Shown here: piece after piece, positions 1-38,219 of the stretch
Layout of the letters: each line of letters starts with the position of its first letter
Position numbering within the stretch: position 1 is the stretch's first letter
Assembly: GCA_002733105.1 (NCBI GenBank)
Contig: NVUI01000006.1
Coordinates: 74,317 to 112,535 of the forward strand
Source of the DNA: Methylophaga sp.
GTDB taxonomy: Bacteria > Pseudomonadota > Gammaproteobacteria > Nitrosococcales > Methylophagaceae
DNA length: 38,219 bases
Direction: 5' to 3'
Made by a program: the position numbers and the translations under genes
Notes under the pieces: model-generated
The model's input: the letters and a program-made list of their open reading frames with translations, nothing else
Told to the model about the DNA's origin: nothing
Databases searched by the model: none

Positions 1-51
1 TGTTGTTTTCGGATCAGTTTCCCAATAGAGCAGCAAGAGAATTTGAAATGA
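1..51 (+). CDS. pilS: PilS-like sensor histidine kinase, C-terminal tail (partial)
   Basis: Only the last 16 residues are inside the window, read in frame 1 and ending at TGA 49-51. The tail (CCFRISFP followed by a short polar end) matches the final beta-strand of a histidine-kinase ATPase domain, where a 'G-x-x-F-x-I-x-F/L-P' ending is usual. Its stop overlaps the start of the following response regulator as ATGA, the usual sign of a translationally coupled kinase/regulator pair. Identification as PilS rests mainly on the PilR-like neighbour. The fragment is too short to prove the subfamily. Confidence 0.6.
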   Translation, partial: CCFRISFPIEQQENLK

Positions 52-1406
52 ACCCTCAAGCACTTGTGATTGATGATGAGCCAGATATCCTTGAGTTATT
101 AACAATGACATTATCGGGCATGTCTATTGATTGTGTCGCAGTAGAAAATATTGCTCAGGCTGAACAGGCGATATCACAACAGGCATTTGATTTTTGTCTT
201 ACAGATATGCGATTACCTGATGGTAGTGGCCTTGATTTTGTCAAATATGTCCAACAGTATCAACCTGATCTGCCCATTGCTGTTATTACCGCACATGGCA
301 ATATGGATATGGCAGTTCAAGCTTTAAAAGCGGGTGCATTTGATTTTGTCTCAAAACCTGTAAAACTAAGAATTCTGAAAGATTTAGTTTCAACAGCACT
401 TAAAATATCACCCGTTCAACCGGTGAAAAAAGAACGTAGAACACGGAATCGTTTTTTAGGTGAAACAGCCGTTATTAAAGCACTGCGGGGGAAAATTGCA
501 AAACTTGCACGTAGTCAGGCGCCTGTATATGTGAGTGGTGAATCTGGTACAGGTAAGGAATTGGTAGCAAGACTAATACATGAATTAGGCGCACGGTCGG
601 ATGACCCCTTTATCGCTATTAATTGTGGTGCAATACCTTCCGAGTTAGTCGAAAGTGAATTTTTTGGTCATGTAAAAGGCTCATTTACAGGCGCTGTTAC
701 TGATAAGGATGGCTTATTTCAAGCCGCAGATGGAGGCACCTTGTTTTTAGATGAAGTGGCAGATTTACCACTGATGATGCAGGTAAAGCTACTTCGTGCA
801 ATTCAAGAAAAAGCGATCCGTGCTGTGGGTGGTCATGAAGAGATTGAGGTAGATGTGCGCATTTTGTCTGCAACACATAAAAATCTGGTTGAATGCGTGA
901 AACAGGGGACTTTTCGTGAAGACTTATACTATCGGTTGAATGTGATTGAATTGCATGTCCCTCCTCTACGAGAGCGTCAAGCAGATATTGCCCTTTTAGC
1001 CGATAATATGATGTCTCAATTAGCTTATAAAAATGGACAAGATAAACTAGATTTAACGCCTGAAGCATTAGAGAAGCTACAATCATATTCCTTTCCGGGC
1101 AATGTGCGTGAGTTGGAAAATATCTTAGAGCGTGCTTTGACATGGTCAGAAGATGATGTTATTTCTGCTGAAGATTTGATATTACCTAAACATACAAAGC
1201 TTGAAGCTAAAGAAATTAAGTTAGTCGATAACCATGCTATTTCAAGCGTAGCTAATGATCTTGAAAATCACCTAGAAGAGCAGGAAAAGCAGCTTATTAC
1301 ACAAGCTTTAGAACAAACACGCTGGAATAAAACAGCAGCAGCAAAGAAATTAGGTATTACCTTTCGAGCATTGAGATATAAGCTGAAAAAACTAAATTTA
1401 GAATAG
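48..1406 (+). CDS. pilR: Sigma-54-dependent response regulator, PilR-like
   Basis: NtrC-class activator of about 452 residues. The N-terminal receiver domain has the acidic pair D9-D10 and phosphoacceptor D53 (in LTDMRLPDG). The central AAA+ domain has Walker A GESGTGKE, the sigma-54 contact loop as GSFTGA (first A of the usual GAFTGA replaced by S), Walker B GTLFLDEVADLP, and a Fis-type helix-turn-helix at the C-terminus (NKTAAAKKLGITFRALRYKLKKL). In the family this class activates pilin and type IV pilus genes with RpoN. The ALRYKLKKL ending is typical of PilR. ATG 48 is chosen because it places the receiver beta-1 strand correctly and overlaps the kinase stop; an upstream TTG in frame only adds 15 unrelated residues. 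No pilin gene is in the window, so the target set is inferred. Confidence 0.85.
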   Translation: MNPQALVIDDEPDILELLTMTLSGMSIDCVAVENIAQAEQAISQQAFDFCLTDMRLPDGSGLDFVKYVQQYQPDLPIAVITAHGNMDMAVQALKAGAFDFVSKPVKLRILKDLVSTALKISPVQPVKKERRTRNRFLGETAVIKALRGKIAKLARSQAPVYVSGESGTGKELVARLIHELGARSDDPFIAINCGAIPSELVESEFFGHVKGSFTGAVTDKDGLFQAADGGTLFLDEVADLPLMMQVKLLRAIQEKAIRAVGGHEEIEVDVRILSATHKNLVECVKQGTFREDLYYRLNVIELHVPPLRERQADIALLADNMMSQLAYKNGQDKLDLTPEALEKLQSYSFPGNVRELENILERALTWSEDDVISAEDLILPKHTKLEAKEIKLVDNHAISSVANDLENHLEEQEKQLITQALEQTRWNKTAAAKKLGITFRALRYKLKKLNLE

Positions 1407-1430
1407 TGCTATCTCTAATATTAGGATATT

Positions 1431-2378
1431 TTAATCGTTGGCTAGTGCCACAATATCGCTCACGATGACAGTGTTATTAATCAAAGCATTTTGATGAGCT
1501 TCAGATAGTTTTAAACTGAGCAGTAATTTTATGGTACTTTTTTTGTCATATTCGGATCGCACTACATGACCAATCACTTTTCCTTCTTTATCTGTGATCG
1601 TCTCACCTGGACTGGGTAAAGTGTCTGACTCAGCCGTAGCTTGAAACATTCTTCTACTTGGCGTTCCTAAATAGTGCAGTCTTGCCACAATTTCTTGTCC
1701 TGGATAACATCCTTTGCTAAAACTGACCCCATTGATTAAATCAAGGTTAAGCTGTTGAGGGGTAAATTTCTCTTTACTTTCAGGTAATACCAAGGGGATC
1801 CCAACATTAATATCAAGCAGATCCCACCATTTTTCAGATGTAAGCTGCCATTGCTGCTTTAATAGGTTTTGGCATATTTCAGCGGCTTGTTGTTGTGGAC
1901 ATAAGTATAAAAATTGCTGCGTTGTATTTAGATATTGGATTAAAACGGGGCTATTTTTATTAGTATTTTCTGTTATTAGTCCTTCTTCTGCCTGTTTTAA
2001 GCCAAGACATACGATTTTATCAGTCACATTGGTAATCACTACCTTCGAGCGTAAGATATACATGCTGAGGCGTTGCTGCAATATCGCACACATGTTTTCA
2101 GGTAAAAATATTTGATAATGCTCTTGGTGGCGAATAAGTAAAAACAGGCTAAATAGGCGACCTTTAGCATTGCAAAACCCACTAAGTTGACTTTGGTTAA
2201 TAGCTAGAGCTGATACATCATTGGTCAACAAGTTTTGTAAAAAATCATGAGCGTCAGCCCCCTCAATTTGCAAAACTCCATACTGTGGTAGAGGCATAAA
2301 ACAGGATGTTGCTGCCAGATTTGTATTGATTGGAAGTGTGGATTGTTGATCGAGGATAGTTTGCCAAGTGTCAGCCAT
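1431..2378 (-). CDS. ygfZ: YgfZ/GcvT-like folate-binding Fe-S cluster maintenance protein
   Basis: 315 residues, close to the roughly 326 of the E. coli protein. The family signature K-G-C-Y-P-G-Q-E is present near residue 221 (SKGCYPGQEIVARLHYLG), including the conserved cysteine. The fold is that of the T-protein of the glycine cleavage system. In E. coli YgfZ binds tetrahydrofolate and supports repair or assembly of certain Fe-S enzymes such as MiaB. It converges with pilR (24-base gap) and diverges from the ygfX-like gene, and the ygfZ/ygfX/nadB neighbourhood is common in gammaproteobacteria. ATG at 2378 is the natural start. Confidence 0.92.
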   Translation of the reverse strand: MADTWQTILDQQSTLPINTNLAATSCFMPLPQYGVLQIEGADAHDFLQNLLTNDVSALAINQSQLSGFCNAKGRLFSLFLLIRHQEHYQIFLPENMCAILQQRLSMYILRSKVVITNVTDKIVCLGLKQAEEGLITENTNKNSPVLIQYLNTTQQFLYLCPQQQAAEICQNLLKQQWQLTSEKWWDLLDINVGIPLVLPESKEKFTPQQLNLDLINGVSFSKGCYPGQEIVARLHYLGTPSRRMFQATAESDTLPSPGETITDKEGKVIGHVVRSEYDKKSTIKLLLSLKLSEAHQNALINNTVIVSDIVALAND

Positions 2379-2452
2379 AATGCATATAAATTCAGTAAAA
2401 AAGAGACTATTATATATTACTTAACACTAAGCAAAAAAGGGAATAGAGCTTA

Positions 2453-2890
2453 ATGACAAGGATAGTTTTTAGCATCAGTATTTTTCGGTCTAAAATATTG
2501 TTAACTTATTTAGTGCTTATGCATGGATTGATGATAGTCACTTTAGGCTGTGTACTAGGCGCTAGTGGGTGGATGATATTTATGACTATTATCCTCATCT
2601 TGAGTTTTATTCATTATGGTCAGTACCATCAATGGTTAAAGAATAATAAGTCTCTTGTTCGAGTAGAAAGAGACTCCAATAACAAATGGACATTGATTTA
2701 TAGTAATAATAGTCAGTGTACAAAGTTAAAATTAACCAGTAGTTATGTTTCTCCACAGCTCGTTATATTGTATTTTAGCAAGATATATTTTTGGCAAAGA
2801 TCTACTGTAACAATAATAGTTGACGCAGTTGATGACAAATTATTTCGCCATTTACGATTATATTGTCGAGATCCTAAGACTTTCCAGTAA
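2453..2890 (+). CDS. YgfX-like small inner-membrane protein
   Basis: 145 residues. Two hydrophobic helices lie in the first about 60 residues (one near residues 15-37, one near 40-55), followed by a short basic linker and a beta-rich cytosolic C-terminal half. That architecture and the place between ygfZ and nadB fit the YgfX (CptA, DUF1434) family. In E. coli YgfX pairs with SdhE/YgfY and was reported to affect cytoskeletal proteins, but no sdhE gene is seen here. A Shine-Dalgarno-like AAGGGA lies about 10 bases before ATG 2453. The 3' end overlaps the convergent nadB by 17 bases. The assignment is by architecture and synteny; primary sequence conservation in this family is weak. Confidence 0.6.
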   Translation: MTRIVFSISIFRSKILLTYLVLMHGLMIVTLGCVLGASGWMIFMTIILILSFIHYGQYHQWLKNNKSLVRVERDSNNKWTLIYSNNSQCTKLKLTSSYVSPQLVILYFSKIYFWQRSTVTIIVDAVDDKLFRHLRLYCRDPKTFQ

Positions 2891-4475
2891 TGATGGTATC
2901 AATAGCGGGTTTATCATTATTGGTATTGGGATAATCAAGCGTGTAATGTAAGCCACGGCTTTCTTTACGTTGTAAGGCTGAGTTAATGATCAATTCTGCT
3001 ATATCAGCCAGATTACGTAATTCTAATAAATCACTAGTAATACGATACTGACGGTAATAATCGCTGATTTCCTGTTGCAATAATTTTAGGCGGTTTTGGG
3101 CTTTATGCAACCGTTCATCGCTACGGACAATACCCACGTAATCCCACATGAAACGGCGTAGTTCATCCCAGTTATGACTAACTGCAATAACCTCTTTTGC
3201 GGGTTTAACCCGACTAGCATCCCATGCCGGAATAGTTGATCCTTTACTAGATAAAGGTAATTGCTGGCTAATATGTTGTGCAGCAGAGTGTGCAAATACT
3301 AGACATTCAAGTATTGAGTTACTCGCCATACGATTAGCACCATGTAAACCGGTATAGGCTGTTTCGCCAATGGCATAGAGTCCGGCAATATTGGTACGAC
3401 CATGTATATCTGTCATTAAACCACCACAAGTATAATGTGCAGCAGGTACCACAGGAATGGGCTCAGAGGTCATATCTATGCCAAAATCAAGGCAGCGCCG
3501 ATGAATAGTAGGAAAATGTTGTTCAATAAAGTCTTTAGATTGATGACTAATATCAAGATAGACACAGTCATCACCAAGCCGTTTCATTTCATGATCAATA
3601 GCTCGAGCCACAATATCTCGAGGTGCTAATTCGACTTGGGGATGGAAACGATCCATAAATTGACAGCCATCCGCCAATAATAATTTTGCACCTTCACCAC
3701 GCAAAGCTTCACTAATTAAAAATGACTTTGCTTTAGGATGATACAGACAGGTGGGATGGAATTGAACGAATTCCATATTAGCAACATCACAACCTGCCCG
3801 CCATCCCATAGCAATACCGTCACCAGTAGATACATCTGGATTACTGGTATAGAGATAGACTTTTCCCGCTCCTCCTGTTGCCATGATAGTAATAGGAGCA
3901 GTAAAGGTAAGAGGAGTATCTGCTTTAATGTCTAATACATAACAACCCAAACATTGATTATCTTTATCGCCAAATTGTTTTTGGCTAGTGATAAGATCTA
4001 TACCAATATGGTAAGGGAATAAATGGATATTAGGATGCGCTTGTGCTTTACCTAATAGTGTCGTTTCAACTTCACGACCAGTAGCATCAGCTGAATGAAT
4101 AATACGACGATGGCTATGTCCACCTTCTTGTGTAAGGTGGTAAGTTTCTGAGGTAACACCATCTTTAGTGAATGAGACACCTTGATCGATTAACCATTCG
4201 ATACTTTCACGAGCGTGTTCAACAGTGAAACGAACAACTTGTTCATTACATAAACCTGCGCCTGTTAATAATGTATCATCAACATGAGATTGTAGGGAGT
4301 CCGCTTGGTCAAGAACGACCGATATACCACCCTGGGCATAAAGGGAAGCGCCTTCTTCAAGTTGCTCTTTAGAGAGCACAGCTACTTGAGCATGGTCAGC
4401 TAATTGAAGTGCAAGTGTTAAACCTGCTACACCGCTGCCGATAATAAGAATGTCAAAATGATGAGTTGCAGTCAT
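2874..4475 (-). CDS. nadB: L-aspartate oxidase
   Basis: 533 residues (E. coli NadB about 540). Flavoprotein that oxidises L-aspartate to iminoaspartate, the first step of de novo NAD synthesis, with NadA as the next enzyme. The dinucleotide-binding fold is at the N-terminus (DILIIGSGVAGL), followed by the flavin-contact stretch EGASLYAQGGIS, the HSADATGREVE region, the substrate-loop arginine region around APRDIVARAI, and HYTCGGLMTD before GLYAIGETAYTGLHGANRMASNS. A three-helix C-terminal domain with R-x-x-M-W-D-Y-V-G-I-V-R is intact. It diverges from rpoE with a 135-base gap, the same nadB/rpoE arrangement as in E. coli. Confidence 0.96.
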   Translation of the reverse strand: MTATHHFDILIIGSGVAGLTLALQLADHAQVAVLSKEQLEEGASLYAQGGISVVLDQADSLQSHVDDTLLTGAGLCNEQVVRFTVEHARESIEWLIDQGVSFTKDGVTSETYHLTQEGGHSHRRIIHSADATGREVETTLLGKAQAHPNIHLFPYHIGIDLITSQKQFGDKDNQCLGCYVLDIKADTPLTFTAPITIMATGGAGKVYLYTSNPDVSTGDGIAMGWRAGCDVANMEFVQFHPTCLYHPKAKSFLISEALRGEGAKLLLADGCQFMDRFHPQVELAPRDIVARAIDHEMKRLGDDCVYLDISHQSKDFIEQHFPTIHRRCLDFGIDMTSEPIPVVPAAHYTCGGLMTDIHGRTNIAGLYAIGETAYTGLHGANRMASNSILECLVFAHSAAQHISQQLPLSSKGSTIPAWDASRVKPAKEVIAVSHNWDELRRFMWDYVGIVRSDERLHKAQNRLKLLQQEISDYYRQYRITSDLLELRNLADIAELIINSALQRKESRGLHYTLDYPNTNNDKPAIDTIITGKS

Positions 4476-4529
4476 AGATATTTAAGATACGAGTAGAATG
4501 GAGTTGGTCGATTATATTGCACTGTTTAA

Positions 4530-4557
4530 GGAACAAAGTTAAATCATTATGGTCAAT
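4530..4557 (+). promoter_or_regulatory. Candidate ECF (sigma-E-like) promoter of rpoE
   Basis: GGAACAA at 4530-4536 and TCAAT at 4553-4557 are separated by 16 bases. They resemble the GGAACTT / TC(T/A)(G/A)A pattern of RpoE/AlgU promoters, and rpoE is commonly autoregulated. It lies 54 bases before the rpoE start. The -35 match is imperfect, so this is a suggestion from pattern and context only. Confidence 0.3.
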
Positions 4558-4610
4558 CAAGCTATAAATAAACATAATCTCCGGCAAGTCGGAGTAAGCC
4601 GGAAGAAAGG

Positions 4611-5186
4611 ATGAGTGTGGATCAAGAGCTAGTATTACGGGTGCAGGCGGGTGATAAAAAGGCATTCGATATATTGATTATGAAGTATCAGCAGAGGATT
4701 GTGCATGTGATTACAGGCTTTGTTCATGATCCTGTAGAAGCTTTAGATGTTGCGCAAGAGGCGTTTATAAAAGCGTATCGTGCACTTCCTAATTTTCGTG
4801 GAGATAGTGCTTTTTATACTTGGCTCTATCGAATTGCTATTAATACGGCAAAAAATTATTTAACAGCAGCAGCCCGAAGACCACCGGCAACAGATGTAGA
4901 TGCGATGGATGCTACAAATTTTTATGATGCATCTGAATTAAAAGAATTTGAGACACCTGAAAGTCGATTGATGAGCACTGAGCTTGAACAGACGATTCAT
5001 TCGGCCATTGAAAGTTTGCCAGAAGAGACGGCAACGGCGATTAAATTACGTGAGTTTGAGGGAATGAGCTACGAAGAAATTGCACAAGCAATGGATTGTC
5101 CTATAGGTACAGTACGATCACGTATTTTTCGTGCTCGTGAAGCGATAGACAAACAGATACAAGAAATGATGAGTGAAGGGGAATAA
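4611..5186 (+). CDS. rpoE: RNA polymerase extracytoplasmic sigma factor RpoE/AlgU
   Basis: 191 residues, the same length as E. coli RpoE. Region 2 is seen in DQELVLRVQAGDKKAFDILIMKYQ and the DVAQEAFIKAYRALPNFRGDSAFYTWLYRIAINTAKNYL stretch, and region 4 in LPEETATAIKLREFEGMSYEEIAQAMDCPIGTVRSRIFRAREAI, read here as discontinuous blocks of the family pattern. It directs transcription of envelope-stress genes when freed from RseA. AGAAAGG immediately upstream serves as ribosome binding site. It is the first gene of a five-gene operon with rseA 2 bases downstream. A small hairpin (CTCCG/CGGAG, 4579-4594) precedes the start. Confidence 0.97.
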   Translation: MSVDQELVLRVQAGDKKAFDILIMKYQQRIVHVITGFVHDPVEALDVAQEAFIKAYRALPNFRGDSAFYTWLYRIAINTAKNYLTAAARRPPATDVDAMDATNFYDASELKEFETPESRLMSTELEQTIHSAIESLPEETATAIKLREFEGMSYEEIAQAMDCPIGTVRSRIFRAREAIDKQIQEMMSEGE

Positions 5187-5188
5187 CC

Positions 5189-5755
5189 ATGACGACGGAT
5201 CAAAATATACTATTGTCTGCGTTAGTTGATGGAGAATTGCAAGGTGAGGAATTAGATCAAGTACTGCAATTATTAGCTACAAGTGCACAGGCAAAAATAC
5301 AGCTGGAACGTTACCAACTATCAAGTGATGTGTTGCATGGTTACGGTTCAGGAAATCAGCAACAAGATTTAACTACTCGGCTATCAGCTGCATTAGCAGA
5401 TGAAGTGCAATACACGAAAACGTTAGAGCGCAAGGAAACGTCACAGCTTATCTCATTCCCACAACAATTTTGGAAGCAAACTGCGGGTTTAGCTATAGCG
5501 GCATCAGTTGGTGCATTAGCTGTTGTAGGCGTGATGACTCAACCCCAAAATCAGCTTGTACCGATGGCATCAATAGCCGCGATTGATGACTCTGTTGAAA
5601 CTATGATGGTGGCACAAGCATCTGATCGTTGGACAGTGGATGAACAAGAGGTAGAAGAACGGTTGAACACATATTTACTGGATCACAATGAATATACGAG
5701 TGCATCGGGTGTTTTTTCTTATGCTAGGGTTGTGTCTTATGGTTCGGGGCAATAA
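5189..5755 (+). CDS. rseA: Anti-sigma-E factor RseA/MucA
   Basis: 188 residues. The N-terminal cytosolic sigma-binding part opens with the family pattern LSALVDGELQGEELDQVL. One membrane helix is near residues 91-112 (WKQTAGLAIAASVGALAVVG), and a periplasmic tail follows. In the family the tail is sensed by RseB and cut by DegS-type and RseP proteases to release RpoE. The gene starts 2 bases after rpoE and is followed by rseB 4 bases later, so all three are likely made together. Nothing in the sequence suggests a mucoid-type truncation. Confidence 0.93.
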   Translation: MTTDQNILLSALVDGELQGEELDQVLQLLATSAQAKIQLERYQLSSDVLHGYGSGNQQQDLTTRLSAALADEVQYTKTLERKETSQLISFPQQFWKQTAGLAIAASVGALAVVGVMTQPQNQLVPMASIAAIDDSVETMMVAQASDRWTVDEQEVEERLNTYLLDHNEYTSASGVFSYARVVSYGSGQ

Positions 5756-5759
5756 GTTG

Positions 5760-6746
5760 ATGCGGGCATTATTTCAAATTTTCCTTAGTTTATGTCTGCT
5801 GCTGTCGAGCATGCATGCCTACGCTGATGAAAAAGCAATAAAACTACTTGAACGTACTACTGCAGCAGCGAAACAACTTAATTATGATGGTGTGTTTGGA
5901 TTTCAAGCGGGTGATAAATTACAAACAGTTCGTATTATTCACCGTGCTGATGTACAAGGCGAAGTAGAACGGTTGATATCCCTGAATGGGATAGAAAGAG
6001 AACTGATACGCACTAATGATATGGTGACCTGTATTTATCCTGAAGGTGAATCAGTACAGGCTGACAGGCGACCTTTGGGGCGAGGGTTCCCTGGTGATTT
6101 GTTGAGCCGATTAACAGCCGCTTCAGCCTATTATGATTTAACGTTGGGCAAGCAGAGTCGAGTGGCTGGATATCAAGCACAAGAATTAGTGATAAAGCCA
6201 ATAGACAATTATCGTTATGGTTATCGATTATGGATAGCAAAAGAAAGTGATTTATTATTACAATCAAATTTGATCAGTGATAGAGGAAGTGTGTTAGAAA
6301 AATTCTCTTTTTCATCAGTGAAAATGGGTTTGGATATCACCGAGCAATCATTAACACCTCAAATGAAGGGTAATGAAATGGCATGGCATCGTGCCAAAGC
6401 GAGAATGAAAAGTCATCGTGAAATATCAGCTCATGCAGGGACATCTATCTGGAAAGTGGTATGGTTACCAGAAGGTTTTTCTTTGATTAAGCAACAAAAT
6501 AGACTCAAGGCTAAAAATGGTGCACCTGTAGAGCAACGGGTCTATAGCGATGGCTTAAGTTCAATCTCAGTATTTATTGAAAAAATTCGTGCTAGACATG
6601 GCCACTTACATGGTGGTTCAACAATGGGAGCCGTTAATGTTTTTGGTACTATCATGGATGCCCATTTTGTGACGGTTGTTGGTGAAGTGCCTGCGCGCAC
6701 AGTTGAGAAAATAGGACGCTCGATCAGTCATAGGGATAGTGAATAG
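5760..6746 (+). CDS. rseB: Periplasmic sigma-E regulator RseB/MucB
   Basis: 328 residues from ATG 5760. The start is chosen because it gives a clean signal peptide (LFQIFLSLCLLLSSMHAYA, cut near A24) and follows the rseA stop; the longer in-frame reading would run back into rseA. The mature protein has the MucB/RseB two-domain pattern: an N-terminal LolA-like half (LLERTTAAAKQLNYDGVFGFQ; the YRYGYRLWIAKESDLLLQS stretch), then a smaller C-terminal domain (VVWLPEGFSLIKQ; YSDGLSSISVFIE). In the family it binds RseA and shields it from DegS, and is thought to sense mislocalised lipid or LPS. Confidence 0.93.
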   Translation: MRALFQIFLSLCLLLSSMHAYADEKAIKLLERTTAAAKQLNYDGVFGFQAGDKLQTVRIIHRADVQGEVERLISLNGIERELIRTNDMVTCIYPEGESVQADRRPLGRGFPGDLLSRLTAASAYYDLTLGKQSRVAGYQAQELVIKPIDNYRYGYRLWIAKESDLLLQSNLISDRGSVLEKFSFSSVKMGLDITEQSLTPQMKGNEMAWHRAKARMKSHREISAHAGTSIWKVVWLPEGFSLIKQQNRLKAKNGAPVEQRVYSDGLSSISVFIEKIRARHGHLHGGSTMGAVNVFGTIMDAHFVTVVGEVPARTVEKIGRSISHRDSE

Positions 6747-6748
6747 TT

Positions 6749-7174
6749 ATGATAGAACAACAAGCCAAAGTAGTCAGTGTTAATGAGCAGACTATTTGGT
6801 TAGAGGCGGAGCGCCAATCAACTTGTAGTGAATGTAAAGTAAAGCAAGGATGTGGGACCGGTATGTTAGCTAAACATGTTGGCAAACGTTTTTCGCGTAT
6901 AGCAATAGTCAAAACGAATGATGTCAAGGTGGGTCAACAAGTGCAATTAGCGATCCCTGAAGAAACGCTGTTACAAGGTGCCTTTTTAATGTACATCCTG
7001 CCGTTGAGTTTTATGTTTTTATTTGCACTTATCGCACAAATATTACATTTCAATGAGATGGTAGAAATTTTTGCTGGCTTAATCGGGCTATTTATTGGCT
7101 TTTACTGGGTCAAAATTTGCTTACGTAATAAAAAAGATGGCTTTCAGGCTAGAATAATTGAGGAAAAAATATGA
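6749..7174 (+). CDS. rseC: RseC/SoxR-reducing system family membrane protein
   Basis: 141 residues. The N-terminal soluble part carries three cysteines in the pattern C26-x2-C29-x5-C35-G (TCSECKVKQGCGTG), typical of RseC/RsxC-associated proteins. Two membrane helices follow around residues 74-96 and 100-120. In E. coli RseC belongs to the rpoE operon and, with Rsx/Rnf proteins, keeps SoxR reduced. The gene lies 2 bases after rseB and its stop overlaps the mucD start (ATGA at 7171-7174). Confidence 0.9.
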   Translation: MIEQQAKVVSVNEQTIWLEAERQSTCSECKVKQGCGTGMLAKHVGKRFSRIAIVKTNDVKVGQQVQLAIPEETLLQGAFLMYILPLSFMFLFALIAQILHFNEMVEIFAGLIGLFIGFYWVKICLRNKKDGFQARIIEEKI

Positions 7175-8583
7175 CGCACTATAAAGTTTGGACAGGATTA
7201 CTGATGACTTGTTTATTAAGTCTAAATGTCCATGCTCGTGGCAGCTTACCGGTGTTTACGGAACTGGTTTCTGAAAATGGAGCAGCCGTAGTCAATATCA
7301 GTACAACGACGAGAATAAAGACTCAACGTCAAATGCCTAAACTGCCTCCTAATATGCAAATTCCTGAAGGCACGCCTTTTGAGGATTTATTTAAACACTT
7401 TTTTGATCAGCCAGGTCGGCGACCACAACCGAGAAATGGGCATTCGCTAGGTTCTGGGTTTGTGTTGTCATCAGATGGTTATATTTTGACTAACCACCAT
7501 GTTATTAAAAATGCGGATGAAATTATAGTACGTTTTAGTGACAAAAGTGAATATGAAGCCAAAGTGCTAGGTAGTGATGAGCGCAGTGATGTAGCACTGC
7601 TGAAAGTTGAAGCAACCAATCTTAAAGCGGTAAAACTAGGTGATTCTACCCAGTTAAAAGTAGGGGAATGGGTGCTAGCTATTGGTTCACCTTTTGGCTT
7701 TGACCACTCAGCTACAGCGGGCATAGTGAGTGCTTTAGGTCGTAGTTTACCTAGTGATAGCTATGTACCCTTTATCCAGACTGATGTGGCTATTAATCCT
7801 GGAAATTCAGGTGGACCACTGTTCAATCTTGATGGTGAAGTGGTGGGCATTAATTCGCAGATATACAGCCGTACCGGTGGATTTATGGGAGTGTCGTTTG
7901 CGATTCCCATGAATGTGGTGATGAATGTTGTTACACAAATAAAATCGCAAGGTTATGTCAGTCGAGGTTGGTTAGGTGTTGCTATTCAGAATGTAACGCG
8001 TGAATTAGCCGAGTCATTTGGCTTGGATAAACCGCACGGTGCTTTGATTTCTCGTGTAATGCCAAATAGTCCTGCTTTAAAAGCAGGGTTAGAAGCGGGT
8101 GATGTTATTCTGAAGTTTGATGGTAAAAAAGTGGGTAGTTCATCAGCTTTGCCTCCTATTGTGGGCGGAACTGCAATAGGAAAATCAGTACCGGTTGTCG
8201 TGATGCGAAATAATAAGAAAGAAACGATCCAGGTTGTTGTTGAGCAGCTACCAGAAAGTGAGGACGTCACCTCGTCTAGTAGTATGCCTGGGCGTTTGAT
8301 TGATGATAGGTTAGCCATTGAAATAGCTGATTTAGATGAAGAACAAAAAGAGCAATATGATATAAAAGAGGGGGTTATTGTTGTTAATGTGGCTCAAGGT
8401 GCTGCTGCTGATGCCGGCATTCATGAAGGTGACAGGATATTGAGTATTAATAACCAAAAAATTAAAGATGCACGACACTTCTTAGATATTGCTAAAGAGT
8501 TGCCGGAAGATAAAGCAATTCCAGTGTTAATACAGCGTGGCGATGGTGCTATTTTCCTAGCATTACGTATTGGAAAAGAATAG
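7171..8583 (+). CDS. mucD: Periplasmic Do-type serine protease MucD/DegP
   Basis: 470 residues with a signal peptide (cleavage after the HA at about residue 22). Trypsin-like catalytic triad: H110 (ILTNHHVI), D140 (DERSDVALLK) and S213 (PGNSGGPLF). Two PDZ domains follow, the first from about residue 265 (RGWLGVAIQNVTRELAESFGL) and the second from about 380. Members degrade or refold damaged envelope proteins. As the last gene of the rpoE operon it matches MucD of Pseudomonas-type clusters, where it dampens AlgU activity. Translational coupling to rseC is indicated by the ATGA overlap. A terminator lies 72 bases after the stop. Confidence 0.95.
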   Translation: MTHYKVWTGLLMTCLLSLNVHARGSLPVFTELVSENGAAVVNISTTTRIKTQRQMPKLPPNMQIPEGTPFEDLFKHFFDQPGRRPQPRNGHSLGSGFVLSSDGYILTNHHVIKNADEIIVRFSDKSEYEAKVLGSDERSDVALLKVEATNLKAVKLGDSTQLKVGEWVLAIGSPFGFDHSATAGIVSALGRSLPSDSYVPFIQTDVAINPGNSGGPLFNLDGEVVGINSQIYSRTGGFMGVSFAIPMNVVMNVVTQIKSQGYVSRGWLGVAIQNVTRELAESFGLDKPHGALISRVMPNSPALKAGLEAGDVILKFDGKKVGSSSALPPIVGGTAIGKSVPVVVMRNNKKETIQVVVEQLPESEDVTSSSSMPGRLIDDRLAIEIADLDEEQKEQYDIKEGVIVVNVAQGAAADAGIHEGDRILSINNQKIKDARHFLDIAKELPEDKAIPVLIQRGDGAIFLALRIGKE

Positions 8584-8654
8584 TCAGCATAAATCATTGC
8601 TAAAGACACGACAGCAACACTGTTTTGCCGTAAAATCTAGCAGTTAGATTATAT

Positions 8655-8690
8655 AATCGGCCAGGATATGTATTCCTGGCCGATTTTTTA
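8655..8690 (+). terminator. Rho-independent terminator after the rpoE operon
   Basis: A perfect 12-base stem (AATCGGCCAGGA, 8655-8666, pairing with TCCTGGCCGATT, 8674-8685) with a 7-base loop runs directly into a T tract (8684-8689). It separates the stress operon from lepA, which starts 27 bases later, so lepA must have a promoter inside this short gap or depend on read-through. Confidence 0.92.
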
Positions 8691-8716
8691 CTGTTTAGAA
8701 GGTGAATTTAATTTTC

Positions 8717-10513
8717 ATGGATCATATCCGTAATTTTTCTATCATAGCCCATATTGACCATGGGAAATCAACGATAGCCGATCGTTTTATCCAAGTATGT
8801 GGTGGCTTAACAGAGCGTGAAATGTCTTCGCAAGTACTTGATTCAATGGATATTGAAAAAGAGCGTGGCATCACCATTAAAGCACAATGTGTTTCACTGG
8901 ACTATAAAGCACGTAATGGTGAAGTTTATCATTTAAATTTTATTGATACGCCTGGCCATGTTGATTTTTCATATGAAGTCTCAAGGTCATTAGCGGCATG
9001 TGATGGTGCACTCCTTGTTGTGGATGCCGCACAAGGGGTCGAAGCACAAAGTGTTGCTAACTGCTATACCGCTATTGATCTTGGTTTAGAGGTGTTGCCA
9101 GTACTCAATAAAATCGACTTGCCATCAGCTGAACCAGAACGAGTCGCTCAGGAAATTGAAGATATTATTGGTGTCGATGCATTGGATGCTGTGCAATGCA
9201 GTGCTAAAACAGGATTAGGAATAGAAGATTTATTAGAAGCTCTAGTGGAACGGGTGCCTGCACCAATAGGAGATCCTGATGGTAAGTTACAAGCATTAAT
9301 TATTGATTCTTGGTTCGATAGTTATGTTGGTGTTATATCGCTTGTTAGGATTATGCAGGGTTCAATCAAGACACGAGATAAGATAAAAGTTATGTCGACG
9401 GGACGTGAATATCAAGTAGAGCAAGTAGGTGTTTTCACACCGAAGCGTACCCAGAAAGATACGCTTAATTGTGGTGAAGTAGGTTATGTTATTTCTGGTG
9501 TAAAGGATATTGATGGTGCCCCAGTCGGAGATACCTTAACGCATACACATCATGGTGCAACAGAAATGTTGCCTGGCTTTAAATCTATTACACCTCAGGT
9601 ATATGCCGGTTTATTTCCTGTTAGCTCCGATGATTTTGAAGCATTTCGTGACGCTTTAGGTAAATTACGACTTAATGATGCATCATTATTTTTTGAACCT
9701 GAAAACTCTCAAGCACTAGGTTTTGGCTTTCGTTGTGGGTTTCTCGGTCTATTGCATATGGAGATTATCCAAGAGCGTTTGGAGCGTGAATATAATCTAG
9801 ATTTAATCACTACTGCACCAACGGTAGTCTTTGAGGTGTTAACGGCTAAAGGAGATGTTGTAAACATCGAGAATCCGGCGTTATTACCTGATGCAGGTAC
9901 GGTTGAAGAAATACGTGAACCCATCGTAATTGCCGATATTCTAGTGCCACAAGAACATGTAGGTTCAGTGATTTCATTATGTATAGAAAAACGTGGTGTA
10001 CAAAAATCTATGCAATATATGGGCAAGCAAGTTGCACTGAGTTATGAGTTGCCAATGAATGAGGTGGTGATTGATTTCTTTGATCGTATCAAATCTGTCA
10101 GCCGAGGTTATGCTTCTTTAGACTATCATTTTACTCATTTTCAGGTAGCAGATTTAGTGAAATTAGATGTGTTGATCAATGGGGAAAGAGTGGATGCTTT
10201 GTCAATGATTGTACATCGCGATCATAGTCTGTCTCGTGGCCGAGATTTAGTTGAAAAAATGAAAGAACTTATTCCAAGACAAATGTTTGATATTGCTATT
10301 CAAGCAGCTATTGGTGGTCACATTATTTCACGATCAACTGTTAAAGCGATGCGAAAAAATGTCTTAGCCAAATGTTATGGTGGCGATGTATCTCGGAAAC
10401 GCAAACTACTTGAAAAACAAAAGAAAGGTAAAAAGCGGATGAAATCAATTGGTAAAGTTGATGTGCCGCAAGAAGCCTTTTTAGCCGTCTTACAATTATC
10501 GAAAAAATCATAG
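8717..10513 (+). CDS. lepA: Elongation factor 4 (back-translocating GTPase LepA)
   Basis: 598 residues (E. coli LepA 599). GTPase motifs: [10 protein letters not shown] (G1), ERGITIKAQ (G2 region), DTPGHVDF (G3), NKIDLPSA (G4) and SAKTG (G5). The LepA-specific C-terminal domain ends in [20 protein letters not shown]. The protein acts on ribosomes during initiation or stalled elongation. ATG 8717 is chosen over the in-frame GTG at 8702 because [19 protein letters not shown] aligns with the universal N-terminus. AGAAGGTGA upstream is the likely ribosome binding site. lepB follows after 16 bases. Confidence 0.97.
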
Positions 10514-10529
10514 AAAGGATATTTATAAC

Positions 10530-11291
10530 GTGAGTTTTCCAGCAATAATGGTGACCTTGGCAATCGTAACAGGGATAATTTGGTTGATAGATAGTCTCTT
10601 CTGGGCAGGGCAGAGAGTCAAAGAGCAAAAAGAACCGCTGGTTGTTGAGTATGCGCGTTCCTTTTTTCCGATAATTTTTGTGGTACTTATCATTCGTTCA
10701 TTTATGATTGAGCCATTTAGGATCCCTTCAGCTTCAATGCTGCCGACCTTACATATTGGTGATTTTATTTTGGTGAATAAATTTGCCTATGGTGTACGGC
10801 TGCCAGTGATTAACACCAAGATATTTGAAGTGGGTAAACCTCAACGTGGTGATGTGTTTGTATTTCGTTATCCTCAAAACCCCAATATTGATTATATCAA
10901 GCGTGTTGTTGGGCTACCTGGCGACAAGGTAGGGTACTTCAATAAAACAATCTATATTAACGGTAAAGAAATTGTTAGAAATATTAAACCAAAAGATATC
11001 AGCTTATTAGGCATTGTTCCTACCCGCACCGTTTTGATGATAGAGAATTTAGGTGATCATGAGCATGAGCTGCTCATTGATCCTGAACGGCCATCAAAAG
11101 AAGGGGAAGTTATTATTCCTGAAGGACATTATTTTGCGATGGGTGATAATCGTGATAATAGTAATGATAGTCGTTATTGGGGTACAGTGCCTGAAGAAAA
11201 CTTAGTAGGTAAGGCATTTTTTGTCTGGATGAGTTGGAGCTGGGATGAAGGTGGTATTGTTTGGCAACGTTTAGGTAATTCTATAAATTAA
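10530..11291 (+). CDS. lepB: Signal peptidase I
   Basis: 253 residues beginning at GTG 10530, preceded by GAAAGGAT. Two N-terminal membrane segments (about residues 4-24 and 45-60) are followed by the periplasmic catalytic domain. The Ser/Lys dyad is S69 (IPSASMLPTL) and K124 (DYIKRVVGLPGD). Box E, GHYFAMGDNRDNSNDSRYWG, is present. It removes signal peptides from exported preproteins such as RseB and MucD. The lepA-lepB-rnc-era-recO order is the classic gammaproteobacterial operon. Confidence 0.96.
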   Translation: MSFPAIMVTLAIVTGIIWLIDSLFWAGQRVKEQKEPLVVEYARSFFPIIFVVLIIRSFMIEPFRIPSASMLPTLHIGDFILVNKFAYGVRLPVINTKIFEVGKPQRGDVFVFRYPQNPNIDYIKRVVGLPGDKVGYFNKTIYINGKEIVRNIKPKDISLLGIVPTRTVLMIENLGDHEHELLIDPERPSKEGEVIIPEGHYFAMGDNRDNSNDSRYWGTVPEENLVGKAFFVWMSWSWDEGGIVWQRLGNSIN

Positions 11292-11302
11292 AGGATAGCT
11301 TT

Positions 11303-11686
11303 ATGAAACAACAACGTGGAATGACACTGATTAGCTGGGTAGTCGTCTTAGGATTGATTGGTTTTTTTGCTACTGTATTAATGCGAATAGTACCGATGTA
11401 TCAAGAATATTATGGTGTAGTACAGATCATGGAAGGAATGGAGTCGGAACTGGAACATAATAAGTTGACCAAACAACAGGTTTGGATATTACTAGCAAAG
11501 CGTTTTAATACGGGGTATATCAGTAGTGTTAAAAAAGAGAATGTTGAAATTCACCGTGGTAAAAATAATGTCCAAGCCACTAAAATAGTGATTGATTATG
11601 AAGTCCGAGTCCCCTTCATTGCACAGATAGATTTGGTTGGACATTTTCATTCTGAAATTGATGTTGAGTCTAAAATACGCCGATGA
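11303..11686 (+). CDS. DUF4845 membrane protein between lepB and rnc
   Basis: 127 residues. It starts with a pilin-like hydrophobic helix (GMTLISWVVVLGLIGFFATVLMR, given by key span residues 6-28), followed by a periplasmic alpha/beta domain with conserved MYQEYY and a beta-strand end (VIDYEVRVPFIAQIDLVGHF). This is the DUF4845 family, found between lepB and rnc in many gammaproteobacteria. Its function is unknown. The helix resembles class III pseudopilin signals, but no clear prepilin peptidase site (G-F-T-L-x-E) is complete here, because the residue five after the would-be cleavage glycine is not glutamate. The stop overlaps the rnc start (ATGA). Confidence 0.85.
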   Translation: MKQQRGMTLISWVVVLGLIGFFATVLMRIVPMYQEYYGVVQIMEGMESELEHNKLTKQQVWILLAKRFNTGYISSVKKENVEIHRGKNNVQATKIVIDYEVRVPFIAQIDLVGHFHSEIDVESKIRR

Positions 11687-12366
11687 AAACACCTGCTCAA
11701 AAAGCACTATGCAAACAGCTTAAGGTTACATTTAATAATGAAAAACTATTAATACAGGCACTTACACATCGGAGTGCGGCCGCAGAAAATAATGAACGTT
11801 TAGAATATCTGGGTGATGCTATTTTAAGTTTTGTGATAGCAGAAGCCTTATTTATACGTTTTCCTCATGTAAAAGAGGGTAAATTAAGTCGTTTGCGCGC
11901 CTCATTAGTTAAAGGGGTTACGTTGGCAGAAATTGGCCGAGAGTTGAAATTGGGTGAGGTTCTGATCCTTGGACCTGGAGAATTAAAAAGTGGTGGTTAC
12001 CGTCGGGAGTCTATTTTAGCTGACACCGTTGAAGCTATCATTGGTGCTCTGTTTTTGGATAGTGGAATAGCAGCCGCTAAAGAAATGATCGTTAATTTGT
12101 TTGATGAGCGGTTAAATTCAATTGATGTTAATGAAATAATTAAAGATCCAAAAACACAATTACAAGAATTATTACAAAGCCGCAAACAGCCTCTGCCTAT
12201 TTACAGTGTTAATGAGGTGAGAGTAGAGACGAGCCAGCCATTATTTGAAGCGTCTTGCCAAGTATCAATGCTTGATAAAGTTATTGTTGCAAGGGGCAGC
12301 AGCCACCGCAAGGCAGAACAAAAATCGGCTGAACGTGTACTAATACTTATTGAAGGACAATTATGA
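11683..12366 (+). CDS. rnc: Ribonuclease III
   Basis: 227 residues (E. coli 226). The catalytic signature NNERLEYLGDAILSFV and the later acidic cluster DTVEAIIGALFLDSG supply the magnesium ligands. A C-terminal double-stranded-RNA-binding domain begins near residue 152 (DPKTQLQELLQSRKQPLPIY) and includes SSHRKAEQKSAERVL. It cuts rRNA precursors and structured mRNAs. Overlapping ATGA junctions with DUF4845 upstream and era downstream indicate coupled translation. Confidence 0.97.
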   Translation: MKTPAQKALCKQLKVTFNNEKLLIQALTHRSAAAENNERLEYLGDAILSFVIAEALFIRFPHVKEGKLSRLRASLVKGVTLAEIGRELKLGEVLILGPGELKSGGYRRESILADTVEAIIGALFLDSGIAAAKEMIVNLFDERLNSIDVNEIIKDPKTQLQELLQSRKQPLPIYSVNEVRVETSQPLFEASCQVSMLDKVIVARGSSHRKAEQKSAERVLILIEGQL

Positions 12367-13268
12367 CAGAAGTAGGTTTTCGCTCTGGTTATGTGGCGAT
12401 AATTGGCCGACCAAATGTGGGTAAGTCAACATTGATTAACCGTATATTAGGCCAAAAATTATGTATTACTTCGCGCCGGCCACAAACAACACGTCATCGT
12501 ATTTTAGGGATTAAAACGACAGATGATAGTCAGTTGATTTATGTTGATACGCCCGGTATACACATTGACAATAAGCGCGCGATGAACCGTTATATGAATC
12601 GTGCAGCTGCATCTTCGATTGATGATGTTGATGTGATTTTATTTCTGGTTGATGGCATGAATTGGACTGATGAAGATGAGCGCGTTTTAGAACGTCTGAA
12701 AGAAAGTGCTAAAGCCCCCGTGATATTAGTCATTAATAAAGTAGATAAACTAGCTGATAAAGCAGTATTATTGCCACAAATTGAAAAACTATCGGCTCAA
12801 TTTGATTTTGTTAATGTATTCCCAATTTCGGCACGAAAAGGGGTGAATGTTGAGTCATTAGAACAAGAAATAAAAAAAATGATACCTGAAGGAGAATTAA
12901 TTTTTCCTGAAGATCAGTTAACTGATCGTAGTTCACGATTTCTTGCTGCTGAGATGGTTCGAGAAAAATTATTTCGTCATTTAGGTCAAGAATTACCGTA
13001 TTCCATTACTGTAGAAATTGAGCAGTTTGATGATGAGAAAGGCATGTATCGAATTGGTGCTGTTATCTATGTAGAACGTGATGGCCAAAAATCTATTGTT
13101 ATCGGTAAAAAAGGTGAGTTATTAAAATCAGTTGGTAAAGAGGCCCGTCTTGAAATGCAGAGTATGTTTGGCCGTAAAGTTTTCTTACGATTATGGGTGA
13201 AAGTACGTGAAGGCTGGGGAGATAACGAAAGGATGTTGAAAAACTTAGGTTATACTGACGAGTTGTAA
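12363..13268 (+). CDS. era: GTPase Era
   Basis: 301 residues, the same length as E. coli Era. G1 is GRPNVGKST, the switch region RRPQTTRHRI, G3 DTPGI, G4 NKVDKLAD and G5 SARKG. A KH RNA-binding domain is at the C-terminus (VIGKKGELLKSVGKEARLEM). It binds the 3' end of 16S rRNA and helps 30S maturation. It overlaps rnc by 4 bases, and recO begins 3 bases after its stop. Confidence 0.97.
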   Translation: MTEVGFRSGYVAIIGRPNVGKSTLINRILGQKLCITSRRPQTTRHRILGIKTTDDSQLIYVDTPGIHIDNKRAMNRYMNRAAASSIDDVDVILFLVDGMNWTDEDERVLERLKESAKAPVILVINKVDKLADKAVLLPQIEKLSAQFDFVNVFPISARKGVNVESLEQEIKKMIPEGELIFPEDQLTDRSSRFLAAEMVREKLFRHLGQELPYSITVEIEQFDDEKGMYRIGAVIYVERDGQKSIVIGKKGELLKSVGKEARLEMQSMFGRKVFLRLWVKVREGWGDNERMLKNLGYTDEL

Positions 13269-13271
13269 AGA

Positions 13272-13982
13272 TTGAATATAGCACATGCCTCCGCTTTTAT
13301 TTTACATCAACGACCTTATCGTGAAACTAGCCTATTATTAGATGTTTTTAGTGAACAATATGGCCGTTCCAGCTTGGTTGCTAAAGGTGTTCGTAACAAA
13401 AAACGTAATCAGTCAGGGGCATTACAGGTATATCAACCACTGTTATTATCATGGATAGGACGAGGTGCTTTACAAACGTTAACTCATGTAGAAACTGCTG
13501 AACCACGGTACATATTAAAAGCTGAATCAGCATTGTGTGGTTTGTATCTAAATGAATTATTGGTGAGACTGTTGCCATTGCATGAGGCTGAGCCAGGCAT
13601 TTTTAAGGCTTATCAACAAGCATTATTAGGCTTGCAGCAAGAAGAAAACACTGAAGTAGTATTAAGACTGTTTGAAAAGAGGCTACTCAGTCATTTAGGT
13701 TATGGTCTAGTACTCAATAGTGAGGTAGAAAATGGACTCCCTATTGAAGGAGAACAGCGTTATTATTATCAGCCAGACTCAGGATTGTATCGATGGCAAT
13801 CGCATTTGAAATGCGGTTCGATTTCAGGCCGAAGTTTGCAGCACCTATTAAATGAAAGTGATTTTGATCAACAAAGTTTGCAAGAAATTAAACAGCTTAT
13901 GAGAACAGTGATACATTACTATTTGGATGGTAAACCTTTAAAAAGTAGGCAGTTATTTGCTGAATTAAAACAATATTCTTAA
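13272..13982 (+). CDS. recO: DNA repair protein RecO
   Basis: 236 residues with a TTG start at 13272. The N-terminal OB-fold pattern (AFILHQRPYRETSLLLDVFSEQYG, seen across residues 8-31) begins only a few residues after it, so no later start would keep the domain. It mediates RecA loading with RecR in the RecF pathway. The helical C-terminal part includes LCGLYLNELLVRLLP. Zinc-binding cysteines known from some RecO proteins are not evident. A 51-base gap without a terminator precedes pdxJ. Confidence 0.93.
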   Translation: MNIAHASAFILHQRPYRETSLLLDVFSEQYGRSSLVAKGVRNKKRNQSGALQVYQPLLLSWIGRGALQTLTHVETAEPRYILKAESALCGLYLNELLVRLLPLHEAEPGIFKAYQQALLGLQQEENTEVVLRLFEKRLLSHLGYGLVLNSEVENGLPIEGEQRYYYQPDSGLYRWQSHLKCGSISGRSLQHLLNESDFDQQSLQEIKQLMRTVIHYYLDGKPLKSRQLFAELKQYS

Positions 13983-14033
13983 ATAATAGAGTCTAGAGTA
14001 GTTATATTCTTACTTTTAAAATTAGGACAATAA

Positions 14034-14765
14034 ATGACAATTTTGTTAGGCGTAAATATCGATCACATTGCCACATTGAGACAGGCTAGAGGCACTCGTT
14101 ATCCTGACCCTATTCAGGCTGCAATCGAAGCTGAACAAGCGGGTGCAGATGGGATTACAATACATTTACGAGAAGATCGCCGTCATATACAAGAACGAGA
14201 TGTAGCGATGTTAAGTGATATTTTACAGACAAAGATGAATCTTGAAATGGCGGTGACAGATGAGATGTTGGCCATGGCTGAGAAATATCTTCCTGCAGAT
14301 TGTTGTTTAGTGCCAGAACGTCGTGAAGAATTGACGACAGAGGGTGGGTTAGATATTGCTGGGCAGATTGATCGGATGAAATCTGCTTGCCAGCGATTAG
14401 CAGCTGCAAATGTAACCGTGTCTTTATTTATTGATCCAGATTTTGCACAAATTGATGCTGCAATTGAATGTGGTGCACCTGTTATAGAACTACACACTGG
14501 CCGTTATGCCGATGCTAAAACAATTGTTGAAGCAGAGCATGAACGACAAATTATTATTAGCGCAGTAGAACATGCAAAAAATCTTGGATTACAAGTGAAT
14601 GCTGGTCATGGCTTGAATTATCATAATGTCAATGCGATTGCTGAAATTCCGAATATTGTTGAACTTAATATTGGCCATGCCATTGTAGCAAGATCCGTAT
14701 TTACAGGCTTTAAATCTGCGGTGCGGGAGATGAAACAACTGATGCTCGATGCTCGATGCAGATGA
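14034..14765 (+). CDS. pdxJ: Pyridoxine 5'-phosphate synthase
   Basis: 243 residues (E. coli 243). TIM-barrel enzyme condensing 3-amino-2-oxopropyl phosphate with deoxyxylulose 5-phosphate in vitamin B6 synthesis. Motifs: [18 protein letters not shown] at the N-terminus, [29 protein letters not shown], and [11 protein letters not shown] near the phosphate site. AGGA at 14024-14027 is a good ribosome binding site. The last codons lie in a short tandem repeat (GATGCTC) and overlap the acpS start. Confidence 0.96.
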
Positions 14766-15142
14766 TTTTTGGTATTGGCACAGATATAGTGCATATTCCT
14801 CGCATGCAATCATTATTAGAAAAACATGATGACAAGATCGCCATGAAAATTTTGAGTGATGCTGAATTTGCGGAGTTTCAAAAAGTTGTTCATCAGGCTG
14901 CTTTTCTAGCCAAACGCTTTGCGGCTAAAGAAGCAGCAGCTAAAGCACTGGGAACAGGATTTATTAACGGTTTGAGCTTACGTCATATTGAAGTATCTAA
15001 TAATGCATTTGGTAAGCCGGAATTAAAGTTTTTTCATAGAGGCCAAAAACTATTGGAAGAGCTTAATATTAGCCGTAGTTTACTGAGTTTGAGTGATGAG
15101 AAAGACTATGCCTTAGCTTATGTCACATTGATCGAGGGATAA
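14762..15142 (+). CDS. acpS: Holo-[acyl-carrier-protein] synthase
   Basis: 126 residues from ATG 14762, matching the E. coli length; ATG 14756 would add two residues and is an alternative. It transfers the phosphopantetheine arm of CoA to acyl carrier protein. Visible motifs are [13 protein letters not shown] (metal-binding Asp), [19 protein letters not shown] (catalytic Lys and Glu) and the [14 protein letters not shown] ending. The ATG at 14762 overlaps the pdxJ TGA, consistent with coupling, and no independent ribosome binding site is evident. cysM starts 1 base after its stop. Confidence 0.95.
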
Positions 15143-15143
15143 G

Positions 15144-16031
15144 ATGAAACGATATCCAACAATAGAAGCTTTTATTGGTAATACGCCATTAGTAAAATTA
15201 CAACGATTACCTGGTGATACGACCAATACTATTTTAGTAAAGTTAGAAGGTAATAATCCAGCAGGTTCAGTTAAGGACCGGCCTGTAATGTGCATGATTC
15301 GTGAGGCTCAGCAGCGCGGTGACATTAAGCCTGGAGACACTTTGATAGAAGCCACTAGCGGCAATACAGGCATTGCTTTGGCAATGGTTGCTGCTATATT
15401 GGGTTATAAGATGATATTGTTGATGCCTAAAAATATGAGTGCTGAACGTCGTACTTCTATGCGAGCTTATGGTGCCGAAATTATGTTAACTGAAGGCATG
15501 GAAGTTGCTCGTGATTTAGCCTTGGAGATGGAAGCACAAGGTAAGGGTAAAGTGCTTAATCAGTTTGGTAATTTTGATAACCCACTCGCACATTATGAAA
15601 CGACAGGGCCTGAGATTTGGCGTGATACAGAAGGCGAGATCACCCATTTTGTCAGTGCGATGGGAACCACTGGGACGATTATGGGAGTCTCGCGTTATTT
15701 GAAAGAACAAAATCCTAACATACAAATTGTTGGTGTAGAACCTGTGGATGGGGCTAGTATTCCAGGTATACGTCGATGGCCAAAAGCATATTTACCTGAT
15801 ATTTTTGAAGCAGAACGTGTTGATCAGATGATTGAGATGGAACAAGACGTTGCAGAAAATACCATGCGTCAATTAGCGACAGAAGAAGGGATATTTTGTG
15901 GTGTATCTTCTGGTGGTGCAGTAGCCGCTGCGCTGAGATTATCCGAGCAAGTCACAGACTCTGTTATTGTTAGCATTGTTTGTGACCGTGGAGATCGTTA
16001 TCTTTCTACAGGTGTTTTTCCTGCGGAGTAA
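15144..16031 (+). CDS. cysM: Cysteine synthase B (O-acetylserine sulfhydrylase)
   Basis: 295 residues (E. coli CysM 303). PLP enzyme making cysteine from O-acetylserine and sulfide or thiosulfate. The PLP lysine is K44 in NPAGSVKDRP. The substrate loop is EATSGNTGIALAM and the phosphate-binding glycine loop is SAMGTTGTIMGVS. The EPVDGASIPGIRRWP stretch is the CysM-type signature that distinguishes it from CysK. It is the last enzyme gene of the long lepA-type run, and the following envelope gene begins 1 base after its stop. Confidence 0.95.
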   Translation: MKRYPTIEAFIGNTPLVKLQRLPGDTTNTILVKLEGNNPAGSVKDRPVMCMIREAQQRGDIKPGDTLIEATSGNTGIALAMVAAILGYKMILLMPKNMSAERRTSMRAYGAEIMLTEGMEVARDLALEMEAQGKGKVLNQFGNFDNPLAHYETTGPEIWRDTEGEITHFVSAMGTTGTIMGVSRYLKEQNPNIQIVGVEPVDGASIPGIRRWPKAYLPDIFEAERVDQMIEMEQDVAENTMRQLATEEGIFCGVSSGGAVAAALRLSEQVTDSVIVSIVCDRGDRYLSTGVFPAE

Positions 16032-16032
16032 C

Positions 16033-18090
16033 ATGCTTACTCGCTGTTTGATTATTATCTGTGGATTATTTTTCTTAGCGTTGGCTAATGCCAGTGATAG
16101 TGTGAAAATGGCGATTGGCGATTGGAGCTTTGAAAACGTTGTTGCTGAAAATCTAAATTTCGACATTACGATAGGTGCACAAGGTTTTGAGTTAACAGCT
16201 CAAGCCGATAGTCTACAATTGGCCGCGCCTGTTGGACGCATTACTGATTTAAAACTGCACTGCAATAAATTATCATTTAGGGTTGATAAACTGTCTTGTG
16301 AAAGTGGTCAAATTTCATTCAAACAGCATGACTTAGGTCTGCAGAATATAGTATTTAATCTAATAGCTATGCCTGAAAATGATCACTATCAAATAAACAT
16401 AACGGGTTTAAAACTTGCCGCAGCACAATTCAATTTGAATGCTAATATTGAGGGAAATCATTGGCAAGTATCTGTCGATTCAGACTTGGTTTACTTACCT
16501 AGCCTGATCAGTTTTCTATCGTCTTACCTTAGTGAGCAAGTTGTTCATTCTGTTGCAGAATGGAGTGTGGATGGCCATATAAAACTATCAGCTGATATAA
16601 ATGGTCAGGATGGCCATTTTGACAACATAACACTTAAATTAGCTACTTCTTTACTCAACTTAAGTGATGAACCCGGTCAATATGTTACTGAAGATGTAGC
16701 TACATTATTAGCTTTCGAACTTATCAATAAGCAACCGACCTGGCAATGGAAAGCAGAAGTTAATATTGATGAAGGGCAAGGTTATGCGGAGCCCGTATTT
16801 ATTGATTTTAGTTCTACTCCAGTGTCATTTATAGCCGAAGGTTCATGGCAGCAAGATGAGAGTAAATTAACGATAAAAAAAGCACTATTTGAACAAGAAA
16901 GTATAGTGCAGATAAGGGGCGATTTTGTAGGTAATATCGAATACATAAATCAGTTAAATGTAGTAGTTGAACAAACTGATATTGCCTTATTATATCAACA
17001 CTGGTTACAGCCTTTTTTGGTAGGGACAGCCATCGATGACATAGCGCTATATGGGCAGTTTAGTTTAGATTACCAACAACAAGCAGATGATTATCATCTG
17101 TCTTTGGGTGTGGATAAGGTGTTCATTGATGATCACGGTGGACGATTTAGCATTGATAGTCTGTCTGGCATGATTGGATGGTCTAATTATCACTATCTAG
17201 TACAGACTGACTTAGTTTGGCAAAGTGGTTATATTTATGCCATCCCGATAGGACAGTCACAGATTAAAGCACAAGCAGAGTCATCTTCTTTGGTATTACT
17301 AGAACCTTGGCAATTACCCATATTAGATGGAGAATTACAGCTAAATGAATTTAGTCTCCACCGGCCGGATGGAGAACATTTAAAATGGACATTTGATGGT
17401 TTGTTAACACCTATTTCTATGGAATCATTAAGCTTAGCATTAGAATGGCCGCTATTGCATGGTAAATTGTCAGGGGTTATCCCCAGGGTGAGCTATGCCG
17501 ATAAGCATATTCAAGTGGATGGTGCATTGTTGGTAAAGCTGTTTGATGGCACGACCATTATTCGTGACTTGCAACTGAATGCCCCTTTTGGTGCTTTACC
17601 TCAGTTATCTGCAAATGTGGATTTAACCGGGTTAGATTTAGAACTACTTACTCAAACATTTGATTTTGGTAAAATTACGGGGAAATTAGATGGAACGATG
17701 ACTAATCTACGCTTATCTAATTGGCAGCCAGTACAGTTTGATGCGCATTTTGCAACACCAGATGGCGACAGAAGTCGCCGACGGATCAGCCAAAAAGCGG
17801 TTGATAATTTATCACAGATTGGTGGTGGGGCTGGTGGGCTGTTGTCACGTAGTTTTTTACGGTTTTTTGAGGATTTTTCTTATCAACGATTAGGTCTAAG
17901 TTGTCAGCTACGTAACGAAGTGTGTGAAATGTCAGGTGTGGGAGAAACAGAACAAGGCTATTACATTGTAAAGGGGGGTGGTTTGCCGCCACGAATTAAT
18001 GTGGTGGGTTATACTCGACGAGTAGATTGGCCCGATTTGATTGAACGTTTAAAAGCGGTGAGTCAAAGTTCAGGTCCTGTCGTTCAATAA
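16033..18090 (+). CDS. AsmA/YdbH-like large periplasmic protein
   Basis: 685 residues. It begins with a signal sequence or N-terminal anchor (LTRCLIIICGLFFLALANA, residues 2-20) and continues as a long beta-strand-rich region typical of AsmA-like, lipid-groove proteins (repeated short L-x-L-x strands, many 'LDG-x-L' turns such as ITGKLDGTMTNLRL). The C-terminal block is a recognisable conserved domain with RRISQKAVDNLSQIGGGAGG, SRSFLRFFEDFSYQRLGLSC, a cysteine pair C-x6-C, and YYIVKGGGLPPRINVVGY. ATG 16033 is used because the longer frame reads back into cysM. The next gene encodes a YdbL-family lipoprotein, and in E. coli YdbH, YnbE and YdbL form an envelope bridge that helps outer-membrane lipid homeostasis. 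Function is by that analogy. It is shorter than E. coli YdbH (about 880). Confidence 0.75.
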   Translation: MLTRCLIIICGLFFLALANASDSVKMAIGDWSFENVVAENLNFDITIGAQGFELTAQADSLQLAAPVGRITDLKLHCNKLSFRVDKLSCESGQISFKQHDLGLQNIVFNLIAMPENDHYQINITGLKLAAAQFNLNANIEGNHWQVSVDSDLVYLPSLISFLSSYLSEQVVHSVAEWSVDGHIKLSADINGQDGHFDNITLKLATSLLNLSDEPGQYVTEDVATLLAFELINKQPTWQWKAEVNIDEGQGYAEPVFIDFSSTPVSFIAEGSWQQDESKLTIKKALFEQESIVQIRGDFVGNIEYINQLNVVVEQTDIALLYQHWLQPFLVGTAIDDIALYGQFSLDYQQQADDYHLSLGVDKVFIDDHGGRFSIDSLSGMIGWSNYHYLVQTDLVWQSGYIYAIPIGQSQIKAQAESSSLVLLEPWQLPILDGELQLNEFSLHRPDGEHLKWTFDGLLTPISMESLSLALEWPLLHGKLSGVIPRVSYADKHIQVDGALLVKLFDGTTIIRDLQLNAPFGALPQLSANVDLTGLDLELLTQTFDFGKITGKLDGTMTNLRLSNWQPVQFDAHFATPDGDRSRRRISQKAVDNLSQIGGGAGGLLSRSFLRFFEDFSYQRLGLSCQLRNEVCEMSGVGETEQGYYIVKGGGLPPRINVVGYTRRVDWPDLIERLKAVSQSSGPVVQ

Positions 18091-18100
18091 AGGAAAAATA

Positions 18101-18703
18101 ATGAAATTATTTAAATGGTTAACAGCGGGCATAATGGGTGTGATGCTGGTGTCATGTGTGACAATTAATATCTATTTCCCGGCGGCGGCGGCTGAAAAAG
18201 CAGCAGATCGTATTATTGAAGATGTATGGGGGCCAGAAACTACACCTAAAGAATCAACCACACCAGAAGAGCAGCAAAGCTCTTTCAATTTACCGGAAAA
18301 AAGCTTGGTTTTAACCGTATTGAACTGGTTGGTGTCACCGGTTGAAGCCGCAGAAGTCAATATTAATATCAGTTCTCCCGCTATTAATACGTTGCAATCA
18401 CAAATGAAAGCACGTCATAGTCATTTGAAGACTCACTATGCAAGTGGGGCGATAGGATTAACAGCAGATGGTTTGATTACTATACGTGATGCTAAAGCTA
18501 TTCCGTTGAAGAGTAGGAATAGTGTTAAGCGGTTGGTCGCTGATGAAAATAAAGATCGTAAAGCGCTTTATGCTGAGATAGCACGCGCTAATGGTCACCC
18601 TGAATGGAGAGCCGATATTCAATCTACTTTTGCTCGGCGTTGGGTGAAAAAGGCTGCTAAAGGCTGGTGGTATCAGAATGGTGGCAGTTGGCAAGTTAAA
18701 TAA
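18101..18703 (+). CDS. YdbL-family (DUF1318) lipoprotein
   Basis: 200 residues with a lipoprotein signal (VMLVSC, lipidated C19) right after a basic, hydrophobic leader. A short beta segment VTINIYFPAAAAEKAADRII follows the cysteine, then a low-complexity Pro/Glu/Thr/Ser linker (about residues 47-65), a second hydrophobic stretch (LVLTVLNWLVSPVEA), and the DUF1318 domain (GLITIRDAKAIPLKSRNSVKRLVADENKDRKALYAEIA). E. coli YdbL is a soluble periplasmic protein and YnbE a separate small lipoprotein. Here the first part resembles YnbE and the last YdbL, and the internal hydrophobic stretch looks like a leftover signal peptide, so a fusion is plausible. It lies 10 bases after the YdbH-like gene. 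Confidence 0.78.
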   Translation: MKLFKWLTAGIMGVMLVSCVTINIYFPAAAAEKAADRIIEDVWGPETTPKESTTPEEQQSSFNLPEKSLVLTVLNWLVSPVEAAEVNINISSPAINTLQSQMKARHSHLKTHYASGAIGLTADGLITIRDAKAIPLKSRNSVKRLVADENKDRKALYAEIARANGHPEWRADIQSTFARRWVKKAAKGWWYQNGGSWQVK

Positions 18704-18725
18704 GTAACAAAAAAATTATTTAATA

Positions 18726-18760
18726 AATCCAGTGATGTTGTAACATCGCTGGATTTTTTA
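18726..18760 (+). terminator. Rho-independent terminator after the ydbL-like gene
   Basis: AATCCAGTGATGTT (18726-18739) pairs with AACATCGCTGGATT (18742-18755) through a 14-base stem containing one G-T pair; the tip must open in practice. It is followed by a run of T (18754-18759). It closes the transcript that started upstream in the lepA/cysM region and isolates rlmD. Confidence 0.9.
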
Positions 18761-18781
18761 TTTTACCTTTAGAGATTGAGT

Positions 18782-20116
18782 ATGGCACGACGACACCGCA
18801 GAAAAAAATTACCGCAAGATCCTGTAGAAGCAACGATAGAGTCCTTATCTCATGAAGGGCGAGGTATTGCACGAATTGATGGAAAAACAATCTTTGTTGA
18901 TGGTGCGCTCGTAAAAGAGACGGTTAAGTTTATTTACACTAAAAAACATAGTAAATATGATGAAGGTAAGGTGGTTGAAATACTAAGCTCTGCCAGCAAG
19001 GATCGTGTTGAGGCTAAATGTCAGCACTTTGGTGTATGTGGTGGTTGCAGTCTGATGCATATGTCACCTGAAGCACAGTTAGCCTTAAAGCAAAACACCT
19101 TAGAAGAGCATTTAACTCACTTTGGTAATCTTGCACCACAACATTGGTTGGCCCCATTGAAAGGGCCATTATGGGGCTATCGGCGCAAGGCACGTTTAGG
19201 CGTCAAACATGTGGCAAAAAAAGAGCGTGTACTGGTCGGATTTAGAGAGAAAGGTTCGCCGTATTTGGCGGTATTGGAACAGTGTGAGGTATTGGATCAA
19301 CGGGTAGGATCTCGATTAGCAGAGCTGGGTTCAATGATTGCTAAATTAGCAGCATATAACCGTATTGCTCAAATTGAAGTAGCGATGGATGATGAGCACA
19401 CCGCGTTAATTTTTAGAAATCTTGATCCTTTGTCGGAACAAGATCAGCAAGCGTTAATTGTTTATGGACGAGCTAATGATTTGTGGATTTATTTACAATC
19501 AGGTGGCCCTGACACGGTAACACCACTATGGCCTGATAACCCGCAGTTGAGTTATGCACCAGAAGAGGGTTTGCATTTAGATTTTGGGCCTAATGATTTT
19601 ACGCAAGTGAATGCGGGTATTAATCATAAAATGATTCAACGGGCGATGGAATTACTAGATATTGATGCACAAGATCGTATTTTAGATTTATTTTGTGGCC
19701 TAGGTAATTTTACCTTACCTTTAGCAAAGCGTGTTATGGAAGTCGTTGGCGTGGAAGGAGATGAAACCTTAGTCAGACATGCGCGCGATAACGCGATTAA
19801 AAATAATTTAGCTAACGCTATCTTTGAGCAAGCAGATTTGACACAAACTGCATTAAAAGATTACCCATGGGCCAAAGATGGCTTTAATAAAATTTTACTA
19901 GATCCACCACGCAGTGGTGCTTTTGAAGTTTTACATCAACTTGCGGCTCTAGGGGCAGAGAGATTGGTGTATGTATCATGCAATCCCGCTACGTTAGCAC
20001 GTGATGCCGGAGAGTTAGTGAATAAACATGGATATACCCTTGAATCAGCAGGGGTAATGGACATGTTTCCACATACAACTCATGTTGAATCTATAGCGCT
20101 GTTTATTAAGCCATAA
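18782..20116 (+). CDS. rlmD: 23S rRNA (uracil-1939-C5)-methyltransferase
   Basis: 444 residues from ATG 18782 (an in-frame TTG lies two codons upstream). Order of domains: a TRAM domain (VEATIESLSHEGRGIARIDGKTIFVDGAL), an Fe-S cysteine cluster (KCQHFGVCGGCSLMHM plus a later Cys in LEQCEVLD), and a SAM-dependent methyltransferase fold with DLFCGLGNFTLPLA. The catalytic cysteine is C400 in YVSCNPATLARD, and the DPPRSG motif is intact. Length fits RlmD/RumA (E. coli 433). It methylates U1939 of 23S rRNA. It stands alone between a terminator and a long intergenic leader. Confidence 0.95.
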   Translation: MARRHRRKKLPQDPVEATIESLSHEGRGIARIDGKTIFVDGALVKETVKFIYTKKHSKYDEGKVVEILSSASKDRVEAKCQHFGVCGGCSLMHMSPEAQLALKQNTLEEHLTHFGNLAPQHWLAPLKGPLWGYRRKARLGVKHVAKKERVLVGFREKGSPYLAVLEQCEVLDQRVGSRLAELGSMIAKLAAYNRIAQIEVAMDDEHTALIFRNLDPLSEQDQQALIVYGRANDLWIYLQSGGPDTVTPLWPDNPQLSYAPEEGLHLDFGPNDFTQVNAGINHKMIQRAMELLDIDAQDRILDLFCGLGNFTLPLAKRVMEVVGVEGDETLVRHARDNAIKNNLANAIFEQADLTQTALKDYPWAKDGFNKILLDPPRSGAFEVLHQLAALGAERLVYVSCNPATLARDAGELVNKHGYTLESAGVMDMFPHTTHVESIALFIKP

Positions 20117-20193
20117 GTACCCTGGACAGTTACTCACCATCGTATTTTTTCGGTTCAATGATGGGTAATTTATACAGTAACTAGGTGTAATGA

Positions 20194-20221
20194 GGATACC
20201 CCCCCATAAAGTGGGGTATCC
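20194..20221. other. Perfect stem-loop in the rlmD/VPLPA-CTERM gap
   Basis: GGATACCCC (20194-20202) pairs perfectly with GGGGTATCC (20213-20221) across a 10-base loop. No T tract follows on the plus strand, so it is not a standard intrinsic terminator, though it may still end or stabilise the rlmD mRNA. It sits 45 bases upstream of the proposed riboswitch. Confidence 0.6.
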
Positions 20222-20265
20222 GAAGTCACTTTTATATGGTCCAATACTGTTGCAAATTTACTTAA

Positions 20266-20335
20266 TTAGCCAACCTTGGTGTGAATCAAGCAACGGAAAG
20301 CTACAGATCTTTATAAACAAAGATGGCTGAGCTGA
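20266..20335 (+). promoter_or_regulatory. Probable cyclic-di-GMP-I (GEMM) riboswitch
   Basis: The 70 bases fold as the GEMM-I aptamer does. An outer stem TTAGC/GCTGA (20266-20270 with 20331-20335) encloses CAACC, then a hairpin TTGGT-GTGA-ATCAA (20276-20289) whose loop GTGA is a GNRA tetraloop as in the family. A GCAACGGAAAGC junction follows, close to the consensus GACGCAAAGC, then a second hairpin ATCTTT/AAAGAT (20307-20312 with 20319-20324) and GGCTGAGCTG. Just after it CTGA-ATTT-TCAG (20332-20343) could form an alternative hairpin that competes with the outer stem beside the ribosome binding site AGGAAGGAA. The downstream gene is a VPLPA-CTERM protein, a frequent target class for c-di-GMP control. 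One junction base differs from consensus, and a covariance-model search has not been done. Confidence 0.62.
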
Positions 20336-20357
20336 ATTTTCAGGAAGGAAATCAAAG

Positions 20358-20951
20358 ATGAAAAAAACGATACTTATATTAACTGCACTATTATTTTCAG
20401 TGCAAGCACAAGCTGCTTTAGTGGGAACTTTAGGTGGGAAAATTATTGGCGCAGTAAGTATTCAAGAAGATAGCCCAACCAATAGACGTCAACAAGGCTT
20501 TGATGAACAACAAGGTGTTCTCTTGACTAAAATGATCAAAGTTGACGGTGGTTTTATCGCTAAAGGGACAAAGGTTGATAGTCATATTATCTTTTTTAAT
20601 ACTAAAGGTAATAAATACGGAGCTAGTAAAGCGTTATGGAAATTTGATGGTCAGATTTTAGGTGTTATGTCAGACAAAAAAGGCCGGCTGATGAATAAGA
20701 CAAATGACATATTTGCTGCATTTGATGATTATTTCACCACAGGGAAAAGTCTTCCTTTTAATGCCGCAGGTATGGAAGGTAGAGATGGATATTTTATTAA
20801 TGCGATGGTATTAGGCGTATTTATGGAAGTGACTGAGCCAGGCGACTGGATCCGTGTAATTACGGCTTCGGCGGTTCCTATTCCTGCTGCAATTTGGTTG
20901 TTTGGCTCGGCTCTGCTTGGTTTTGTGGGTATGCGCAGACGATCTAAATAA
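20358..20951 (+). CDS. VPLPA-CTERM sorting domain-containing secreted protein
   Basis: 197 residues with a signal peptide (KTILILTALLFSVQAQA, cut after A19). A globular exported part of unknown fold includes two GG/G-rich turns and a conserved-looking FDDYFTTGKSLPFNAAGMEGRDGYF segment (key residues within 123-150). The tail is a clear exosortase sorting signal: VPIPAAIWLFGSALLGFVG (about residues 174-192) and then basic MRRRSK. In the family such proteins are cut and anchored or released by an exosortase (XrtA-type), often in step with exopolysaccharide secretion. No exosortase gene is in the window. The long leader with the riboswitch upstream and its own terminator make this a single-gene transcript. 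Confidence 0.88.
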   Translation: MKKTILILTALLFSVQAQAALVGTLGGKIIGAVSIQEDSPTNRRQQGFDEQQGVLLTKMIKVDGGFIAKGTKVDSHIIFFNTKGNKYGASKALWKFDGQILGVMSDKKGRLMNKTNDIFAAFDDYFTTGKSLPFNAAGMEGRDGYFINAMVLGVFMEVTEPGDWIRVITASAVPIPAAIWLFGSALLGFVGMRRRSK

Positions 20952-20970
20952 CATAGTTTAATAAGCGATT

Positions 20971-21006
20971 AAAAAGCCATGATGAGAAAATCATCATGGC
21001 TTTTTT
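20971..21006 (+). terminator. Rho-independent terminator after the VPLPA-CTERM gene
   Basis: AAAAAGCCATGATGA (20971-20985) pairs with TCATCATGGCTTTTT across a GAAAA loop and continues into TTTTTT. The stem is about 15 bases and symmetrical, so it may work in both directions. It lies 37 bases before the AlkD-like gene. Confidence 0.92.
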
Positions 21007-21042
21007 ATTGCCTAAATTTTACTATCTGTCTAAGATCATTTT

Positions 21043-22167
21043 ATGGATAAACCAATATTGATGAAAGATAGATTAGGTAAGGATGCTGTAAGACATATCA
21101 GTCATATTTTATCATTAGTGATAGATGATTTTCCTACACAAAGTTTTATTGCTGATGCTGAAGATGGGCTTTATAAATTAGAGCTTAAACAGCGAGTTGA
21201 CTTTTTAATTGTTATTCTTGCAAAATATTTGCCTAGTAATTTTGCTAAAACAGCTTCAATTTTAATGGCATTAAAAGATGATTGGATTGTCCATTCAGAG
21301 AATAAAGATGTCGATAATTTTGCGGCTTGGCCATTAATAGATTATGTTGCTGTGTATGGTTTGCAAGAGCCAGAATTGTCATTAGAACTATTAAAAAAGC
21401 TAAGCCCCCTATTTTCAGCTGAGTTTGCAATTCGGCCTTTTATTGAGCAGCATTTTGAACTAAGCTATTCACAGCTTTTAATTTGGTGCACAGATCCTGA
21501 TGAGCATGTACGACGATTAGCATCAGAAGGTATACGCCCCCGATTGCCTTGGGGCAAACAATTGACACAATTTTGTGAAAATCCTGATGCTATCTTTCCA
21601 ATCCTTGAATACCTCAAAGACGATAGCAGCCTTTATGTGCGTAAATCAGTGGCCAATAACTTAAATGATATTTCTAAAGATCATCCGGATAAAGTGATAG
21701 CCTTGTGTCAACGTTGGCTCAATGGTGCAACAGAGCAACGTAAGTGGCTTATTCGGCATGCACTACGTAGTTTGGTGAAAGCAGGTAAGCCAGAGGTATT
21801 TCCACTATTGGGATATACAGCAGATCCACAAGTCCAGTTAATCGCCTTTGAGTTGAATAAGACAATTTTGCAGTTTGGCCAAAAAATAGAGTTGTCGATA
21901 TCACTATTATCAGTGTCGACTAAACAACAATCTATCGTTGTTGATTACAAAGTGCACTATGTTAAGGCTAACGGTTTGACAACGAGTAAGGTGTTTAAAT
22001 GGAAAAATATTTCATTAGCTGGCCAGCAGCAACTCTTATTGAGTAAACAACATGCTTTTAAGCCAATTTCTACGCGACAATATTATTCAGGTAGTCACAG
22101 TATCGAAATTATGCTTAATGGGATTAGTTATGGTATTAATCAGTTTGAACTACAGATCAAGACATGA
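21043..22167 (+). CDS. AlkD-like HEAT-repeat DNA alkylation repair protein
   Basis: 374 residues of mostly alpha-helical HEAT-like repeats. The middle contains the family-type pattern DEHVRRLASEGIRPRLPWG, then DSSLYVRKSVANNLNDISKDHPDKVI and RKWLIRHALRSLVKAGKPE, which are characteristic of the AlkD/COG4335 branch. The last about 90 residues (ISLLSVSTKQQSIVVDYKVHYVKANG) change to beta strands, a separate C-terminal domain also seen in longer AlkD-like proteins. In Bacillus AlkD removes N3- and N7-alkylpurines. Whether this branch is an active glycosylase is not certain. The 3' end overlaps a tiny gene on the opposite strand by 11 bases. Confidence 0.8.
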   Translation: MDKPILMKDRLGKDAVRHISHILSLVIDDFPTQSFIADAEDGLYKLELKQRVDFLIVILAKYLPSNFAKTASILMALKDDWIVHSENKDVDNFAAWPLIDYVAVYGLQEPELSLELLKKLSPLFSAEFAIRPFIEQHFELSYSQLLIWCTDPDEHVRRLASEGIRPRLPWGKQLTQFCENPDAIFPILEYLKDDSSLYVRKSVANNLNDISKDHPDKVIALCQRWLNGATEQRKWLIRHALRSLVKAGKPEVFPLLGYTADPQVQLIAFELNKTILQFGQKIELSISLLSVSTKQQSIVVDYKVHYVKANGLTTSKVFKWKNISLAGQQQLLLSKQHAFKPISTRQYYSGSHSIEIMLNGISYGINQFELQIKT

Positions 22168-22261
22168 TTAAGCCATAAACGACTAAACCAATCCATGAGA
22201 GTGCAAAGGCAAAAATAATGCCCGTAAAATTATTAATAACCCATTTTTCTAGCTTTCCCAT
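22157..22261 (-). CDS. 34-residue membrane protein, copy A (paralogue of copy B)
   Basis: ATG at 22261, stop TGA at 22157-22159. The product starts MGKLEKWVINNF and ends WIGLVVYGLIMS: a short amphipathic head with charged residues K3, E5 and K6, then one hydrophobic helix of about 20 residues. A GAGGC ribosome binding site lies about 7 bases upstream. It shares 21 of 34 positions, without gaps, with a second tiny gene 168 bases upstream on the same strand (22429-22533), which is strong evidence that both are translated. It lies after a terminator, so it needs its own promoter or read-through. The family is not one I recognise; small subunits of membrane complexes and single-helix stress peptides are possibilities. 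Confidence 0.75.
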   Translation of the reverse strand: MGKLEKWVINNFTGIIFAFALSWIGLVVYGLIMS

Positions 22262-22376
22262 AGCAAATGCCTCAATATTTAATGTTATTTAGTAACAGTG
22301 ATAGTGTTACTGATTAACTGAATATTGGCATTGATATGGATCAACAATCGCGTTGATAGAAGGGTTTTGTTAAGGC

Positions 22377-22409
22377 AAAAAAAAACCAGTCGCCTAGGAC
22401 TGGTTTTTT
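22377..22409 (-). terminator. Bidirectional intrinsic terminator between the two 34-residue genes
   Basis: AAAAAACCAGTC (22380-22391) pairs with GACTGGTTTTTT (22398-22409) across a 6-base loop GCCTAG. A/T runs on both sides give a U tract in either direction. On the minus strand it ends the SulP-copy B transcript. On the plus strand it could protect against read-through from the AlkD-like gene. Confidence 0.9.
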
Positions 22410-22428
22410 GTCAAAATAGTATTTTTGC

Positions 22429-22533
22429 TTATGAGTTAATAAGGCCATAGGCAATAAGCCCGATCCAAAATGCACAAAATGAAAAAATAATGGTGCTAAA
22501 ATTTTCTATGATCCATTTTTCTAGTGCTGCCAT
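22429..22533 (-). CDS. 34-residue membrane protein, copy B, directly behind SulP
   Basis: ATG at 22533, stop TAA at 22429-22431. The product starts MAALEKWIIENF and ends FWIGLIAYGLINS: amphipathic LEKW head, then one membrane helix. AGAGG lies about 8 bases upstream of the start as ribosome binding site. It begins 55 bases after the stop of the SulP transporter gene on the same strand and is followed at once by a terminator, so it is probably the last gene of the sulP transcript. Shared core with copy A: L-E-K-W-x-I-x-N-F-x-x-I-I-F-x-F, then W-I-G-L-x-x-Y-G-L-I-x-S. The position suggests a small partner of the transporter, which is inference. No family is recognised. Confidence 0.78.
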   Translation of the reverse strand: MAALEKWIIENFSTIIFSFCAFWIGLIAYGLINS

Positions 22534-22588
22534 AACTTGCCTCTTTAATCGTTCACGTATTGGCCAAATAATAGCAGATTACGAGAGC

Positions 22589-24118
22589 CTATGCCAGTTT
22601 ATCATCAGCAACATGATAGTGAGGATCTTCTAATACATTTACCTCAATTAAGTCATCTGCGTTAGAGAGAAGTTGTTTACATTCCTCACTTAAATGACGT
22701 AAATGTAGCGTTTTTCCTGCCTTTATATAGCGTTCAGCAAGATTGTCGATCGCTTCAATAGCTGAATGGTCATAAACGCGTGAGTTTTTAAACTCTAAGA
22801 TCACATCATCAGGGTCAGATTTTGGGTTAAACATTTCGGAGAAATTACGTACTGAACCAAAAAATAATGGGCCATTTAATTCATGCACTTTTGAGCCTTG
22901 TTCATTAGTATAACTATTGATATAAAGATGCTTGGCATGTTGCCACGCAAATACAAGTGCAGAAAGGATGATACCAACAATAACGGCAATAGCTAGATCG
23001 GTAAATACAGTGATCACCGTTACAGCAATACCAATGAATAGATCAGGAAGAGGGATACGACCAAGTAGTCGGAAACTGGCCCATTCAAATGTGCTTAAAA
23101 CGACCATAAACATCACACCTGTTAATACAGCAATCGGGATGATTTCAATGAGAGGTGATGCGAATAATATAAAGGCGAGCAAGAATAATGCTGCAGATAT
23201 ACCTGATAGGCGTCCGCGACCACCAGAGTTAATATTGATCATGCTTTGACCAATCATGGCGCAACCACCCATACCGCCAAAGAAGCCCGTGACAGTATTA
23301 GCAATACCTTGGCCGATACATTCTTTATTTGGACGGCCTGTCGTCTCCGTTATTTCATCAATGAGTGTCAGTGTTAACAATGACTCAATTAACCCGATCA
23401 AAGCAAGAATAATGGCATAAGGGGCGATAATAAATAATGTTTCCCAGCTTAGGGGGACCGAGGGGATGCTCAGGGTAGGAAAGCCACCAGCAATAGATGC
23501 CATGTCACCAACAGAGCGAATATCAAGATCGAGCCCAATAGCCAATAAGGTCACAATGACTATTGCTGCTAATGATGAAGGTACTGCTTTGGTTATTTTG
23601 GGTAAAAAATGGCTGATAAACATCGTTAAGCCAATGAGGGCTAACATGAGGTACAAGGCATTCCCTGTCATCCATTGGCCGACTCCGCTGGCATCTTCAA
23701 CTTTAAATAATTTAAGCTGCGCGAGGAAAATAACTAAAGCTAAACCATTTACAAAACCGAGCATAACAGGGTGAGGTACCATGCGTATAAATTTACCGAG
23801 ATGAAACACACCGGCAAGAATTTGAAATATTCCCATTAACACCACAGTGGCAAATAAATATTCCACCCCATGTTCGGCAACTAAAGCGACCATGACCACC
23901 GCTAAAGCACCGGTAGCGCCTGAAATCATGCCTGGTCGACCGCCGATTACGGCAGTAATTATGCCAACAAGAAATGCGGCATATAGCCCTACTAACGGTT
24001 GCACACCTGCGACAAAAGCGAAAGCAACCGCTTCTGGCACTAATGCTAAGGCAACTGTTAAACCTGATAAAACGTCATTTTTTATATTTTGTGGGCGTTG
24101 AGTAAGTAGATTAAACAT
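22589..24118 (-). CDS. SulP-family anion transporter with STAS domain
   Basis: 509 residues. About 10-12 membrane helices occupy the first about 390 residues, with family motifs [48 protein letters not shown] and [13 protein letters not shown] cytosolic STAS domain follows from about residue 410 ([38 protein letters not shown]). SulP proteins move sulfate, bicarbonate or other anions, usually with sodium or protons. The substrate cannot be read from sequence. A beta-carbonic anhydrase lies about 6.4 kb away but is not in the same transcript, so a bicarbonate role is only possible. Copy B of a 34-residue membrane protein follows on the same strand. Confidence 0.93.
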
Positions 24119-24438
24119 TAAATACCTTATTTTGTGTACTTAAACCTGAGCAAGCTCAGATAATTCTGAACTAAAAGTTTAGACGTTTGTAGTTTGAACT
24201 GAGAATGATGAAAGTATTTAGCATCGAGATGATGCATAAATGTGTGTGATCAAAGGCAGTCATTATGCTAAAAAATGACTGTAAAGTCTAGCTGTTAGCT
24301 TGTTTTTAGCTTTATGTTGGGTTGGTAAAATGATTTGAAATAATATTATTTTTGAAGGTTCTGATAGAAATAACTTGCTTTTTAGCTGCTTGTTCTCTAT
24401 ATTTTCTCTTCTCACTATTTTCTCAGTCGGGGTGGAAA
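24119..24438. promoter_or_regulatory. Divergent control region between sulP and lexA
   Basis: 320 bases without a convincing gene, rich in dyads: CTGAGC-AA-GCTCAG (24146-24159), CTGAACT-AAA-AGTTTAG (24166-24182), GCATC/GATGC, and CAGTCATT/AATGACTG (24257-24264 with 24274-24281). These are operator-like and could serve SulP control or LexA autoregulation. None is a clean E. coli-type SOS box (CTG-N10-CAG), which fits the different recognition helix of this LexA. An open frame continues upstream of lexA through a hydrophobic stretch, but only from a TTG and without a good ribosome binding site. Confidence 0.4.
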
Positions 24439-25056
24439 GTGCTTACGGAACGCCAACAGGATACGCTCACTTTTATTCAACATTATATTCGTGATCATGG
24501 ACGTTCACCTTTAGTTGCCGAGATTGCTGATGGATTAGGCATTAGCTCTCAAGGCACAACTCATCGATATATCCAGGCGCTAGTGAATGCCGGATTATTA
24601 GAGCGAAATGTAGGGAGAACAAGGGGATTACAATTAATTAATCAGCATGATGATCAACCTGAACAACCGATCTTGTCAGTGATTTTACCGGTCATGGGAA
24701 AAATTGCTGCGGGCAGGTTAATTGAGGCGATCCCTGATGAATCTGAAATTGATCTAGGAGACATGTTCTCAGGTTCAAATCGATTTGTTTTAAAGGTTAA
24801 CGGTGATTCAATGATAGATAAAGCTATTCTGTCTGGAGATTGGGTCGTGATTCAGTCACAACAGACTGCAAGACACGGTGAGATAGTGGTTGCGCTTGTT
24901 GATGGTTATGATGCTACCTTAAAAACATTGCTGACTAATGATGATGGTACGGTGACATTAATGCCTGCTAATGAGAATTATGAGCCTGTAACCCTCGCTG
25001 CTGAGCGCGTCAGCATACAAGGGATTGTGGTAGGCCAGTTACGGACTTATCCTTAA
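24439..25056 (+). CDS. lexA: LexA-family SOS repressor
   Basis: 205 residues from GTG 24439, placing LTERQQDTLTFI at the N-terminus as in other LexA proteins. A winged-helix DNA-binding domain occupies residues 1-66. The autocleavage site is A91-G92 (GKIAAGRLIEA), and the Ser/Lys dyad is S124 (VNGDSMIDK) and K162 (YDATLKTL), all at spacing close to E. coli LexA (84/85, 119, 156). The recognition helix reads ISSQGTTHRYIQALVNAGLLER, differing from the E. coli SPNAAEEHLKAL type, so its operator may differ. It represses SOS genes until RecA-ssDNA promotes self-cleavage. GGGGTGG just upstream could serve as ribosome binding site. No second SOS gene such as sulA follows. Confidence 0.9.
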   Translation: MLTERQQDTLTFIQHYIRDHGRSPLVAEIADGLGISSQGTTHRYIQALVNAGLLERNVGRTRGLQLINQHDDQPEQPILSVILPVMGKIAAGRLIEAIPDESEIDLGDMFSGSNRFVLKVNGDSMIDKAILSGDWVVIQSQQTARHGEIVVALVDGYDATLKTLLTNDDGTVTLMPANENYEPVTLAAERVSIQGIVVGQLRTYP

Positions 25057-25127
25057 TAGTCAGTGATGACACAGATTTGATTCATATAACAATGTTCAAG
25101 CAAGTAGGCACCACCTTCATTTTATGG

Positions 25128-25841
25128 TTATTCAAAATAATAGAGTGAAATAGTCACTCGACGATCATAAAATAATTCTTCACCCCAAGAAGTATTGTTA
25201 TAGGCATTATGTTCACCATAATTAGTGGTTAATAGCTGCTCTTGTTTAGTGCCTGCTTCAGTGAGGTAGTCGGTGACAATATCGAGACGTTGTTTGGCTA
25301 ATAGACAATTTTCATCTTTGGTGCCACGCCAATCACTATGTGCTTCGATATTAGCTTGTAAAGTGGGGTAATGTTGCAGTAGTTGCACTAACTTTTCTAA
25401 TCCTTGTTGTGCCTGTGGGTGGAGAGTCGATTCCTTAGTTGGAAAATAAATGTCCAATTGATAACCATCAGCAAACTTGGTTAAATTAACAATATGCTGT
25501 TGTTCAATATTAGTTTGTGTTGATTCGAGTTGTTGCACAGATTGTTTTGATTGAGATAATGCTGACATAAGTTGGCTCAACTCAGTCTCAAGAACCGTGA
25601 TAGATTGTTGTTGTTCATCAATAGTGTTGGCTTGAGTTTGGTGATGCCCAGTCATAACACCAAGAGAGCCGCCAATAATGGCACCCAGTGGCCCGGCAGC
25701 AATAGTGCCAGCAAGAAGGCCTATTCCACCAGCCGTTACTTCATGATGATTATCAGTAGGGGGTGGTTGATAGAAGTTTTCAGCCATCACTACTGGACTG
25801 GTAGATATTAAAATAGCCAACGATAGTATTTTTTTATTCAT
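25128..25841 (-). CDS. pdsO: Sortase-associated OmpA-like protein PdsO
   Basis: 237 residues. Signal peptide (ILSLAILISTSPVVMA, cut after A20), then a Gly/Ala-rich segment (GIGLLAGTIAAGPLGAIIGGSLGVMTG, residues within 39-65) like a glycine-zipper membrane helix, a short coiled coil rich in Gln (about 70-115), and a C-terminal OmpA peptidoglycan-binding domain (IEAHSDWRGTKDENCLLAKQRLDIV; FYDRRVTISL ending). This combination is that of PdsO, a companion of the proteobacterial dedicated sortase system, and it diverges from genes for PdsR and PdsS, its usual partners. The usual OmpA 'NxxLSxxRA' pattern is altered to NCLLAKQRL. Role in the system is undefined. Confidence 0.8.
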   Translation of the reverse strand: MNKKILSLAILISTSPVVMAENFYQPPPTDNHHEVTAGGIGLLAGTIAAGPLGAIIGGSLGVMTGHHQTQANTIDEQQQSITVLETELSQLMSALSQSKQSVQQLESTQTNIEQQHIVNLTKFADGYQLDIYFPTKESTLHPQAQQGLEKLVQLLQHYPTLQANIEAHSDWRGTKDENCLLAKQRLDIVTDYLTEAGTKQEQLLTTNYGEHNAYNNTSWGEELFYDRRVTISLYYFE

Positions 25842-25869
25842 AATATTCTCCTTAAGAATTGATTCAGCG

Positions 25870-25883
25870 AGTCATCCGTGACT
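25870..25883. promoter_or_regulatory. Dyad between pdsO and pdsR
   Basis: AGTCA-TCCG-TGACT, extendable by a G-T and a C-G pair, lies 29 bases before the pdsO start and about 120 bases before pdsR. Its place in the divergent gap makes it a candidate operator for PdsR or another regulator. No second copy is obvious in the gap. Confidence 0.3.
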
Positions 25884-26005
25884 TGAGAAATTCCATTTGT
25901 GCGCCGAGTGGTGACTATTAAAACCGATGCTGATGGCATTAAAAGGTCGCGATTGAGGCAATGTAGCGATAGAATGTGGCAACAATAGGGCAAGAGAGAA
26001 AAGTA

Positions 26006-26707
26006 ATGGGACGTAGAATTGCAATAGTAGAAGATGAGCCGGCAATCAGAGATAACTATGCTGAAGCATTAATACAGCAAGGATATGAAGTAACGACTTT
26101 TGCTGATCGCCAGACAGCCTATGCTGCTTTCCAACAGCGCTTACCAGAATTAGCTATTATTGATATTGGCCTTGCAGATGAACCTGAAGGGGGCTTTGAT
26201 TTGTGCCGTGATCTTCGAGCACTATCAACCGCCATCCCCATTATTTTTTTGACAGCACGAGATAGTGAATTAGATACAGTGTCTGGTTTTAGGTTGGGTG
26301 CCGATGACTACCTCACCAAAGATATAGGCTTATCACATTTGCAAGCGAGAATTGCTGCATTATTTCGTCGTTTAGATTTGATGAAAACCCCTGTGGTAGC
26401 AGAGGATTTGATTACGCAAGGTGAGTTAGTATTGGATCGTGATCGAATGCTGGTCACTTATGAAAACAAAGCTGTTGCCTTGACGGTGACAGAGTTTTGG
26501 TTAATCCATTCCTTAGTGCATTTTGTAGGTCATGTTAAAACCCGTGAGCAGTTAATGCAGGCAGCTAATATTTATGTTGATGAAGATACCATTAGCTCAC
26601 ATATTAAACGTATCCGTAAAAAATTCCAGCTAGTGAGTCGTGACTTTTCTGCGATTGAGACGGTTTATGGCCTTGGTTATCGTTGGATGGAATCACAGTC
26701 TAAATAA
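26006..26707 (+). CDS. pdsR: Response regulator of the dedicated sortase system (PdsR)
   Basis: 233 residues from ATG 26006 (a GTG ten codons upstream is the alternative). OmpR/PhoB-type: receiver with E9-D10, phosphoacceptor D53 (LAIIDIGLADEPEGG), T/S-switch ITFLTARD-like FLTARDSELDT, and conserved K in DYLTKDIGLSHLQARIAALFRR. A winged-helix DNA-binding domain covers about residues 130-230 (VALTVTEFWLIHSLV; DEDTISSHIKRIRKKFQ; YGLGYRW). Followed with a one-base TAATG overlap by the kinase gene. Placement beside PdsO and a Pds-type kinase supports the subfamily call. GAGAG about 10 bases before the start is a modest ribosome binding site. Confidence 0.85.
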   Translation: MGRRIAIVEDEPAIRDNYAEALIQQGYEVTTFADRQTAYAAFQQRLPELAIIDIGLADEPEGGFDLCRDLRALSTAIPIIFLTARDSELDTVSGFRLGADDYLTKDIGLSHLQARIAALFRRLDLMKTPVVAEDLITQGELVLDRDRMLVTYENKAVALTVTEFWLIHSLVHFVGHVKTREQLMQAANIYVDEDTISSHIKRIRKKFQLVSRDFSAIETVYGLGYRWMESQSK

Positions 26708-28824
26708 TGGCACTGTGGCCAAAAAGCGGATTTAAATTACGCAGTAAACTATTATTGCTTTCCTTAGTCTTTGTCTTACTTCCCTGGTTAGGTGTCAGTT
26801 ATATTCAAGCAATTGAAGATTTGTTACAGCAGGAACAGGAAAAATCAATATCAACCATTGCACAGGCTGCAGCAATGTTAGTTGAGCAGCAGCCAGATAT
26901 TTTTACACAGCGGATGAATTTATTAGCAACAAATTCGTCTACAAAAAAAATAGCTGTGACTAGCATTACAACACCCATTTTTATTGACGGTTATGATGAA
27001 GAATGGCGACCATATGCTTCGCTTTTACAATATTTCCCTATTGAGGATCAGCATAATCGGGTTAGATTAATTGATCCTCAGGATGTATCGGCCCGTTATA
27101 TTTTGGCACAGCAGAATGATACTTTAGCGATATTACTTGATGTAGTTGATGACAAGGTAATATTCAGAGACCCGAGCCAGCATCAACGTCATGGAGGCGA
27201 TGCCATTATAGTGGCGTTGAAGGATCAGCAGCAGCGCGTTCATCGCTATATCTTAAGTGCTAGTGCACCAGGCAACATCAATGTATATGAATATATAGGT
27301 AGTTATTTAGATCCAGTAGTGATCAAGCGCCAATCATTAATCAAAGCTGCTTGGCAGATATCTTCATATGGGTATCGTATTGAATTAACTATTCCCGATT
27401 CAATGCTGACTGATGTGATGGCACTCGCGGTAATAGACATTGATAATGATAATACAGCGGTACAGGTGATAGGGTTAGGAGATGTCCGTGATAGTGATTT
27501 ATTTAGTTATTTATTGTTGCCATCATTTAAGCTGACATCGGTACTTTCTACTATGGCAAAAGATGGAGTGAGAATATGGTTGGTCGATAATCAGACAAAT
27601 AATATAGCTGCTGCTGGTTTAGGTGATGTTGTCATTGCAGCCCCCAAGTTGAATTCATTAGCGGATTTGTTTTATGGCTTATTTTTAACGCAAGCACTGT
27701 CTGATGATGAGTCGTTATCACATGAACAAGCGGTACTATCAGGGAGAGCAGTTCAAGCTGCATTAGAGGGTAAGGCACAAGCAGAGCGCCGAAAAACGAG
27801 CTCTGAAGGGCATACGATAATTGTAGCAGCTCAGCCTGTTTTTGTTGATGGGAAAATAGTTGGGGCGATTGTTGTTGAGAAAAATACTAATAGCATATTA
27901 GCTTTGCAAAATAAGGCAGTGAAAACACTATTAAATACCACCTTATTTGTTGTGGCTATTGTGATGATTGTTTTGCTTGGTTTTGCTGGTCGGCTATCTT
28001 TTCGGATTGGTAGATTAAATCGTGATGTTGCTGATGCTGTTAATTACGATGGTCGTGTGACAGGGCAATTTTCCCATCGGGTTGAATCCGATGAGTTAGG
28101 TGAGTTAAGGCAAAGTTTTGGGTTATTGTTTGAAAGATTGGGGCATTATAATCACTACTTAGAAGCCTTGGCATCACGACTAGCCCATGAATTGCGTACT
28201 CCTATTGCGGTGATTAAAACCTCATTGGAGCATATTCAACAGCATACGAATGATGCTGGGCTGCGATATATTGAAAGAGCGCGTTTAGGTAGTGATCGCC
28301 TAAATGCTGTAGTTGCCAGAATGAGTGAAGCGAGTCAGCTTGAACAAACAGTTAATAATGCTGATTTTGAAGTATTTGATTTTAACAAGTTACTAGTGGA
28401 TGTCATCCCGATGTACCAGGATATTTATGCTGATGTTGAACTTGAGTACCATTCAAGCGACATTATTGTCATGCTTGATGGGGCGCAGGATTTACTGGTA
28501 CAAATGTTGGATAAGTTGGTCAGTAATGCGGTTGATTTCCATCAAGTTAATACGCCGATTTTGATCAGTTTGGAACAGCGACAACATACTTGCTGCTTGA
28601 TAGTGAAAAACACAGGTGAGATGTTGCCAATTGAAATAGAAATGCAATTATTTCAACCGATGGTATCTATGCGTAAAGTCGCGGTTAAATCAGCCATTCC
28701 ACATTTAGGTTTAGGTTTGTATATTGTCAAATTGATAGTGGAAATACACCACGGTAACGTAGTCGCACAAAATTGGCAGAATGGAGTAGAGTTTTTAGTA
28801 GAACTGCCGATAAAAAGGGCATAA
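26707..28824 (+). CDS. pdsS: Sensor histidine kinase of the dedicated sortase system (PdsS)
   Basis: 705 residues. An N-terminal membrane helix (about residues 13-32) is followed by a large periplasmic sensor part of roughly 360 residues that contains IFIDGYDEEWRPY and an alternating beta region resembling a carbohydrate-binding (CBM9-like) fold, as in the family. A second membrane helix lies at about 408-428 (LNTTLFVVAIVMIVLLGFAG), then a HAMP-like linker, phosphoacceptor H494 (SRLAHELRTPIAVIKTSLEHI), an N box variant LVSNAVDFHQ and a G box GLGLYIVKLIVEIHHG. Known members pair with PdsR and a marine-type sortase. No sortase or sortase substrate is next to this one. Confidence 0.85.
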   Translation: MALWPKSGFKLRSKLLLLSLVFVLLPWLGVSYIQAIEDLLQQEQEKSISTIAQAAAMLVEQQPDIFTQRMNLLATNSSTKKIAVTSITTPIFIDGYDEEWRPYASLLQYFPIEDQHNRVRLIDPQDVSARYILAQQNDTLAILLDVVDDKVIFRDPSQHQRHGGDAIIVALKDQQQRVHRYILSASAPGNINVYEYIGSYLDPVVIKRQSLIKAAWQISSYGYRIELTIPDSMLTDVMALAVIDIDNDNTAVQVIGLGDVRDSDLFSYLLLPSFKLTSVLSTMAKDGVRIWLVDNQTNNIAAAGLGDVVIAAPKLNSLADLFYGLFLTQALSDDESLSHEQAVLSGRAVQAALEGKAQAERRKTSSEGHTIIVAAQPVFVDGKIVGAIVVEKNTNSILALQNKAVKTLLNTTLFVVAIVMIVLLGFAGRLSFRIGRLNRDVADAVNYDGRVTGQFSHRVESDELGELRQSFGLLFERLGHYNHYLEALASRLAHELRTPIAVIKTSLEHIQQHTNDAGLRYIERARLGSDRLNAVVARMSEASQLEQTVNNADFEVFDFNKLLVDVIPMYQDIYADVELEYHSSDIIVMLDGAQDLLVQMLDKLVSNAVDFHQVNTPILISLEQRQHTCCLIVKNTGEMLPIEIEMQLFQPMVSMRKVAVKSAIPHLGLGLYIVKLIVEIHHGNVVAQNWQNGVEFLVELPIKRA

Positions 28825-28846
28825 TTCTAATTTTAAAGATAGAGCG

Positions 28847-29287
28847 ATGAAAAATACTATATTACGCTACAAAAACTTACTTTGCTTATGTCTGATCCTT
28901 GTTTGGCCATCAGCTAATGCTTTAACGATGATTCCTGTTCCAGCTGAACCTATTTATTTTGAACCTCCTGTGGTGGAAGCCACAAAAGAGATAGCGCAAC
29001 AGAGTTGTGTTGAGATAGATCATGCGATTCGATACTTACACCCATATAAATATAGTTACAAAGCAGATTTTTACCAAGATGATGCTAATAAAATTGCTAC
29101 AGCCTTAATAGTGTTTGATTCTATTCCAATTCTTGAGTCTATCCCAATTATTAATGGATGGTATGGGTTTGCTTATTTGGGATATTCATCATTAATTGAA
29201 GAAAAAGAGCAGCGTCGTGTTTTGCAAGTAGAGCAGCAGATTGCCATGTTGCAGCAAATAAAAGCAGAAAAACATTGTTTTGAATAA
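28847..29287 (+). CDS. Small secreted protein of unknown function
   Basis: 146 residues. A signal peptide (LLCLCLILVWPSANA, cut after A25 or so) leads into a mature part of about 120 residues with two cysteines, one near residue 54 (QQSCVEIDHAIRYL) and one near the end (KAEKHCFE), possibly forming a disulfide. The second half has a hydrophobic stretch (PIINGWYGFAYLGYSSLI) and a helix ending ...RRVLQVEQQIAMLQQIKAEKHC. The 'Y-S-Y-K-x-x-F-Y-x-D' and '+CFE' ends resemble a scattered gammaproteobacterial secreted family, but I know no function. It starts 22 bases after pdsS, so it may be in the same transcript. Confidence 0.75.
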   Translation: MKNTILRYKNLLCLCLILVWPSANALTMIPVPAEPIYFEPPVVEATKEIAQQSCVEIDHAIRYLHPYKYSYKADFYQDDANKIATALIVFDSIPILESIPIINGWYGFAYLGYSSLIEEKEQRRVLQVEQQIAMLQQIKAEKHCFE

Positions 29288-29311
29288 GGGGTAAAAAATA
29301 CTATAAAAGCC

Positions 29312-29341
29312 TTGTGAATTACTCTCAAACTCATGTACTAT
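29312..29341 (+). promoter_or_regulatory. Candidate sigma-70 promoter of the KWYEAN gene
   Basis: TTGTGA (29312-29317) and TACTAT (29336-29341) are spaced by 18 bases, with the start codon 33 bases after the -10 box. It would let the repeat gene be expressed apart from the pds genes. The match is ordinary and unproven. Confidence 0.35.
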
Positions 29342-29374
29342 CGAAGTAATGAATTATCCAAGAGGTAACGAAGC

Positions 29375-30175
29375 ATGACTAGCACAATGGATATTAAGGC
29401 GAAGTGGTACGAAGCGAATTTAAAGATCGCAAGAGAAAGCCGTAGTAAGTGGTATGAGGCTAATAAAAAACCGGCTAAAGTGACCGGGACACCTTGGTAT
29501 GAGGCGAGTAGTAAGACTACAGATACTTCAGGAACGCCTTGGTACGAAGCCAATCTTATCGAACATTTAGAGACCAAGAAAAAGTGGTATGAAGCCAATC
29601 TGAAATTAGCTGTGGCTTCTGTTAGGGCAGAACGTACAAAATGGTATGAAGCTAATAAAAACACCACTGTAGCAGTACATCATGGCCGACCATGGTATGA
29701 AGCTAACGAGGATAAATACAACGAAACTAAGAAAAAATGGTACAAGGCTAACTTAGAAGCGGCTAGAGCAAACCAAAAAAAATGGTATGAAGCTAATAAA
29801 TCAAATCAAGCAACAGATAAACACTGGTATGAATTGAGTGATGAAAAATATTCAGACACTGTTAAAGCATGGTTTGAAGGCAATCTGGCAATAGCCAGAA
29901 AGACTCAGAAGAAGAAATGGTATGAAGCTAATATTGGTATTGACCCTCATGCTGCGGCTAAGAAAAAATGGTACGAAGCCAATTTAGCTTTGGTTAGGGA
30001 GCAAGATCAAGGCACTCATAAGAAATGGTATAAAGCGAATGAGGAGCCTGTAGACCCTAATCATAAGAAGTGGTATGAAGCTAATTTGGAACAACATTTT
30101 GATGCTAAAAAGAAATGGTATGAAGCCAATTTGAAAGCGGCTGTTGCTTCGGTTAGAGCTGATCGGGACAAATAA
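29375..30175 (+). CDS. KWYEAN-repeat protein of unknown function
   Basis: 266 residues, almost entirely repeats. Sixteen units share a core (K/P)-W-Y-E-A-N. The only tryptophans are those of the repeats, at residues 11, 26, 41, 56, 71, 90, 107, 122, 137, 151, 166, 182, 199, 218, 233 and 248, so the spacing is usually 15 and ranges 14-19. There is no signal peptide, no membrane helix and no cysteine; lysine is abundant. Variants are WYEAS (unit 3), WYKAN (8, 14), WYELS (10) and WFEGN (11). Linkers are partly helical (ANLKIARES, ANLEAARANQ), partly broken by G-T-P. AGAGG nine bases before ATG 29375 is a good ribosome binding site. Core codons vary silently (tat/tac, gaa/gag, gct/gcc/gcg), so the protein, not the DNA, is being conserved. 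It lies after pdsR-pdsS. I recognise no family; a multi-core peptide precursor, a scaffold or a binding array are all possible. Confidence 0.88.
   Translation: MTSTMDIKAKWYEANLKIARESRSKWYEANKKPAKVTGTPWYEASSKTTDTSGTPWYEANLIEHLETKKKWYEANLKLAVASVRAERTKWYEANKNTTVAVHHGRPWYEANEDKYNETKKKWYKANLEAARANQKKWYEANKSNQATDKHWYELSDEKYSDTVKAWFEGNLAIARKTQKKKWYEANIGIDPHAAAKKKWYEANLALVREQDQGTHKKWYKANEEPVDPNHKKWYEANLEQHFDAKKKWYEANLKAAVASVRADRDK
29402..30172 (+). repeat. 16 in-frame 45-base-type repeats encoding K-W-Y-E-A-N
   Basis: The DNA repeat has a 12-18 base conserved core built on tgg-tat-gaa-gct-aat, recurring mostly every 45 bases. Higher-order copies are visible in protein: residues 61-89 and 238-266 agree at 21 of 29 positions (both contain K-K-K-W-Y-E-A-N-L-K then A-V-A-S-V-R-A), and residues 112-136 resemble 156-180 at 12 of 25. 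This indicates growth by duplicating blocks of two units, followed by divergence. Confidence 0.9.
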
Positions 30176-30563
30176 GTTTTAGCCCCTAGCCCCAATAATA
30201 TTTAGAACGTATTGCTAAATAGACACCAATTTACAGCAGTATTTTGATGTTACTATCTATTTTCCTGACTTGAAAAAGTCATTATGGATCTGTTGCCTCG
30301 TAATAGATGGCAGTCCTAATGATGGCTTGTTGGATGTGTGAGCTACATTACGGCTTAATTTTAATTTTTTATGATGACCCATGATATTTGGGTAGGAAAT
30401 ACTTTGTTTGCTGGAAGTGTGGATAGAATAGATTTACCGAACAGTATTCATAATTATCTAGTGTAGATAATAGTGTTATCAGGATGCCTGCAGGGACATA
30501 GTGTTCACAGCTCCAGCAATAATGAATTACGAATCTTTTTTACAGTTTTGAGATATATTATCT
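30176..30563. other. 388-base gap without a gene, with small stem-loops
   Basis: No convincing protein gene is seen on either strand. Notable pieces: GACTT-GAAA-AAGTC (30267-30280), followed by a possible imperfect stem from GGATCT to AGTCC (about 30286-30315), and ATTATCTA-GTG-TAGATAAT (30453-30471), a perfect 8-base dyad. A 31-codon frame from ATG 30371 lacks a ribosome binding site. None of the hairpins has a T tract, so no terminator for the repeat gene is evident. The gap could hold promoters for carbonic anhydrase, a small RNA, or gene remains; the sequence does not decide. Confidence 0.4.
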
Positions 30564-31196
30564 ATGGCAGATACAATAAAGTTGCTCGAGGGCTTTAAAC
30601 GTTTTCAGCAACAATATTTTGGTGATGATCACCGACTATTTGATAGTTTTCAGGATGGTCAGCCTGCAAAAACTTTAATGGTCGCTTGTTGCGATTCGCG
30701 TGTAGATCCTGCCATCTTGACTGATTGTGATCCCGGTGATTTATTTATTATACGAAATGTAGCTAATTTGGTCCCACCTCGTGAAGAGGCGGGACATTAT
30801 CATGGGACAAGTGCGGCATTAGAATTTGCGGTGAATAATCTTGAAGTAGAAAACATTATTGTTATGGGCCACGCCAATTGTGGCGGCATTAAAGCGCTTT
30901 GGGATAATGATGATAATTCGCAATCAAAGTATATTCAAGAATGGGTTAATATTGCAAAATCTGCTAAACAGTCAGTAAAAGAAGAGTTTGCGGATGCCCC
31001 GCGTGAGCAGCAGATTAAAGCTTGTGAACAGGCCTCAATTTTAGTTTCATTAGATAACTTACTCAGTTTCCCATGGATCCGTGAACGATTAGAGCAAGGT
31101 AATCTTAGTTTGCATGGCTGGTACTTTGATATTTCAGCCGGCGAGTTACTACGGTTTAACCCTGTTTCAGGTCTGTTTGAGAGTGTTACTGCTTAA
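30564..31196 (+). CDS. Beta-carbonic anhydrase
   Basis: 210 residues. Zinc ligands C42 (ACCDSRVD, with the D-R pair at D44 and R46), H103 and C106 (MGHANCGGIK) are all in place, and the family loop RNVANLVPP is intact. It interconverts CO2 and bicarbonate in the cytosol. Length and pattern fit the CynT/Can class. The gene stands alone and converges with bamE (50-base gap, no clear terminator). Ribosome binding is weak: only GAGATA about 12 bases before ATG 30564. Confidence 0.95.
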   Translation: MADTIKLLEGFKRFQQQYFGDDHRLFDSFQDGQPAKTLMVACCDSRVDPAILTDCDPGDLFIIRNVANLVPPREEAGHYHGTSAALEFAVNNLEVENIIVMGHANCGGIKALWDNDDNSQSKYIQEWVNIAKSAKQSVKEEFADAPREQQIKACEQASILVSLDNLLSFPWIRERLEQGNLSLHGWYFDISAGELLRFNPVSGLFESVTA

Positions 31197-31246
31197 CTTC
31201 GGTATATTCTGAGTAAGATATTTTGCTTTAATCGTACGAGTTAGAT

Positions 31247-31780
31247 CTATTTATTGGTATCTTCTTCAGCTAATAAGGGTGCTGGGTTTTCATCTTCAGT
31301 TTTATTTGATTGTTTTATTTCTTGATCGTCGTCATCACCTAAGCCAATAGTGTTCATTAAGCCTTGAAGTAGCCCGGTTTTTTTCTCATTCAATGGCACA
31401 ACTACATTGCTATCTTTACGCTCACTTTGTGGTAGATCTTCACGTGCGACGATGCGAGTGTCACCTTCAATGTGGCTCAGTTTGTCATCTTCAGTAAAAA
31501 ATAAGGTGATACGGCGCTGTTCACGTTTACCATTTCCAGGATGGAAACTGTAAATGTAATCCCAACGATCAGGGTGAAAGGCATCAATAATCAGTGGGGT
31601 ACCCATGACATAAGCAACTTGATTTTTACTCATGTCAGGCCGTAATTTATTTAACATTTGTTGAGTAACATCGTTTCCCTGTTGAATATCAATCCGATAA
31701 ACACCAGGAATTTTGTCTTTATTACAGCCAGTTAAGAATAATGCAAGTGCAGAAAAAGTGTAAATGAGAAAAGTTTTCAT
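31247..31780 (-). CDS. bamE: Outer membrane assembly lipoprotein BamE
   Basis: 177 residues, longer than E. coli BamE (113) because of an acidic, low-complexity C-terminal extension (DDDDQEIKQSNKTEDENPAPLLAEEDTNK, residues within 149-177). The lipobox is LTGC (C19). The BamE fold signature is IDIQQGNDVTQQMLNKLRPDMSKNQVAYVMGTP followed by DAFHPDRWDYIYSF, read here in parts. It is a subunit of the BAM complex that inserts beta-barrel proteins in the outer membrane. It diverges from fur, the usual gammaproteobacterial arrangement. Confidence 0.95.
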   Translation of the reverse strand: MKTFLIYTFSALALFLTGCNKDKIPGVYRIDIQQGNDVTQQMLNKLRPDMSKNQVAYVMGTPLIIDAFHPDRWDYIYSFHPGNGKREQRRITLFFTEDDKLSHIEGDTRIVAREDLPQSERKDSNVVVPLNEKKTGLLQGLMNTIGLGDDDDQEIKQSNKTEDENPAPLLAEEDTNK

Positions 31781-31859
31781 TTATATTTAAGTATCTAAGT
31801 TAAACTAACAGTCTGCGATGATACGCTAATCACATAGTTTCGACGAGGTATTGATTATT

Positions 31860-32276
31860 ATGGAAAGTCAGGATTTACGAAAAGTAGGGTTAAAAGTGAC
31901 CTTGCCCAGATTAAAAGTATTAGAAATTTTGGAAACAAGCGACCAACGTCATATGAGTGCGGAAGACGTATATAAAGCCTTGTTAGAGATGGAGGAAGAA
32001 ATTGGCTTAGCTACAGTTTATCGTGTCTTAACCCAGTTTGAAGGAGCAGGGCTTGTTTCACGTTTAAGTATTGATGGTGGTCATGCTGTATTTGAACTTG
32101 AAGATGGTACGCATCATGACCATTTATTATGCGTGCGATGCAATGGTATCGAAGAATTTGTTGATGAAGTGATTGAACAACGCCAGCGTGCTATTGCAAA
32201 ACAAAAGGGCTTTGAAATGACGGAGCATAGTTTGTATATCTATGGTATTTGCCGCAAATGTCAGGAGTCACAGTAA
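31860..32276 (+). CDS. fur: Ferric uptake regulator Fur
   Basis: 138 residues from ATG 31860 (a TTG three codons upstream is in frame, but the MESQDLRKVGLKVT start matches family length). Winged-helix N-terminus (TLPRLKVLEILE; AEDVYKALLEMEEEIGLATVYRVLTQFE), metal-binding histidines in EDGTHHDHLLC, and structural zinc cysteines in CVRC and ICRKC. It represses iron uptake genes when bound to Fe(II). GAGG lies 12 bases before the start. Confidence 0.96.
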   Translation: MESQDLRKVGLKVTLPRLKVLEILETSDQRHMSAEDVYKALLEMEEEIGLATVYRVLTQFEGAGLVSRLSIDGGHAVFELEDGTHHDHLLCVRCNGIEEFVDEVIEQRQRAIAKQKGFEMTEHSLYIYGICRKCQESQ

Positions 32277-32351
32277 TTGATGTGTCGATATTTTATCGTG
32301 AGCAATTTAAGGAAATAATTGTAAACAGTTGATGACATAAAAAGGATGAAA

Positions 32352-33518
32352 ATGGAAACTGTGCGTCCAGAGGTTGAAGTACAAAAATTATCATTTGAAT
32401 TTACCGGCAGAGGATTTGAATATTTCAAAATATGGATTGTTAATATTTGTTTAACGGTGTTAACACTGGGAATTTACTCTGCTTGGGCAAAAGTAAGAAC
32501 AAACAGCTATTTCTATGGTAATACTATGCTTGATAGTAGCCATTTTTCTTATTTAGCCAATCCCGTCAATATCCTGAAAGGACGCATAATTGCCTTAGTC
32601 ATATTTGCAGTTTACTGGGGTTCATGGCAGGTCTACCCAGCGGCTGGAATAGGCTTTATAGCGATAGGCTGTTTGCTATTTCCATTTTTTCTAGTGAGCA
32701 CGATGGCCTTTCGCATGCGCAACTCGGCCTATCGTAATATTCGCTTTCATTTTGTTAAAGATTTGAAAGGTGCTTATATTGTTTTCTTATTCCCCTTGGG
32801 CTTAGTCGTGTTGCTTACTTGGTTGTTTTATACCGGGGCAGATACTGCCGGTATTTTGGATGCAATGATTGATTCAAACCAAGAGACTGAAGAGCTGGTT
32901 AGGAAAGAAGACTTTATCTTTACTGCATTTATGTTTGCGCTCTTGCCTGCGATACCCTGGATAGACTTTTTGCGCACACGATTTATTATTAATCATGTTC
33001 AATATGGAAAAGCAGGTGCTAAATTTAATACAGGTGTTTGGCCTTTTTATAAAGTTTATTTAGTCACCTTTTTGGCCTTTTTATTGGTTGCTTTGATATT
33101 TGGTTTAATGGTGGCTGCCTTTGTTCTAGGTGTTGATAGGGAGTTTGATAGCAATATGCTCACGCTAGTTCCAGCAATTGTTGTCATTTTTTATGCAATT
33201 ACTTTTTATCTAAGCGGTCTATGGAAAGCCTTGCGAACCAATATGATTAATAATAATACGCAGATTGGCGATAACCAATTGCATAGTCATTTGAATGGAA
33301 TGAAAATAGGCTGGATTTACTTAAGTAACACCATGTTGATTATTTTAACTGTTGGCATGTTGATTCCTTGGGCAAAAATTCGTATGGCACGCTATGTGGC
33401 GAGTTGTACTCAGCTAGAAGTACGTGATCTAGAAGCTATTCGCTCTATGAAACAACAAGATAGTAATGCTTTTGGTGAGGAAATGGGCGACATGTTTGAT
33501 ATGGATTTTGGTATGTAA
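32352..33518 (+). CDS. YjgN-family (DUF898) inner-membrane protein
   Basis: 388 residues from ATG 32352. The earlier ATG 32346 sits only one base from the AAAAAGG ribosome binding site, so the second is preferred. The family pattern begins LSFEFTGRGFEYFKIWIVN and LGIYSAWAKVRTNSYFYGNT, and a weak second copy of the W-A-K motif occurs near the end (GMLIPWAKIRMARYVASCT), suggesting an internal duplication. About six to eight membrane helices are present. Function is unknown. The gene ends 2 bases before an M48 protease gene, a pairing seen elsewhere for DUF898 proteins. Confidence 0.88.
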   Translation: METVRPEVEVQKLSFEFTGRGFEYFKIWIVNICLTVLTLGIYSAWAKVRTNSYFYGNTMLDSSHFSYLANPVNILKGRIIALVIFAVYWGSWQVYPAAGIGFIAIGCLLFPFFLVSTMAFRMRNSAYRNIRFHFVKDLKGAYIVFLFPLGLVVLLTWLFYTGADTAGILDAMIDSNQETEELVRKEDFIFTAFMFALLPAIPWIDFLRTRFIINHVQYGKAGAKFNTGVWPFYKVYLVTFLAFLLVALIFGLMVAAFVLGVDREFDSNMLTLVPAIVVIFYAITFYLSGLWKALRTNMINNNTQIGDNQLHSHLNGMKIGWIYLSNTMLIILTVGMLIPWAKIRMARYVASCTQLEVRDLEAIRSMKQQDSNAFGEEMGDMFDMDFGM

Positions 33519-33520
33519 TT

Positions 33521-34681
33521 ATGTCTATACATGGACAGTATTATGACGGTCAGACTGCGGTAAGCCATGCTATACAGATAGAACTTGATAATCAAGGTAT
33601 GTTACATGCCTATCCTGACGTTATGCCACCCATGGCCATTACAACCGTCAAAATTTCTTCACGTATTGGCAATATTCCACGAACATTAACCTTTCCATCA
33701 GGCGCTGTTTTTGAAACAGATGACCACGATACTTTGGATAGATGGTTAACGCATCATCAGCTAAAAAAGGGTGTCCTCCATAAACTAGAAAGTTCAATGC
33801 AATATGTGATGGGTGCTGTGATTTTTATGGCCCTGTTTGTTGCTTGGACAGCATTTTATGGCATACCTATGTTGAGCAGTGTAGCGGCTAATGCTTTACC
33901 TGCACAGCTTAGTATTGCGATAGGTGATGGGGTATTAGAGACCATGGATGAACGATTCTTCAGTGCAACAGCGTTAGATGAACAGCTGCAGCAAAAATTA
34001 ACAGCACAATTTATGCAATTGCTGCCTGATCCTGAGAATAAAGGCGATATAAAATATACCCTAGAGTTTCGCAAAGGGGGACTGATTGGTGCCAATGCTT
34101 TTGCATTACCTAATGGGACCGTTGTTTTAACGGATGAGCTGGTCGCTCTAGCAGATCATCATGAGGAAATTTATTCTGTATTACTACATGAAGTGGGCCA
34201 TGTAGAACACCGTCATAGCCTTAGACAGGTGATTAGTCACTCTGGCCTAGCTATTCTTACGGTATTGATCACAGGGGATATCAACTCTGCAGGTGCATTA
34301 GTCTTAGCGATGCCTAATATTTTAATGAGTAGCGCCTATTCCCGAGATATTGAATGGGAAGCTGATACCTATGCGCTTGAACATATGGCGGCAAAGGGGA
34401 TCCCATTTTCAAGGTTTGCTGATTTTATGGAAAAATTAGAAGCTAACGTGTTCGGTGATGAAGCTGAACAAAGTAAGGACTGTTCTGACATTATGTTTGA
34501 TAAGCCATCAAATGAGGATGGAAACAGTACAGTGGATCAGGATCTTGATGGAGTGCAGCCTGCATGTGATTCAGCCGATAAGGATGAAGATGTAATTGAC
34601 ATAGGTTTTTTTGATTATATTTCGTCCCACCCCCCCACAGAAGAGCGTATTGCTAGATTCAGAGACTTTGTGACAGATTAA
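33521..34681 (+). CDS. M48-family membrane-linked metalloprotease
   Basis: 386 residues. An N-terminal about 90-residue beta domain resembles the one found on other YjgN-partner proteases. A membrane helix spans about residues 95-117. The peptidase domain carries zinc ligands H223 and H227 with catalytic E224 (LLHEVGHVEHRH) and third ligand E280 (EWEADTYAL). An acidic D/E-rich stretch (about 315-355), including DQDLDGVQPACDS, a possible calcium-loop-like segment, precedes the end SSHPPTEERI. It is translated with the yjgN-like gene (2-base gap). Substrates are unknown; quality control of membrane or periplasmic proteins is likely by family. Confidence 0.88.
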   Translation: MSIHGQYYDGQTAVSHAIQIELDNQGMLHAYPDVMPPMAITTVKISSRIGNIPRTLTFPSGAVFETDDHDTLDRWLTHHQLKKGVLHKLESSMQYVMGAVIFMALFVAWTAFYGIPMLSSVAANALPAQLSIAIGDGVLETMDERFFSATALDEQLQQKLTAQFMQLLPDPENKGDIKYTLEFRKGGLIGANAFALPNGTVVLTDELVALADHHEEIYSVLLHEVGHVEHRHSLRQVISHSGLAILTVLITGDINSAGALVLAMPNILMSSAYSRDIEWEADTYALEHMAAKGIPFSRFADFMEKLEANVFGDEAEQSKDCSDIMFDKPSNEDGNSTVDQDLDGVQPACDSADKDEDVIDIGFFDYISSHPPTEERIARFRDFVTD

Positions 34682-34696
34682 AATTTACGCCATATT

Positions 34697-36370
34697 TTAA
34701 TGTAATGCTTTGCCCAGCATTTCCTCAGCATGAAGTCGTGTTTTTTCAGTTAGAGTAACACCACCTAACATGCGAGCAATTTCTTCGATGCGTTGTGTTT
34801 TATCAAGTTCAGTAATTTCAATATGAGTACTGTTGGCCAAACTTTTCTTACGTACTTGTAATTGCTGGTGTGCTTGAGCCGCTACCTGAGGGAGATGGGT
34901 AATACAGATGACTTGTTGTGTACTAGCGAGTTTACGCAAGTGACTGCCAACAATTTCAGCTATTCCACCGCCAATGCCAACGTCAACTTCATCAAACACC
35001 AATGTGGGTACGCTGCGGCTACCAGCAGTGACAACTTGAATAGCAAGACTTATTCGGGCTAATTCACCACCTGAGGCAATTTTACCGAGTTCGCCAGTAT
35101 CTTGTCCGGGATTTGTCCTGACTAATAACTGAATATGGTCGGCGCCTGTTTCGTTGAAATGATTATTGTCCATTGCCGAAACGATAAACTCAATTTTTCC
35201 ATCAGGAATAGCTAATTTATTGATATATTGAGTGATCTTTTGTGAGAGTGGTTTGGCTGTTTGTTGGCGTTTGTGACTAATTTTGTCGCATAGCTTACGG
35301 CAGTGAGTTTTTTGTCGTGCTAACTCTTGCTGTAGTTGTTCATTCTGACTATCTAAATTTGTCAGTGCTGTTAATTCAGCACAAAGTTGTTGGTAATGGC
35401 TAGGTAGCACTTCGACCTCAACCTGATGTTTACGAGCAAGATTATGTAAAGCAGCAAGCTGTTCTTCAACTTCATTGAGGCGATCTGGTGCACTCTCTAT
35501 ATTGTCTAGATAATGCCTTAGATCATGACCGCATTCATTCAGTTGGGTAATGGTTGAATTTAACGTCTCTACTAAATTAGTAAACTGAGGTTCAATATCT
35601 TGCAAATTTTCTATTTCAGCTAATACATGACTGATCTGGTCGTAAGCAGCACCATGTTCTTGATCAAATAACTGATACAAGCCAGATTCTGCCGTATTGA
35701 TTAATTGTGCTACATGAGCAAGATGATGTTGTTCTTGTATTAGCTGCTGTACATTTTCATCACTGAGTTCTAGTTGTTCAAGTTCATTCACTTGGTATTG
35801 AAGTAAATCAAATCTAGCAGCCTGATCTTGTGATTGTTGCTGCAGTTGATTAAGCTGTTGCTGTGTAGACAGTAACTGTTTATACGCTTGTGATAACTCC
35901 TCTAACAAGGATTTTGTGTCAGCAACTGTATCGAGTAATTGACGTTGGGTTTCTGCACGTATTAATGATTGATGGGCATGTTGTCCATGAATATCAATAG
36001 AACGTTCACCGACGGCACGCAATTGACTAAGGGGAACTGTTCTACCATTAATATACCCTTTTGAACGGCCATCATGAGAAATGGTTCGTCGTATATGGCA
36101 TTGATTATCATCGTCAAGTTCTTGTTCAATAAGCCATTGTTGTAGCGCTAAATTGTGTGAGATGTCAAAACTAGCTGAAATTTCAGCACGCTGACAGTCA
36201 CGACGGATCATATTAGTATCTGCTCGATCACCCAGCACTAAACTCATCGCATCAACTAGCATGGATTTACCCGCACCAGTCTCGCCGGTCAGTGACGTCA
36301 TACCTTGGGTGAATGTAAGTTCAAGATCATCAACTACAGCCAGATGACGCACACTCAAATTCGTTAGCAT
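34697..36370 (-). CDS. recN: DNA repair protein RecN
   Basis: 557 residues (E. coli 553). SMC-like ATPase: Walker A LTGETGAGKSMLVDA, an extended coiled coil (about residues 150-370, Gln/Leu-rich), the ABC signature IASGGELARISLAIQV and Walker B TLVFDEVDVGIGGG. RecN helps repair double-strand breaks and is an SOS gene in many bacteria; lexA is in this window, about 9 kb away. The gene begins inside the end of nadK (7-base overlap), so the two are likely co-translated. Confidence 0.96.
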   Translation of the reverse strand: MLTNLSVRHLAVVDDLELTFTQGMTSLTGETGAGKSMLVDAMSLVLGDRADTNMIRRDCQRAEISASFDISHNLALQQWLIEQELDDDNQCHIRRTISHDGRSKGYINGRTVPLSQLRAVGERSIDIHGQHAHQSLIRAETQRQLLDTVADTKSLLEELSQAYKQLLSTQQQLNQLQQQSQDQAARFDLLQYQVNELEQLELSDENVQQLIQEQHHLAHVAQLINTAESGLYQLFDQEHGAAYDQISHVLAEIENLQDIEPQFTNLVETLNSTITQLNECGHDLRHYLDNIESAPDRLNEVEEQLAALHNLARKHQVEVEVLPSHYQQLCAELTALTNLDSQNEQLQQELARQKTHCRKLCDKISHKRQQTAKPLSQKITQYINKLAIPDGKIEFIVSAMDNNHFNETGADHIQLLVRTNPGQDTGELGKIASGGELARISLAIQVVTAGSRSVPTLVFDEVDVGIGGGIAEIVGSHLRKLASTQQVICITHLPQVAAQAHQQLQVRKKSLANSTHIEITELDKTQRIEEIARMLGGVTLTEKTRLHAEEMLGKALH

Positions 36371-37233
36371 GTTAGTTTTTTACCCCATTCTAGTTTAGCG
36401 CGTAGGATTGAGTAATGATCATGGTCATCTAAATGCAAAAGCTTAATAATACTGGTGTGACGTTGGATACGGATACTGTCGCCAGGTTGCATGATATGGC
36501 CCGGGCGTCCGTCACAGGTGGCCATGGCTGTATTGGTGTTATTTTCGCTTAAGGTAATATCTATAACACTATCAGCAGCGATAACAAGCGGTCGGTTACT
36601 TAATGAATGAGGGCAGATAGATGCGAGCACCAGAGCATCCAGATCAACATCTAGAATTGGCCCTCCAGCTGACATGGCATAAGCAGTAGAACCGGTGGGT
36701 GTGGCAATGACCAGACCATCTGCACGTTGACTATTTAGAAAGTGACCATTAATTGAAATTTCAAACTCGATCATACGCAAATCTTGATAGGAATGAATAA
36801 TCACATCATTCATTGCTTTACCGATGGGGATATCAGAGTCGTTCATAGTTGCAAACATTAAAAATCGCGTATCTTCACGATAGTTTCCTATTAAAATTTG
36901 AAATAATTGATCTTCAAATTTCTCTAGTGTGAGATCGGCTAGGAAACCTAAGCGTCCTACATTGATACCGACTAAGGGCAAATTTGTGCCAGACAGAGCT
37001 CTAGATGCGGATAGTAGAGTGCCATCACCACCAATAGCAATAGCAAGATCACATTTCTCAGGGAAGTCACTCACTGAAATAACATCTAATTGTGGTAAAA
37101 ATGACAGTGGTTCGTTGGTAAATACGGCCAATGACTGCGATACCAAAAATTCAGTCACTTGGATAATCGCATTTTCGATAACGGGCGTATCTTTACGTAT
37201 AAAGAGAGCTATTCGCTTAAATTTGCTGCTCAT
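36364..37233 (-). CDS. nadK: NAD kinase
   Basis: 289 residues (E. coli 292). Phosphorylates NAD to NADP with ATP. Motifs: the GGDGT site (AIAIGGDGTLLSASRAL), NVGRLGFLADLT and the conserved region SQRADGLVIATPTGSTAYAMSAGGPI. C-terminal CDGRPGHIMQPGDSIRI is intact. Overlaps recN by 7 bases downstream and diverges from ndk (178-base gap). Confidence 0.96.
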   Translation of the reverse strand: MSSKFKRIALFIRKDTPVIENAIIQVTEFLVSQSLAVFTNEPLSFLPQLDVISVSDFPEKCDLAIAIGGDGTLLSASRALSGTNLPLVGINVGRLGFLADLTLEKFEDQLFQILIGNYREDTRFLMFATMNDSDIPIGKAMNDVIIHSYQDLRMIEFEISINGHFLNSQRADGLVIATPTGSTAYAMSAGGPILDVDLDALVLASICPHSLSNRPLVIAADSVIDITLSENNTNTAMATCDGRPGHIMQPGDSIRIQRHTSIIKLLHLDDHDHYSILRAKLEWGKKLTC

Positions 37234-37316
37234 AGCTAATTAACGTGTTGGTTGAGTATTTTAATCATGAAATAGATAGTAATTGTTTTGAGTGAAATTC
37301 CAAAGAGAAAATAGTC

Positions 37317-37385
37317 GAGATAGAAAAATCTATCTCAATATGACCAACATTATGATTATAAGATGTTAAAATACACTGATTTTAA
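37317..37385. promoter_or_regulatory. Two inverted repeats in the nadK/ndk gap
   Basis: GAGATAGA-AAAA-TCTATCTC (37317-37336) and GTTAAAAT-ACACTG-ATTTTAAC (37364-37385) are both perfect 8-base dyads, 27 bases apart, before ndk. The second sits 26 bases before the ndk start, where an operator or the promoter core would be. Neither is followed by a T run in the plus direction. They may bind a regulator, but the AT-rich composition makes some dyads expected. Confidence 0.35.
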
Positions 37386-37411
37386 CTTAACTTTTTAAAT
37401 GGGAATACAAA

Positions 37412-37843
37412 ATGGCGATTGAACGTACAATTTCTATCATCAAACCAGATGCCGTAGCTAAGAATGTGATTGGTGATATATACGCACGCTTTGAAAAAGT
37501 AGGATTAAGTATTGTAGCAGCACGCATGATTCATCTTAGCCAAGAGCAAGCAGAAGGATTTTATGCTGAACATAAAGAACGTCCGTTCTTTAAAGACCTT
37601 GTTAGCTTTATGACCTCTGGTCCAGTGATGGTACAAGTACTGGAAGGTGAAGGTGCGGTATTAGCTAACCGTGATCTTATGGGCGCAACAAATCCTGCTG
37701 ATGCTGACGCGGGTACTATCCGTGCAGATTTTGCGCAAAGTATTGATGAAAATGCAGTTCATGGCTCTGATTCTGTAGAAAGTGCGACACGAGAGATTGC
37801 CTACTTTTTCACTGAAGACCAGCTTTGTGCGCGCACTCGATAA
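37412..37843 (+). CDS. ndk: Nucleoside diphosphate kinase
   Basis: 143 residues, the same as E. coli Ndk. It transfers phosphate between nucleoside di- and triphosphates through phosphohistidine H117 ([12 protein letters not shown]). Other motifs: [12 protein letters not shown] at the N-terminus, [19 protein letters not shown] and the [16 protein letters not shown] loop. GGGA lies 9-12 bases before the start. rlmN follows after 20 bases, the common gammaproteobacterial ndk-rlmN order. Confidence 0.97.
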
Positions 37844-37863
37844 TCAAACAGCAAGTTGACGTT

Positions 37864-38219
37864 ATGGCGCGTACTAACTTACTAGGGTTAGATCTTAAAG
37901 GTCTAGAAGCATTCTTCGCAGAGATTGGCGAGAAAGCCTTTCGTGCGCGCCAGCTAATGCAATGGATGCACCAGTATCGTGTAACAGACTTTGCTGAAAT
38001 GACTAATTTTAGTAAAGGTCTGCGACAACAGTTGGCAGAGATGGCAGAAATTAAATTGCCTGAAGTTTTACAAGAATATATCTCTAAAGATGGTACTCGG
38101 AAGTGGGTGATTCGTCTGTCATGTGGTAATGCTATTGAAACAGTTTATATCCCTGAAAGTGGTCGCGGCACTTTATGCGTATCGTCACAGGTAGGTTGTG
38201 CGCTTGCATGTACTTTTTG
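37864..38219 (+). CDS. rlmN: Dual-specificity RNA methyltransferase RlmN (5' part)
   Basis: The first 118 codons run off the window edge. The N-terminal RNA-binding part is clear (LGLDLKGLEAFFAEIGEKAFRARQLMQWMH), followed by KDGTRKWVIRL, the IETVYIPESGRGTLCVSSQVGC stretch in parts, and the start of the radical-SAM motif: C112 and C116 in VGCALACTF. The next codon is cut after 'tg', so the third cluster cysteine is expected just outside. RlmN methylates A2503 of 23S rRNA and A37 of some tRNAs. Confidence 0.95.
   Translation, partial: MARTNLLGLDLKGLEAFFAEIGEKAFRARQLMQWMHQYRVTDFAEMTNFSKGLRQQLAEMAEIKLPEVLQEYISKDGTRKWVIRLSCGNAIETVYIPESGRGTLCVSSQVGCALACTF

Follow-up and report, generated by a model that had tools for sequence, protein, structure and literature searches.

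The gene at 29375..30175 on the forward strand of the window, by which we mean the whole stretch of 38,219 nucleotides of Methylophaga sp. DNA that was analyzed, encodes a 266-residue protein of sixteen tryptophan-anchored units, and units of a similar kind recur in phage proteins of the endonuclease VII and HNH type. We read the repeat protein as a cytosolic, basic, helical rod of phage-kind units that would bind nucleic acid in an architectural role, and we put the probability of this reading at about 0.4. That the protein is mainly a helical rod of 15-residue aromatic-x3-Asn units is rather likely, and binding of nucleic acid by this rod, argued by analogy, is given somewhat less than an even chance. 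Nucleic acid binding is nevertheless the likeliest function, because the phage arms lie inside nuclease-type proteins and because all of the aligned orthologs are basic, and the resemblance of the unit to a repeat of phage DNA-cutting enzymes makes a helical rod with many binding sites probable. An orphan gene that is nearly universal in the Methylophaga family is in this way tied to an unnamed repeat recurring in phage nuclease proteins.

The open reading frame starts with the ATG at 29375 and stops at 30173-30175, and its product has a pI of 9.45 and a net charge of +14. As the first-pass annotation stated, the frame contains sixteen tryptophans (6% of the residues, 16/266) and no cysteine, and the tryptophans are mostly 15 residues apart: the successive gaps are 15, 15, 15, 15, 19, 17, 15, 15, 14, 15, 16, 17, 19, 15 and 15, all fifteen therefore within 14-19 residues and nine of them exactly 15, compared with a maximum of four and a mean of 0.38 in 20,000 shuffles. 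All sixteen units follow the consensus [KPHA]W[YF][EK][AGL][NS]. A strictly kept (K/P)-W-Y-E-A-N core, as first described, is accurate for much of the array, with 11 of 16 cores reading exactly WYEAN and 13 of 16 WY[EK]AN, but the motif is looser elsewhere (WYEAS, WYELS and WFEGN), and the residue preceding W is K in eleven units, P in three, H in one and A in one. The first core begins at residue 10, and the N-terminus has no leader-like part. By eye, neither the window protein nor the orthologs inspected show a signal peptide, which agrees with the cytosolic appearance noted earlier; the protein is probably cytosolic.

An RBS-like AGAGG, read from the sequence, lies at 29361..29365 on the forward strand, 5' of the ATG, and AGAGG or GAGG before the ATG was also found in many orthologs. 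Further upstream, at 29311..29342 on the same strand and 32 nt before the ATG, stands a conserved promoter-like element, CTTGT-N18-TGTACTATC. The looser form TTG(T/A)-spacer-(T/G)GTANTAT, a pattern composed after the upstream alignment had been viewed, stands 30-39 nt 5' of the start codon in 40 of the 42 regions considered (a 43rd, of length 0, was left out) and in at most two in shuffles. The strict form CTTGT-N18-TGTANTATC has 24 matches in 22 of the 57 family genomes, 21 of them directly 5' of the repeat gene, while a reversed control occurred twice. Since the strict matches are mostly at the repeat gene, the element looks gene-specific rather than the mark of a regulon. Judged by its sequence it would be a promoter of the sigma-70 type; it was absent from the output of a generic promoter scan. 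Codon usage was considered as a sign of high expression and set aside as uninformative: the repeat gene has a CAI of 0.715 and so falls short of its null expectation (z -1.9), and of the three reference genes two, fusA (0.694) and rpsL (0.715), did not stand out either. The proteome of M. thiooxydans has been published (PMC6548844).

Among the 95 genomes searched, the repeat gene was found in 53 of the 57 that belong to its own family, Methylophaga with its relatives, and the remaining 38 gave no match. The search across the order found it in 53 of 63 genomes, exclusively in the own family and in none of the six order-mates outside it, and the alignment search across the class matched 4 of 369 genomes, all from the own family. 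A scan of named genome contigs yielded 45 loci, whose titles read Methylophaga, Piscirickettsiaceae, or unclassified Gammaproteobacteria or Pseudomonadota. A DNA pattern for KWYEAN was found in 398 genomes of the phylum in the own genome only, plasmids searched with the window protein gave no match, and of 24 pattern matches obtained in IMG/VR with the repeat-gene alignment none was confirmed.

The codons of the cores vary silently among units, and the view that selection keeps the peptide motif is borne out by dN/dS values of 0.01-0.09 in nine ortholog pairs (for one of the pairs, L032/L033, the value of 0.64 obtained ungapped became 0.074 after codon alignment). The repeat gene is under purifying selection. 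Broken frames in orthologs had been named in advance as an observation that would count against the motif at the protein level; the frame is intact in 43 of the 45 loci and split into two open pieces in the other two. The split genes lie at 10001-11237 of locus L044 (M. muralis Bur 1) and at 9312-10681 of locus L061 (one MAG), and may reflect either real decay or assembly errors.

The 38 aligned orthologs (trimmed) contain 12-29 tryptophans and no cysteine, and every one is basic, with a net charge of +4 to +32 and a pI of 8.8-9.8. Within one protein the cores of different units are 67% identical and the spacers 13%. One explanation of this pattern, and the main rival to the rod, is a multivalent docking scaffold in which the K-W-Y-x-A-N cores are stickers for a client, a protein that the array would gather into clusters in the cytosol. 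It is consistent with a core conserved so far above its spacers, also in unit 3, whose stretch is modeled mostly as loop, with the differing number of tryptophans among species and with the composition of the 33 invariant alignment columns, 24 of which are W, Y, A or N. EPYC1 and PYCO1 are sticker-and-spacer condensate scaffolds, and such scaffolds share with the repeat protein the many short aromatic or basic cores and a basic character; the repeat protein differs from them in its mostly helical model and in spacers that are conserved unit by unit. This last property speaks against docking: the spacer of a given unit is 42.6% identical across orthologs, compared with 13.4% between different units (first 12 units). 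Moreover, 635 of the 786 W-W spacings in the orthologs are 14, 15 or 17 residues, and plain linkers would not need such spacing. We know of no gene for a client, and consider the docking scaffold possible but not likely. The far greater likeness of same-unit spacers between species than of different units indicates that the units were distinct before the family radiated, and the repeat consequently forms an architecture rather than a series of exchangeable peptides.

The orthologs are also strongly hydrophilic, with GRAVY values of -1.1 to -1.5. This property, together with the lack of cysteine and the helix-prone repeats, would suit a stress protectant resembling LEA proteins or hydrophilins, that is, a hydrophilic, helix-prone protein rich in K, E, A and N, and cultured Methylophaga are marine or saline bacteria. 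A tryptophan content of 6% and a fixed aromatic core are unexpected in proteins of that kind, and we regard this explanation as improbable.

The helical part of the preferred reading comes from the AlphaFold2 model of the repeat protein (38 sequences), in which the main helices span residues 4-31, 56-99, 117-141, 161-177, 193-221 and 233-265, with short ones between. The longest, residues 56-99 (29540..29671, forward strand), contains three units (W56, W71 and W90), and the 10-residue blocks covering residues 61-90 have pLDDT values of 85-91. The core of unit 3 lies in a stretch modeled mostly as loop, and the amphipathic character of the main helices is weak (hydrophobic moment 0.13-0.38 at 100 degrees). 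The earlier suggestion of a helical array is thus supported as regards long helices, which make up most of the model, but not as regards their arrangement, because with a pLDDT of 71 and a pTM of 0.24 the model gives no overall fold. A fold search with it returned one match, which was meaningless. Right-handed coiled coils with 15-residue repeats occur in stalks of the YadA type, and a 15-residue period is likewise close to four helical turns; the repeat protein differs from these in its cytosolic appearance, its irregular spacings of 14, 17 and 19 with loops, and its single tryptophan per unit.

No curated family accounts for the protein. The window protein had a best Pfam match with an E-value of 0.16, under the cut-off, and none to HNH at E <= 1; it had no match in NCBIfam, where the comparison covered this protein only, and sequences of solved structures gave nothing significant (best E 0.072 and 0.2). 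Among the 38 members Pfam matches were weak and sporadic (best E 1.6e-4, each family in at most five members) in a table of 19 families listed without cut-offs. HNH or endonuclease families are absent from the 19 Pfam and 7 PHROGs families listed for these members, none of the 38 matched an endonuclease VII or HNH phrog at E 0.01, and for the window protein phrog_7091 (HNH) reached only E 0.14. The statement that no family with this repeat is known holds for curated families, but phage proteins of the endonuclease VII/HNH type do carry a similar 15-residue unit. Neither repeat, WYEAN or phage, was found described in print in open-licence papers, where motif words are often missing from the text.

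The window protein gave five weak matches to phage records (E 0.007-0.04). Gene 20 of the Chlorobiaceae phage CV-1-33 consists nearly entirely of tandem 15-residue units and has no Pfam match, while gp29 of the Streptomyces phage Samisti12 has CxxC motifs, then units, then a Pfam HNH domain. When the CV-1-33 array was used as a query, 39 of 50,697 phage records matched, twelve of them with a feature annotated as HNH endonuclease or endonuclease VII at the matched stretch, as did 13 of 72,556 plasmids. We compared twelve phage proteins, namely the two first leads and the annotated frames from ten of eleven further records (L094 being the exception). Among them the identity period of 15 ranks first in eight, second in three and fourth in MetMV, and eleven have at least one CxxC. 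Matches to phrog_1035, annotated as endonuclease VII, were found for ten of the twelve, and to an HNH phrog for L097; in these eleven the nuclease matches lie beyond the repeat. Pfam HNH is above the cut-off in Samisti12 only, with FoX2 just below. The unit stretch of the twelve proteins is matched by no Pfam family and is covered in part by PHROGs. CV-1-33 gene 20 (L086, 671-1285), which lacks an HNH domain, is the phage equivalent of an array that stands alone. The 15-residue units (L087, 881-1594, and L088-L097) are found in bacteriophages and also in the archaeal Methanosarcina virus MetMV.

The repeat protein shares with the phage K-[WY]-x3-N units the tandem period of 15, the aromatic anchor at position 0, Asn at +4 and a basic residue at -1, and further a small or aliphatic residue at +8 and R or K at +9. 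The WYEAN units differ in having Tyr and not Arg at +1, Ala and not Glu at +3, and Leu and not Pro or Lys at +5. Profiles built from 325 distinct WYEAN units and 47 distinct phage units (two of them visibly misplaced) score 14.3 at the matching register and at most 3.5 at the 14 other shifts, with a column-permutation p of 0.00075, or 0.010 when the Asn column is left out. Of the 897 tryptophans aligned by phmmer, 821 stand opposite W or Y of the phage query. The real scores of the CV-1-33 query have a median of 20.9, compared with -3.7 for shuffles in which W was kept, and 30 of 38 members beat all of these shuffles; for five other phage queries the real medians are 6.6-14.0, compared with -3.0 to -0.4, and the members beating every W-kept shuffle number 38, 34, 8, 18 and 20 of 38. 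The strength of the likeness varies with the phage query and is weak for two of the six (8 and 18 members), and for the Stickynote query one full shuffle (11.7) scored above the best real score (11.1).

Searched against the 57 family genomes, the CV-1-33 array matched 31 at E <= 0.001, with a best E-value of 4e-10 and with 45 of 46 matches being the repeat gene or contig-edge pieces of it, although these E-values are not independent, since this query, used in the phmmer alignments too, had been chosen for being the phage protein that the window protein matched best. None of 369 class genomes matched at E <= 1e-6, which says nothing on the frequency of such arrays, because this threshold also misses the repeat gene of the own genome (E 8e-4).

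From these comparisons the WYEAN and phage arrays share a kind of unit, which may have arisen through either common descent or convergence. Convergence is conceivable because both sets are rich in K, E, N and W, and the lack of endonuclease VII or HNH phrog matches in the 38 members counts against a relation. The repeat protein also differs from the phage proteins in lacking both CxxC motifs and any match to a nuclease profile, and from the phage arrays in its spacing of 14-19 with proline/glycine loops and in its largely fixed chromosomal place. In the reading of the repeat protein as a nucleic-acid-binding rod, a phage-kind unit would have been multiplied to give 12-29 tryptophans, without the cysteine motif or a recognizable nuclease part, and the array would have become established as a gene carried by nearly all members of a single bacterial family. 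Its helices would expose K/R, W/Y and N on one side and bind nucleic acid along their length, a manner of binding that is probable also for the phage arms next to the nuclease part. The protein might then have an architectural role in association with the nucleoid or with RNA. Counting against this reading are the pTM of 0.24, the lack of a structural match, the lack of an HNH or endonuclease VII phrog in the 38 members, the query-dependent likeness to the phage arrays and the placement of some cores, as in unit 3, in modeled loops. The more specific proposal, that an arm of a phage-type nuclease was turned into a free-standing rod of 12-29 aromatic-Asn units coating or bridging nucleic acid, is in our opinion rather doubtful. 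If true, such a nuclease-arm-derived rod would be a new architectural kind of nucleoid- or RNA-associated protein, made of a unit without a Pfam family. Being almost nothing but units, the repeat protein is the simplest test object for the phage repeat, and the ligand of the WYEAN rod, once learned, would tell the role of the phage arms.

The conserved partner of the repeat gene is the gene immediately upstream, g28847 (28847..29287, forward strand), and not the pds genes. In the 45 loci the neighbors are g28847 (42), bamE (40), fur (39), recN (39), nadK (38), ndk (38) and carbonic anhydrase (37), several contigs stopping before the gene in question, and farther upstream a LonB/LonC-like protease (28), a PilZ protein (36) and COQ7 (36). 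This recurrence of neighbors indicates that the pair of the repeat gene and g28847 is ancient and mostly fixed in its chromosomal position. In the repeat-less loci of one family genome (G031) and two from the order (G057 and G059) the bamE-fur-recN-nadK side is retained, and carbonic anhydrase was not found in the 12 kb read there, a state that would fit loss of the repeat gene as well as its ancestral absence.

The product of g28847 has 146 residues, a signal-peptide-like start (by eye) and two invariant cysteines, C54 and C144, and is helical; its model has a pLDDT of 85 and a pTM of 0.62, and none of the 77 matches of a fold search reached E <= 0.001. The g28847 protein of the window has no Pfam or NCBIfam match, and 29 g28847 proteins gave weak Pfam matches only, each confined to a single member. 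Homologs are present in 51 of 57 family genomes and in none of 38 others. As far as searched, g28847 represents an orphan family of small, secreted-looking helical proteins restricted to its own bacterial family.

Both genes occur together in 51 of the 57 family genomes, the repeat gene alone in two, g28847 alone in none and neither in four. This pattern and the co-occurrence at 42 of 45 loci would be expected if the repeat protein were the cytosolic partner of g28847 in an envelope-linked, family-specific two-gene system. Such a partnership is unlikely, as the promoter-like element of the repeat gene stands between the two genes, the products appear (by eye) to belong to different compartments, and a 99% complete genome (G019) has the repeat gene and no g28847.

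The conserved neighborhood also bears on the proposal of a multi-core precursor of a modified peptide, for which a short repeated core with W, Y and E and the LonB/LonC-like protease may be cited. The observation that no modifying enzyme or protease adjoins the gene is true for the window, but has to be qualified for the other loci by this protease, whose gene in the own genome lies on another contig, outside the window. No modifying enzyme or peptide exporter was noticed among the conserved neighbors, of which not every cluster was family-searched, and the spacers are unit-specific and conserved. In RiPP precursors a leader precedes cores that are almost identical, and maturation enzymes are encoded close by, an arrangement that the repeat protein does not show, and we consider a precursor very improbable.

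The genes pdsO, pdsR and pdsS (25128-28824) are assigned to a proteobacterial dedicated sortase system, pdsR above the curated cut-off and pdsO and pdsS below it. A pds gene had been listed among possible shared neighbors, and a sortase link of the repeat gene was rejected: pdsS is near in 8 and pdsR and pdsO in 7 of the 45 loci, all of which have the repeat gene, although some contigs stop too soon to show these genes. Reading through the open reading frames of the window, without a sortase profile, revealed no sortase gene, and nothing on a 'proteobacterial dedicated sortase' was found in open-licence literature. Near the pds genes, at 20358-20951, lies a protein with a VPLPA-CTERM sorting signal above the curated cut-off, which suggests a second surface-sorting system.
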